A stretch of 39,917 bases of DNA from Palleronia aestuarii. GTDB lineage: Bacteria; Pseudomonadota; Alphaproteobacteria; Rhodobacterales; Rhodobacteraceae. Of this stretch, positions 1 to 39,917 are shown piece after piece (position 1 is the first letter of the stretch; the number at the start of each line of letters is the position of its first letter). The notes beneath the pieces were generated by a model. It did no database searches. It saw only the letters and a program-made list of their open reading frames with translations, and was not told where the DNA came from. The stretch lies in NCBI RefSeq assembly GCF_003253995.1, contig NZ_QKZL01000024.1, forward strand, positions 13,138 to 53,054. The letters run 5' to 3'. The translations under genes and the position numbers were made by a program.

Positions 1-31
1 ATCTGCTCGTCCGTGAAGCTCGTTCGCTTCA
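1..31 (-). CDS. IS3-family OrfA, 5' tip only (runs off the window)
   Basis: On the minus strand an ATG at 31 opens MKRTSFTDEQ, the characteristic N-terminus of IS3-family OrfA (helix-turn-helix subunit of the transposase). The rest lies outside the window. The sequence ahead of it, to about 97, probably holds this element's terminal inverted repeat, because the neighbouring IS30 gene loses its normal C-terminus there. Family call from a ten-residue match only. Confidence 0.55.
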
Positions 32-58
32 TTGTCCGTCCTCAAGTTGGGGCGGACT

Positions 59-886
59 CTAATCGACGGTGGAGTAAAAATCCCGTGGCAGGTCACATCC
101 GAGCCAGGCGTCGGTTCCGATGCCGGATTTCAGTTTCCGCCACTCACGGAACTCAAAGCCACGGTCGAAGGTGATCGACCGGCGGGCGGGTTGGGGCAAA
201 AGTTCCATGACGTCAATCAGCCTGCGCATGATGTGCGTCGAGCTGCGGCCGTTGTTGCGGAACAGCACGGCGAAGCGGGTCTTGCGTTCGACCAGGGACG
301 CCACGTTCATCTTTCCCTGGGCGCGCTCGAAGATCATCAGATCGCCTTCCCAGTCACCGAATGTCTCGCGCGACGTAACTTGTCCGGGGCGTTGATGAAT
401 GGACCGGTCCGGCGGGAAAACCTGACCTCTGGGCCTTCTGGCGTATCGCGGCCGGCGTTTCTTGCGACGACTTGGGAGATAGCGAGCCAGTTCCCCGGAT
501 CGGCCATCGGGGCCGTAGACATACGTGTAGATCGTCTCATGGCTCACGCGAACGGGGCTACCCTCGGAGCCAAGGCGACCCGCGATCTGTTCCGGTGACC
601 AGCCTTCCTTAAACTGCAAGATCACCGCGTCGCGAAGATCCCTCAATCGAACCAACTTGCGGCGTCGCGCACGTCTGGCCTCCGCCGAGCGCTGCGCAGT
701 CATACCGTAGTAGCCACTTAGGTACGGCGGCTCGTCGTCCGTGAACGCGTTGCGCCTGATCTCGCGGTAGACCGTCGAACGATGCCGCCCGAGTTCGGCC
801 GCGATCCGGACCACAGGCACTTTTGCATTCCGCATGTCCTCGATCGTGCGCCGTTCACGCAAGTTCAGCTCCGTATGGGCCATCAT
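59..886 (-). pseudogene. IS30-family transposase, C-terminally truncated
   Basis: 275 residues, opening with an IS30-type helix-turn-helix (RTIEDMRNAKVPVVRIAAEL, then HRSTVYREI). The first two residues of the DDE triad are visible in GDWEGDL and TFDRGFEF. In intact IS30 enzymes the segment after TFDRG continues to the third catalytic acid (…PWQKG…EN…). Here the match stops after GIGTDAWL and the frame ends ten-odd residues later, so the catalytic Glu is missing. The break lies next to the IS3 orfA tip at the window start, which suggests that IS3 inserted into or deleted the end of this gene. The protein should be inactive. Confidence 0.8.
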
Positions 887-1051
887 CCTTCTCCTTGCTT
901 TCCAGCAAGATAGGGGATCTATCGCAACCCAGTCTAGAATGTACCCATCCCAACAATACCTTTCTGAGAGGTTATGTTATGTAATATTGTCAGAAATTTT
1001 CTAATTTATCAAAGTTGACCATCGGCAGCCGTCGCGTAGCTGAGCGAGCTC

Positions 1052-1090
1052 GGAACAAACGGCCATAGCGAGCGGATGAATAGCAGGATC
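1052..1090 (+). pseudogene. IS481-family transposase, fragment left of the IS3 insertion
   Basis: The frame reads TNGHSERMNSRI, matching the NGQVERMNRTI segment of the IS481 integrase-core domain. It stops exactly at the left end of the IS3 element and resumes as KNASVKRIHYD at 4186, so both pieces belong to one interrupted gene. Upstream of about 1052 the match fades. The stretch 890-1050 holds no gene; 950-1010 is unusually AT-rich for this window. Confidence 0.65.
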
Positions 1091-1299
1091 TGGCCTGCCC
1101 CCTAAAAAAGCGGTCCTCTCTGAAGTAGGCTTTTGAGCCAGATGGAGAACGAAAGAATGGGACAGATCGGAGCCGGATCAGGGATCGATACCCCGGCGGA
1201 GCGCACAAGCCGGATGAGATCGTCGCGAAGCTGAGGCAGGTGGACGTGCTGGTATCGCAGGGTTGGTCGGTGGCCGAGGCGGTGCGCTCGATCGGGGGT

Positions 1300-1335
1300 T
1301 CGGCACGAGCCGCCACCGGTTCGAGGCCGTGCCGA
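1300..1335 (+). repeat. Hairpin element, copy 1 (loop-conserved family)
   Basis: Left arm TCGGCACGAGCC, 13-nt loop GCCACCGGTTCGA (1312-1324), right arm GGCCGTGCCGA. The arms pair over 11 bp with one bulged base. It interrupts the IS3 OrfA frame after RSIG. Confidence 0.8.
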
Positions 1336-1368
1336 GCCAGTTCACTTACTACCGTTGGCGCACGGAAC

Positions 1369-1405
1369 GAGCCACGTCCGCCATTGGTCCAAGAACAATG
1401 GCGAG
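1369..1405 (+). repeat. Hairpin element, copy 2 (loop-conserved family)
   Basis: Loop GCCATTGGTCCAA at 1380-1392. The arms are imperfect around the loop, but an alternative perfect pairing CGCCATTG / CAATGGCG (1379-1386, 1396-1403) exists. The left flank CGAGCCACGTCC matches copy 10 (CGAGCCTCGTCC), showing homology beyond the loop. It interrupts IS3 OrfA just before GLKTD. Confidence 0.75.
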
Positions 1406-1815
1406 TGCGGGCTGAAGACCGACTAGGTGAAACGTCTGAAGGAGCTGGAAAAGGAGAATGAGCGGCTGCGAAAGGCCGTCTCCGATCTCACGCTCGAGAA
1501 ACTGATCCTGCGAGAGGCCGCCTCGGGAAACTTCTGAGCCCCGCCCGTCGCCGAGCCTGTGTCGATCATGTCAGGCAGAAGTTCTCCGTTTCGGAGCGCA
1601 TCGCCTGTCGCGTGCTCGGGCAGCATCGGTCTACGCAGCGAAAAATTCCGCACGGGCGGGCCGATGACGATGCGCTGACCGCGGACATCGTTGCGCTCGC
1701 CAGCCAATACGGGCGCTACGGCTACCGTCGGGTCGCTGCCATGCTGCGCGATGCCGGGTGGGCGGTGAACGTGAAGCGGATCGAGCGGATTTGGCGACGG
1801 GACTTCGGAGGATCA

Positions 1816-1840
1816 GGAAAGGCCCCTGTGGGGCGTTTCC
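1816..1840. repeat. Palindromic insertion in IS3 orfB
   Basis: GGAAAGGCCCC - TGT - GGGGCGTTTCC: 11-bp arms with one mismatch and a 3-nt loop. About 40 extra bases separate WRR from LKVPQKQPKKG in the OrfB frame, with GACGG repeated on both sides, possibly a duplication made on insertion. Confidence 0.7.
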
Positions 1841-1973
1841 CCGACGGAGCTGAAAGTTCCCCAGAAGCAACCGAAGAAAGGTCGGCTGTGGTTGAACGAC
1901 GGGTCGAGTATCCGTCTCCGACCGGAGCGGCCGAACCACGTCTGGTCCTACGACTTCGCTGAGAGCTGAACCG

Positions 1974-2011
1974 TCGCCATCGTCGCTCGAACCGATGGCG
2001 CGACGTGGCGA
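1974..2011 (-). repeat. Hairpin element, copy 3 (loop-conserved family)
   Basis: Plus-strand arms TCGCCATCGTCGC and GCGACGTGGCGA pair over 12 bp with one bulge around the loop TCGAACCGATGGC, which is GCCATCGGTTCGA on the minus strand. It lies between SYDF and RMLNIVDE of IS3 OrfB, where it adds a stop and a frameshift. Confidence 0.85.
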
Positions 2012-2405
2012 CCGGAAGGAAGTCCCGGATGCTCAACATCGTCGATGAGTTCACGAGGAAGTGCGTGGCGATCAGGGTCAATCGGAAGCTTAATTCCGCC
2101 GCCGTGATCGACGTCCTGACCGACCTGTTCATCCTTCGCGGCGTGCCCGGCCACGTTCGGTCGGACAACGTCCTATGTCGGGAATTTCTGGCTGCTTAGG
2201 CCAGCAGGTCATGGGGCGTCCGGCTTCCCGGACACCTTGGAAAGGTTGCCCAGACGGGCTCTGCCGTCAAGAAATGATCTCTTCCATAGCAAACACAGGG
2301 TACGCTAGCCGGCGGCTCTCACCGTCCTCAATACGAGATCCCAAATTCCAAGCAGAAGGCCCGAACATTATCTACGAGGTCAGCGAGCTGCCCCCACGGC
2401 TCTTG

Positions 2406-3644
2406 TCAGAGAGAGGTCCTTCCGCCCGGGCTCACCCCCTCGAAGAAGGGGCGATAGGGCTTGCCGTGATTGACCACGGCGTGAACGGTGCGTGCCATCT
2501 TTACCGCGATCGCGGTGTAGGCCTTGCGGCGTAGATGAGCGTTGTGTCGATCCTTCGAGATGTAGCGCTCGAACTTGTCTCGGAAGCTGTTGGTCCGCTT
2601 GAGCACGGCCGTCTGACCGGCCATCCAGAGCGTGCGTCGTAGCCGGGCATTGCCATACTTCGAGATCCGGCTCTGCCCTCGGAACATGCCGGACTGGACC
2701 GTCGCAAGGTCCATGCCGCAGAACTTCAGGAACTGGCGGTGATGCCGGAACCGACGAAGGTCGCCGGCTTCGGCTAGGATTGTCATGGCGTTTATCGGGC
2801 CGATGCCGGGAATGGTCGTCAGAAGCTGATAGTCGGGCAGATCGGAGAGCAGCTCGACCGCACGGGCTTCGATCTCATTGCGCTGGCGGACGAGACTTCT
2901 GCCTTCGGCGAGGACCAGGCGGAACATGCGCACAGCGTCGGAATCCGGTTCGCCGGGCAAACCAACCGAGCCAACAGCCGTTGTGTAAATATCTGAAAGC
3001 AGGCGCTCTTTGGAGACTTTGCGGCCGACGACCACCACGCATCGGCAATAAACGCGTCTCGGCTCATGGCGGCGATCATGTGCGGCGACGGGTACTTCTC
3101 CAGAAACGCCAGAAACCAGTCGGTTCGCGAGCTTCGATGAAACCGTTCGGCCTCGGGGAAGTAGAGCGGAAGGTAATGAGTCAGGATGCAGTGCCAGAGC
3201 TCGATCTTCGAACGTGAGACGATCTCGTGCGTCTTCGACAGCTCCTGAATGTCCACCGTTCCGACCGCCAGGGGATCATGAAAGAACTGGACGGCGCCGA
3301 TCTCCAGCATGTGCAGGATGACCTGGGCGTCCTTCGGATCATTCTTGTCCCAACTGTTGTGCAAGGCCTCGCGAGTTCGGGCGAGACCGACAGAGGAGAC
3401 AAGCTTCAGGTCGAACCCGGCCTGGCCGAGATGGTGCGCCAGCGGCCGATGATAGTTGCCGTCAAGGCGGTGCCTTGACCCTCGAAGCCGATCCGAACCG
3501 GCAGGTCGTAGCTGACGAGCGCCTCAGACACGCGTTGGAATCTTCCAGCGTGTTCATGATCGTCATGCGACGGCGACGCTTCTTGCTGGGAACCCCGATC
3601 AGAACCTCATGTCGATGCTTGGAAATGTCGATGGCGACCAGCAA
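2406..3644 (-). pseudogene. IS110-family transposase, multiply frameshifted
   Basis: Reading through three frames gives a nearly full IS110 protein: LLVAIDISKHRHEVLIGVP (first Asp of the DEDD RuvC-like domain), then VSEALVSYDLPVRIGFE, then HNSWDKNDPKDAQVILHMLE, then the C-terminal Transposase_20 domain with LTTIPGIGPINAMTILAEAG and QSRISKYGNARLRRTLWMAG. The frame breaks at about 3550 (one base lost in LEDFQRV), at the palindrome 3461-3479, and near 3039. A TTG at 3644 is the only likely start seen. Inactive as read. Confidence 0.82.
3461..3479. repeat. Perfect palindrome inserted in IS110 transposase
   Basis: GTCAAGGC - GGT - GCCTTGAC, 8-bp perfect arms around GGT. It replaces the expected codons between GFE and GNYHRPLAHHL, a net gain of about 14 bases that shifts the frame. 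Same GGT loop as the insertion at 39721-39743. Confidence 0.7.
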
Positions 3645-3815
3645 GGTCGGTGCGATAGAATGAGTGGCGGTAATAGCGTGCTGCGCACCCTCAGCGGTGT
3701 GGTTCAGAAAAACCACTGTTGAGACCTGAGACCCGGTCATGGCCACTTGCTGCGCTATCTGGGGGCTGCGCGCGTGGCTAATACCTCTCGGCAGGGCTTC
3801 TTCCGGACGTGCTAT

Positions 3816-4151
3816 GGGCCGGAATTCATCGCCAAGGCCGTGCGGGACTGGATTACAGCGGTCGGCGCGAAGACGACGTTCATCGAACCGGGGAGCCCTT
3901 GGGAGAACGGGTATTGCGAGAGCTTCAACTCGAAGCTCCGCGACGAGCTTCTGAACGGCGAGATTTTTTACTCCCTCGCCGAGGCGCGCGTGGTGATCGA
4001 AGCGTGGCGGGTCCATTACAATACTACGCGGCCCCACTCGTCGCTTCGCTACCGACCACCGGCTCCGCAAGCCGTCGAATGGCCACCTCAAAGCACAGGA
4101 TCGACCCCGCCTGCGGCCGCGGCAATGGCGCCGAGACCCGTCATGCACTAA
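3816..4151 (+). pseudogene. IS3-family OrfB, C-terminal half
   Basis: GPEFIAKAVRDWI…TTFIEPGSPWENGYCESFNSKLRDELLN…RPHSSLRYRPPAPQAVEW is the C-terminal integrase core and tail of IS3 OrfB, with the catalytic Glu in ENGYCESFNSKLRDE. It continues the frame that ended at RSDN (2169) before the IS110 insertion. It stops at TAA 4149-4151, 34 bp short of the right inverted repeat. Confidence 0.85.
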
Positions 4152-4185
4152 AACTGAAACCAGACCACCCGATAGGGGCAGGCCA

Positions 4186-4433
4186 GGATCAAGAACGCCT
4201 CCGTCAAACGCATCCACTATGACAGGCACGATCAACTGCGCACCCACCTTGACGACTTCAAGGCACTATAACTTCACACGCAGGCTCGAGACGCTCGCCA
4301 GCCATGCTCCTCGGACCGACGGCGGATCATGGCTGGCCCTCACGCCCTATGAATACATCTCCAAGACTTGGACCTTAGACCCGGATCGGTTCATCCTCGA
4401 TCCGTTCTGTTAAATGCCGGGACTGACCACCTA
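4186..4433 (+). pseudogene. IS481-family transposase, C-terminal remnant
   Basis: KNASVKRIHYDRHDQLRTHLDDF continues the fragment that ended at 1090 and belongs to the C-terminal integrase core of IS481. After a frameshift it reads LTPYEYISKTWTLDPDRFILDP, a stop where Gln is usual, then MPGLTT and TAA at 4433, the normal end of the protein. A hairpin insertion (4297-4337) separates the two blocks. Left end given as the first base after the IS3 element. Confidence 0.8.
4297..4337 (-). repeat. Hairpin element, copy 4 (loop-conserved family)
   Basis: Arms GCCAGCCATGCTCC (4297-4310) and GGATCATGGCTGGC (4324-4337) pair at 13 of 14 positions around TCGGACCGACGGC (minus strand GCCGTCGGTCCGA). It sits in the IS481 remnant between LETL and LTPYEY. 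The longest stem of the family, with a sequence unlike the other copies. Confidence 0.85.
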
Positions 4434-4462
4434 AACACATTTGGTAGTCACGCCGCGTGCCA

Positions 4463-5833
4463 TCATGCGGCATATCGCATTGCGCCATCGTCTGACCCCG
4501 CCGTGGCGACATCGTCCGGCTGCGCCACGGTATCGACCCCGGACAGGACAGTACCAAGCTTCTGCGCCAGGCTTTCGACCTCTGTGGCCGCACCGCTGAT
4601 GCGATCCGCCGCCTCCGCGTTTTTGTTGATCATGTCTTCGAGGCCTTTAACGGAAAACTTGATGCCGGAGGCAACCTCGCTTTGTTCCCGGCTAGCCTCG
4701 ACAACGTGCCTCGTCAGCTCGGACGTCCGCATGATGTCCGGAACCAGATCTTCGAGCATGTTCTGAGCCCTGTCGGCAACGCCGATGCATTCCCCGGAAA
4801 GCTCCCGGATTTCACGAGCGGCAGTGTTGCTACGCTCCGCCAGCTTGCGCACTTCCGAGGCGACGACGGCGAAACCCTTGCCGTGTGCGCCGGCGCGTGC
4901 GGCCTCTACCGCCGCGTTGAGCGCCAGCAGATCCGTCTGGCGGGCGATTTCCTGAATGATGCCGATCCTGTCTGCGATCGACTTCATTGATCCGATGGCC
5001 GTCTCGACGGTCGCGCGCGTATCCTGCGCCTTGTTGGCCGCTTCGCCCGCAATCCGGTTCGTCTGCTGGGAGCTTTCCAGCGTGGATTGCATCGAGGTCT
5101 CGATCCGGCTTGCCGACGAGACCGCGTCGCGCGCGGCATTGAGATGCTGGTCCGACATCGCCGTCACGCTGCCGGCATCGGCGCTGACGGAATTGGTCGC
5201 TTCGATCATGGCTCCTGTGCTGGCATTTGCCTCGAAGACGATATCCTCGATGAGTTCCAGACGCTTCTTGAGCATCTCTTCGTTGCGGGCACGCTCCGCC
5301 GCTGCCGACTCGGCGATGCGCACATTGTCAGAGAAGACCTGCAACAGGCTGTGTACCAGAAACAGCAACGCCCCGGTTTCGATCGTCCACACGACGGCGT
5401 GGTAGATCAGCCGCGCCCAGTCGCTACCGCCGGGATACATGAGCTCGGGCAGCAGGAAATTGAAGCCGATGTGATGGACCGCAACGAAGAGATAGGCGGC
5501 GACGATCGCCGCCCTGTCGAACAGGAACGCGACCAAGGCAATGTTGACCATGAACAGGAAGTGGATGTCGAGCTGGAGCTTGTGCCCCTGCGCAGCCGCG
5601 ATCATGATGATAGGGGACAGAACCAGCGCCAGCGCCATGACCGAGCGGCCCACGGTGTCCTTGTGCAATCGGATCGCGATGCTCGCCGTGACCGCGGCCG
5701 CAAGCATAAGCCCGCCGTAAAGCTTCATCGAGGTCCCGGAAGACCAAGCGAAATAGAGAATGACCGGGATGCCCAGATAGACGTAGGCTTCTAGGAAAGT
5801 CAGAAGTCTTGCACGCAGTGCCTCGACCGTCAT
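4463..5833 (-). CDS. Methyl-accepting chemotaxis protein without HAMP
   Basis: 456 residues. It relays an environmental signal to the CheA/CheW complex. The first ~165 residues hold about six hydrophobic membrane segments (for example [47 protein letters not shown]) instead of the usual two with a periplasmic sensor, so the signal is probably sensed in or near the membrane. No HAMP domain is evident; a coiled coil follows, then the conserved signalling hairpin [20 protein letters not shown] and [15 protein letters not shown]. The start ATG at 5833 ([10 protein letters not shown]) is preceded by TGGAG at good spacing; the longer reading to 5890 lacks a site. Its start lies 16 bp after the stop of the small protein at 5850-6173, so both are one operon. 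The ligand cannot be told. Confidence 0.9.
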
Positions 5834-5849
5834 GAAATCCACTCCAGTG

Positions 5850-6173
5850 TTAAACTGCGGTGCTGCACAGCCAGGCCGCACGTTTCCCATTCAGAAAGAA
5901 GAAGGCCCCGGCCTCCCGCAGGGACTGCCGTTGCACCGCGTTCAGCGGCCCGGACACGCCGATCCAGTCGACGTTCCCGATCGCCAGGATCGATGCGCCT
6001 GCGTTCGCGATCGCGCGGAAGGCCACACCATTGTCGGCAAGGGGCGAAAAGATCACGACCACCGGCTCACCGGGCACCGTGTCCAACGACGGCGCCATGA
6101 TGGCCGTCACGGCCAGAGCCGAGAGCCCCGCCACGTAGATACTCGCCAGAAGTGCTTTCGAAGCCCCGTTCAT
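5850..6173 (-). CDS. Small exported or membrane-anchored protein of unknown function
   Basis: 107 residues with an N-terminal hydrophobic stretch ([20 protein letters not shown]) that could be a signal anchor, followed by a ~75-residue domain with [22 protein letters not shown] and [16 protein letters not shown] do not recognise the family. The domain looks soluble and alternates hydrophobic strands with glycine turns, and it probably faces the periplasm. It is the first gene of a two-gene operon with the chemoreceptor 16 bp downstream, so it may help that receptor sense or be controlled with it. The ribosome site is weak (CCAGGGCG). The stretch 6174-6338 upstream contains no gene, only the tail region of the next IS. 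Confidence 0.6.
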
Positions 6174-6338
6174 CGCCCTGGAAAGACCTACCCTTTATCG
6201 GAACGGCCCTGTGCTAGTCGGAGAAGTGTTAAAAAGGCTTTGAACTCGTCGCGGCCTTTCGCTTCAATTGTTCCGAAATCGGCATGGGGGTGCGACAGCC
6301 CGCGGCTGGTGCGGCAGTTCGGCTACCAGTCGACGCTG

Positions 6339-7507
6339 TCAGGAGCCAACGGGATCGAGACCGGCCGATGGCCGTCGTCTTCGCTCTGACGGCTGCCCTG
6401 GCCGCCCTTCTGTGTGTCGAGCAATGACTGCGGGTGGGCGGCCGATCTCCGTTCGTCGAGCGTGGATGATCCCGCAGACTTCGCGCGCGATGTGGCGTTC
6501 GAGCATCCAAATGGTTTCGAGCTTCGAATGCCCCATAGCCATGCGTTTGGCCACGTGGTCCTTCGTCCGCTGGTCGAGGCGCATTCGGGAGACGGCGACG
6601 ATTTGCAGCGCGCTGTTGGCCGCCCTGTCGCCGCCACGGTTCAGACGGTGCCGGATCGTCTTGCCCGAGGATGCGGGGACGGGACTGACCCGGCAGAGCG
6701 CCGCGAAGCTGGTGTCAGATGAGAGGCGATCCGGATTGTCCCCTGCGGTGAGCATTAGTTCGGCAGCGCACTCGTGGCCGATGCCACGGCGCGATAGAAG
6801 GGCCTGCGCCAGATCTTCGACGACCGCTCCGATCCTATCATATCGTCCGGTTCGGCGATCTCGTCGAGCAACTCCACGCAGCGCCGCGCGAGCGATCTGA
6901 GGGCAATCCAGCAGGCCCCCTCGAACTCTCGGTAGGCGGACATGTCCGGGCGGGATGCCACCAGTGTGCGGACGAGCAGCATCCGCGTCATGTCGCGAAG
7001 GCAGTCACGAAGCGCATCCGGGGCCGAGACGATGGTGCCGTGGATCATCTGCAGGGCGACCCGCTGTGCGGCGACCGCGGACTTGCGGCAAACCTTCAGA
7101 ACACGACGGGCTTCCACCATCCCGTCCCGCCTACGAGGCGTGACGGTACGGATATCCGCGAAGGCGGCATGAGCTGCGTTTTGGATATCGAGATCATCGT
7201 CCTTTCCCTTGCGGCGGCGGGTAAGCCTGTCGGGCGTGATTACCTCCAGCACCTCGATCCCGACACGTTGCAGATGGCGCAGAAGACCGGCCCCGTAGCT
7301 GCCGGTGCATTCGACGCCGACGCGGCACAGATCGCCGTGGGATCGCATCCATGCGAGCATCCTGCCGTAACCCTGCCTCGTTGCCGGGATCGAAGCCGTG
7401 GCCAGGACGCGGTTATGGTCATCGACGACGGCCGCGACATGAAGGTCCTTATGCGTATCGACCCCGCCGGTCACGGTGATGATCTTCGGTGTCTCGGTAT
7501 TGGTCAT
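6339..7507 (-). pseudogene. IS110-family transposase, one frameshift
   Basis: The start ATG at 7507 follows AGGAGGACCGGATC. The N-terminal half reads ITVTGGVDTHKDLHVAAVVD (first DEDD Asp), VGVECTGSYGAGLLRHL, then DDDLDIQNAAHAAF. The C-terminal half continues in another frame from GIGHECAAELMLTAGDNPDRL and has FAALCRVSPVPASSG…HRLNRGGDRAANSAL, the Transposase_20 domain. The frames part near 6835-6845, around GACGATATGATAGG. Apart from that shift the protein is nearly complete, so it died more recently than the nested IS110 element, from which it differs in sequence. Confidence 0.85.
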
Positions 7508-7700
7508 GATCCGGTCCTCCTGAGATCGTTGCATCGAACGACGCCCGGACCGGTGCGGGACAAGACAGTCATGAGATCCCGCCGAAAGCAGGATCACGCC
7601 CTTCTCGGGTCATACGCAAATCCGGCTAGGCGAAGCCCCACAACAAGGCGTTCCCGGGCGGCCGACAGGTCTAGGGAAAGACACGTCGGTCGATCGGTGG

Positions 7701-7719
7701 TCGGTTCAGGCCGCACCGA
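7701..7719. repeat. Small inverted repeat beside IS5, possible relic
   Basis: TCGGT - TCAGGCCGC - ACCGA. A similar string with a related repeat lies on the other side of the IS5 gene (9053-9075). Possibly IS ends or decayed hairpin copies; weak evidence. Nothing else is recognisable in 7510-7859. Confidence 0.3.
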
Positions 7720-7859
7720 GACACCTGGAGACATCCGAGTACGGCCCATTCTTCGGATTTATACGCTCACGGGGCTGACGGGGACGCGATTTGCCGCGTG
7801 ACTGGAGGCCTTTCGGCGCAATCAGCCTATCGCCGGGGTGCTTTTCTTCGTTTCAGCCG

Positions 7860-8945
7860 TCAGGCAGGCAGAGTCCGGCCCTGAAGCCATCGCAGTCGGG
7901 TCATGTAGTAGGCGATGTTAGCCAGCGTGATCGCGGCCCTGGCGCGAGTTAGTCCGATCGTACGGATCGTCAGGCCCATGCGGGCCTTTTGCTGGGCGAA
8001 GACGTGCTCGACCATGGAGCGCACTGCCGACTTGCGGCCATTGGCGCGCGACGTTCTTTGCGGCGTCGGGCGGCTATGCGGCTTTTGCAATTTACCTAGC
8101 TGGTCATGCCATTGCCTTTCAGCCGAGAACTCGTTCTTGGCAGAGCGGTAGGCGCTGTCGGCCCAGACGTCTTGCGCGGTGTTGGCCATCTGGATCAGTC
8201 CCTCGCGCAGCCGTGTGCCGTCGTGCCTAGAGGCGTCCGTGACGAGTTGGCGCCGAAACACCCCGTGCATCCGGTCGATGCTGACATGCGACTTGTAGCC
8301 ATAGAGCGGGATCGCGATACCGACGGGCTTTGAGACATCCGCCCGCACCTTGGCCTTGCTGTACTTTACCGTCCAGCGACCATCGACATCCTTCTGTGCC
8401 GCCTTCGCAAGCTTGTCCGGCCAGATCTCCGAGGCGCACTTCCCCGCCTTGATCGCCGCCTTCTCACGGTCGGTGTTCCTCTGACGCGGCGCCGCCACCA
8501 GGCTCGTGCCCACGATCTGCCCGGAGCGCGTGATGAACCCCGCCTGGTTGATCGCCATGTCCATTTTGCTGAGGAGAGCGTCGAGCGCATTCGCCCGGAT
8601 GAACGCCTCGCGAAAGTCCCACAGCGTGTTCGCATCTGGCACCGCGTCCGCGATCCCGAGCCCGCAAAACCGCATTTAGCTCAACCGGTCCCTCACCATC
8701 TTCTCGGTCGCTTCCAGACTCAAACCGTGCAGGCTCTGCAGAACCAGCATCCGAAACTTAAGCACCACGGCCATCGCAGGACGCCCGTCTTTGATCCCGC
8801 GCGGCCTGCCCACCGCACGCTCCAGGATCGGCCGGAACCGCTCGATTTCCACCGTCCGGTTCAGCGTCTCCAGTGGGTCGCCCACCGCCGAGAACTCCTC
8901 GAGCCGATCCTCGATGCTCCAGAATCCCGTCTGCTTCGCCATCAC
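7860..8945 (-). pseudogene. IS5-family transposase interrupted by one stop codon
   Basis: Two frames in the same phase join at a single TAA (8676-8678). The upstream part (ATG 8945) has the IS5 N-terminus TGFWSIEDRLEEFSAVGDPLE and LHGLSLEATEKMVRDRLS; the downstream part restarts with MRFCGLGIADAVPDANTLWDFRE and runs to YYMTRLRWLQGRTLPA. In IS5 relatives the joint reads RLSWMRFCGL, so a Trp codon has become TAA. DDE landmarks are visible: LWDFRE, TDASRHDGT and SMVEHVFAQQK. The stretch SAERQWHDQLGKLQKPHSR looks out of frame compared with relatives, suggesting a local double shift. Probably inactive. Confidence 0.85.
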
Positions 8946-9040
8946 CGTCTCCTCGTGTCGAAGTCAGTGAATTATCACGAGCCTCCAAGGGATAGAGGTT
9001 TCCGGAGGCGTCCACCTCGCGACGCTAGCGCAACAGACGG

Positions 9041-9650
9041 TTAATCGGTGTTCGGTTCAGACCGCCCGGGAACCGTCCTGATCGTATGACTGTCGGTATT
9101 GAACATTTCCGGCTTGCCGTGGCCGCGGAGCGCGTCTTTGTGAGCCTCGGTGCAGAACTCGACGTCCATCGCGTTTGACGGTCGCCTGCCATGACCCTGC
9201 GGATGAACCAGTCCATAATCGAGACGAGGTAGAAAAATTATTGCCGCATGGGGATATAGGTGATGTCGGTGCACCAGACGTGGTTTGGCCGGTCGATCAG
9301 TAGACCCCGGAACAGAACGGATACTTGGGGTGCTCCGGGTGAGGCATAGTCGTGCGTGGCCGCTGATAGACGGCCCGTAGACCCATCCCGGCCATCAGCC
9401 ATCAGCCACCAGCTGCGCTTGCGCCCGGCGCAGTAGCCCTGGCTGCGCAGGGTCTCGCCATCTGACGGCTGTCATAGAACGGCGTCTCCATGAACTATGC
9501 GTCGATCAGCTTCGTCAGCGCCAGGTTCAGCGGGCTGTCGCCCTTACCCGGGCCATACCACGCGGACCGGCTGATACCGATCAGGACACATTGCCGGGTA
9601 ATCGACAGCGCCGGGTGGCGCGCCTCGATCATCTTACGCCTCCGGGCCAC
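9041..9650 (-). pseudogene. IS3-family OrfB remnant
   Basis: Read on the minus strand: RRKMIEARHPALSITRQCVLIGISRSAWYGPG (OrfB N-terminus), NLALTKLIDA, then in changing frames SRQMAR, the AVYQRP region, DRPNHVWCTDIT (first catalytic Asp), LDYGLVHPQGH, and DVEFCTEAHKDALRGHGKPEMFNTD (second Asp). It stops there; the block with the catalytic Glu is missing. At least four frame breaks. The gene carries a hairpin insertion at its 5' side (9668-9698). Confidence 0.75.
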
Positions 9651-9667
9651 ACTCACCGGCCGCGCGC

Positions 9668-9698
9668 CAGTGGGCAAGAACCAATGGCGCCCTCACTG
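9668..9698 (-). repeat. Hairpin element, copy 5 (loop-conserved family)
   Basis: Plus-strand arms CAGTGGGC and GCCCTCACTG pair over 8 bp with a 2-nt bulge around AAGAACCAATGGC (minus strand GCCATTGGTTCTT). It lies at the orfA/orfB junction of the IS3 remnant. The loop deviates at its last three positions. Confidence 0.65.
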
Positions 9699-9699
9699 A

Positions 9700-9956
9700 C
9701 TCGCCTTTGGCTGAACGATCACGTTCTACCACGAACTGGCCGATCTTGGCGTGCAGCTTCTCGATCTCGCCCTCTTTCTCGTCCGCCTCCGCCTTGCCCG
9801 ACATTCCCGCGAGTTCCTGCCGCTTCCAGGTGTTGATCAGAGCTGATGCACGCCGTGCTTCGCTACCAGCTCGGCAACCGTCATCTCACCACGGATCGCC
9901 TCGAGCGCCACCTTCGCCTCGAACTCGTCGCAGTAATCCTTTCGTTTGCCAGCCAC
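9700..9956 (-). pseudogene. IS3-family OrfA remnant
   Basis: A GTG at 9956 opens [35 protein letters not shown] (written here in short), the helix-turn-helix of OrfA. After one frameshift follow NTWKRQELAGMSGKAEADEK and EIEKLHAKIGQFVVERD, the coiled coil. The sequence at about 10000-10020 (GGATGCCCGAGTTCCGGGGA) is probably the right end of the element. Confidence 0.75.
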
Positions 9957-10083
9957 GCTGTTCGTCCCTGTGATCGTTGGCGGCAAGCTTGACCGGATGC
10001 CCGAGTTCCGGGGACCACATTACGGTTTCCGTGTCGTCTCAGGCAATTCGCTAAACTTTTCTCGTTCCGGCGCTCTCTCGGCA

Positions 10084-10118
10084 AATTGGTTGACCAATTC
10101 TCCGGCGTGTGCGAGATT
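10084..10118 (+). promoter_or_regulatory. GntR-type operator over the promoter of the GH2 gene
   Basis: AATTGGT-TG-ACCAATT (10084-10099) is a perfect 7-bp inverted repeat with a 2-bp spacer. It closely matches the TTGGT-N2-ACCAA operators of FadR-family GntR regulators such as UxuR/ExuR. A −35-like TTGACC (10090-10095) lies inside the palindrome, and 17 bp later a weak −10, GAGATT, follows (10113-10118). A bound repressor would block RNA polymerase. The obvious candidate is the GntR protein encoded at 13389-14120. This implies a leader of about 155 nt; I saw no riboswitch in it. Confidence 0.65.
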
Positions 10119-10279
10119 GATTCACGTGAGGAGAGAGCACAACCACCTCGACGGCACGGTCACGTTGTTCCCGTCGATGTCGCTCGATTCAGTGATGAGC
10201 CGCCATTCCCAAATCACCGGCAATCCGAAGGGAGTGCGGTCGTTGCGACGCTCATGATTTCCAGAAAGGGAGGAGAAGT

Positions 10280-13200
10280 ATGAATTACGGTGTAACGCGT
10301 GGTTATGCACCCGAAACGCGGATCGGACGGCAGCTAATCAATGTGGGTCTGTACAAACGGCTGATACTCACCGGCGGGTTGACGATCGGCATGGCCGGCA
10401 CCGGCGCGATTGCGCAGACTGTCGGTGATGCGGACAATGGTCGGCATCTCGAGGCCCTTCCGAACTGGCAGTTCACGACCGACGCAGTCGATCCTACGGA
10501 CGGTGCGGCATCATCGTCGGACGCGGAATGGACCGCGGTTACCCTGCCTCATACCTGGAACGCGCAGGACGGCAGCGATGGCGGTGACAATTATTATCGC
10601 GGCGATGGATGGTACAAGACCACCTTCGATGTCACCGAAAATCTGGGCGACCGACGCGTGTTCGTCCAAGTCGGTGCGGCCAACGAGATTGCCGAGGTGT
10701 TCGTGAACGGCACCCGTGTCGGCACGCATGCCGGCGGCTACAGCGCGTTCCGCTTCGACCTGACAGATGAGCTGGTGGAGGGTAGCAACGACATTGCGAT
10801 CAAGGTGAACAACGCACCGCATCGCCTGCCCCCCATAGATGCTGATTTCACCTTCTTCGGCGGTCTTTATCGCAGCGTGGCGTTGGTGGAAGTCGCGCCT
10901 GTGCATGTCGATCTGACCGATTTCGGTGGTCCGGGCGTTTATCTGACGACCGAGAGCGTCACCGACGACGCAGCCGAGGTCGCGGCGCGGGTCAAACTGG
11001 CGAATGACGGCGACGATGAGCGTCGTGTGACCCTGCGAGTGCAGGTGTTCGACGATGGAGACGCCGTCGTGGCGGAGGCCGAGAACGCTGTCACGCTCGC
11101 TACCGGGGCTCGGGAGGAGAGGACCCTGGAGCTTTCCATTTCCGACCCGAGGCTTTGGCAGGGGCGCGCGGATCCGTATCTCTACCGCGCCGTCACGACC
11201 TTGGTGGATACTGACGGCAACGTCCTCGACGAGGTGACCGAACCGCTCGGCGTTCGCGAAATCGAGATCGACCCGCAGGACGGGTTCCTCCTGAACGGCG
11301 AGTCCATGCCCCTGCGCGGGGTCAGCTACCACCAGGACGTGGAAGGCGCGGGTTTTGCGGCCACGGACGATCAGAAGCGCCGCGATTTCGGCATCATGGA
11401 CGAGTTGGGAGCCAATTCCGTCCGGCTGGCCCACTACCAGCACAGCCGCAGCGTCTACGATCTGGCCGATGAATTCGGCATGGTCGCCTGGGCCGAGGTT
11501 CCGGTCATCAGCGAGGTCGACCTGACGGATGCCTACGCGCAGAACGCTCGTCAGCAGATGCAGGAACTCATCCGCCAGAACTACAATCACCCCTCGATCG
11601 CGGTCTGGGGGATCTGGAACGAGGTTTCCCTGCAAAGCGCCAGCGACGTGTCATCGCTCCTGACCGATCTGAATGCACTGGCCAAGGCGGAAGACCCGTC
11701 CCGGCCGACCACCGCCGCCGTTCTGGGCCGGCTTGGTCCCGAGGAGCCGGTGATGAACATCACCGACACCGTCGGTCAGAACCTCTATTTCGGCTGGTAC
11801 TACGGCAACCCGACCGGGGACCTCGGGGCATGGCTGGACGAACTGCATGCCGCAGCACCCGATCTTCCCATCGGCGTCAGCGAATACGGCGCCGGCGCCG
11901 GCCCCTCGATCCAGGCGGAGACGACGGTTCAGCAGGATCACACCGAGACCTATCAGGCCGATTATCACGAAGAAGCCTATCTCCAGATGAAGGAACGTCC
12001 GTGGCTCTGGTCGACCTTCGTCTGGGCGATGTTCGACTTCGCATCCGATGCCCGCGACGAAGGCGAAGGCCCCGGTATCAACGACAAGGGCCTGGTGTCG
12101 CGCGACCGCGAGGTGCGGAAGGATGCCTTCTACTGGTACCAGGCCAACTGGAGCGAGGATCCCGTGCTCCACATGACCGGCAAGCGTCTGGTCGAACGTC
12201 AGCGCGGTGACGTCACCGTGGAGGTCTATTCGAACCTGCCGGAGGCCGAGCTGTTCCTGAACGGCACCTCGATGGGGGTCGTCGAGACCCCGGAGAGCGG
12301 TCGCCTCAACTGGAAAATCGAACTCTCCTCCGGCACGAACAGCCTCGAAGTGGTGGCCGTGGCCGATGGCGAAACCATCGCGGATACGGCGGAATGGGAG
12401 CTCGTCACCAACGACGACACGCTCCTGGTTTCTCGCCTGGTGGCTGTCGATGGCGAGGCGGACCGCGTCGTGAACCTGCCGTATGGCACCGTAATCGACG
12501 ACATGCCGGACCTGTTCGACCTCCCGTTCGGAGCAAGCTTCGAGTTCGGCGACCGGCCGGGCGACACTCCCCTCGCAGTCGGCGATACCTTCACGGTGGT
12601 CGCGCAGAATGGCGATCGTCGCGACTATACCGTTGCCGAGGGGGCACTGTCCGAAGGTCGTCGCGTTCAGGCCAATCGCGAAGGCGTGGGGGGTGGTCTG
12701 CCCGACGGCCCCGCTGCGCTTGCGGTGGATGGAGATGCGGAGTTTCCGACCGACATGACGGACGGAGGGTTCTGGCATACCCGGGACGTTCTGCAGATCC
12801 CGGCATGGATCAAGGTCGATCTGGGCGCCGAGTACTACGTCAGCGCAGTAGATGTCGCGTGGTTCGATCCGGACACGACGGTCGAGGGAACTGGCTCGAT
12901 GACCTATCGCGTCGACGCGGCGCCGGAAGAAGAACGGAGTTTCGCCGTCTTCAACGAGAGTTACGAGCCGGTTTTCGACGATCGCGAGACGGATGAGGAC
13001 GGTCGGACCCAAGACGACGTGGGGCAAGTAGCGCGGTACATCCGCGTGACGATCGACAGTTCCGATTACTACATGATGCGGGACGGCGAACCGTTCCAGA
13101 ATAAGGGCCTCACCGAGATGTCGGTCTATGGCGGTCTCGTTTACTCCGATGAACTCGACATCGACTATAGGGCCAAGACGATCCAGGCGGGCTCCCTGTC

Positions 13201-13330
13201 CGCAGAGGATGTGGCGGCCGAGTTGCAAACCATTGGGGATGGCAGCGACGTCGAAATCGTCGACGGGGCGATCGTGGTGACCGCCGGCGATGGGCAGCGC
13301 CGCGAGCGGTACGAGATCACGTCCGGCTGA
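10280..13330 (+). CDS. Exported glycoside hydrolase family 2 (beta-glycosidase)
   Basis: 1016 residues. It hydrolyses terminal beta-linked sugars; galactoside, glucuronide or another substrate cannot be separated by eye. Residues ~28-46 (KRLILTGGLTIGMAGTGAIAQ) form a signal peptide, so it acts in the periplasm or outside. Domains in order: jelly-roll sugar-binding domain (~65-205, with TLPHTWN and GWYKTTF), Ig-like domain (~210-330), TIM barrel (~335-620), a beta-rich domain (~635-710), and a C-terminal discoidin-like carbohydrate-binding module (~780-960). The catalytic acid/base is Glu448 in GIWNEVS and the nucleophile Glu535 in GVSEYGAG. The ATG at 10280 follows GGGAGGAGAAG. A strong terminator follows, so it is transcribed alone. 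The upstream operator ties it to the adjacent GntR gene. Confidence 0.92.
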   Translation: MNYGVTRGYAPETRIGRQLINVGLYKRLILTGGLTIGMAGTGAIAQTVGDADNGRHLEALPNWQFTTDAVDPTDGAASSSDAEWTAVTLPHTWNAQDGSDGGDNYYRGDGWYKTTFDVTENLGDRRVFVQVGAANEIAEVFVNGTRVGTHAGGYSAFRFDLTDELVEGSNDIAIKVNNAPHRLPPIDADFTFFGGLYRSVALVEVAPVHVDLTDFGGPGVYLTTESVTDDAAEVAARVKLANDGDDERRVTLRVQVFDDGDAVVAEAENAVTLATGAREERTLELSISDPRLWQGRADPYLYRAVTTLVDTDGNVLDEVTEPLGVREIEIDPQDGFLLNGESMPLRGVSYHQDVEGAGFAATDDQKRRDFGIMDELGANSVRLAHYQHSRSVYDLADEFGMVAWAEVPVISEVDLTDAYAQNARQQMQELIRQNYNHPSIAVWGIWNEVSLQSASDVSSLLTDLNALAKAEDPSRPTTAAVLGRLGPEEPVMNITDTVGQNLYFGWYYGNPTGDLGAWLDELHAAAPDLPIGVSEYGAGAGPSIQAETTVQQDHTETYQADYHEEAYLQMKERPWLWSTFVWAMFDFASDARDEGEGPGINDKGLVSRDREVRKDAFYWYQANWSEDPVLHMTGKRLVERQRGDVTVEVYSNLPEAELFLNGTSMGVVETPESGRLNWKIELSSGTNSLEVVAVADGETIADTAEWELVTNDDTLLVSRLVAVDGEADRVVNLPYGTVIDDMPDLFDLPFGASFEFGDRPGDTPLAVGDTFTVVAQNGDRRDYTVAEGALSEGRRVQANREGVGGGLPDGPAALAVDGDAEFPTDMTDGGFWHTRDVLQIPAWIKVDLGAEYYVSAVDVAWFDPDTTVEGTGSMTYRVDAAPEEERSFAVFNESYEPVFDDRETDEDGRTQDDVGQVARYIRVTIDSSDYYMMRDGEPFQNKGLTEMSVYGGLVYSDELDIDYRAKTIQAGSLSAEDVAAELQTIGDGSDVEIVDGAIVVTAGDGQRRERYEITSG

Positions 13331-13351
13331 CTTCGAACGACGCGACAACGA

Positions 13352-13377
13352 CTCCCGCCCTGCCGGGCGGGAGTTTT
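13352..13377. terminator. Rho-independent terminator between convergent genes
   Basis: CTCCCGCCC-TG-CCGGGCGGGAG makes a strong GC stem, followed by TTTT on the plus strand. It lies 22 bp after the GH2 stop and 12 bp before the end of the convergent GntR gene, and may serve both. Confidence 0.85.
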
Positions 13378-13388
13378 CATGTCGACGG

Positions 13389-14120
13389 TCACGCCTTGAG
13401 GGTAACCGGTTCGAACTGATGCCCGTCGAAGGCCGGATCGTCGACATCCGACAGGGTCATCAACGTACTTCGTACATTGCCCAGATGCATCCACATGGCC
13501 TGCCGCGCACCGCCCCGATCGCGGTTCTGCAAGGCCGACAGGATGGTTTGGTGATCGGCCAGCCACGCCTGACGGTAGGTCGTCTCGAAAATGCGGCTGT
13601 GCAGCTTCGCCCACATCGGGCTGCGTTCCCGGCGGCGCCACAGATCTTCGACGACATCGATCAGGACGGAATTCTGCGTCGCCGCGGCGATCAGGCGATG
13701 GAACTGTCGATCCCCTTGATAATTTCCAGACCCCGACTCGAGGTCCGCACGCTCCATCCTCAAGGCCTCGCGCATACGCTGGATATCGGCATCGGTGACT
13801 TTGCTGGCAGCGAATTCGGCAATATCGGCTTCCAGCAGCTGACGAGCCTGCAACAGCTCGAACGGACCGACATCGTCCCGTAATTCGGTGCTGGGCATGG
13901 GAGAACTCGTGCGGATATAGATGCCCGAGCCTTTCCGAACCTCGACCACCCCCTCGATTTCGAGAAGTATCAGTGCCTCACGAACCAAGGATCGCGGCAC
14001 GTTCAGGCGGTCGGACAGGGCGCGCTCCGGCATCATCCGCGCACCATCTGCCAGACCTTCCGTCCGGATCAGGTCTCGGATCGCCTCCGCTACTTCCTGA
14101 TACCTTCGTCCCGTTGGCAC
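13389..14120 (-). CDS. GntR-family (FadR/FCD subfamily) transcriptional regulator
   Basis: 243 residues. The N-terminal winged helix reads YQEVAEAIRDLI…ALSDRLNVPRSLVREALILLEIEGVVEVRKGSGIYI, a classic FadR-type DNA reader. The C-terminal half (~95-235) is the all-helical FCD ligand domain, with the metal-coordinating Asp/His pattern suggested by DRQFHRLIAAATQN and SRIFETTYRQAWLADHQTILSAL. Such regulators usually bind organic or sugar acids and leave the operator on binding. It converges on the GH2 gene, and the operator before that gene matches its subfamily; the TRAP carboxylate importer on its other side is a second likely target. Start ATG at 14120. Confidence 0.9.
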   Translation of the reverse strand: MPTGRRYQEVAEAIRDLIRTEGLADGARMMPERALSDRLNVPRSLVREALILLEIEGVVEVRKGSGIYIRTSSPMPSTELRDDVGPFELLQARQLLEADIAEFAASKVTDADIQRMREALRMERADLESGSGNYQGDRQFHRLIAAATQNSVLIDVVEDLWRRRERSPMWAKLHSRIFETTYRQAWLADHQTILSALQNRDRGGARQAMWMHLGNVRSTLMTLSDVDDPAFDGHQFEPVTLKA

Positions 14121-14807
14121 AACCCATCCTGTTCGGGTCTTGGAATGGACACCGATCCTACCGCATTCGAGTTGTCCATCATGCTGTTCGAGCAGGCCGT
14201 GTCAAACACACGGCACATCGGATCGCGCAGACGGGCGTTCGTTACGGGAGGGCAAGTTCCTCGCCGTGTAGTCGGGAGGTATCGGTCTGCTCATGCATCC
14301 CGCTAACCATGCCGGATCAACGGATCGTATCCCGCTCGGAATTTTGTCGACAGGGCCGGGCGCACGGAGAACGGACGGTGGCTCCTACCAAACGATAATC
14401 TGGTCGCCGTTGGCTACCTGAAAGCGCAAGGCCGCGTCGCGGCTCTTGCGCTCAAGCGGAGCTTCGATGACACCGGCTGGCAACCGCTCAGCGGTCGGTG
14501 CTGTGTGAGCTGCGTGTGGGCGCCGCTCATCGATTGCTGCTGTTGAAGTAGCTCTTGAATGCCCGTTTAACCGATGCATCGCCGTCGTGGTTGTGGTTTC
14601 CTGCCGATTTCGACGAGCTATTCAGGGTCATCGTAGTCGGGTCGGGATTGACCTCCCGGCGTTGAGAGGCCTTGAGTGTGCCATGATTGACCACGACCAC
14701 CCTGCCCCAATGAATGACGCCCCTACGGCACCCGGTTGTCCGCCGCGACGAGGGAGAGCCTCACGGGGCCGACATGTCGCGTGTGTCGTGCCCGGACGGG
14801 CGGCACG
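14121..14807. other. Intergenic stretch without a recognisable gene
   Basis: About 690 bp between the GntR gene and the TRAP genes. I see no convincing gene: the short open frames have atypical composition and no family match. It should hold the promoters for both flanking units. TTGACC (near 14690) with ATGAAT 17 bp later is one weak candidate for the TRAP operon. No second copy of the GntR operator was found. Its composition (less regular third-codon bias) suggests decayed DNA. Confidence 0.5.
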
Positions 14808-15302
14808 GTGAGACGCGCGATCCTGCAGGCAAGCGCGGCACTCGACCGACTGGCCCGGGCGATCTGCACCATGGCGGCGCTGGTGTTGGTAGCGACGATC
14901 CTCGGCAACGTGGTGGCGCGTTACGGCTTCGGGACGGGATCGATCGCCTTTCAGGATCTCGCGGGCTACGCCTTCGCGGTTTTCCTGATCTTCTCGATCC
15001 CGGTCTGCATGGCGCAGGGCGGGCATGTCCGCGTCGAGGTGATTTCGGAGCGCCTGTCGCCACGTTATCTCAGGTCGGTGGACATGCTCGCACTGATCGC
15101 GTTCCTGATCCCGGCCTTCGGGCTCCTCGTTTGGGCATGGTGGCCGACGCTGTCCTACTCCTGGTCGATCCTGGAGGCCTCGGTCGAGACCGGTGGGCTG
15201 CCGGGGCTGTTCCTGGTCAAGACCGCGCTTCCCGTTGCCTCCGTGCTGATGATCGTCCAGGGCATTGCGGCGGTGATCGGACCGGGGACGACGGGGGAGT
15301 GA
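14808..15302 (+). CDS. TRAP transporter small permease (DctQ type)
   Basis: 164 residues with four membrane helices: CTMAALVLVATILGNVVARY, AGYAFAVFLIFSIPVCMAQG, MLALIAFLIPAFGLLVWAWW and FLVKTALPVASVLMIVQG. This is the standard DctQ fold that pairs with the large permease for sodium-driven uptake. I chose the GTG at 14808 (VRRAILQ) because the protein then has the family's usual length; a TTG at 14736 in the same frame would add 24 unlikely residues. Neither has a strong ribosome site. Its stop overlaps the start of the large permease (GTGA). Gene order small-large-binding protein differs from the classical dctPQM order. Confidence 0.87.
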   Translation: MRRAILQASAALDRLARAICTMAALVLVATILGNVVARYGFGTGSIAFQDLAGYAFAVFLIFSIPVCMAQGGHVRVEVISERLSPRYLRSVDMLALIAFLIPAFGLLVWAWWPTLSYSWSILEASVETGGLPGLFLVKTALPVASVLMIVQGIAAVIGPGTTGE

Positions 15303-16840
15303 TACTGCAGGAAATTTTTCTCGCGCTGATGATCGCGGGCCTCTTCACGGGCATTCTCGCGGGAATACCCGCCATGCTGGCGATCGCTGGCGTGCCGCTC
15401 GTCACCGCCCTCCTCGCGAGCGCCTTCGGGGCCTTCGACCTGAGCTATCTCAGCTTCTATCCCGCCCGGGTCTGGGGGGTGATGTCGAACAGCCTGCTCG
15501 TTGCGGTCCCGCTTTTCGTGCTGATGGGGGTGCTCCTGGAGCGCGCGCAGTTGGCCGAGAACATGCTACGTGTCCTCGGCCGGATGCTGGGGGGATCTGC
15601 GCGCGGCATGGCGCTGGCCGTGCTCCTCTTCAGCGCGATGATCGCGGCGGCGACGGGGATCATCGGCGCGACGGTCGTCATGCTCGTCCTGATCAGCCTG
15701 AAGCCCCTTCTCGATGCCGGAATACCGGCGCACCGGGCTAGCGGGCTGATCTGCGCCTGCGGCACGCTCGGCCAGATCATTCCGCCCTCGATCCTCCTGG
15801 TGCTCTTGGGCGACCAGGTGGGCAACACCTATCTCGAAGCGCAGCAACGGGCGGGCAACTTCGCCCCCATCCCGGTCTCAGTCGGCGATCTTTTCGCGGG
15901 CGCCCTTCTACCCGGACTGCTTCTCGTCACCCTCTTCGGGCTCTATCTCGCGGTCACCATCCGGCCTGCGCGCACGATCGTCATGCCGACGACGGCGGGC
16001 GTGTCGCGGCGCGAGGTCGCGACGACGTTCCTGCCGCCGATGCTCCTGATCCTGGCGGTGCTCGGCTCGATCCTCGCGGGCGTCGCGACCGCGACCGAGG
16101 CCGCGGGGCTCGGCGCCGTGGGCGCGCTTCTCATGGCGGCCTACACGTCGAACGCGTCGCGTGCGGCGCGGCTCCTGATCGCGGGAAGCGGCCTCGCCGC
16201 CTTCGCGCTCGTCGCGCTGCGCGTGGCGGGGCTGGGGCGCGCGGACCCGGGAAGCCTTGCCGGCGTGCTCGCCCTCCTCGCCGCCGCGCTGATCCTCGCG
16301 GGAACGCTGGCCGCCTCGATCCGAGCGTGGCGGACGGGCATGTTCCAGGCCGCGCTGCTCGAGACCACGAAGATCTCCGGCATGGTCTTCGGCATCGTCA
16401 TCGCCGCGTCCCTCCTCGCTCTGGTGTTTCGCGGCCTCGGCGGCGACCGGCTGGTCGAGACCTTCGCGGAAGGCTTTCCGGGCGGCGAGATCGGCACGCT
16501 CCTCATGATCCTCGGCGTCGTGTTCCTCCTGGGTTTCATCCTCGAGGCGGTGGAGATCATCTACATCGTCGTCCCGCTCCTCGGGCCGTCGGTGCTCTCG
16601 ACCGACATGTCTCCGGTCTGGTTCGCCGTGCTCCTGGCGATGAACCTGCAGACGAGTTTCCTGACGCCGCCCTTCGGCTTCGCCCTTTTCTACTTTCGCT
16701 CGACCGCACCGGGCAGCATCTCGACCGCACAGATCTACCGCGGCGTGATCCCCTACGTCATCCTGCAGCTCCTGGCCCTGGGGATCCTCTTCGCGATCCC
16801 CGGATTGGCGACATGGCTGCCGCAGGTCATATTCGGATAG
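15299..16840 (+). CDS. TRAP transporter large permease (DctM type)
   Basis: 513 residues, highly hydrophobic. It forms the sodium-coupled elevator channel with the DctQ subunit. DctM landmarks include IFLALMIAGLFTGILAGIP at the start, RGMALAVLLFSAMIAAATGIIGATVVMLVLI, CGTLGQIIPPSI, ATATEAAGLGAVGALLMAAY, and near the end NLQTSFLTPPFGFALFYF. It is about 80 residues longer than a typical 430-residue DctM because of an extra hydrophobic segment after AAYTSNASRAARLL (~residues 285-350), seen in the mannitol/chloroaromatic-type subclass. The start GTG overlaps the DctQ stop by 4 nt, which fixes it and implies coupled translation. Confidence 0.93.
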   Translation: MILQEIFLALMIAGLFTGILAGIPAMLAIAGVPLVTALLASAFGAFDLSYLSFYPARVWGVMSNSLLVAVPLFVLMGVLLERAQLAENMLRVLGRMLGGSARGMALAVLLFSAMIAAATGIIGATVVMLVLISLKPLLDAGIPAHRASGLICACGTLGQIIPPSILLVLLGDQVGNTYLEAQQRAGNFAPIPVSVGDLFAGALLPGLLLVTLFGLYLAVTIRPARTIVMPTTAGVSRREVATTFLPPMLLILAVLGSILAGVATATEAAGLGAVGALLMAAYTSNASRAARLLIAGSGLAAFALVALRVAGLGRADPGSLAGVLALLAAALILAGTLAASIRAWRTGMFQAALLETTKISGMVFGIVIAASLLALVFRGLGGDRLVETFAEGFPGGEIGTLLMILGVVFLLGFILEAVEIIYIVVPLLGPSVLSTDMSPVWFAVLLAMNLQTSFLTPPFGFALFYFRSTAPGSISTAQIYRGVIPYVILQLLALGILFAIPGLATWLPQVIFG

Positions 16841-16861
16841 CAACCCGGGAGGGACAGACCC

Positions 16862-17923
16862 ATGGAACGCAGAACCTTTCTCGCAAGCGGCGCCGGGCTG
16901 ACAGCCGCGACGCTCGCCGCGCCCGCCGTCGCGCAGGGGCGGGTACAATGGAACATCGCCTCGGCGTTTCCCGCCGCCGCGCCGGGCGTCGGCACCAACG
17001 TCACGCGCTACGCCGAGATCCTGTCGGAAATGTCGGACGGCCGCATCGAGCTCACGGTCTATGGCGCGGGCGAACTGGTGCCGCCCTTCTCGGTCGAGGA
17101 CGAGGTTCAGGCCGGCAACATCCCCGTCGGTCACACGCCGCCCTATTATGCGGCCGGAAAGAACCCGGCGCTGCACTGGTTCACGGGCGTGCCGTTCGGC
17201 ATGACCTCGAACGAGCACGTGGCCTGGCTGAAATGGGGCGGCGGTCAGGAGCTCTGGGACGACATCTATGCGCAACGGGGTCTGCGGCCCTTCTACTCGG
17301 GCAATTCGAACACGCAGTCGGGCGGCTGGTTCAAGAACCGCATCGAGGGCGTGCAGGATCTGCAGGGCCTCAACATGCGTATCGCGGGGCTCGGCGGCGA
17401 GGTCATGCGCGAGCTTGGCGTGAACGCCGTCCTGATGCCGCCCACGGAGATCTTCCAGGCGCTGCAATCGGGCGCGATCGACGCCGCCGAATGGGTCGGA
17501 CCGATGCTCGACCAGGCGTTCGGCCTGCAGCGGATCACCAACCTTTGCTACCTGCCCGCCTATGCCGAGCCCGCCGCTTCCGTCGGTGTCGTCTACAATA
17601 TCGACGCGTTCGCGGAGCTGCCCGCCGACCTCCAGGCGATGTGCGGCTATGCCGCCTCCGCCGCCGCGCTCGAGATGCAGGGGCAGTTCGACTACTTCAA
17701 CGCCCAATCCCTGCAGGCGCTCCGCGACGAGGGCGTGGAGTTCCTGCCCTTCCCGGACGACGTGACGGACGCCATGCGCGAGGCCTGGAATACCGTGCGC
17801 GAAGGGCTGAGGTCGGAAAATCCCGACGTGGGCGACGTGCTCGAGAGCTACGATGCCTATCTCGAGAGGGCGCGGGCCTACAGCCTCGCCATGACGGAGC
17901 CCTACTTGCGCGGCCGTGGGTGA
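16862..17923 (+). CDS. TRAP transporter substrate-binding protein (DctP type)
   Basis: 353 residues. MERRTFLASGAGLTAATLA is a twin-arginine-like signal with AVAQ before the cut, so the protein probably folds before export to the periplasm. The DctP family holds a carboxylate with an Arg in the segment NMRIAGLGG, here Arg173. Other landmarks are GHTPPYYAAGKNPALHWFTGVPFG, PTEIFQALQSGAIDAAEWVGP and the C-terminal helices. ATG at 16862 follows GGGAGGGAC. It is the last gene of the operon. The close link with a GntR regulator and an exported glycosidase suggests a sugar acid or similar carboxylate as substrate (inference). Confidence 0.93.
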   Translation: MERRTFLASGAGLTAATLAAPAVAQGRVQWNIASAFPAAAPGVGTNVTRYAEILSEMSDGRIELTVYGAGELVPPFSVEDEVQAGNIPVGHTPPYYAAGKNPALHWFTGVPFGMTSNEHVAWLKWGGGQELWDDIYAQRGLRPFYSGNSNTQSGGWFKNRIEGVQDLQGLNMRIAGLGGEVMRELGVNAVLMPPTEIFQALQSGAIDAAEWVGPMLDQAFGLQRITNLCYLPAYAEPAASVGVVYNIDAFAELPADLQAMCGYAASAAALEMQGQFDYFNAQSLQALRDEGVEFLPFPDDVTDAMREAWNTVREGLRSENPDVGDVLESYDAYLERARAYSLAMTEPYLRGRG

Positions 17924-17927
17924 ACGC

Positions 17928-17960
17928 GTGGCCGGAACGGGATTTTCCGGTTCCGGCCAC
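17928..17960. terminator. Strong hairpin after the TRAP operon
   Basis: GTGGCCGGAAC / GTTCCGGCCAC, an 11-bp perfect stem 5 bp after the dctP-type stop. There is no T-run, so termination may need Rho, or it protects the mRNA end. The remaining ~215 bp to the ROK gene hold a second weaker stem near 18050-18075 (CACGG / CCGTG) and no gene. Confidence 0.6.
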
Positions 17961-18175
17961 CTCACGGCGATCCATGGAGCGGTCGCACGGAGAGTGCCCT
18001 CGATGGCCCGGAACGCCTGTAGCCACCGCTTGCACCCTACGATCCGACACGGAAGGCCCGGAACTAAGGGCCGTGCTTACGGCTCAAGCGAAGATCACCT
18101 TGTCTGGCACCTGTTTCCCCGTCCCGATACGCGGCGTCCCATTTCGAGTCCGGCAGTCACGGTGATCATGCGAGA

Positions 18176-19318
18176 TCACCATTCGCCGTTCAGTTCCGGA
18201 ACCGTGTCCATAGCGAAGAAGGCCGCGCCGCAGACCGCCAGGTCCGTGGAATTTCGGGCCAGCCTGATGTCGAGATTCTGGGTCGCGAGCGGAAGGCAGC
18301 GCTGGTAGATCAGCTCCCGGACGCCCGCCAGCATCGCTTCGCCCGTGGCCGCGAGTTGCCCGCCGATCACCAGGACTTCCGGATTGATCATGGCGACCAG
18401 ATCGGCGCTTACCTTTCCCAAGACCCGGCTGCTCATGTGAATGAGCTTCAGAGCCTCCGGCTCTCCGTTGGTCCAGAGCCGCATGACGTCGCGGGCATCC
18501 TCGCAATCGAAACCCTTGGCACGGAGATCGCGGGCCAGCGCCCACCCGGCGGCATGCGCTTCGGTGCATCCCTTCTTGCCGCAGCGGCAAAGGTGGTAGG
18601 GTTGCAGCCTATGCTGGATATGGCCCAGATCGCCGGCCGTTCCCGAGACACCGCGCAGCAGGTTGCCACCCGTGATAATCCCGCAGCCGATACCGGTGCC
18701 GATCTTGATGAAGGCAAAGTTCTCGCACGAGGGCCACGACAGGCGATGTTCGGCAAGGCACATCAGATTCACGTCCTTGTCGATCACGACCGTCAGACCC
18801 GTCTGCCGGGTGATCCACTCGCGGATATCGAGGTTCTCCCACCCGTACATCACCGACGGCTTGACCACATGCCCCGAGGCGACGTCGACGGGCGCAGGCA
18901 CCGCCAGGCCCAGAGCGGCGACGGGCGCCGTGCGCGCATTGGAGAGCGACAGCGCCTGGCTCGCTTCGACGACGTGTCGGAGCGTGATCTCGGGATCCGC
19001 ACGCAGATCGAGGGCGAAATGGGTCTGGTCGAGGATCCTGCCGTGCAGATCGAGAAGACAGGCGCGCCCGACATGCTCGCCCAGATCGACGCCGATCAGA
19101 TTGCGGTAATCCGGATTGACTTCGTAACTCCGTGCGGGCCGTCCGCCATCCGAAGCTGCCGGGGCGCCCTCGCGAAGGAGCGACGACGCGAGGAGGGCCG
19201 CAATTCGCTGGGAGACCGTGCCGCGGGACAATCCCGTTGCCGCCTCGATTGCGCGCGCCGTTCGAGCATGCCCCGATCTGACCATTCGGTAGATCGTCAA
19301 TTCGATCGCCTTCGACAC
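18176..19318 (-). CDS. ROK-family transcriptional repressor (NagC/XylR type)
   Basis: 380 residues. An N-terminal winged helix (IYRMVRSGHARTARAIEAATGLSRGTVSQRIAAL, in part) joins a ROK sugar-kinase-like domain. The nucleotide/sugar fold is marked by LIGVDLGEHVGRACLLDL and FAFIKIGTGIGCGIITGG, and the zinc site by CRCGKKGCTEAHAAG. Family members bind a sugar or sugar phosphate and release DNA. It diverges from the sugar ABC operon with a 150-bp shared control region, the classical arrangement for local control of that operon. The start at 19318 is the longest reading and precedes the HTH correctly. Confidence 0.92.
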   Translation of the reverse strand: MSKAIELTIYRMVRSGHARTARAIEAATGLSRGTVSQRIAALLASSLLREGAPAASDGGRPARSYEVNPDYRNLIGVDLGEHVGRACLLDLHGRILDQTHFALDLRADPEITLRHVVEASQALSLSNARTAPVAALGLAVPAPVDVASGHVVKPSVMYGWENLDIREWITRQTGLTVVIDKDVNLMCLAEHRLSWPSCENFAFIKIGTGIGCGIITGGNLLRGVSGTAGDLGHIQHRLQPYHLCRCGKKGCTEAHAAGWALARDLRAKGFDCEDARDVMRLWTNGEPEALKLIHMSSRVLGKVSADLVAMINPEVLVIGGQLAATGEAMLAGVRELIYQRCLPLATQNLDIRLARNSTDLAVCGAAFFAMDTVPELNGEW

Positions 19319-19356
19319 GATTGAGACACCCTTCCCGTCATTCGCCCTTCTCCATA

Positions 19357-19430
19357 CTTTTGTTCAAGATAGTGCAAAAGCAAGCCTGATAATGATTCTG
19401 TTTGACTTAAGTATCTACGGCTCGTTACAT
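19357..19430 (+). promoter_or_regulatory. Divergent control region with operator-like repeat and promoter
   Basis: CTTTTG-N12-CAAAAG (19357-19380) is a 6-bp inverted repeat, AT-rich like NagC/ROK operators. Downstream TTGACT (19402-19407) and TTACAT (19425-19430) with 17-bp spacing form a plausible promoter for the binding-protein gene. Both lie between the ROK gene and the operon it probably controls. Confidence 0.5.
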
Positions 19431-19468
19431 CGCCCGGCGTGGTGGAGCACGCGATGTGGGAGGGAAAA

Positions 19469-20509
19469 ATGCGGAAATCCAGAATGGTAGCGCCTGCCGC
19501 TGCCGCGATAATGATATTCGGAACGGCGGGCCTTGCTCAGGCACAGGAGTCGGAAGATATCCTTGTCGGACTGATCACCAAGACCGATACCAATCCGTTC
19601 TTCTACAAGATGCGCGAAGGTGCGGCTGCCGAGGCGGAGAAGCTCGGGGTGCAGTTCCAGGCCTTTGCCGGCAAGTACGACGGCGACAACGACACCCAGG
19701 TCCAGGCGATCGAGAACCTCATCTCGGCCGGCGCCGCGGGGCTGATCATCGTTGCATCGGATACCAAGGCGATCGTGCCGACCGTTCAGAAGGCGCGCGA
19801 CGCGGGCCTCTTCGTGGTTGCCGCCGACACCCTGCTCGAGCCGGCCGATGCCGCGGATGCGAGCTTTGCGACCGACAATTTTAAGGCGGGTCAGCTTATC
19901 GGGGAGTGGGCGCGGCAGACCCTCGGCCCGGACGACGCGCAGAACGCGACGGTGGCCTTCATCGACGCCCATGAGAGCCAGCCGACGGTGGACGTGGCCC
20001 GAGACCAGGGATTCATGGACGGCTTCGGCATGGACATCAAGAACCCCGACCGCCGCGGTGACGAAGACGACCCGCGGATCGTCGGCCACGAAATGGGCGA
20101 AGGCTCCGAGGTGGGCGGACGCGACGCGATGGAAACGCTGCTGCAAAAGAACTTCGACATAAACGTCGTCTACACGATCAATGAACCGACGGCGGCGGGG
20201 GCCTGGGAGGCCCTGAAATCGGCGGGGAAGGATGACGGCTCCGTCCTGATGACGTCGGTCGACGGCGGCTGTCCGGGCGTCGAGAACGTGCGCGACGGCG
20301 TCATCGGCGCGACCGCGATGCAGTTTCCGCTCGAGATGGCGCAGGCAGGCGTCCGCGCGATCGTGGAGCACGTCCGGAACGGAACCATGCCCGAGCCGAC
20401 CGAAGGGCTGGAGTTCACCGATACAGGCGTGAAGCTCGTGACCGATCAGCCGGTCGAGGGCCTCACCTCGATCACCAGTTCCGAAGCGCTGGAGGAATGC
20501 TGGGGCTAG
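19469..20509 (+). CDS. Sugar ABC transporter substrate-binding protein (RbsB/FrcB type)
   Basis: 346 residues. A Sec signal peptide ([18 protein letters not shown]…AQAQE) leads a periplasmic-binding-protein fold: [64 protein letters not shown] and [18 protein letters not shown]-type strands. The opening [12 protein letters not shown] motif resembles fructose/ribose binders of the FrcB group more than xylose or galactose binders. The start ATG at 19469 follows GGGAGGGAAAA; the longer reading from 19439 would spoil the signal peptide. First gene of a five-gene operon. Substrate unproven; a ketose or pentose is the best guess. Confidence 0.92.
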
Positions 20510-20521
20510 GACGCGCCGCTT

Positions 20522-20543
20522 CCGCGCGGTTCACGCCGCGCGG
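20522..20543 (+). promoter_or_regulatory. Intra-operon hairpin after the binding-protein gene
   Basis: CCGCGCGG-TTCACG-CCGCGCGG, an 8-bp perfect GC stem 13 nt after the binding-protein stop and without a T-run. Such stems commonly stabilise the upstream message, so more binding protein than permease is made. Confidence 0.6.
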
Positions 20544-20584
20544 GACGACGTCCCTGAACCAATTCCACTTCCGGGAGCTACCTC

Positions 20585-21610
20585 ATGCCGGCCGATGACA
20601 CAGCGCCGCTCTTTTCCGAACGCAAGGGTTTTGGTCGGCGCGTGATCAACGTGCTGAACGGCAATCCCACGATCATCCCGATGCTCGTGCTGATCGTCGG
20701 TGTCATCGCCTTCTCTCTCATCGTCGGCGAACGCTTCCTGCATCCGTTCAACCTGTCGCTCGTCCTCCAGCAGGTCACCGTGATCGGTGTGCTGGCGCTC
20801 GCCCAGACGCTGATCATCCTGACCGCCGGGATCGACCTGTCCGTTGGCGCGATCATGGTTCTGAGCTCGATCGCGATGGGGCATCTCTCGATCCAGTTCG
20901 GAGTGCCACCTGCACTGTCGCTCCTGATCGGGATCGTCACGGGCGGTATCTGCGGCGCGCTCAACGGGATCTTCATCACGCTCCTGCGCCTGCCGCCCTT
21001 CATCGTGACGCTGGGCACGTGGAGCATCTTCAATTCTGTCCTGCAATTCTGGTCCGGAGGGCAGACGATCCGGCAGCAGGAGATCGCCGCCGACGCGGCC
21101 GTCCTGCAATGGACGGGGACGGCGTTCCGGGCCGGTGCGGCGCAACTTACGCTCGGCTCGCTCCTGATGCTCGGGCTGGCATTGCTCCTTTGGTACATTC
21201 TCAACCGGACCGCCTATGGTCGGCATATCTACGCCGTCGGCAACGATCCGACTGCGGCGCGCCTTTCGGGGATCAACACGCGCAAGGTATTGTTCTCGGT
21301 CTATGTCCTGGCCGGACTGATCTGCGGCATCGCCGGCTGGATCCTGATCGGCCGGATCGGCGCGGTGAGCCCGCTCGGAGGGGCGACCGCCAATCTCGAC
21401 AGCATTACCGCGGTGGTCATCGGAGGAACCTCCCTTTTCGGCGGGCGCGGCTCCATCGCGGGAACGCTGATGGGCGCCTTGATCGTGGGCTTGTTCCGCA
21501 ACGGCCTCGCACTCGCCGGGCTCGACGTGCTTTGGCAGGAATTCGCGATCGGCATCCTCATCATCATCGCCGTCGGGTTCGACCAGTGGCTGCGGAGGAT
21601 CTCCGTATGA
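20585..21610 (+). CDS. Sugar ABC transporter permease (RbsC/FrcC type)
   Basis: 341 residues with eight to ten hydrophobic segments, for example IIPMLVLIVGVIAFSLIVG and LVLQQVTVIGVLALAQTLIIL. The family motif TAGIDLSVGAIMVLSSI and the ATPase-contact loop near AVGNDPTAARLSGIN are present, as is the C-terminal TAVVIGGTSLFGGRGSIAGT. It forms the membrane channel with the adjacent ATPase. ATG at 20585 follows GGGAGC; its stop overlaps the ATPase start (ATGA), so translation is coupled. Confidence 0.94.
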   Translation: MPADDTAPLFSERKGFGRRVINVLNGNPTIIPMLVLIVGVIAFSLIVGERFLHPFNLSLVLQQVTVIGVLALAQTLIILTAGIDLSVGAIMVLSSIAMGHLSIQFGVPPALSLLIGIVTGGICGALNGIFITLLRLPPFIVTLGTWSIFNSVLQFWSGGQTIRQQEIAADAAVLQWTGTAFRAGAAQLTLGSLLMLGLALLLWYILNRTAYGRHIYAVGNDPTAARLSGINTRKVLFSVYVLAGLICGIAGWILIGRIGAVSPLGGATANLDSITAVVIGGTSLFGGRGSIAGTLMGALIVGLFRNGLALAGLDVLWQEFAIGILIIIAVGFDQWLRRISV

Positions 21611-22437
21611 CGACGCCCGATCTGCTCCGCAACGCGGGAGGCGAGACCCCCATCCTCGCCGCGCGGAACCTGCGCAAGTCCTTCGGGCGCGTCGTGGCCA
21701 TGGACGGTGCCGACTTCGATCTTTATCCGGGCGAGATCCTCGCTGTGATCGGCGATAACGGCGCGGGAAAATCTTCGATGATCTCGGCGCTGGCCGGCGC
21801 CATGCGGCCCGACTCGGGCGACATCTGGCTCGACGGGAAGATCGTGCGCTTCTCTAGCCCGATGGACGCACGCGACGCCGGCGTGGAGACCGTGTTCCAG
21901 ACGCTCGCCATGGCTCCCGCCCTGACGATCGTCGACAACCTGTTTCTCGGTCGCGAGTACCGGAAGTCGGGTATCCAGGGGGCGATCTTCCGCACGCTCG
22001 ACCGCCGCCGGATGCGGGCGGAGGCCCGCCACCATCTGAGCCAGCTGGGATTGATGACCATCCAGAACATCGACCAGATCGTCGAGACGCTCTCGGGCGG
22101 CCAGCGGCAAGGCGTCGCCGTGGCACGGGCCTGCGCCTTCGGATCGAGGGTCATCATACTCGACGAACCCACCGCGGCGCTCGGCGTCAAGGAAACGCGC
22201 AAGGTCCTGGACCTCATCCGCGACGTCCGGCAGCGCGGCATCGCGATCGTGCTGATCAGCCATAACATGCCGAACGTCTTCGAGATCGCCGATCGCGTCC
22301 ATATCCATCGGCTCGGCCGGCGTATCGCCCAGATCCGCCCGAGCGAGTTGAGCATGTCGGACGCGGTCGCGATCATGACAGGGGCCATGGAGCCTCCCGA
22401 ACCCCAATTGGAAGGAAGCCCAAATGTACAGACTTGA
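21607..22437 (+). CDS. Sugar ABC transporter ATPase (single domain, FrcA type)
   Basis: 276 residues with one nucleotide-binding domain: Walker A GDNGAGKSS (~49-57), signature LSGGQRQG, Walker B VIILDEPTAALG and the switch His in LISHN. Most ribose/xylose systems use a ~500-residue two-domain ATPase; a single-domain form occurs in the fructose-type Frc systems, so it should act as a homodimer. The start ATG lies within the permease stop (ATGA) and its own end overlaps the next gene by 14 nt. Confidence 0.93.
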   Translation: MTTPDLLRNAGGETPILAARNLRKSFGRVVAMDGADFDLYPGEILAVIGDNGAGKSSMISALAGAMRPDSGDIWLDGKIVRFSSPMDARDAGVETVFQTLAMAPALTIVDNLFLGREYRKSGIQGAIFRTLDRRRMRAEARHHLSQLGLMTIQNIDQIVETLSGGQRQGVAVARACAFGSRVIILDEPTAALGVKETRKVLDLIRDVRQRGIAIVLISHNMPNVFEIADRVHIHRLGRRIAQIRPSELSMSDAVAIMTGAMEPPEPQLEGSPNVQT

Positions 22438-23416
22438 CGAGAAACTCGGCCGCATTCGCGCCGGCAATTACCGGCAGGGCGACTTCATCATCGCCGATGC
22501 CAAGGACGGCGACATGGGTCCGTCCCTGCAGGCCACCGGTCCGCACCGTGCCAAGGACGGGACCACGTCGAGGTTCCGCACCCGGTCGGAGTTCCTCGAC
22601 AATATCCAGGCCATCGTTGAGCAGGATGTCGTCGATATCATGCTGACCTCGGTGTCCAATCTCGAGGCATTGAACAAGCGCAATGTCTTCGAGGGCAGCA
22701 GGGTCAAACCGGCGATCCGCGCCAACGACACCACCGACATCTGGGTTTTCCGGGGCGCGACCTATGCCCGCCAACCGTCGCGGCCGTTCCGCACGGCAGA
22801 TGTGAGCGTCGCGAAAGCTGCCGGAGCGGATCTCGGACTGTATTCGATCACGTTCAACAACGATCTCGATCGCGATTATGAATCCCTGCTCGATTTCGCC
22901 GCGTTCCGTAAGGAGGCGCGGGCCAACGACTTCGACTACTTCCTCGAAGTCTTCAATCCGAACGCCTCGAACGATCTTGCGGCAGAGGATATTCCCGGCT
23001 TCGTCAACGACGCGCTCATGCGCTCGATCGCGGGGCTGGGCGAAAGCGAGCGTCCCGAATTCCTGAAGATTCCCTATAACGGACCGAAGGCGCTCGAGGA
23101 GCTGGCATCGTACGATCCGTCGGTGATCGTCGGCATCCTCGGCGGTGGTGCGGGCACCACGCGCGATTGCCTCGAGCTTATCTCCCAGATCGAGCGCTAC
23201 GGTGCGCGGCTCGCCCTGTTCGGGCGCAAGATCAATCTCGCCGACGATCCGCTCACCATAGTCAAGATGATGCGGGCCGTGGCCGATGGCGCCCTCACCT
23301 CCGAACAGGCGGTGCGCGAGTATCACGGCAAGCTGAGCGATGCCGGCATCACGCCCACCCGGCCCCTCGAAGACGATCTCCAGATCACCGAGGCGGTGCT
23401 CAAGGAGGCGGCATGA
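22424..23416 (+). CDS. Class I aldolase-like TIM-barrel protein
   Basis: 330 residues, conserved in look but not a textbook enzyme. It opens YRLDEKLGRIRAGNYRQGDF, then IIADAKDGDMGPS, DIMLTSVSNLEAL, and a central FLKIPYNGPKALEEL. The Lys in this last block (Lys215) sits where FbaB/LacD-type aldolases carry the Schiff-base lysine on a barrel strand, followed by VIVGILGGGAGTTRDCLELI, a phosphate-binding-like Gly loop. I infer an aldolase for a phosphorylated sugar made by the kinase encoded next. ATG at 22424 follows GGAAGG and overlaps the ATPase gene, so it is firmly in the operon. Alternative: a non-catalytic barrel. Confidence 0.65.
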   Translation: MYRLDEKLGRIRAGNYRQGDFIIADAKDGDMGPSLQATGPHRAKDGTTSRFRTRSEFLDNIQAIVEQDVVDIMLTSVSNLEALNKRNVFEGSRVKPAIRANDTTDIWVFRGATYARQPSRPFRTADVSVAKAAGADLGLYSITFNNDLDRDYESLLDFAAFRKEARANDFDYFLEVFNPNASNDLAAEDIPGFVNDALMRSIAGLGESERPEFLKIPYNGPKALEELASYDPSVIVGILGGGAGTTRDCLELISQIERYGARLALFGRKINLADDPLTIVKMMRAVADGALTSEQAVREYHGKLSDAGITPTRPLEDDLQITEAVLKEAA

Positions 23417-23441
23417 CGATCCGTTCGAAGCGAGCCTGCCC

Positions 23442-24476
23442 ATGACGGGTCAGACACGAAAGGGGTTCGTCACCGGGGGCACCTGGTGTCTGGACTACAA
23501 TCTCAGTCTGGCGGAATGGCCAGCAGTGGAGACCGCGGCGCGGATCCTGTCGAACCAGCGTCAGGGAGGCGGTTCGGCGTGCAATTTCGGCGTCGGCCTG
23601 CGTCGGCTCGCGCCGGAGATACCGGTCGAGACGATCGCCCTTTGCGGAGCGGACGCTGACGGGGATTTCCTGCGCGGCGTCGCCGAGGACCATGGCATCG
23701 ACACCGCGCAGTACCACGTGCAACCCGGCCTGACGACGCACCGCGTGATGGCGTTCACCGGGCTCGATACCGGGAGCCGCACCCATCTGTTCGAGGCCGA
23801 GTCCTCCGACTACCTCACGCCGGACCACTTCGACTTCTCCGACAGCCGGGCGTTCATGCTGCATCTGGGCCTGCCCGGCACCCATGCGATGCTCGACGCG
23901 CCGTGGCAGGACGATGCGAATGGCTGGGTCACGATCCTGCGCAAGGCCCGGGCCGCGGGCCTGCGGACGAACCTCGAGCTCATGACCATCGACGAGGTGG
24001 AGTTGCGTGCGCTCGTCCTGCCCTGCCTGCCGCATCTCGATTATCTCGTCGTCAACGACCACGAGATCGGGGCGATCACCGGCATTGAGACCCATCGCGA
24101 CGGCGGCACCTCGCACGAGACTGTGCTGGCGGCCGCACACAAGGCCCTGGAGATCGGCGCGATGGGCCTGGTGGTCGTGCATTTTCCCCAGGGGGCGATC
24201 GCGGTCGAACGCGGCGGCCAAACCGTTCACCAGGCCTCCGTGGAGATCCCGGCGACTGGCGTGGTCGGAAGCAACGGGGCGGGCGATGCCTTTACCGCGG
24301 GGTTCTTCTGCGGCCTGCACCGCGGACGACCGCTCGAAGATTGCCTGAAATACGCCCATTCGGCAGCCGCGGCCTCGCTGCGCGCGATCGATACGTTCAG
24401 CGCGATCGCGACGATCGAGGAATGCCTGGCGCTCGCGGACGAATACGGTTGGCGCGCACCCATGAAGATAGCCTGA
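23442..24476 (+). CDS. PfkB-family carbohydrate kinase
   Basis: 344 residues. It transfers phosphate from ATP to a sugar or sugar alcohol. Ribokinase-fold landmarks are the Gly-rich N-terminal QGGGSACNFGVGLRRL, the strand LDYLVVNDHEIGAITG, and the signature VGSNGAGDAFTAGFFCGL with catalytic Asp282. I chose ATG 23442 (MTGQTRKGF), which gives the normal N-terminus; the longer reading overlaps the aldolase gene and has Arg-rich nonsense. Last gene of the operon. With an importer and an aldolase-like partner it probably phosphorylates the imported sugar before cleavage. The exact substrate is unknown. Confidence 0.92.
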   Translation: MTGQTRKGFVTGGTWCLDYNLSLAEWPAVETAARILSNQRQGGGSACNFGVGLRRLAPEIPVETIALCGADADGDFLRGVAEDHGIDTAQYHVQPGLTTHRVMAFTGLDTGSRTHLFEAESSDYLTPDHFDFSDSRAFMLHLGLPGTHAMLDAPWQDDANGWVTILRKARAAGLRTNLELMTIDEVELRALVLPCLPHLDYLVVNDHEIGAITGIETHRDGGTSHETVLAAAHKALEIGAMGLVVVHFPQGAIAVERGGQTVHQASVEIPATGVVGSNGAGDAFTAGFFCGLHRGRPLEDCLKYAHSAAAASLRAIDTFSAIATIEECLALADEYGWRAPMKIA

Positions 24477-24917
24477 TGGGATGCGTGAGAAATGATCCCG
24501 CGCCGTGGGACGTTGGAAACTCATGGCTGGAGATTTTTGATCTCACGATGCGCGGAGTATCTGGTCCGGTCAGTGGCACCCTGATCGCTGGTTACCAAAG
24601 GCATGTCCCGTCATGCGAAGCGGGACAGTCGCGGCAGGTAGAGCCCGCGCATCTCATAGGGTGGAACACGCGCCGCGGTTCAATTTACCCTTGAGGAGCC
24701 GTGCTTGCGCATGCGTAACATCGCTAGGGAGACAGCGCGCGTTGTTTTCCAACTTGGAAGCCGTGTATCGAAACAGTTCCGGCGTCGATTTCGACGACAT
24801 ACTGATACGTTCCAGGACAGACGATCTTGGCGAACACCGAAGGAGCCGCTGCCGCCCCTCTGGCCGGCGCAACGCAGTTCCTCGCGGACGGCACCTCCAA
24901 GAGCGTCCGGTCGGAAC
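24477..24917. other. Intergenic stretch, no gene seen
   Basis: About 440 bp between the kinase and the convergent GST gene. TGTCCCG…CGGGACA (near 24604-24627) is a possible terminator for the sugar operon. Short frames on both strands match nothing I recognise and have poor codon bias, so this is probably decayed DNA. Confidence 0.45.
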
Positions 24918-25658
24918 TCAGGCCTCGCCCCGGCCGATGGCGAGCAGGCGGTCGGCGTTCTGGTTGAAGGTTCCGGAATCGTTGTCGACCGTACGCTTGC
25001 CCTCGCCGCGGTTCTGCCCGTCCTTCATCAAGTCGATCGCACGGCGCACCGCGGGACGGGATTTCAGCCGCTCGCGCCACTCGGCGACGTTCGGGAACCG
25101 GTCGAGCGATGAGCCGAGGGGCTTGGCGATGAAGGCCCAGGGAAAGGCCTGCATGTCGGCGATGGAATAGGCCTCCCCGAGGATATGGTCGCGATCCTTA
25201 AGCCGGTTCTCGAGCACCGCCATCGTGCGCTCGTACTCGCCGAGATAGCGACGGAAGCCGTAATCGCGCTCTGCCTCCGGTGCATAATTGCGGTAGTGGC
25301 TGAGCTGGCCGCCCATTGGGCCCTGGCTGCCGGTTTGCCAGAATAGCCATTCCATGAGGTCCTTGCGGGCCAACCGGTCCGCCTCGGGCGGCGCGAAACG
25401 TCCCGTCTTCTCTGCCAGGTAGAGCAGGATCGCGGCAGATTCGAAGACCGGCACGGGCGCGTCGCCGAAGCCCTCCGCCGGCGCATGGTCGAGGATGGCC
25501 GGCATCTTCGCATTGGGGCTGATGGCGAGGAAATCCGGTGCGAACTGGTCGCCCTCGTGAAGCCTCACCGGCTTGAGATCGTAGTCGAGCCCGCATTCCT
25601 CGAGCATGATCGCGACCTTCCAGCCGTTCGGCGTGGGCGCGTAATGGAAGTCGATCAT
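24918..25658 (-). CDS. Glutathione S-transferase family protein (YfcG/Nu-like)
   Basis: 246 residues. N-terminal thioredoxin-like domain with HYAPTPNGWKVAIMLEECGL: the TPN-WK motif is typical of YfcG/YghU-like enzymes, which reduce disulfides or peroxides using glutathione. The cis-Pro segment is NAKMPAILDH and the glutathione-binding Glu-Ser is in VFESAAILLYLAEKTG. The all-helical C-terminal domain has YSIADMQAFPWAF. Its start overlaps the stop of the CoA-transferase gene (ATGA), so the two are co-translated, suggesting a shared pathway, perhaps glutathione-dependent breakdown of an acid. The specific reaction is unknown. Confidence 0.9.
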   Translation of the reverse strand: MIDFHYAPTPNGWKVAIMLEECGLDYDLKPVRLHEGDQFAPDFLAISPNAKMPAILDHAPAEGFGDAPVPVFESAAILLYLAEKTGRFAPPEADRLARKDLMEWLFWQTGSQGPMGGQLSHYRNYAPEAERDYGFRRYLGEYERTMAVLENRLKDRDHILGEAYSIADMQAFPWAFIAKPLGSSLDRFPNVAEWRERLKSRPAVRRAIDLMKDGQNRGEGKRTVDNDSGTFNQNADRLLAIGRGEA

Positions 25659-26872
25659 TTGTCGCTCTCCTTCTCGGCCGCAGCCCCCGAGGCGAAAATC
25701 GCTGCGATGGCATCTTCACCGAAGCCCGCTTCGGCGAGAACGGCGCGCGTGTCGGCGCCGAGCGCGAGTGCAGGTCGGGGTGGATCGGGCGAATGGACCT
25801 CGAAACGCGCCGGCGGTCGGGCGAGACGGATCGACCCCGCGCCGGGGTGATCCATCCGCAGGATCGTACCGTTTGCCTCCACCTGCGGATGATCCACCAT
25901 TTCGCTGCGCCGTAGGACGGGCGCGCAAGGAACGTCCTCGGCGCGGAGACGCTCCATCCAGTTCGCCGTCCTATCGTCGCGAAGGGCCTCTTGCGTAAGC
26001 ACGAGGCGGGCCGCCTTGTTCACCTCCCGCGCCTCGACGGTGGCGAACCTTTCGTCCTCCAGCCAGTCGGGTCGTCCGACCGCTTTGGAGAGGCCCCGCC
26101 AGGTCGCATCCGTATGCGCGCTGACCGCCATGAAACCGTCCGCCGTCTCGTAGATCAGCTCCACGTAATCCTGCGCCCGGCCGTCTTCCTCCCACGTCTC
26201 CTCCTCGGCCTCGTCACCGATGAAGGTCTGGCCCGTGAAATCGGACGCAAAGAGGAACGCGACGATCGTGTCGAGCATGGATAGGCGGACATGCTCGCCG
26301 CGGCCCGTGCGGGCGCGCGCGAGGAGGGCCGCCGTGATCGCCTGGCTTGCCTGGATCGCGGTGACCTTGTCGGGCACGATGGTACGGACGAGACTGGGCC
26401 TGCCGCGCCCCTGCCCCTGCACCGCGGCAAGGCCGGACAAAGCCTGGATCAGCGGGTCGTAGACCGGCCTTTCGGCCCAGTCCCCCTCGAAACCGAAACC
26501 GGCGATGGAAACGTAGACGATGTCAGGACGCAATTCCCGCACCGCCGCTTCAGAAAGGCCGAGCCTTTCGGCGACGCCCGGTCGCCAGTTCTGCACGAAG
26601 ACGTCGGCCGTCTTGAGGATCGCACGAAGCGCTTCCAGTCCGGCATCGTGTTTCAGGTCGAGCGCGACGGAGCGTTTCGAACGGTTGTTCTGAAGGAAGG
26701 ACGCGGACCAGCCGTTGCGGCGTCCCGCGACCTGACGCGAGTGGTCTCCCCCCGCCGGATTCTCTATTTTGATCACGTCGGCGCCCTGATCACCGAGGAT
26801 CATCGTCGCCAGCGGCCCGGCAATCATCGACGTCGCATCGACGATACGGATCCCTTGAAGTGGTCCGGCCAT
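25655..26872 (-). CDS. Family III CoA-transferase (CaiB/BaiF)
   Basis: 405 residues. It moves CoA between a thioester donor and a carboxylic acid in the cytoplasm. Family hallmarks: GIRIVDATSMIAGPLATMILGDQGADVIKIE at the start, NNRSKRSVALDLK, then VYDPLIQALSG with catalytic Asp139, then TGRGEHVRLSMLDTIVAFL. Full length for the family (~400). ATG at 26872 with GGAGGGAGC upstream. First gene of a pair with the GST-like gene; transcribed away from the glyoxalase gene, with ~375 bp between. Confidence 0.92.
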   Translation of the reverse strand: MAGPLQGIRIVDATSMIAGPLATMILGDQGADVIKIENPAGGDHSRQVAGRRNGWSASFLQNNRSKRSVALDLKHDAGLEALRAILKTADVFVQNWRPGVAERLGLSEAAVRELRPDIVYVSIAGFGFEGDWAERPVYDPLIQALSGLAAVQGQGRGRPSLVRTIVPDKVTAIQASQAITAALLARARTGRGEHVRLSMLDTIVAFLFASDFTGQTFIGDEAEEETWEEDGRAQDYVELIYETADGFMAVSAHTDATWRGLSKAVGRPDWLEDERFATVEAREVNKAARLVLTQEALRDDRTANWMERLRAEDVPCAPVLRRSEMVDHPQVEANGTILRMDHPGAGSIRLARPPARFEVHSPDPPRPALALGADTRAVLAEAGFGEDAIAAIFASGAAAEKESDK

Positions 26873-27249
26873 GCGGTTTCGGCTCCCTCCTTGCAGTCTG
26901 CCCTAACCTCGGCCAGCCGGGCGGTAAGTCAATCGTCGTCCCTCTCGGCAACAGCCGGCAGCACAATTTGGCCTTCGCCGGCAGGCGTGTCCCTACCGCC
27001 CTCCGCTAATGGAAAGCGAAGCCGCACGCGACGCGAACCGTGCACTGATCGGCGTTCTAGAGATGAGGTTCACCAAGCGAACCCGTTCAACTGCGAGTTC
27101 AGTACGAAAATACGATCGGCGGAGGACGAACTCCGAAGTTTGCCCGGGTGATCGCGGCATCTCGTCCGGGTGTCGCCCACCGGCCGATAGCGAACTTGAC
27201 ATGCGTCGTGTTCCATCAGCATGATTTTGAAGCATCGAGGGAGGATTTG
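26873..27249. other. Divergent intergenic region
   Basis: 377 bp between divergent genes. Apart from the promoter at 27196-27225 I see no gene and no strong repeat. The last ~50 bp carry the ribosome site GGGAGG of the glyoxalase gene. Confidence 0.5.
27196..27225 (+). promoter_or_regulatory. Sigma-70-like promoter for the glyoxalase/GMC genes
   Basis: TTGACA (27196-27201), 18 bp, CATGAT (27220-27225). Perfect −35 and 4/6 −10, 24 bp before the start codon at 27250. Confidence 0.6.
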
Positions 27250-27654
27250 ATGGCAAAAGCGGTGCATTCCATGGTTCGCGTTCTGGACGAGGCGCGTTCG
27301 CTTGACTTTTATCGAAACGCTTTCGGGCTCGAGATCGCGGATCGCCTGGATTTCGAGACCTTCACGCTCGTCTATCTCAGCAACGACGAGGCATCCTTCG
27401 AGGTCGAGCTGACCGTGAACAAGGATCGCTCCGAACCTTACGATCTGGGCGATGGCTACGGCCATCTGGCCGTCGTTGTGGACGATCTCGACGCCGAACA
27501 TGCGCGCTTCGAAGAGGCGGGCTACGCTCCCGGGAAACTCGTCGATTTCACGCCCGGCGGTCCGGGGACAGATCCGATTGCGCGGTTCTTCTTCGTCTCC
27601 GATCCGGACGGCTACAAGATCGAGGTTCTGGCAAAGCAGGGGCGCTTCGGCTGA
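27250..27654 (+). CDS. Glyoxalase I-like protein (lactoylglutathione lyase family)
   Basis: 134 residues, the usual bacterial GloA length. GloA isomerises the glutathione adduct of methylglyoxal. The four metal ligands of the family are in place: His in AVHSMVRV, Glu in FEVELT, His in YGHLAVVV and Glu in YKIEVLAKQ. Two VOC repeats are recognisable: SLDFYRNAFGLEI, and FEEAGYAPGKL with FFFVSDPDGYKIE. ATG at 27250 follows GGGAGG; the longer frame from 27148 is not supported. It lies 35 bp before the Tat-signal gene and may be the first gene of the GMC operon, perhaps detoxifying an aldehyde product. Confidence 0.9.
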   Translation: MAKAVHSMVRVLDEARSLDFYRNAFGLEIADRLDFETFTLVYLSNDEASFEVELTVNKDRSEPYDLGDGYGHLAVVVDDLDAEHARFEEAGYAPGKLVDFTPGGPGTDPIARFFFVSDPDGYKIEVLAKQGRFG

Positions 27655-27689
27655 AGGGCACGCGCCGCATATTATCCTGGGAGGAGATA

Positions 27690-28211
27690 ATGGGGAACAT
27701 AGATAGAACGACGATGACGCGTCGTGGCCTGCTGGCACGCGGTCTCGGCATGACGGGGGGGTTCGTCATCGGGTCTGGCTGGGTGGCTGGCCGCACCGCC
27801 GCCTGGGCAACGGAAGTGACGGCGATCCGTCCGGAAACGATGGCGACGCTCGTGCAGATGGCGCGCGACCTCTATCCGCACGACCGCATTCCGGACGAGA
27901 ATTACGTGGTGGCAGTCAAGGGTTACGACACGCCCGATCAAGCCCCGATGATCGAGGAAGGGGTGGCACTTCTCGACGGTACCGCCGCCGATCACGGCCA
28001 TCCGAACTATCTTGGCGCCCTGTGGGAAACGGAGCGCGTCGACATCCTGACGGCGCTGGAGGGAGAAGAGTTCTTTCACACGATCCGTTCGGGCCTCGTG
28101 ACTGGTCTCTACAACCAGAAAAGCGTCTGGCCGCTTTTCGGTTACGAGGGCGAGAGCTTCTCCGAGGGTGGTTACATCGACCGCGGCTTCAACGACATCG
28201 CCTGGATCTGA
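27690..28211 (+). CDS. Tat-exported small subunit of a GMC-type dehydrogenase
   Basis: 173 residues. N-terminus MTRRGLLARGLGMTGGFVIGSGWVAG is a twin-arginine signal (after MGNIDRT). The rest (MATLVQMARDLYPHDRIPDENY, FFHTIRSGLVTGLYNQKSVWPLFGYEG) matches the pattern of gluconate-2-dehydrogenase-subunit-3-like gamma subunits. These lack cofactors and carry the flavin subunit through the Tat pathway. The flavoprotein gene follows 13 bp later and has no signal of its own, consistent with hitch-hiker export. ATG at 27690 follows GGGAGGAGATA. Confidence 0.8.
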   Translation: MGNIDRTTMTRRGLLARGLGMTGGFVIGSGWVAGRTAAWATEVTAIRPETMATLVQMARDLYPHDRIPDENYVVAVKGYDTPDQAPMIEEGVALLDGTAADHGHPNYLGALWETERVDILTALEGEEFFHTIRSGLVTGLYNQKSVWPLFGYEGESFSEGGYIDRGFNDIAWI

Positions 28212-28224
28212 GGGGGTCGGAGCA

Positions 28225-29796
28225 ATGAGTGCACCGTTCGAGAAAACCGACGACAGCGTTGTCGTCATCATCGGCACCGGCGCGGGCGGCGGTACGCTCG
28301 CCAACGAGCTCGCGCAGAAGGGTATATCCGTCGTCGCCCTCGAGGCGGGCGGGCGCTACCTGCCCGAGGACTACATCAACGACGAATGGGACAGCTTCGC
28401 GCAGCTCGCCTGGACCGATGCGCGCAAGGCGGTGGGTGGCTGGCGCGTTGCTCGTGATTTCGGTGGCCTGCCGACGTGGATCGTCAAGGCCGTGGGCGGC
28501 ACCACGACGCACTGGGCCGGCGCGTCGATCCGCTTCCAGGACCATGAATGGAAAGCGCTCGACAGCTACGGCGCGGTCGAGGGGGCGAACCTTCTGAATT
28601 GGCCCATCGACGGTGCGGAAATGGCGCCCTGGTACGACAAGGCCGAGACGAAGATGGGCGTCACCCGCACCGGCGGACGGCCCGGTCTGCCCGGCAACAA
28701 CAATTATCTCGTCCTGGAGAAGGGTGCGAAGTCTCTCGGCTACGAGAAGGTTCATACCGGGCGCATGGCGATCAACTCGCTCGATTACGGCGACCGGATC
28801 GCCTGCCAGCAGACGGGATTCTGCTTCCAGGGCTGCAAGTGGGGAGCGAAGTGGTCGACCGCCTATACGGAGATACCCGCAGGCGAGGAGACCGGAAATC
28901 TGGAAGTGCGGGAGCGCTGCCACGCGAGCCGGATCGAACATGACGATACCGGCCGCGTCACGGGCGTCGTCTATTTCGACGCGGACGGTGTCGAGCAACG
29001 ACAGGCGGCGCGCCTCGTCTGCGTCGCGGGCAACACGATCGAGAGCCCGCGGCTTCTCCTGAACTCGAGCTCGAACATGTTCCCCGACGGCCTCGCCAAT
29101 TCCTCCGGGCAGGTCGGGCGCAACTACATGCGCCATGTCACCGGTACGGTCTACGGCATCTTCGACAAGCCGGTGCGGATGTGGCGCGGCACGACGATGG
29201 CAGGCATCGTTCAGGACGAGGCGCATCACGACCCCTCGCGCGGCTTCGTCGGCGGATACGAACTGGAGACACTCTCGCTGGGCCTGCCCTTCATGGCGGC
29301 GTTCCTCAATCCGGGCGCCTGGGGGCGCGAATTCACCACCGCTCTCGACAGCTACGAGAACATGGCGGGCATGTGGATCGTGGGTGAGGACATGCCGCAG
29401 GAAGGCAACCGCGTCACCCTCGACCCGGACGCGATCGACCAGCACGGCCTGCCGATCCCGGTCGTGCACTACGACGACCATCCGAACGACATCGCCATGC
29501 GGGACCACGCCTACGAACGGGGCATGGCGATTTACGATGCGGTCGGTGCCACGCGGACATTGCCGACGCCGCCCTATCCCTCGACCCACAACCTCGGCAC
29601 GAACCGCATGTCGGAACGGCCCGAGGACGGTGTCGTCGACCGTTGGGGACGCGCGCACGACGTGCCGAACCTATTCGTCTCGGACGGGTCGCAATTCACG
29701 ACCGGCGCGGCGGAGAACCCGACGCTCACGATCGTCGCGCTCGCCATCCGGCAGGCCGATCATATCGCTCGGGAAATGTCGGCGCAGAACATCTGA
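28225..29796 (+). CDS. GMC oxidoreductase, flavin subunit with Fe-S-type cysteines
   Basis: 523 residues. An FAD-dependent dehydrogenase of the gluconate-2-dehydrogenase/FAD-glucose-dehydrogenase type, oxidising a sugar, polyol or similar alcohol. The FAD-binding GTGAGGGTLANEL is at the N-terminus. The catalytic pair is His455 (STHNLGTNRM) and Asn498 (AENPTLTIVAL). Cys194, Cys200 and Cys204 form CX5CX3C, the spacing reported for the 3Fe-4S ligands of Burkholderia FAD-glucose dehydrogenase, so an extra electron relay is likely. No cytochrome subunit gene follows, so the electron acceptor is probably encoded elsewhere. ATG at 28225 follows GAGGGGG. Probably periplasmic through the partner's Tat signal. 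Confidence 0.9.
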   Translation: MSAPFEKTDDSVVVIIGTGAGGGTLANELAQKGISVVALEAGGRYLPEDYINDEWDSFAQLAWTDARKAVGGWRVARDFGGLPTWIVKAVGGTTTHWAGASIRFQDHEWKALDSYGAVEGANLLNWPIDGAEMAPWYDKAETKMGVTRTGGRPGLPGNNNYLVLEKGAKSLGYEKVHTGRMAINSLDYGDRIACQQTGFCFQGCKWGAKWSTAYTEIPAGEETGNLEVRERCHASRIEHDDTGRVTGVVYFDADGVEQRQAARLVCVAGNTIESPRLLLNSSSNMFPDGLANSSGQVGRNYMRHVTGTVYGIFDKPVRMWRGTTMAGIVQDEAHHDPSRGFVGGYELETLSLGLPFMAAFLNPGAWGREFTTALDSYENMAGMWIVGEDMPQEGNRVTLDPDAIDQHGLPIPVVHYDDHPNDIAMRDHAYERGMAIYDAVGATRTLPTPPYPSTHNLGTNRMSERPEDGVVDRWGRAHDVPNLFVSDGSQFTTGAAENPTLTIVALAIRQADHIAREMSAQNI

Positions 29797-29820
29797 GCCT
29801 GTCCGGCCCGCCCGGAAGTC

Positions 29821-29844
29821 GGGGCGCCGCGGATGCGGCGCCCC
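29821..29844. terminator. Bidirectional hairpin between convergent genes
   Basis: GGGGCGCCGC-GGAT-GCGGCGCCCC, a 10-bp perfect stem, centred between the GMC stop (29796) and the end of the HdeA-like gene (29854). No long T-run. Confidence 0.75.
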
Positions 29845-29853
29845 GGTTCGTCT

Positions 29854-30270
29854 TCATCCGTCAGATTGCTCGGATTCGAGCACGGGCTCGTAATCGGCAT
29901 GGGCCGCGACCAACGCGTCCATGGCGGGCACGTCGGGCACGCCCATGCAGGAGGTGCGCATGCCGGCCACGCGTTGACGCGCACCGGGCGTTCCCTCCGC
30001 CTCCGGCGGTGCCTCTTCCTCGATGCCGCCCTGGGCACCTTCCTCGGTCGCCCCGGTGACCGCGGTTGCCGCCTTGGCCTCCTCGGTCTGCGGCACATCC
30101 TCGCCGGCATAGACCGCCCGGAGCTCCAGCATGGCGGACATCTGGCCCGCCGCATCGAGGGCGAGGAAATCGCCGCAGGTCATGTCCGGAACCGCATCGT
30201 CCGTGTCTTGTGCAACCGCGGGAACAGTCCCGGCCGCAACGAAGGCGATCGCCGTAATCCACTTCGTCAT
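29854..30270 (-). CDS. HdeA-like small periplasmic protein
   Basis: 138 residues. A Sec signal (MTKWITAIAFVAAGTVPAVAQ) then DMTCGDFLALDAAGQMSAMLEL, the start of the HdeA/HdeB acid-chaperone fold, with the paired Cys in RTSCMGVPD near the end that would form the family disulfide. Between them lies an acidic low-complexity insert (EEGAQGGIEEEAPPEAEG) not usual in HdeA. I chose ATG 30270, which follows GGGAGGAAGAAG; the longer frame to 30393 has no signal peptide. It is 85 bp after the 3-hydroxyacyl-CoA dehydrogenase gene, on the same strand, and converges on the GMC gene. Confidence 0.75.
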   Translation of the reverse strand: MTKWITAIAFVAAGTVPAVAQDTDDAVPDMTCGDFLALDAAGQMSAMLELRAVYAGEDVPQTEEAKAATAVTGATEEGAQGGIEEEAPPEAEGTPGARQRVAGMRTSCMGVPDVPAMDALVAAHADYEPVLESEQSDG

Positions 30271-30355
30271 TCTTCTTCCTCCCGGTCCTCCTGACCGCGA
30301 CATGAGCTTACCACGACACCCGGCCCGGGAAATATGGAAGATCACCGCTCGACTC

Positions 30356-31324
30356 CTACGACCCGTCGGAATCTTCCGTTCCAGGGGAGGCATTGTCGTC
30401 GTCCTTGCTTCCGAGCAGGGATATCAGGCGCCGGTCGCGGTCTTCGGCCAGTTCGCCCACCGAGCGCCCGTCGGCGACCGCGTCGACCCCTTCCGTGATG
30501 CGGCGGCGCAGGTCGGCGTCCAGACGCGGGGTTCCGAGGTCGTCCCACCGGCGTTGCTGGCTGTCTCCGAGATGGTCGAGGTAATGCGCGATGCCGCCGG
30601 GGCCGCCGCCCATGTGATAGACCATGTGGCACCCCGCGACCGCCCAGCGGGGACCGGGGCCGTTCCGGATCGCCGCGTCGATATCGCCGACGGACGCGAT
30701 TCCCTGGTCGACAAGGGAGACCGCCTCGCGCCAGAGCGCGGCGCTGAGGCGGCCGGCGATGTGGCCTTCGACCTGACGCGCGAGACGAACGGGGGCCTTG
30801 CCCAGGCTCGTGTAGAATCCCATCGCCCAATCCAGGATCGACGGGTCGGTCAGCGGGCCGCCCGAGACTTCCACGAGCGGCAGGATATGGGATGGATTGA
30901 ACGGATGGGCCGCGATGCAGCGGCCCGGATGCTCGCAGGCGGTCTGGATGTCGCCGATCAGCAATGCCGAGGTCGACGAGGCCAGCACCGTGTCGGGGCG
31001 CACCCAGCGCTCAAGTTCGGCAAAGATGTCGCGCTTGACCGCCAAGACCTCGGGGGCGTTTTCCTGGACGAGATCGACGGTGGCTAGCTCGGGGCCGGGC
31101 GCTGCGGCGAAGGTAAGTGCCGAAAGATCCGCGGGTCCCGATGCATGCCCGAGAGCCTCGAGGCTCGGCCACATCCCGGCGATATCAGCGCGCAGGCGGG
31201 CCTCCGCCCCTGGACCGGGATCAATGGCGTGAACCGGCAATCCCCTTGCCAGGAGGAAGGCGGCCCATCCGGCCCCGATCAGTCCAGCGCCCAGGATTGC
31301 GGTGCGGCGGGCGGCTTGGGGCAT
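30356..31324 (-). CDS. 3-Hydroxyacyl-CoA dehydrogenase family (carnitine-dehydrogenase-like)
   Basis: 322 residues. The NAD-binding Rossmann motif GAGLIGAGWA is at residues 12-21. The catalytic His lies in AAHPFNPSHILPLVEV, the HPFNP form common to L-carnitine dehydrogenases and short 3-hydroxyacyl-CoA dehydrogenases. The C-terminal helical domain contains VEGHIAGRLSAALWREAVSL. It oxidises a 3-hydroxy group next to a CoA-activated or free carboxylate; the substrate is not clear. The start ATG lies 3 bp after the TRAP permease stop and its ribosome site AGGAGTGAG overlaps that stop, so it is in the transporter operon. Confidence 0.88.
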   Translation of the reverse strand: MPQAARRTAILGAGLIGAGWAAFLLARGLPVHAIDPGPGAEARLRADIAGMWPSLEALGHASGPADLSALTFAAAPGPELATVDLVQENAPEVLAVKRDIFAELERWVRPDTVLASSTSALLIGDIQTACEHPGRCIAAHPFNPSHILPLVEVSGGPLTDPSILDWAMGFYTSLGKAPVRLARQVEGHIAGRLSAALWREAVSLVDQGIASVGDIDAAIRNGPGPRWAVAGCHMVYHMGGGPGGIAHYLDHLGDSQQRRWDDLGTPRLDADLRRRITEGVDAVADGRSVGELAEDRDRRLISLLGSKDDDNASPGTEDSDGS

Positions 31325-31327
31325 GTC

Positions 31328-33229
31328 TCACTCCTGGGGGTCTGGGTGCAGGGCCGCCCGGGCGTCGGGGTCGAGGCGGGAGGCGTCGGCTCGTCGCCCG
31401 CCGATCTTCCAGGCGGCGAACAGGATCAGGGCCGCGGCCGGAGGGGCGGCCGGATGCGGCAGGATCGCGAGCGCGATGATTGCGGCATAGAGCGGCATGT
31501 CGATTATGGCGCGGCCCGTCAGCGGCATCCGAGCCAGGGCGAACGGAATGGCCACGACGAGGACGAGCCCGGTGATCAGCGCCTCGACGATGGCGAGGAC
31601 ACCACCCTGCCCCGTCATGCCGGGATAGATCAGGATCAGGAACGGCACGACGTAGGTGAGCGCCCCCAGACGTACCGCTTCCCGGGCCGCCGGCAGCCAG
31701 CTCGTCTGGGCGATGCCGGCCCCGACGAAGACGGCCACGCAGACGGGCGGCGTGATGACCGAGATCGTGGCGAAGTAGAAGACGAACATATGCGCGGCCA
31801 GGGGCCGGACGCCGACACCGGTGAGGGCGGGAGCGAGCACGGCCGCGACGAGCACATAGGCGGCCGTCGTCGGCAATCCCATTCCGATGATCAGACAGAT
31901 CAGGCCGACGATGATCGCGACGAGGACGACGGAACTCCCCGCGAGGGTCACGATCAGCGACGAAAGCGTCACGCCGATCCCCGTCAGATTGATCATCGCG
32001 ACCAGGATCTGCGCCCCGGCGAGCAGCACGCCGATGATGACCAAGCCGCGACCGGCATCGTCGAGCGCGGCCATCACCTGCTTCCCCATATCGCGCAGAC
32101 TGCGGCGACCGAGACTGGTGATCACGTAGGCCACGAACAGCGCCGCGATACCCATGAAGGCAGCACTCTGCACGGAGCGCCCAGTGAAGATTCCCCAGAA
32201 GAGGCCGCCCAACGCGGCGACGATCGGCAGCGCGCGGCGCCATTCGAGGATCTTGCCCCAGACCGGGATCTCCGATGGATCCATGATCCGCAGGCCGCGA
32301 CGCAGGGAGACGACGTGCACGGTGACGAAGACCGACAGGTAGAACAGGACCGCAGGCAGGATCGCGGCGACCATCACGGTCACGTAGCTTATGCCGAGGA
32401 TCTCGGCCATGACGAAGGCCGCCGCCCCCATGATCGGCGGGGCGAGCTGGCCACCGGTGGAGGCCACGGCCTCGACCGCGGCGGCGAAGGGGGCGGGATA
32501 GTTCAGCCGCTTCATCAGAGGAATGGTGAAATTGCCCGTGGTGGCGACGTTCGCGACGGCGCTGCCACTGACCATTCCGAAGAGGCCCGAGGAGATCGTG
32601 GCCATCTTGGCCGCGCCGCCGGGGCTCTGCCCGCCGAGGCGCATGGCGAGGTCCATGAAGGTCTGGCCCCCGCCGGTGTGGAGGAGGACCGCACCGAAAA
32701 GGACGAAGGCCGCGATCACGGTCGCGGCGACACCGGTAAGCGAGCCCCAGATACCCAGATCCCCCAGAAACAGGGTCTCGGTGACGAAGTACATGTCGAA
32801 TTGTCGATGGCCGAGGGCGCCCGGGATGTGATGACCCACGAGGGCATAGGCCAGGCCCGCGATCACGAGCACGGGGAAGATCACCCCGACGACCCGGCGA
32901 CCGAGTTCGAGAAGAACGATCACGAGCCCGGCCGTCATGGCGATGTCGGCCGCGGTCGCCCAAGGCAGCGAGTTCATGATTCGGTCGTAGTTCGCGGCGA
33001 TGTAGCCGCAACTGATCCAGGTCACGGCCGCTGCCGCCACGTCCAGCGCGATCCCGACGGGACGCAGCCGCCGTCCCTCCCATAGGGGATACATCAAAAG
33101 CCCCAGGCTGACCGACAGGCCCACGAACACGGCCCGCTGCACGAGGCTCTCGAACGGCCCGAAGGCCGATGTGTAGAGGACGAACATTCCGATGAAGGTC
33201 GCCAGGATCCTGGTCGCGATGTCGCGCAT
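31328..33229 (-). CDS. TRAP transporter fused permease (4TM/12TM, TAXI type)
   Basis: 633 residues; the small and large TRAP permease parts are fused into one protein, the form used with TAXI binding proteins. The N-terminal ~180 residues are the DctQ-like part. The DctM-like part has FGMVSGSAVANVATTGNFTIPLMKRL, STGGQLAPPIMGAAAFVMAEI, GMGLPTTAAYVLVAAVLAPAL, and ATISVITPPVCVAVFVGAGIA. I chose ATG 33229 (MRDIATRIL), which follows GGGAGGAAGATC; the longer reading is Arg/Gly-rich nonsense. It takes up an organic acid in symport with sodium or protons. Confidence 0.94.
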   Translation of the reverse strand: MRDIATRILATFIGMFVLYTSAFGPFESLVQRAVFVGLSVSLGLLMYPLWEGRRLRPVGIALDVAAAAVTWISCGYIAANYDRIMNSLPWATAADIAMTAGLVIVLLELGRRVVGVIFPVLVIAGLAYALVGHHIPGALGHRQFDMYFVTETLFLGDLGIWGSLTGVAATVIAAFVLFGAVLLHTGGGQTFMDLAMRLGGQSPGGAAKMATISSGLFGMVSGSAVANVATTGNFTIPLMKRLNYPAPFAAAVEAVASTGGQLAPPIMGAAAFVMAEILGISYVTVMVAAILPAVLFYLSVFVTVHVVSLRRGLRIMDPSEIPVWGKILEWRRALPIVAALGGLFWGIFTGRSVQSAAFMGIAALFVAYVITSLGRRSLRDMGKQVMAALDDAGRGLVIIGVLLAGAQILVAMINLTGIGVTLSSLIVTLAGSSVVLVAIIVGLICLIIGMGLPTTAAYVLVAAVLAPALTGVGVRPLAAHMFVFYFATISVITPPVCVAVFVGAGIAQTSWLPAAREAVRLGALTYVVPFLILIYPGMTGQGGVLAIVEALITGLVLVVAIPFALARMPLTGRAIIDMPLYAAIIALAILPHPAAPPAAALILFAAWKIGGRRADASRLDPDARAALHPDPQE

Positions 33230-33297
33230 GATCTTCCTCCCACGGCCGCGCGGTATCCTCCCGCGGTCCAGCATCCGGCGCGCCGCGCCTCCGAGGC

Positions 33298-33314
33298 CGG
33301 GCCCGAGGGGCCCG
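33298..33314 (-). promoter_or_regulatory. Intra-operon hairpin after the TAXI binding-protein gene
   Basis: CGGGCCC-GAG-GGGCCCG, a 7-bp perfect stem in the 95-bp gap between binding-protein and permease genes. It is the same position as in the sugar ABC operon, and probably keeps binding-protein mRNA more abundant. Confidence 0.55.
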
Positions 33315-33324
33315 ACCCGACGCT

Positions 33325-34287
33325 TCACTCCTGCGGGCGCATCCGCTCGGGGATCTCGACGCCCTGCTCCTCGAAGTAGCGCGCGGCGCCGGGATGCAGC
33401 GGCACGGTGCCGTACTGCATCGTCAGCTCGCTCAGATCGTAGTCGGCCAATGCGGCGAGCGCGTTGCGCTGCACCGTCTCGTCCTCCATCGCCGCCTTCG
33501 TGATCTGGTAGGCGATCTCCTCGTCCATCTGCGGCGTCGCCGAGACGGCGAGCGCAAAGCTCCAGGTGCGGTAGGGTTCGATCCCCTCGCCGGCATCCTC
33601 GATCTCCACTACGGAGATATCCGGCATCTCCGCCTCGAGCGCCTGTGCTTCCTCGTCACTAAGCGAAATGACGTCGATCGGCGTGAAGGTCGCGATGTCG
33701 AGGGAGGAGGAGTCGAGCTTGTTTCCCGCGCCGGACTTCACATAGCCAGCCACACGGTCGTCCTTGATCATGTCGACCACGTCCGTCGTCGAGCCACGCA
33801 CCCATTCGGGCTCGATACCCAGCGTGGAGAAGACGCTTTCCGCCGTGGCTTCGGTCGCGGAGCCGCGGATGCCCGGGTTGAAACGGGTCCCCGCCAGATC
33901 GGAGAGCGACGTGATCTCCGCATCCGCGCGCACCACGACGTTCTGAGGGGCCGGCGCATAGACCCAGAGCAGCGGGGCCTGCTGGGGGGCGCCGTCGAAT
34001 TCCTGGGTTCCGTTCCAGGCGTGCTGGATGATGTTGGTCGTCACGAGGCCCAGATCGACCTGGCCGCGTTCCATGCGGCGCAGGTTGTCCATTGTCGCGC
34101 CCGTCTCCGCGACGGACGCGCTCACGTCCGGTATGGTGTCGTTGATGAGCTGGCCCAGGGCCACGAAGTAGCCGTACTGGCTCGACGACGCGGATGTCGA
34201 ACCGATCAGCAACCGGGTTTCCTGAGCCTGGACGGCGCTGGCGCCCAGCAACATCAGGGCGGCAAGGGACAGGTGTCGCTTCATCAT
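33325..34287 (-). CDS. TAXI-family TRAP substrate-binding protein
   Basis: 320 residues. A Sec signal (MMKRHLSLAALMLLGASAVQAQ) then RLLIGSTSASSSQYGYFVALGQLIND, the TAXI opening, followed by GATMDNLRRMERGQVDLGLVTTNI, SLSDLAGTRFNPGIRGSATEATAE and a C-terminal YEEQGV-like end (ARYFEEQGVEIP). It presents an anionic ligand to the fused permease encoded next. ATG 34287 lies inside the stop of the AtuA-C-like gene (ATGA), with AGGAGGAAAC just upstream. A second Met at codon 2 could also serve. Confidence 0.9.
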   Translation of the reverse strand: MMKRHLSLAALMLLGASAVQAQETRLLIGSTSASSSQYGYFVALGQLINDTIPDVSASVAETGATMDNLRRMERGQVDLGLVTTNIIQHAWNGTQEFDGAPQQAPLLWVYAPAPQNVVVRADAEITSLSDLAGTRFNPGIRGSATEATAESVFSTLGIEPEWVRGSTTDVVDMIKDDRVAGYVKSGAGNKLDSSSLDIATFTPIDVISLSDEEAQALEAEMPDISVVEIEDAGEGIEPYRTWSFALAVSATPQMDEEIAYQITKAAMEDETVQRNALAALADYDLSELTMQYGTVPLHPGAARYFEEQGVEIPERMRPQE

Positions 34288-34655
34288 GGTGTTTCCTCCT
34301 CTTTGGTCTTCGGTGCCCCGCCCCTCCCGGGCGGGATGTCGATCGGCAGTTCCAGAATCCGGAAGGACAGACACTTGCCGTGCCCGTCGAGATTGAGGCT
34401 CCCGTTCACGCCGCCGTCGAGGACGTCGTCGATCACGAAGTTCATGGCGTGCAGTCGCGGCAGAAGGTAACGCCGCACCGCGCTCGGGCGACGGTCCGCG
34501 AGCAGGGCCGCGACCCGTGCCTCGGTCACCTGTTCGACGATGAGGTCGAAATCCTGGGGTCGATAGGCGATGACGCTGACGTTGAGCCGGTCGCCCTTGT
34601 CACCGCTGCGACCATGGGCGAGATCGTGAAGCTTCGATCCCAAATCCCCACCCAT
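34284..34655 (-). CDS. AtuA C-terminal-domain-like small protein
   Basis: 123 residues: KLHDLAHGRSGDKGDRLNVSVIAY, then VRRYLLPRLHAMNFVIDDVLDGGVNGSLNLDGHGKCLSFRILELPI (abridged by region). This is the domain that forms the C-terminal third of full-length AtuA-like proteins and is often a separate gene. It probably forms a complex with the large AtuA-like protein encoded just upstream. ATG 34655 overlaps that gene's stop (TGATG) and its own stop overlaps the next start (ATGA), so translation is coupled on both sides. The exact role in the CoA pathway is not known. Confidence 0.8.
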   Translation of the reverse strand: MGGDLGSKLHDLAHGRSGDKGDRLNVSVIAYRPQDFDLIVEQVTEARVAALLADRRPSAVRRYLLPRLHAMNFVIDDVLDGGVNGSLNLDGHGKCLSFRILELPIDIPPGRGGAPKTKEEETP

Positions 34656-36013
34656 CACGACACCTCGACAAATGTATGCCGGGCCCGGACCAGCGGTCGC
34701 GGGATCGCCGCCGATGCGGTAGAGACACGGCGGCGCATGTTCGTGCGTATTCCGCCGCCACCCGCCGGGCCGCAGCAATAGAGTGCGCCGAAATCATGCA
34801 TGGCGGCGGCTACCGCATCACCGTCCGCGGCATGCACCGCGAGCCGCAACCGCACGTCCCGGCAATCGGGCAACCGATCCTCCAGATGGTGGCCACCATC
34901 GTCGCCGAAGACACTCGTCACGCCGATCAGATCACCGCGCCATGCCAGTCCGGCCGGCAGCCGCCGCGTCACCGCATCGAGCGCGGCACGCGCGCGGCCC
35001 TCCGCTCCCGGTCCGGCATAGGAAATCTCGCCCTCGCCGACATAGCCGCCATCGTAGCAGAGCGTCGCCTTCAACGTCTCGGGCGGCGGATGGCCACGGG
35101 CGCCCGAGACCCGCACCCGGTCGGGCGCCAGTTCGGTGATCTCGACCTCGGTCAGGTCGAGGGTCACGTCAGGCGTCAGGTAGGCTGCGGGGTCGTGTAT
35201 CTCGTAGAGGATCTGCTCTTTCACGGTGCGCGCATCGACGCAACCGCCTGTTCCGCCGGGCTTGGTCACCACGCAAGTTCCGTCGGCATCGACCTCCGCG
35301 ATGGGATAGCCGAGACGGTGAAGGCCCGGGACGTCCTTTTGGCCTGGATCGGCGAAATAGCCCCCCGTGACCTGAGCGCCGCATTCGAGGAGATGCCCGA
35401 CGAGTGTTCCCGCGGCGATGCGATCGTGGTCCGTCAACGACCAGCCGTAATGGGCGATCAGCGGGCCGAGGGCCAGCGCGGGATCGGCGACACGACCCGT
35501 GACGACGATATCGGCCCCCTCGCGAAGCGCCGCGGCGATCTCCTGCGCACCGAGATAGACATTCGCGCTGAGAAGACGGGCGCCCTCGGGGAGGCTCGAC
35601 GCCAGAAGCCTGTCGAGGCCCGCGTCCGGCCCCGCCGATGCAAGGTCGTCACCCTCGACGAGGGCGATGCGCGGCGCGCGACACCCCAATGACGCCGCGA
35701 TCGCCGCGATGTCTTGCGCCGCCGCGCCGGGATCGGCGGCCCCGAAATTGCCGACGATGGAGATGCCATGATCGAGGCAATCCGCAAGGACCGGGCGAAG
35801 CCGGTCCAGAATGGACCGGTCATAGCCACCCGATCCCTCACGGCGCCCGCGCTGCGCGAGCGCCAACGTTCGTTCGGCCAGCATCTCGAACATCAGACAG
35901 GAGGGCCCGCCCCTCTCGACCAGCGCAGCGACCACCGGACCCGCGGCGTCGATCCGATCTCCGGAAAATCCCGCGCCGCAGCCAATACGATAAAGTTGCG
36001 GTGTATCGACCAA
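34655..36013 (-). CDS. AtuA-family protein (acyclic terpene/acid utilisation)
   Basis: 452 residues from the TTG at 36013. RIGCGAGFSGDRIDAAGPVV is the family opening, then YDRSILDRLRPVL, ISIVGNFGAADP, ALREGADIVVTGRVADPALALGPLIAHYGW, GHLLECGAQVTGGYFADPG and KPGGTGGCVDARTVKEQILYEIHDP. AtuA is needed for citronellol/geranyl-CoA use in Pseudomonas; many homologues sit in other acid-degradation operons, so this is not proof of terpene use. I prefer TTG 36013 because GGGAGGGCG precedes it; the other TTG (36091) has no site. First gene of the operon down to 29854. Confidence 0.82.
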   Translation of the reverse strand: MVDTPQLYRIGCGAGFSGDRIDAAGPVVAALVERGGPSCLMFEMLAERTLALAQRGRREGSGGYDRSILDRLRPVLADCLDHGISIVGNFGAADPGAAAQDIAAIAASLGCRAPRIALVEGDDLASAGPDAGLDRLLASSLPEGARLLSANVYLGAQEIAAALREGADIVVTGRVADPALALGPLIAHYGWSLTDHDRIAAGTLVGHLLECGAQVTGGYFADPGQKDVPGLHRLGYPIAEVDADGTCVVTKPGGTGGCVDARTVKEQILYEIHDPAAYLTPDVTLDLTEVEITELAPDRVRVSGARGHPPPETLKATLCYDGGYVGEGEISYAGPGAEGRARAALDAVTRRLPAGLAWRGDLIGVTSVFGDDGGHHLEDRLPDCRDVRLRLAVHAADGDAVAAAMHDFGALYCCGPAGGGGIRTNMRRRVSTASAAIPRPLVRARHTFVEVS

Positions 36014-36106
36014 ACCAACCGCCCTCCCCTGCGGCCTCGGAAAATCTCCGAGATTGCCGCAGAGCGTGCTTCGAGTTAGTCTATTTGTCAAATCGATAGA
36101 AACAAT

Positions 36107-36116
36107 GGATGCATCC
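36107..36116. promoter_or_regulatory. Palindrome in the LysR/AtuA divergent region
   Basis: GGATGCATCC, with partly matching flanks (AATGGATGCATCCGTT), 10 bp before the LysR start and about 95 bp before the AtuA-type start. A likely LysR-binding site, controlling itself and the divergent operon. TTGACA at 36086-36091 (minus strand) could be a −35 for the operon, but a good −10 is missing. Confidence 0.45.
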
Positions 36117-36125
36117 GTTTAGCCG

Positions 36126-37067
36126 ATGAATGTGCAGATGCGGCAGATCGAGGCCTTCGTTGTCCTGGCGGAAGCGCGTAGCTTCAGCGAAGCGGCGCAC
36201 CGGTTCGGCCTCTCCCAACCCGCTTTCAGCGCCGTCATTCAGCGCATGGAAAGCGCGATGGGCCTGCGCCTCTTCCACCGCACGTCGCGGAGTGTCGAAC
36301 TCAGCGCCGAAGGGCACGCCTTCCTGCCGCGGGCGCAGGATCTGCTGCGGTCGTGGTCGAGCGTCTTCGACGACATGGCCGACCTTGCCGCCGCGCGGGG
36401 CGGTCGCGTGACGGTCGCGGCCCTTCCTTCGCTCGCGGCGGGATTGCTGTCGAACCTGGCGATCACCTTCCGCCGCAGCCATCCGGGCGTCCGGCTCGAC
36501 CTGCGAGACGTTCTCCACGAAGACGTGGTGGCGCTCGTCAAGTCAGGCCAAGCGGATTTCGGCATCTCGGTCGCGCCACCGGACCAGCCCGAGATAGAAT
36601 TCGTTCCACTCCTTCAGGACACGTTCGTTGCGATCGTTTCCCGTGAGCATGTCCTTGCCACGCGCGGGACCCTGACCTGGGCGATGCTGCGCGATCAGCC
36701 CCTCGTCGCGATGACGCGGGCCACGAGCGTGCGGCGGCTCATGGACGACGCCTTCCGCAAAACCGGCCTGAGCCCGATGCCCGTCTGCGAGGTCAATCAC
36801 CTCGCCACAATCGCCGGCCTCGTCGCCTCCGGCTTCGGCATCTCGGCGCTGCCCGCGCTTTGCCTGCCGACGGTCCTGCGCCCTGAAATCGCCTGGCTCC
36901 CCCTCGCTACTCCGACGGCCTGGCGGACATTGGGCGTTCTGAAGCTCAGACGCGCCCCCTCGATCGCCGCGGCCGCGTTTCTGTCCGAACTGCACCACCA
37001 GAATCCGCGCGCCGTGTTCTCGGAGTTCGATGCGCATATCCGCTTCAATCCCCCACCCGCGGCATGA
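36126..37067 (+). CDS. LysR-family transcriptional regulator
   Basis: 313 residues. The winged helix at residues 5-64 has RQIEAFVVLAEARSFSEAAHRFGLSQPAFSAVI. A linker helix follows, and the effector-binding domain starts near RVTVAALPSLAAGLLSNLAITF. It diverges from the AtuA-type operon with a ~110-bp shared region, so it probably activates that operon in response to the acid substrate or its CoA ester. Its stop overlaps an ATG of the next frame (ATGA), linking it to the decarboxylase-like gene. ATG 36126. Confidence 0.93.
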   Translation: MNVQMRQIEAFVVLAEARSFSEAAHRFGLSQPAFSAVIQRMESAMGLRLFHRTSRSVELSAEGHAFLPRAQDLLRSWSSVFDDMADLAAARGGRVTVAALPSLAAGLLSNLAITFRRSHPGVRLDLRDVLHEDVVALVKSGQADFGISVAPPDQPEIEFVPLLQDTFVAIVSREHVLATRGTLTWAMLRDQPLVAMTRATSVRRLMDDAFRKTGLSPMPVCEVNHLATIAGLVASGFGISALPALCLPTVLRPEIAWLPLATPTAWRTLGVLKLRRAPSIAAAAFLSELHHQNPRAVFSEFDAHIRFNPPPAA

Positions 37068-37105
37068 ACGCCGCCAAACCTCTTACCTACGAAGAAGGAC
37101 CATCG

Positions 37106-37660
37106 ATGACATCGCACCGCACACCCCATCTCGACGAGACATCGCTCACGCCCGAGCAGCAACGGATCTACGACGCCATTTCGGGCGGGCCCCGCGGGAA
37201 GGTCGAGGGTCCCCTGCGCGTGTGGCTGCAATCCCCCGCACTGGCGGATCGGGCTCAGGCACTCGGGGCCTTCTGCCGGTACGACACGCTGCTGGAGCCG
37301 CGTCTTTCCGAGCTCGCCATCCTGGTGACGGGGGCATTCTGGAAATCGGGCTTCGAATGGGCGGTCCACGCGCCCATCGCGCTCGAGGCAGGATTGTCCG
37401 AGCGCATCGTCGAGGCGATCCGGCGCGGCGACGAACCGGAATTCGAGCGCGACGACGAGGCGGAAATCTACGCCTTCGCACGGCAGCTACACGAAACGAA
37501 GCAGGTCGACGATGCGGCCTACGACGCAGTGGCCAAACGCTTCGGCACCCGCGGCGCGGTGGAGCTGGTGGGCCTTCTGGGCTATTACACGTTCATTTCC
37601 ATGACCATCAATACGTTTGACGTGCCTCTGCCCGAAGGACAGGAAGACCCCTTCGTGTGA
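37106..37660 (+). CDS. Carboxymuconolactone decarboxylase-family protein
   Basis: 184 residues. The CMD/AhpD-like core runs from LLEPRLSELAILVTGAFWKSGFEWAVHAPIALEAG to the C-terminal YYTFISMTINTFDVPLPEG. The peroxidase-type CXXC pair of AhpD is absent: the segment reads SGFEWAVH, so a gamma-carboxymuconolactone-type role or an unknown lyase role is more likely. ATG 37106 follows GAAGGACC. A shorter upstream option, 37064, overlaps the LysR stop. Co-transcribed with LysR, so likely part of the same acid pathway; the substrate is unclear. Confidence 0.85.
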   Translation: MTSHRTPHLDETSLTPEQQRIYDAISGGPRGKVEGPLRVWLQSPALADRAQALGAFCRYDTLLEPRLSELAILVTGAFWKSGFEWAVHAPIALEAGLSERIVEAIRRGDEPEFERDDEAEIYAFARQLHETKQVDDAAYDAVAKRFGTRGAVELVGLLGYYTFISMTINTFDVPLPEGQEDPFV

Positions 37661-37959
37661 GTTCGCGAGAGCGGAATGATCCCCTTCCCAGTCAGGCCTT
37701 GTCGATCATGCGTGAAGTTCAGTGGCACGGGGCTTCGGCGCTGCGATCCGGAAAACGGGGGTTGATCTTCTCTTAACTCGGTTAAGGCCGCTGTTAAGGT
37801 CTTCGGACTTGGAAAGAGCGCTGGATTACGGGCTACGGTGAGCCTGCTCGGTTTGTCTGAACGGCGTCCGGGCTTCTGCCAAGTGGATATCCGCTCTGGT
37901 TACGCCGCCGCCGGGAGTGGCGATGGCTGGTTTGGACAAGCCCGATCGGGCGTCTGCCC
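37661..37959. other. Intergenic stretch before the right-hand IS graveyard
   Basis: No gene seen. CTTAAC-TCG-GTTAAG (near 37775-37789) is a 6-bp perfect repeat that may act as operator or weak terminator. The region after ~37840 already reads like IS3 end sequence. Confidence 0.45.
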
Positions 37960-38111
37960 GCCAAGCGATGAATGGGGCCGGGTGCCTTTGTAGAAGTGCA
38001 GGTAGCGGCTGATGGAGGCGCGAGCCTCGGAAACGCTGGCATAGGCGCGCAGGTAGACTTCTTCGTATCTGACCGTCCGCCAGAGCCGCTCGACGAAGAC
38101 GTTGTCGCGCC

Positions 38112-38129
38112 GTCGGCATATATGCCGAC
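38112..38129. repeat. Perfect 18-bp palindrome inserted in IS3 orfB
   Basis: GTCGGCATATATGCCGAC. It replaces the codons between MDGKG and RDN of the OrfB frame and shifts it. Confidence 0.75.
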
Positions 38130-38162
38130 CCCTTGCCGTCCATGCTGATGGCGACCTCGATC

Positions 38163-38195
38163 GCCGCCGGCCTCGAACCGATGGCGGCCTACGGC
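38163..38195 (-). repeat. Hairpin element, copy 6 (loop-conserved family)
   Basis: Arms GCCGCCGGCC / GGCCTACGGC (8 of 10 pair) around TCGAACCGATGGC (minus strand GCCATCGGTTCGA, identical to copies 3, 7 and 8). It lies between VLKGE and AISMDGKG of IS3 OrfB. Confidence 0.85.
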
Positions 38196-38394
38196 TCGCC
38201 CTTGAGCACCCGCGTGAAGTCTACGCTGGTGAACTGCGACCCCTGATCCGTATTGAAGATCTCCGGCTTGCCATGGCGGCGGAGCGCTTCTTCGAGAGCC
38301 TCGATGCGAGACAGTCCGCGGATAGCGTGATCGACAGCCGCCAGTTCAGGACCTTGCGGCTGAACCAGTCGATGACGGCGGCAAGATAGAGTGA

Positions 38395-38427
38395 GGCATT
38401 GGTCGCCATCGGTTCGAGACCGATGCC
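38395..38427 (+). repeat. Hairpin element, copy 7 (loop-conserved family)
   Basis: Arms GGCATTGGTC / GACCGATGCC, 10 bp with one G-T wobble, around GCCATCGGTTCGA (38405-38417). It lies between YVPMA and LAAVIDWF of IS3 OrfB, opposite in orientation to copy 6. Confidence 0.88.
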
Positions 38428-38551
38428 GAACGCCCCCGGCCATGGGGACGTAGGTGATGTCCATCGCCCGGACCTGGTTGGGCCGGGTCACGGCCCGGCC
38501 CCTCAGCAGATAGGAATAGATCCTGTGCCCCGGCGCCGGCTTCGACGGCGA

Positions 38552-38583
38552 GCCTCGTCCGCCATCGGTTCGAGGGCGATGGC
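38552..38583 (+). repeat. Hairpin element, copy 8 (loop-conserved family)
   Basis: Arms GCCTCGTCC / GGGCGATGGC with one bulge and one wobble around GCCATCGGTTCGA (38561-38573); the alternative inner pairing GCCATCG / CGATGGC is perfect. It lies after IYRRP in IS3 OrfB. Its flanks match copy 2. Confidence 0.83.
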
Positions 38584-38743
38584 AATCGGACGGCGGTAGA
38601 TCGCCGCGACCCCCATCCGCTTCAGCAGCGTCGAGACGTGGCATCGGCCGACCTCGTGGCCCTCGTCGTTCAACAAGGCTTTCAGCATTCGGCTACCCGC
38701 GAACGGATACTCCATGTGCAGTTCACAGGTCCGGCGCAATGAA

Positions 38744-38773
38744 CCATGTCGCGCCATTGGTCCGAGCGTGGCC
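38744..38773 (+). repeat. Hairpin element, copy 9 (loop-conserved family)
   Basis: Loop GCCATTGGTCCGA (38753-38765) with poorly paired arms (CCATGTCGC / GCGTGG). Left flank and loop are nearly identical to copy 3. It sits at the junction between the IS3 OrfB remnant and the serine-recombinase remnant. Confidence 0.65.
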
Positions 38774-38774
38774 G

Positions 38775-39084
38775 TCAGCTGACTTGCGATCGTGCGGAAC
38801 CGGCGCGGGACCGGGGTCTCGCCGTACGCGGGACGACCCGCGCATAGAAAACGGCCGAGATCGGTGTGGCTCTCGGCCGCAATGCCGTCTGCTCTGCTGT
38901 CGTTGGGGGTGAGCACGATCCTGTCTATGAGGACGGCGATGTGCTCGTGGGCCTGGTAGACCAGGTCCGGATCGCCGAGACACGTCTCGAGTTCAGCGAC
39001 CGACCGGGCGTAGGCCGCGGCTGGATCGGGTGGAGGCATGGCGCGCTCGGTCACCGCCTGTTCGGCCTCGGCCTTGTTGCACAT
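38775..39084 (-). pseudogene. Serine recombinase, C-terminal remnant
   Basis: RSVAELETCLGDPDLVYQAHEH followed by IAVLIDRIVLTPNDSRADGIAAESHTDLGRFL (by region) matches the C-terminal coiled-coil end of large serine recombinases, where LIDRIVLTP…ELHGDLA is typical. The catalytic resolvase domain is absent. The reading then runs into the IS3 orfB fragment through hairpin copy 9. On its other side it is cut by the left end of an IS5 element at 39070. Confidence 0.65.
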
Positions 39085-39452
39085 ATCTTTGAGAGGGGTT
39101 CACCTTGGGAATCCTGATAGTCAGATCGATGGCATGCCAAAGCCTGCCAACACCCGCTACCGCACGACGAACGGGTCTGACTATAACGCTGCGTTGAAGC
39201 GGCTAGGTTCGTTGTCCGTCTGGTTCGATCCTGAAATGTCCCGGCAGGCGGACCGAAGCGGCAAGCGTGGCCACTCCCAGACCTTCTCCGACAGCGCCAT
39301 TCAGACCTGTCTCACGCTGAAAGTCCTGTTCGGCCTGCCGCTTCGCCAGACCGTCGGTCTCGTCGAGAGCCTGATCGAGATGGCCGGGCACGACTGGCCT
39401 GTGCTGGACTATTCGACGCGGTGCCGACGTTAGGCACGGATCCAGGTACTGA
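39070..39452 (+). mobile_element. IS5-family element (IS903-like group), left part only
   Basis: The left terminal sequence GGCCTTGTTGCAC (39070-39082) recurs at 39453, where a second copy begins. Only ~380 bp of this element remain, so the second copy has inserted in it or replaced its right part by deletion. Confidence 0.7.
39134..39433 (+). pseudogene. IS5-family transposase, N-terminal third
   Basis: MPKPANTRYRTTNGSDYNAALKR…SLSVWFDPEM opens an IS903-type IS5 transposase, followed by FSDSAIQTCLTLKVLFGLPLRQTVGLVESLIEMAGHDWPVLDYSTRCRR. A stop then comes where relatives continue RQKTL. The DDE domain (starting after ~100 residues) is missing. This copy has no small insertions and so serves as a reference for the neighbouring copy. 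Confidence 0.85.
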
Positions 39453-39720
39453 GGCCTTGTTGCACGAAGGTTGCCTGGGATTCACATCAGGAGTCCTGCG
39501 ACATAGCTGGGCGCCATGTCCAAACCAGTGCCCACCCGCTACCGTACCCTGAACTGGTCATCTTACAACGCGTCGCTGCGTGAGCGTGGCTCGCTGACCG
39601 TCTGGCTCGACCCCGTTACACCATGGCATGCGGCGGCGTCCGGCAAGCGCGGGGCGCAGCCGGTCTACAGCGACGCCGCCATCCAGGCATGCCTGACGAT
39701 GAAGGGTGAAGGGCGTCCCG

Positions 39721-39743
39721 GAAACAGGCCGGTGGCCTGTTTC
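39721..39743. repeat. Palindromic insertion 1 in IS5 transposase
   Basis: GAAACAGGCC-GGT-GGCCTGTTTC, 10-bp perfect arms around GGT. It lies in an extra segment of about 62 nt (~39705-39767), which also holds a second small stem GCCC-TGAAC-GGGC. Confidence 0.85.
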
Positions 39744-39860
39744 AGCCCTGAACGGGCGGAGCCCCGGGCCTGTTCGGCCTGCCGTTGCGCCAGACGACCG
39801 GCTTCGTGGCGAGCCTACTGAAGCTCGCGGGTCTCGACTGGCCGGTGCCCTTCGTCGGGC

Positions 39861-39883
39861 GATCCTTCCACTGGAAGGATCGC
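39861..39883. repeat. Palindromic insertion 2 in IS5 transposase
   Basis: CGATCCTTCCA-C-TGGAAGGATCG, 11-bp perfect arms around one base. It lies in an extra segment of about 40 nt (~39851-39896), followed by a short stem CTGA-TCCTCC-TCAG. Confidence 0.85.
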
Positions 39884-39917
39884 TGATCCTCCTCAGTCTC
39901 GACGCTCTGCCGCCGCC

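Follow-up and report, generated by a model that had tools for sequence, protein, structure and literature searches.

A family of ~41-nucleotide palindromic hairpins that replace a few host bases in transposase and phage genes of Rhodobacteraceae

Results

Hairpin insertions in broken transposase genes

The window analyzed here, a 39,917-nucleotide stretch of a Palleronia aestuarii contig, contains two broken IS3-type transposase genes that carry copies 1–3 and copies 6–9 of a small palindromic hairpin, along with copies 4 and 5 elsewhere (Table 1). An IS110-type element appears to split the first of these two remnants. For the second, another species of the genus encodes an open 276-aa relative without inserts (L084). 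The transposase remnant hosting copy 4 is presumably IS481-like, based on its motif. One host base fewer was replaced at copy 7 than at the other copies, and copy 9 has a complete counterpart at G000:C46:995-1038. A preliminary description of this DNA had placed the hairpins as insertions in dead transposase genes, and each of the eight full copies has indeed a host-gene homologue without the insert. It had also set three copies apart as less well paired: those at 1366 and 38547 are in fact regular copies whose left arm lacks one base, and the one at 38744 is cut off on its right.

Table 1 Hairpin copies and associated features in the window.
Feature	Position	Strand	Details
Broken IS3-type transposase with copies 1–3	1140..2168	+	HTH_21 (7.6e-12) in 1612-1959; flanks homologous to L109, L137, and others
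Copy 1	1297..1338	+	IS3-type orfA remnant; covariance model (CM) E 7.2e-7; L301, L125, and L092 have 7 nt in place of 42
Copy 2	1366..1407	+	Same orfA remnant as copy 1; CM E 3.1e-10; empty homologues L093, L255, L137
Copy 3	1972..2013	-	IS3-type orfB remnant; CM E 6.1e-7; empty homologues L109, L218, L137
IS110-type element	2409-3700		Transposase_20 (E 4.2e-27) in 2409-3038
Copy 4	4296..4338	-	Transposase remnant; CM E 5.9e-9; empty homologues L097, L139, L037
Copy 5	9661..9705	-	Left arm two bases longer; CM E 1.1e-7; empty homologues L088, L240
Broken IS3-type transposase with copies 6–9	37950..38870	-	Pieces: rve (1.5e-8), HTH_21 (5.9e-8)
Copy 6	38158..38200	-	IS3-type orfB remnant; CM E 1.9e-14; empty homologue L084
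Copy 7	38390..38432	+	Antisense to orfB remnant of copy 6; CM E 3.6e-18; empty homologue L084
Copy 8	38547..38588	+	Same remnant as copies 6–7; CM E 1.3e-10; empty homologues L084, L096
Copy 9	38739..38768	+	Right side cut off; CM match to model positions 13-31 only, E 0.0024

Detection of the copies and covariation of their arms

The exact loop GCCAYYGGTYCGA is present in six copies (1312+, 1987-, 38173-, 38405+, 38561+, and 38753+), with one mismatch at 1380+ and 4311- and two mismatches at 9676-. Four loops had been described as identical, which is correct, and the loop itself as invariant, which it is not (GCCAYYGGTYCRA). Loop near-matches alone are weak evidence, since 27 matches with ≤2 mismatches were found in the window, while 100 shuffles gave 14.3 on average and up to 25; one single-mismatch match, at 22532+, was rejected as a copy of the element. 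When the window was searched, with filters off, using a covariance model built from 19 copies (alignment A2), the nine copies were the nine best matches, eight of them with E-values from 3.6e-18 to 7.2e-7 and the ninth (38750) at 0.0024, while the next match reached 0.065. Across the source genome (4.54 Mb, 77 contigs), the loop pattern matched 49 times, compared to a single match for the reversed-pattern control. Both results indicate that the nine hairpins first proposed from the sequence alone are real.

Arm pairing was then evaluated for 39 distinct copies from the source genome chosen by loop alone. Their own arms paired on average at 6.7 of 10 ungapped positions, compared to 5.0 (maximum 5.8) when arms were re-paired 1000 times and 3.8 in random genomic 41-mers. 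Sixteen of the 39 reached ≥8 paired positions, and at least four (in L001, L002, L009, and L032) had no hairpin by eye, i.e., were chance matches. In alignment A2 (19 rows), 93.9% of cells were paired and 9 of 12 pairs changed on both sides, a level reached by 0 of 500 shuffles, and slid versions of the alignment paired at 25–45%; because good pairing was among the reasons for choosing the A2 rows, the loop-chosen set provides the fairer and independent test. The stems are thus more complementary than shuffled controls by both measures. Beyond this covariation, the preliminary description had argued that a fixed loop between complementary arms implies that structure, rather than arm sequence, is made or selected. 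However, palindrome arms can also be kept complementary through correction by template switching, so that arm covariation alone proves no such selection.

Architecture and variation of the element

The element is a palindromic hairpin of ~41 nt, RY-GA-[10-nt arm]-GCCAYYGGTYCRA-[10-nt arm]-GA-RY, with a 13-nt loop, a stem of 10 bp plus an outer 2 bp, and imperfect 14-nt terminal inverted repeats. The consensus of 132 non-redundant copies is approximately RY-GAG-CCATTGTSC-GCCAYYGGTYCRA-GNNCAATGGC-GA-RY, and element length in the window ranges from 40 to 43 nt (CM match, 42–45 nt). Arm sequence varies from copy to copy, yet the arms covary. The outer dinucleotides are also variable and mostly complementary: among 124 copies with a GA..GA core, GC/GC was found in 46, AT/AT in 25, GT/AC in 19, TC/GG in 10, AC/GT in 7, and other combinations in 17. 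GA opposes GA in 69 of the 113 copies of the strict-pattern set, which includes viral contigs. One broken IS is present in two copies (G000 C46:430-1022 and C24:51310-51902, 97% identity) that carry the same inserts and differ in some arm bases, i.e., arms keep changing after insertion.

The loop opens with a sequence nearly repeating the left arm, and the right arm can therefore pair with either the left arm or the loop. DNA folding favored the arm–arm hairpin in three of four sequences tried and the loop–right-arm hairpin in one, and RNA folding favored arm–arm pairing in both sequences tried. Six or seven of seven Watson–Crick pairs could be formed between loop and right arm in 103 of 136 non-redundant copies, with a mean of 5.64 compared to 5.37 for shuffled loops (maximum 5.49 of 500), a small excess which may be explained by the relatedness of the copies. 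In the fetched loci (1.49 Mb), all 95 left arms GAGCCATTGTSC were associated with a loop, and 3 of 82 right arms lacked a loop in that orientation, each next to a reverse-oriented loop. Since none of the left arms lacked the loop, no larger or parent transposon sharing the ends of the element was seen in these 1.49 Mb.

The consensus element has a stop codon in none of its six frames, and 45 of 113 copies are similarly stop-free, compared to 25% of random same-composition hairpins and 7.6% of consensus shuffles. Given that one in four random hairpins is stop-free, six-frame openness alone proves no selection. A second class, comprising 29 copies picked by eye as intergenic-looking, seems to be located between genes; among these 29, at least three of the four outer positions are paired in 24, and 16 are next to a CCCGGGATATTT-like, terminator-type sequence, compared to 1 of the 84 others. 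At several second-class copies (L200, L202, L212, L225, L258, L262, L267, and others), the adjoining reverse strand carries a common CCCGGGATATTT(TGGCC)-like sequence, itself apparently a terminator-type repeat that recurs in the bacterial family.

Footprint of insertion and target site

An empty homologue was available for 59 of the 130 non-redundant copies, where the element replaced five host bases in 39 cases, four in 19, and three in one; at least 58 of these comparisons involve diverged homologues (flank identity, 66–88%), so that small alignment shifts are possible. The other 71 copies had no empty homologue among the fetched loci. Comparison with relatives lacking the insert, along the lines originally suggested, showed replacement of host bases, and target duplication was found neither in the 59 non-redundant filled/empty comparisons nor in a 99.5%-identical pair described below. 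The net gain was mostly 36 or 37 nt (36 in 56 and 37 in 30 of 88 copies, redundant ones included). With flanks ≥90% identical, 7 of 228 queries gave a total of eight matches; for six of the seven, identity was 90–94%, and one near-identical filled/empty pair only was found among all 228.

The target site is weakly specified, with an oriented motif RNR-[N4-5]-GSS. In the 5-nt class (38 empty sites), 95% had a purine (R) at -3 and 89% at -1, and 87% had G at +1, followed by C or G; in the 4-nt class (19 empty sites), the corresponding shares were 73%, 95%, and 89%. The same base bias was observed across 132 filled sites, fading within three to four bases. Because this motif is asymmetric, the element is oriented relative to its target. 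Within the window, seven host bases lie opposite the CM match at seven of the eight full copies and six at 38390, i.e., five and four bases, respectively, not counting one flanking base per side. This loss remains at five (four once) while the element varies from 40 to 43 nt, which argues that insertion, rather than reading frame, determines the count. Selection on reading frame as the cause of the +36 gain is similarly weakened by the frequent +37 gain. An inverted copy of the host flank was also considered as a source of the arms and rejected, since the arms match a consensus common to the element family that bears no relation to the flanking DNA; by eye, the right arm pairs with the right host flank at some sites but not in general.

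One insertion, in Paracoccus liaowanqingii 2251, is recent. The istA gene of plasmid unnamed2 (L335) is filled, with an annotated 522-aa open frame and an adjoining istB, while the istA gene of plasmid unnamed1 (L340) is empty and itself shortened downstream by another change. Flanks of this pair, which is not among the 59 compared copies, are 99.5% identical over 200 bases, with CCACC exchanged for a 41-mer without duplication.

Distribution across taxa

Covariance-model searches of Rhodobacterales genomes, also proposed in the preliminary description, recovered the element at 1e-7 in 133 of 390 genomes sampled from the order; all 133 belong to its own family, although this sample may hold few other families. 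Among 394 genomes sampled from the family, 125 had matches at the same threshold. Within the genus, matches at E ≤ 0.01 were found in 13 of 14 genomes, including 61 in the source genome and a maximum of 74 in G002, with none in G008. The class sample yielded matches in 5 of 385 genomes, two of which belong to other families and were element-like in alignment (G817, with three equal matches, and G881, an assembly with 10% contamination). A stricter pattern retrieved at least 114 stretches, nearly all from Rhodobacteraceae or Rhodobacterales among the 80 listed, and the few rows from outside Rhodobacterales are MAGs that may be mis-binned. This pattern was also found in 11 viral contigs. A 43-nt query matched 25 of 72,556 curated plasmids, all from genera of Rhodobacterales, and 0 of 50,697 curated phages. 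Overall, the element lives across many genera of Rhodobacteraceae in the broad (GTDB) sense. A stretch of G004, a genome of the genus (L108, L118), was identical to L217 of Palleronia marisminoris CECT 7066 over 3037 of 3037 bases.

This distribution bears on whether the hairpins are mobile at all. Covarying arms are what local template switching would yield, and the hairpins might accordingly be local quasi-palindromes, or else assembly errors. However, a common loop and arm consensus is found in many genera, in complete plasmid records, and in near-complete chromosomes, which refutes this explanation for the family as a whole and leaves it with next to no credibility.

Host genes and alternative origins

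Hosts were surveyed by scanning the longest stop-to-stop frame over the hairpin for 111 of the 113 strict-pattern copies (110 frames, two copies sharing one), two frames <90 aa being left out. If none was doubly matched, at least 26 of the 110 frames matched transposases (rve 14, Transposase_mut 6, IS66 3, DDE_Tnp_1_5 2, DDE_3 1), a lower bound since an antisense shadow or a mere fragment often supplies the longest frame. GpA terminase was matched by two frames, and many matched nothing. Single matches included the exonuclease VII large subunit, peptidase M16, ABC and AI-2E transporters, and a tail tape measure protein, where the insert may lie inside or outside the matched domain. The predicted viral contig L296 carries at least two copies (~2120 and ~3472), one that reads into 'LDE|AYP' of a terminase resembling GpA and another within a short adjacent frame. 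A copy from G003 (L046) has flanks similar to those of the second L296 copy.

Copies in transposases and phage terminases, some of them apparently near catalytic motifs, could suggest a host defence system that marks or inactivates mobile genes by placing a palindrome at conserved, often catalytic, positions. In our reading of the sites, these inserts appear to be near 'LID' in IS5, at 'LDE|AYP' in GpA, and a few residues before 'DKAKVE' in IstA. We nevertheless consider a defence origin very unlikely: the second class seems intergenic, next to terminator-like sequence, several inserted transposase genes are still open, and any neutral insertion would be expected to persist in dead genes.

Open inserted genes raise another possibility, namely that the insert is spliced from the mRNA or skipped by the ribosome as a bypassing hairpin, leaving a functional host gene. 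The element does form a stable RNA hairpin (-21 kcal/mol, z -4.6), and open IstA, IS5-type, and IS256-type genes carry it. Yet its removal could not bring back the four or five lost bases and would be unneeded for copies that are in frame without stops, while copies occur in both orientations and gave no Rfam match. Processing at the RNA level is thus extremely improbable.

Multi-copy IS with the insert were found in other genomes as 18 loci in 7 groups, some with broken frames (e.g., L319/L320); in two of these groups, the paired loci have almost nothing in common around the compared hairpin. At the IS5 site 'LIDS|T', which is filled in diverged lineages, filled copies are interspersed with empty ones on a tree: its 14 filled and 13 empty rows required 6 changes, of which at least 4 were forced by well-supported branches. 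Shuffled trees had a mean of 9.2 changes, and 13 of 500 had as few as 6, i.e., filled copies are clustered, and recombination between IS copies could explain part of this shared pattern. Taken further, the element may have invaded each IS or phage family on one or a few occasions, most of its spread then being due to homologous recombination and host IS transposition, with little mobility of its own now. This would account for related IS copies having inserts at the same sites, for duplicated IS copies having common inserts (G000 C24/C46; G009), and for the GGC-type arm common to the usual IS5-site copies. It is unlikely as the main route, however, given the 130 non-redundant sites in different genes, the P. 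liaowanqingii pair, and the multiple forced changes at a single IS5 site. One of the 14 filled rows, L323 (G059), has another element type, with TC/GG ends and a CCGGTGAAGC arm, at the IS5 codon where the common type is found.

Comparison with known small elements and candidate mechanism

The element resembles Rickettsia palindromic elements (RPEs) and REPs in habit and is not a member of either by the tests made. Wolbachia palindromic elements are palindromic and repeated, are found in genes and between them, and sometimes leave the reading frame open. RPEs similarly occur within and between genes with some host frames left open, and measure 105–146 bp (PMC2229807). Insertion of a repeated palindrome into genes, sometimes with an open frame, is thus shared with both, as the preliminary description had proposed, but the likeness it drew does not extend to the size of RPEs (~41 nt here). 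The element also differs from RPEs in replacing four to five host bases at a target motif, in its loop signature, and in being found in another bacterial family. RPE-like in-frame fusion is seen in the open frames of IstA (L335) and IS5-type (L145), IS256-type (L177, 423 aa), and GpA (L189, 695 aa) genes, but the loss is four bases at 19 of 59 sites (a 41-mer then adds a net +37), and the host genes in the window are broken.

REPs are high-copy palindromes of 20–40 bp in GTAG and CGTC super-families, and those of the CGTC type, which predominate in Alphaproteobacteria, have an unpaired tag, a stem of 8–9 bp, a loop of 4–5 nt, and no known transposase (PMC3733652). Compared to these, the element has no unpaired GTAG or CGTC tag (its ends being RY-GA / GA-RY), a 13-nt loop, and a stem of 10 + 2 bp, and its insertion removes host bases. 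Movement by a Y1 (IS200/IS605-type) transposase, as for REPs moved by RAYTs, would fit a small high-copy palindrome found in both orientations, and G002, the genome with most copies in the genus, contains seven Y1 matches with element copies at two of these seven loci. Y1_Tnp (RAYT) genes were, however, found in none of the other 13 of 14 genomes of the genus, including the source genome (61 copies at E 0.01), which excludes Y1/RAYT as the mover across most of the genus. Considering also the missing tag, the longer loop, and the lost target bases, a REP/RAYT system is a highly unlikely explanation.

MITEs duplicate their target. The element shares with bacterial MITEs (Correia/NEMIS, RUP, and those of Coxiella) terminal inverted repeats and a non-autonomous nature, but host bases are lost at its sites (four to five in 58 of 59) instead of being duplicated. 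Byps of Magnusiomyces mitochondria are tiny mobile bypassing hairpins inside genes; the likeness ends with the loss of host bases observed here, along with no sign of ribosome skipping. Rfam searches returned 0 matches at the gathering score for the window and 7 loci, and just three weak hits (E 0.82 to 3) for window positions 37900-38900. No description of the element was found in a literature search that included few subscription papers, so that an earlier name is possible; the preliminary description likewise knew of no described family with such a loop. We could also not match its insertion mode, a swap for four or five host letters, to any known small mobile element.

Taken together, the nine hairpins probably represent a non-autonomous mobile palindromic element of ~41 nt that replaces three to five (nearly always four to five) host bases at an oriented site and would be moved in trans by an enzyme. 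Its miniature and recurrent nature, with covarying arms and both orientations, had been recognized from the outset. In the mechanism we favor, a trans-acting enzyme would bind the hairpin ends, cut the target with a 4–5 bp stagger, and join the element in such a way that the bases between the cuts are lost rather than duplicated. Copies would then be carried along whenever the host IS, phage, or plasmid moves, and arm complementarity would be kept by template-switch self-correction, by an enzyme recognizing the folded form, or by both. The element may move or be copied as a folded strand, as hypothesized in the preliminary description. More tentatively, and with some doubt on our side, this could be a new mode of DNA integration, in which a Rhodobacteraceae enzyme swaps a free or single-stranded 41-nt hairpin for the 4–5 bp between staggered cuts at RNR-[N4-5]-GSS; the element would then be among the smallest in bacteria, spreading without duplication, a gene of its own, or (in its consensus) stops in six frames.

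Clean insertions are scarce, and the way in which RPEs, CGTC REPs, and other small palindromic repeats integrate and multiply has therefore stayed largely open. The many filled/empty pairs of this family have a fixed footprint, and one pair is recent and comes from a named strain, which makes the question testable at the bench; the family also shows a route for a net insertion of 36 or 37 nt into transposase and phage genes of many genera. Annotators of Rhodobacteraceae genomes can expect to meet transposases with a 12-residue insert resembling EPLSAIGPRTMAS, or with its other frames. In the open inserted IS5-type gene L145, 325 codons were counted from stop to stop, compared to 313 in several empty relatives.
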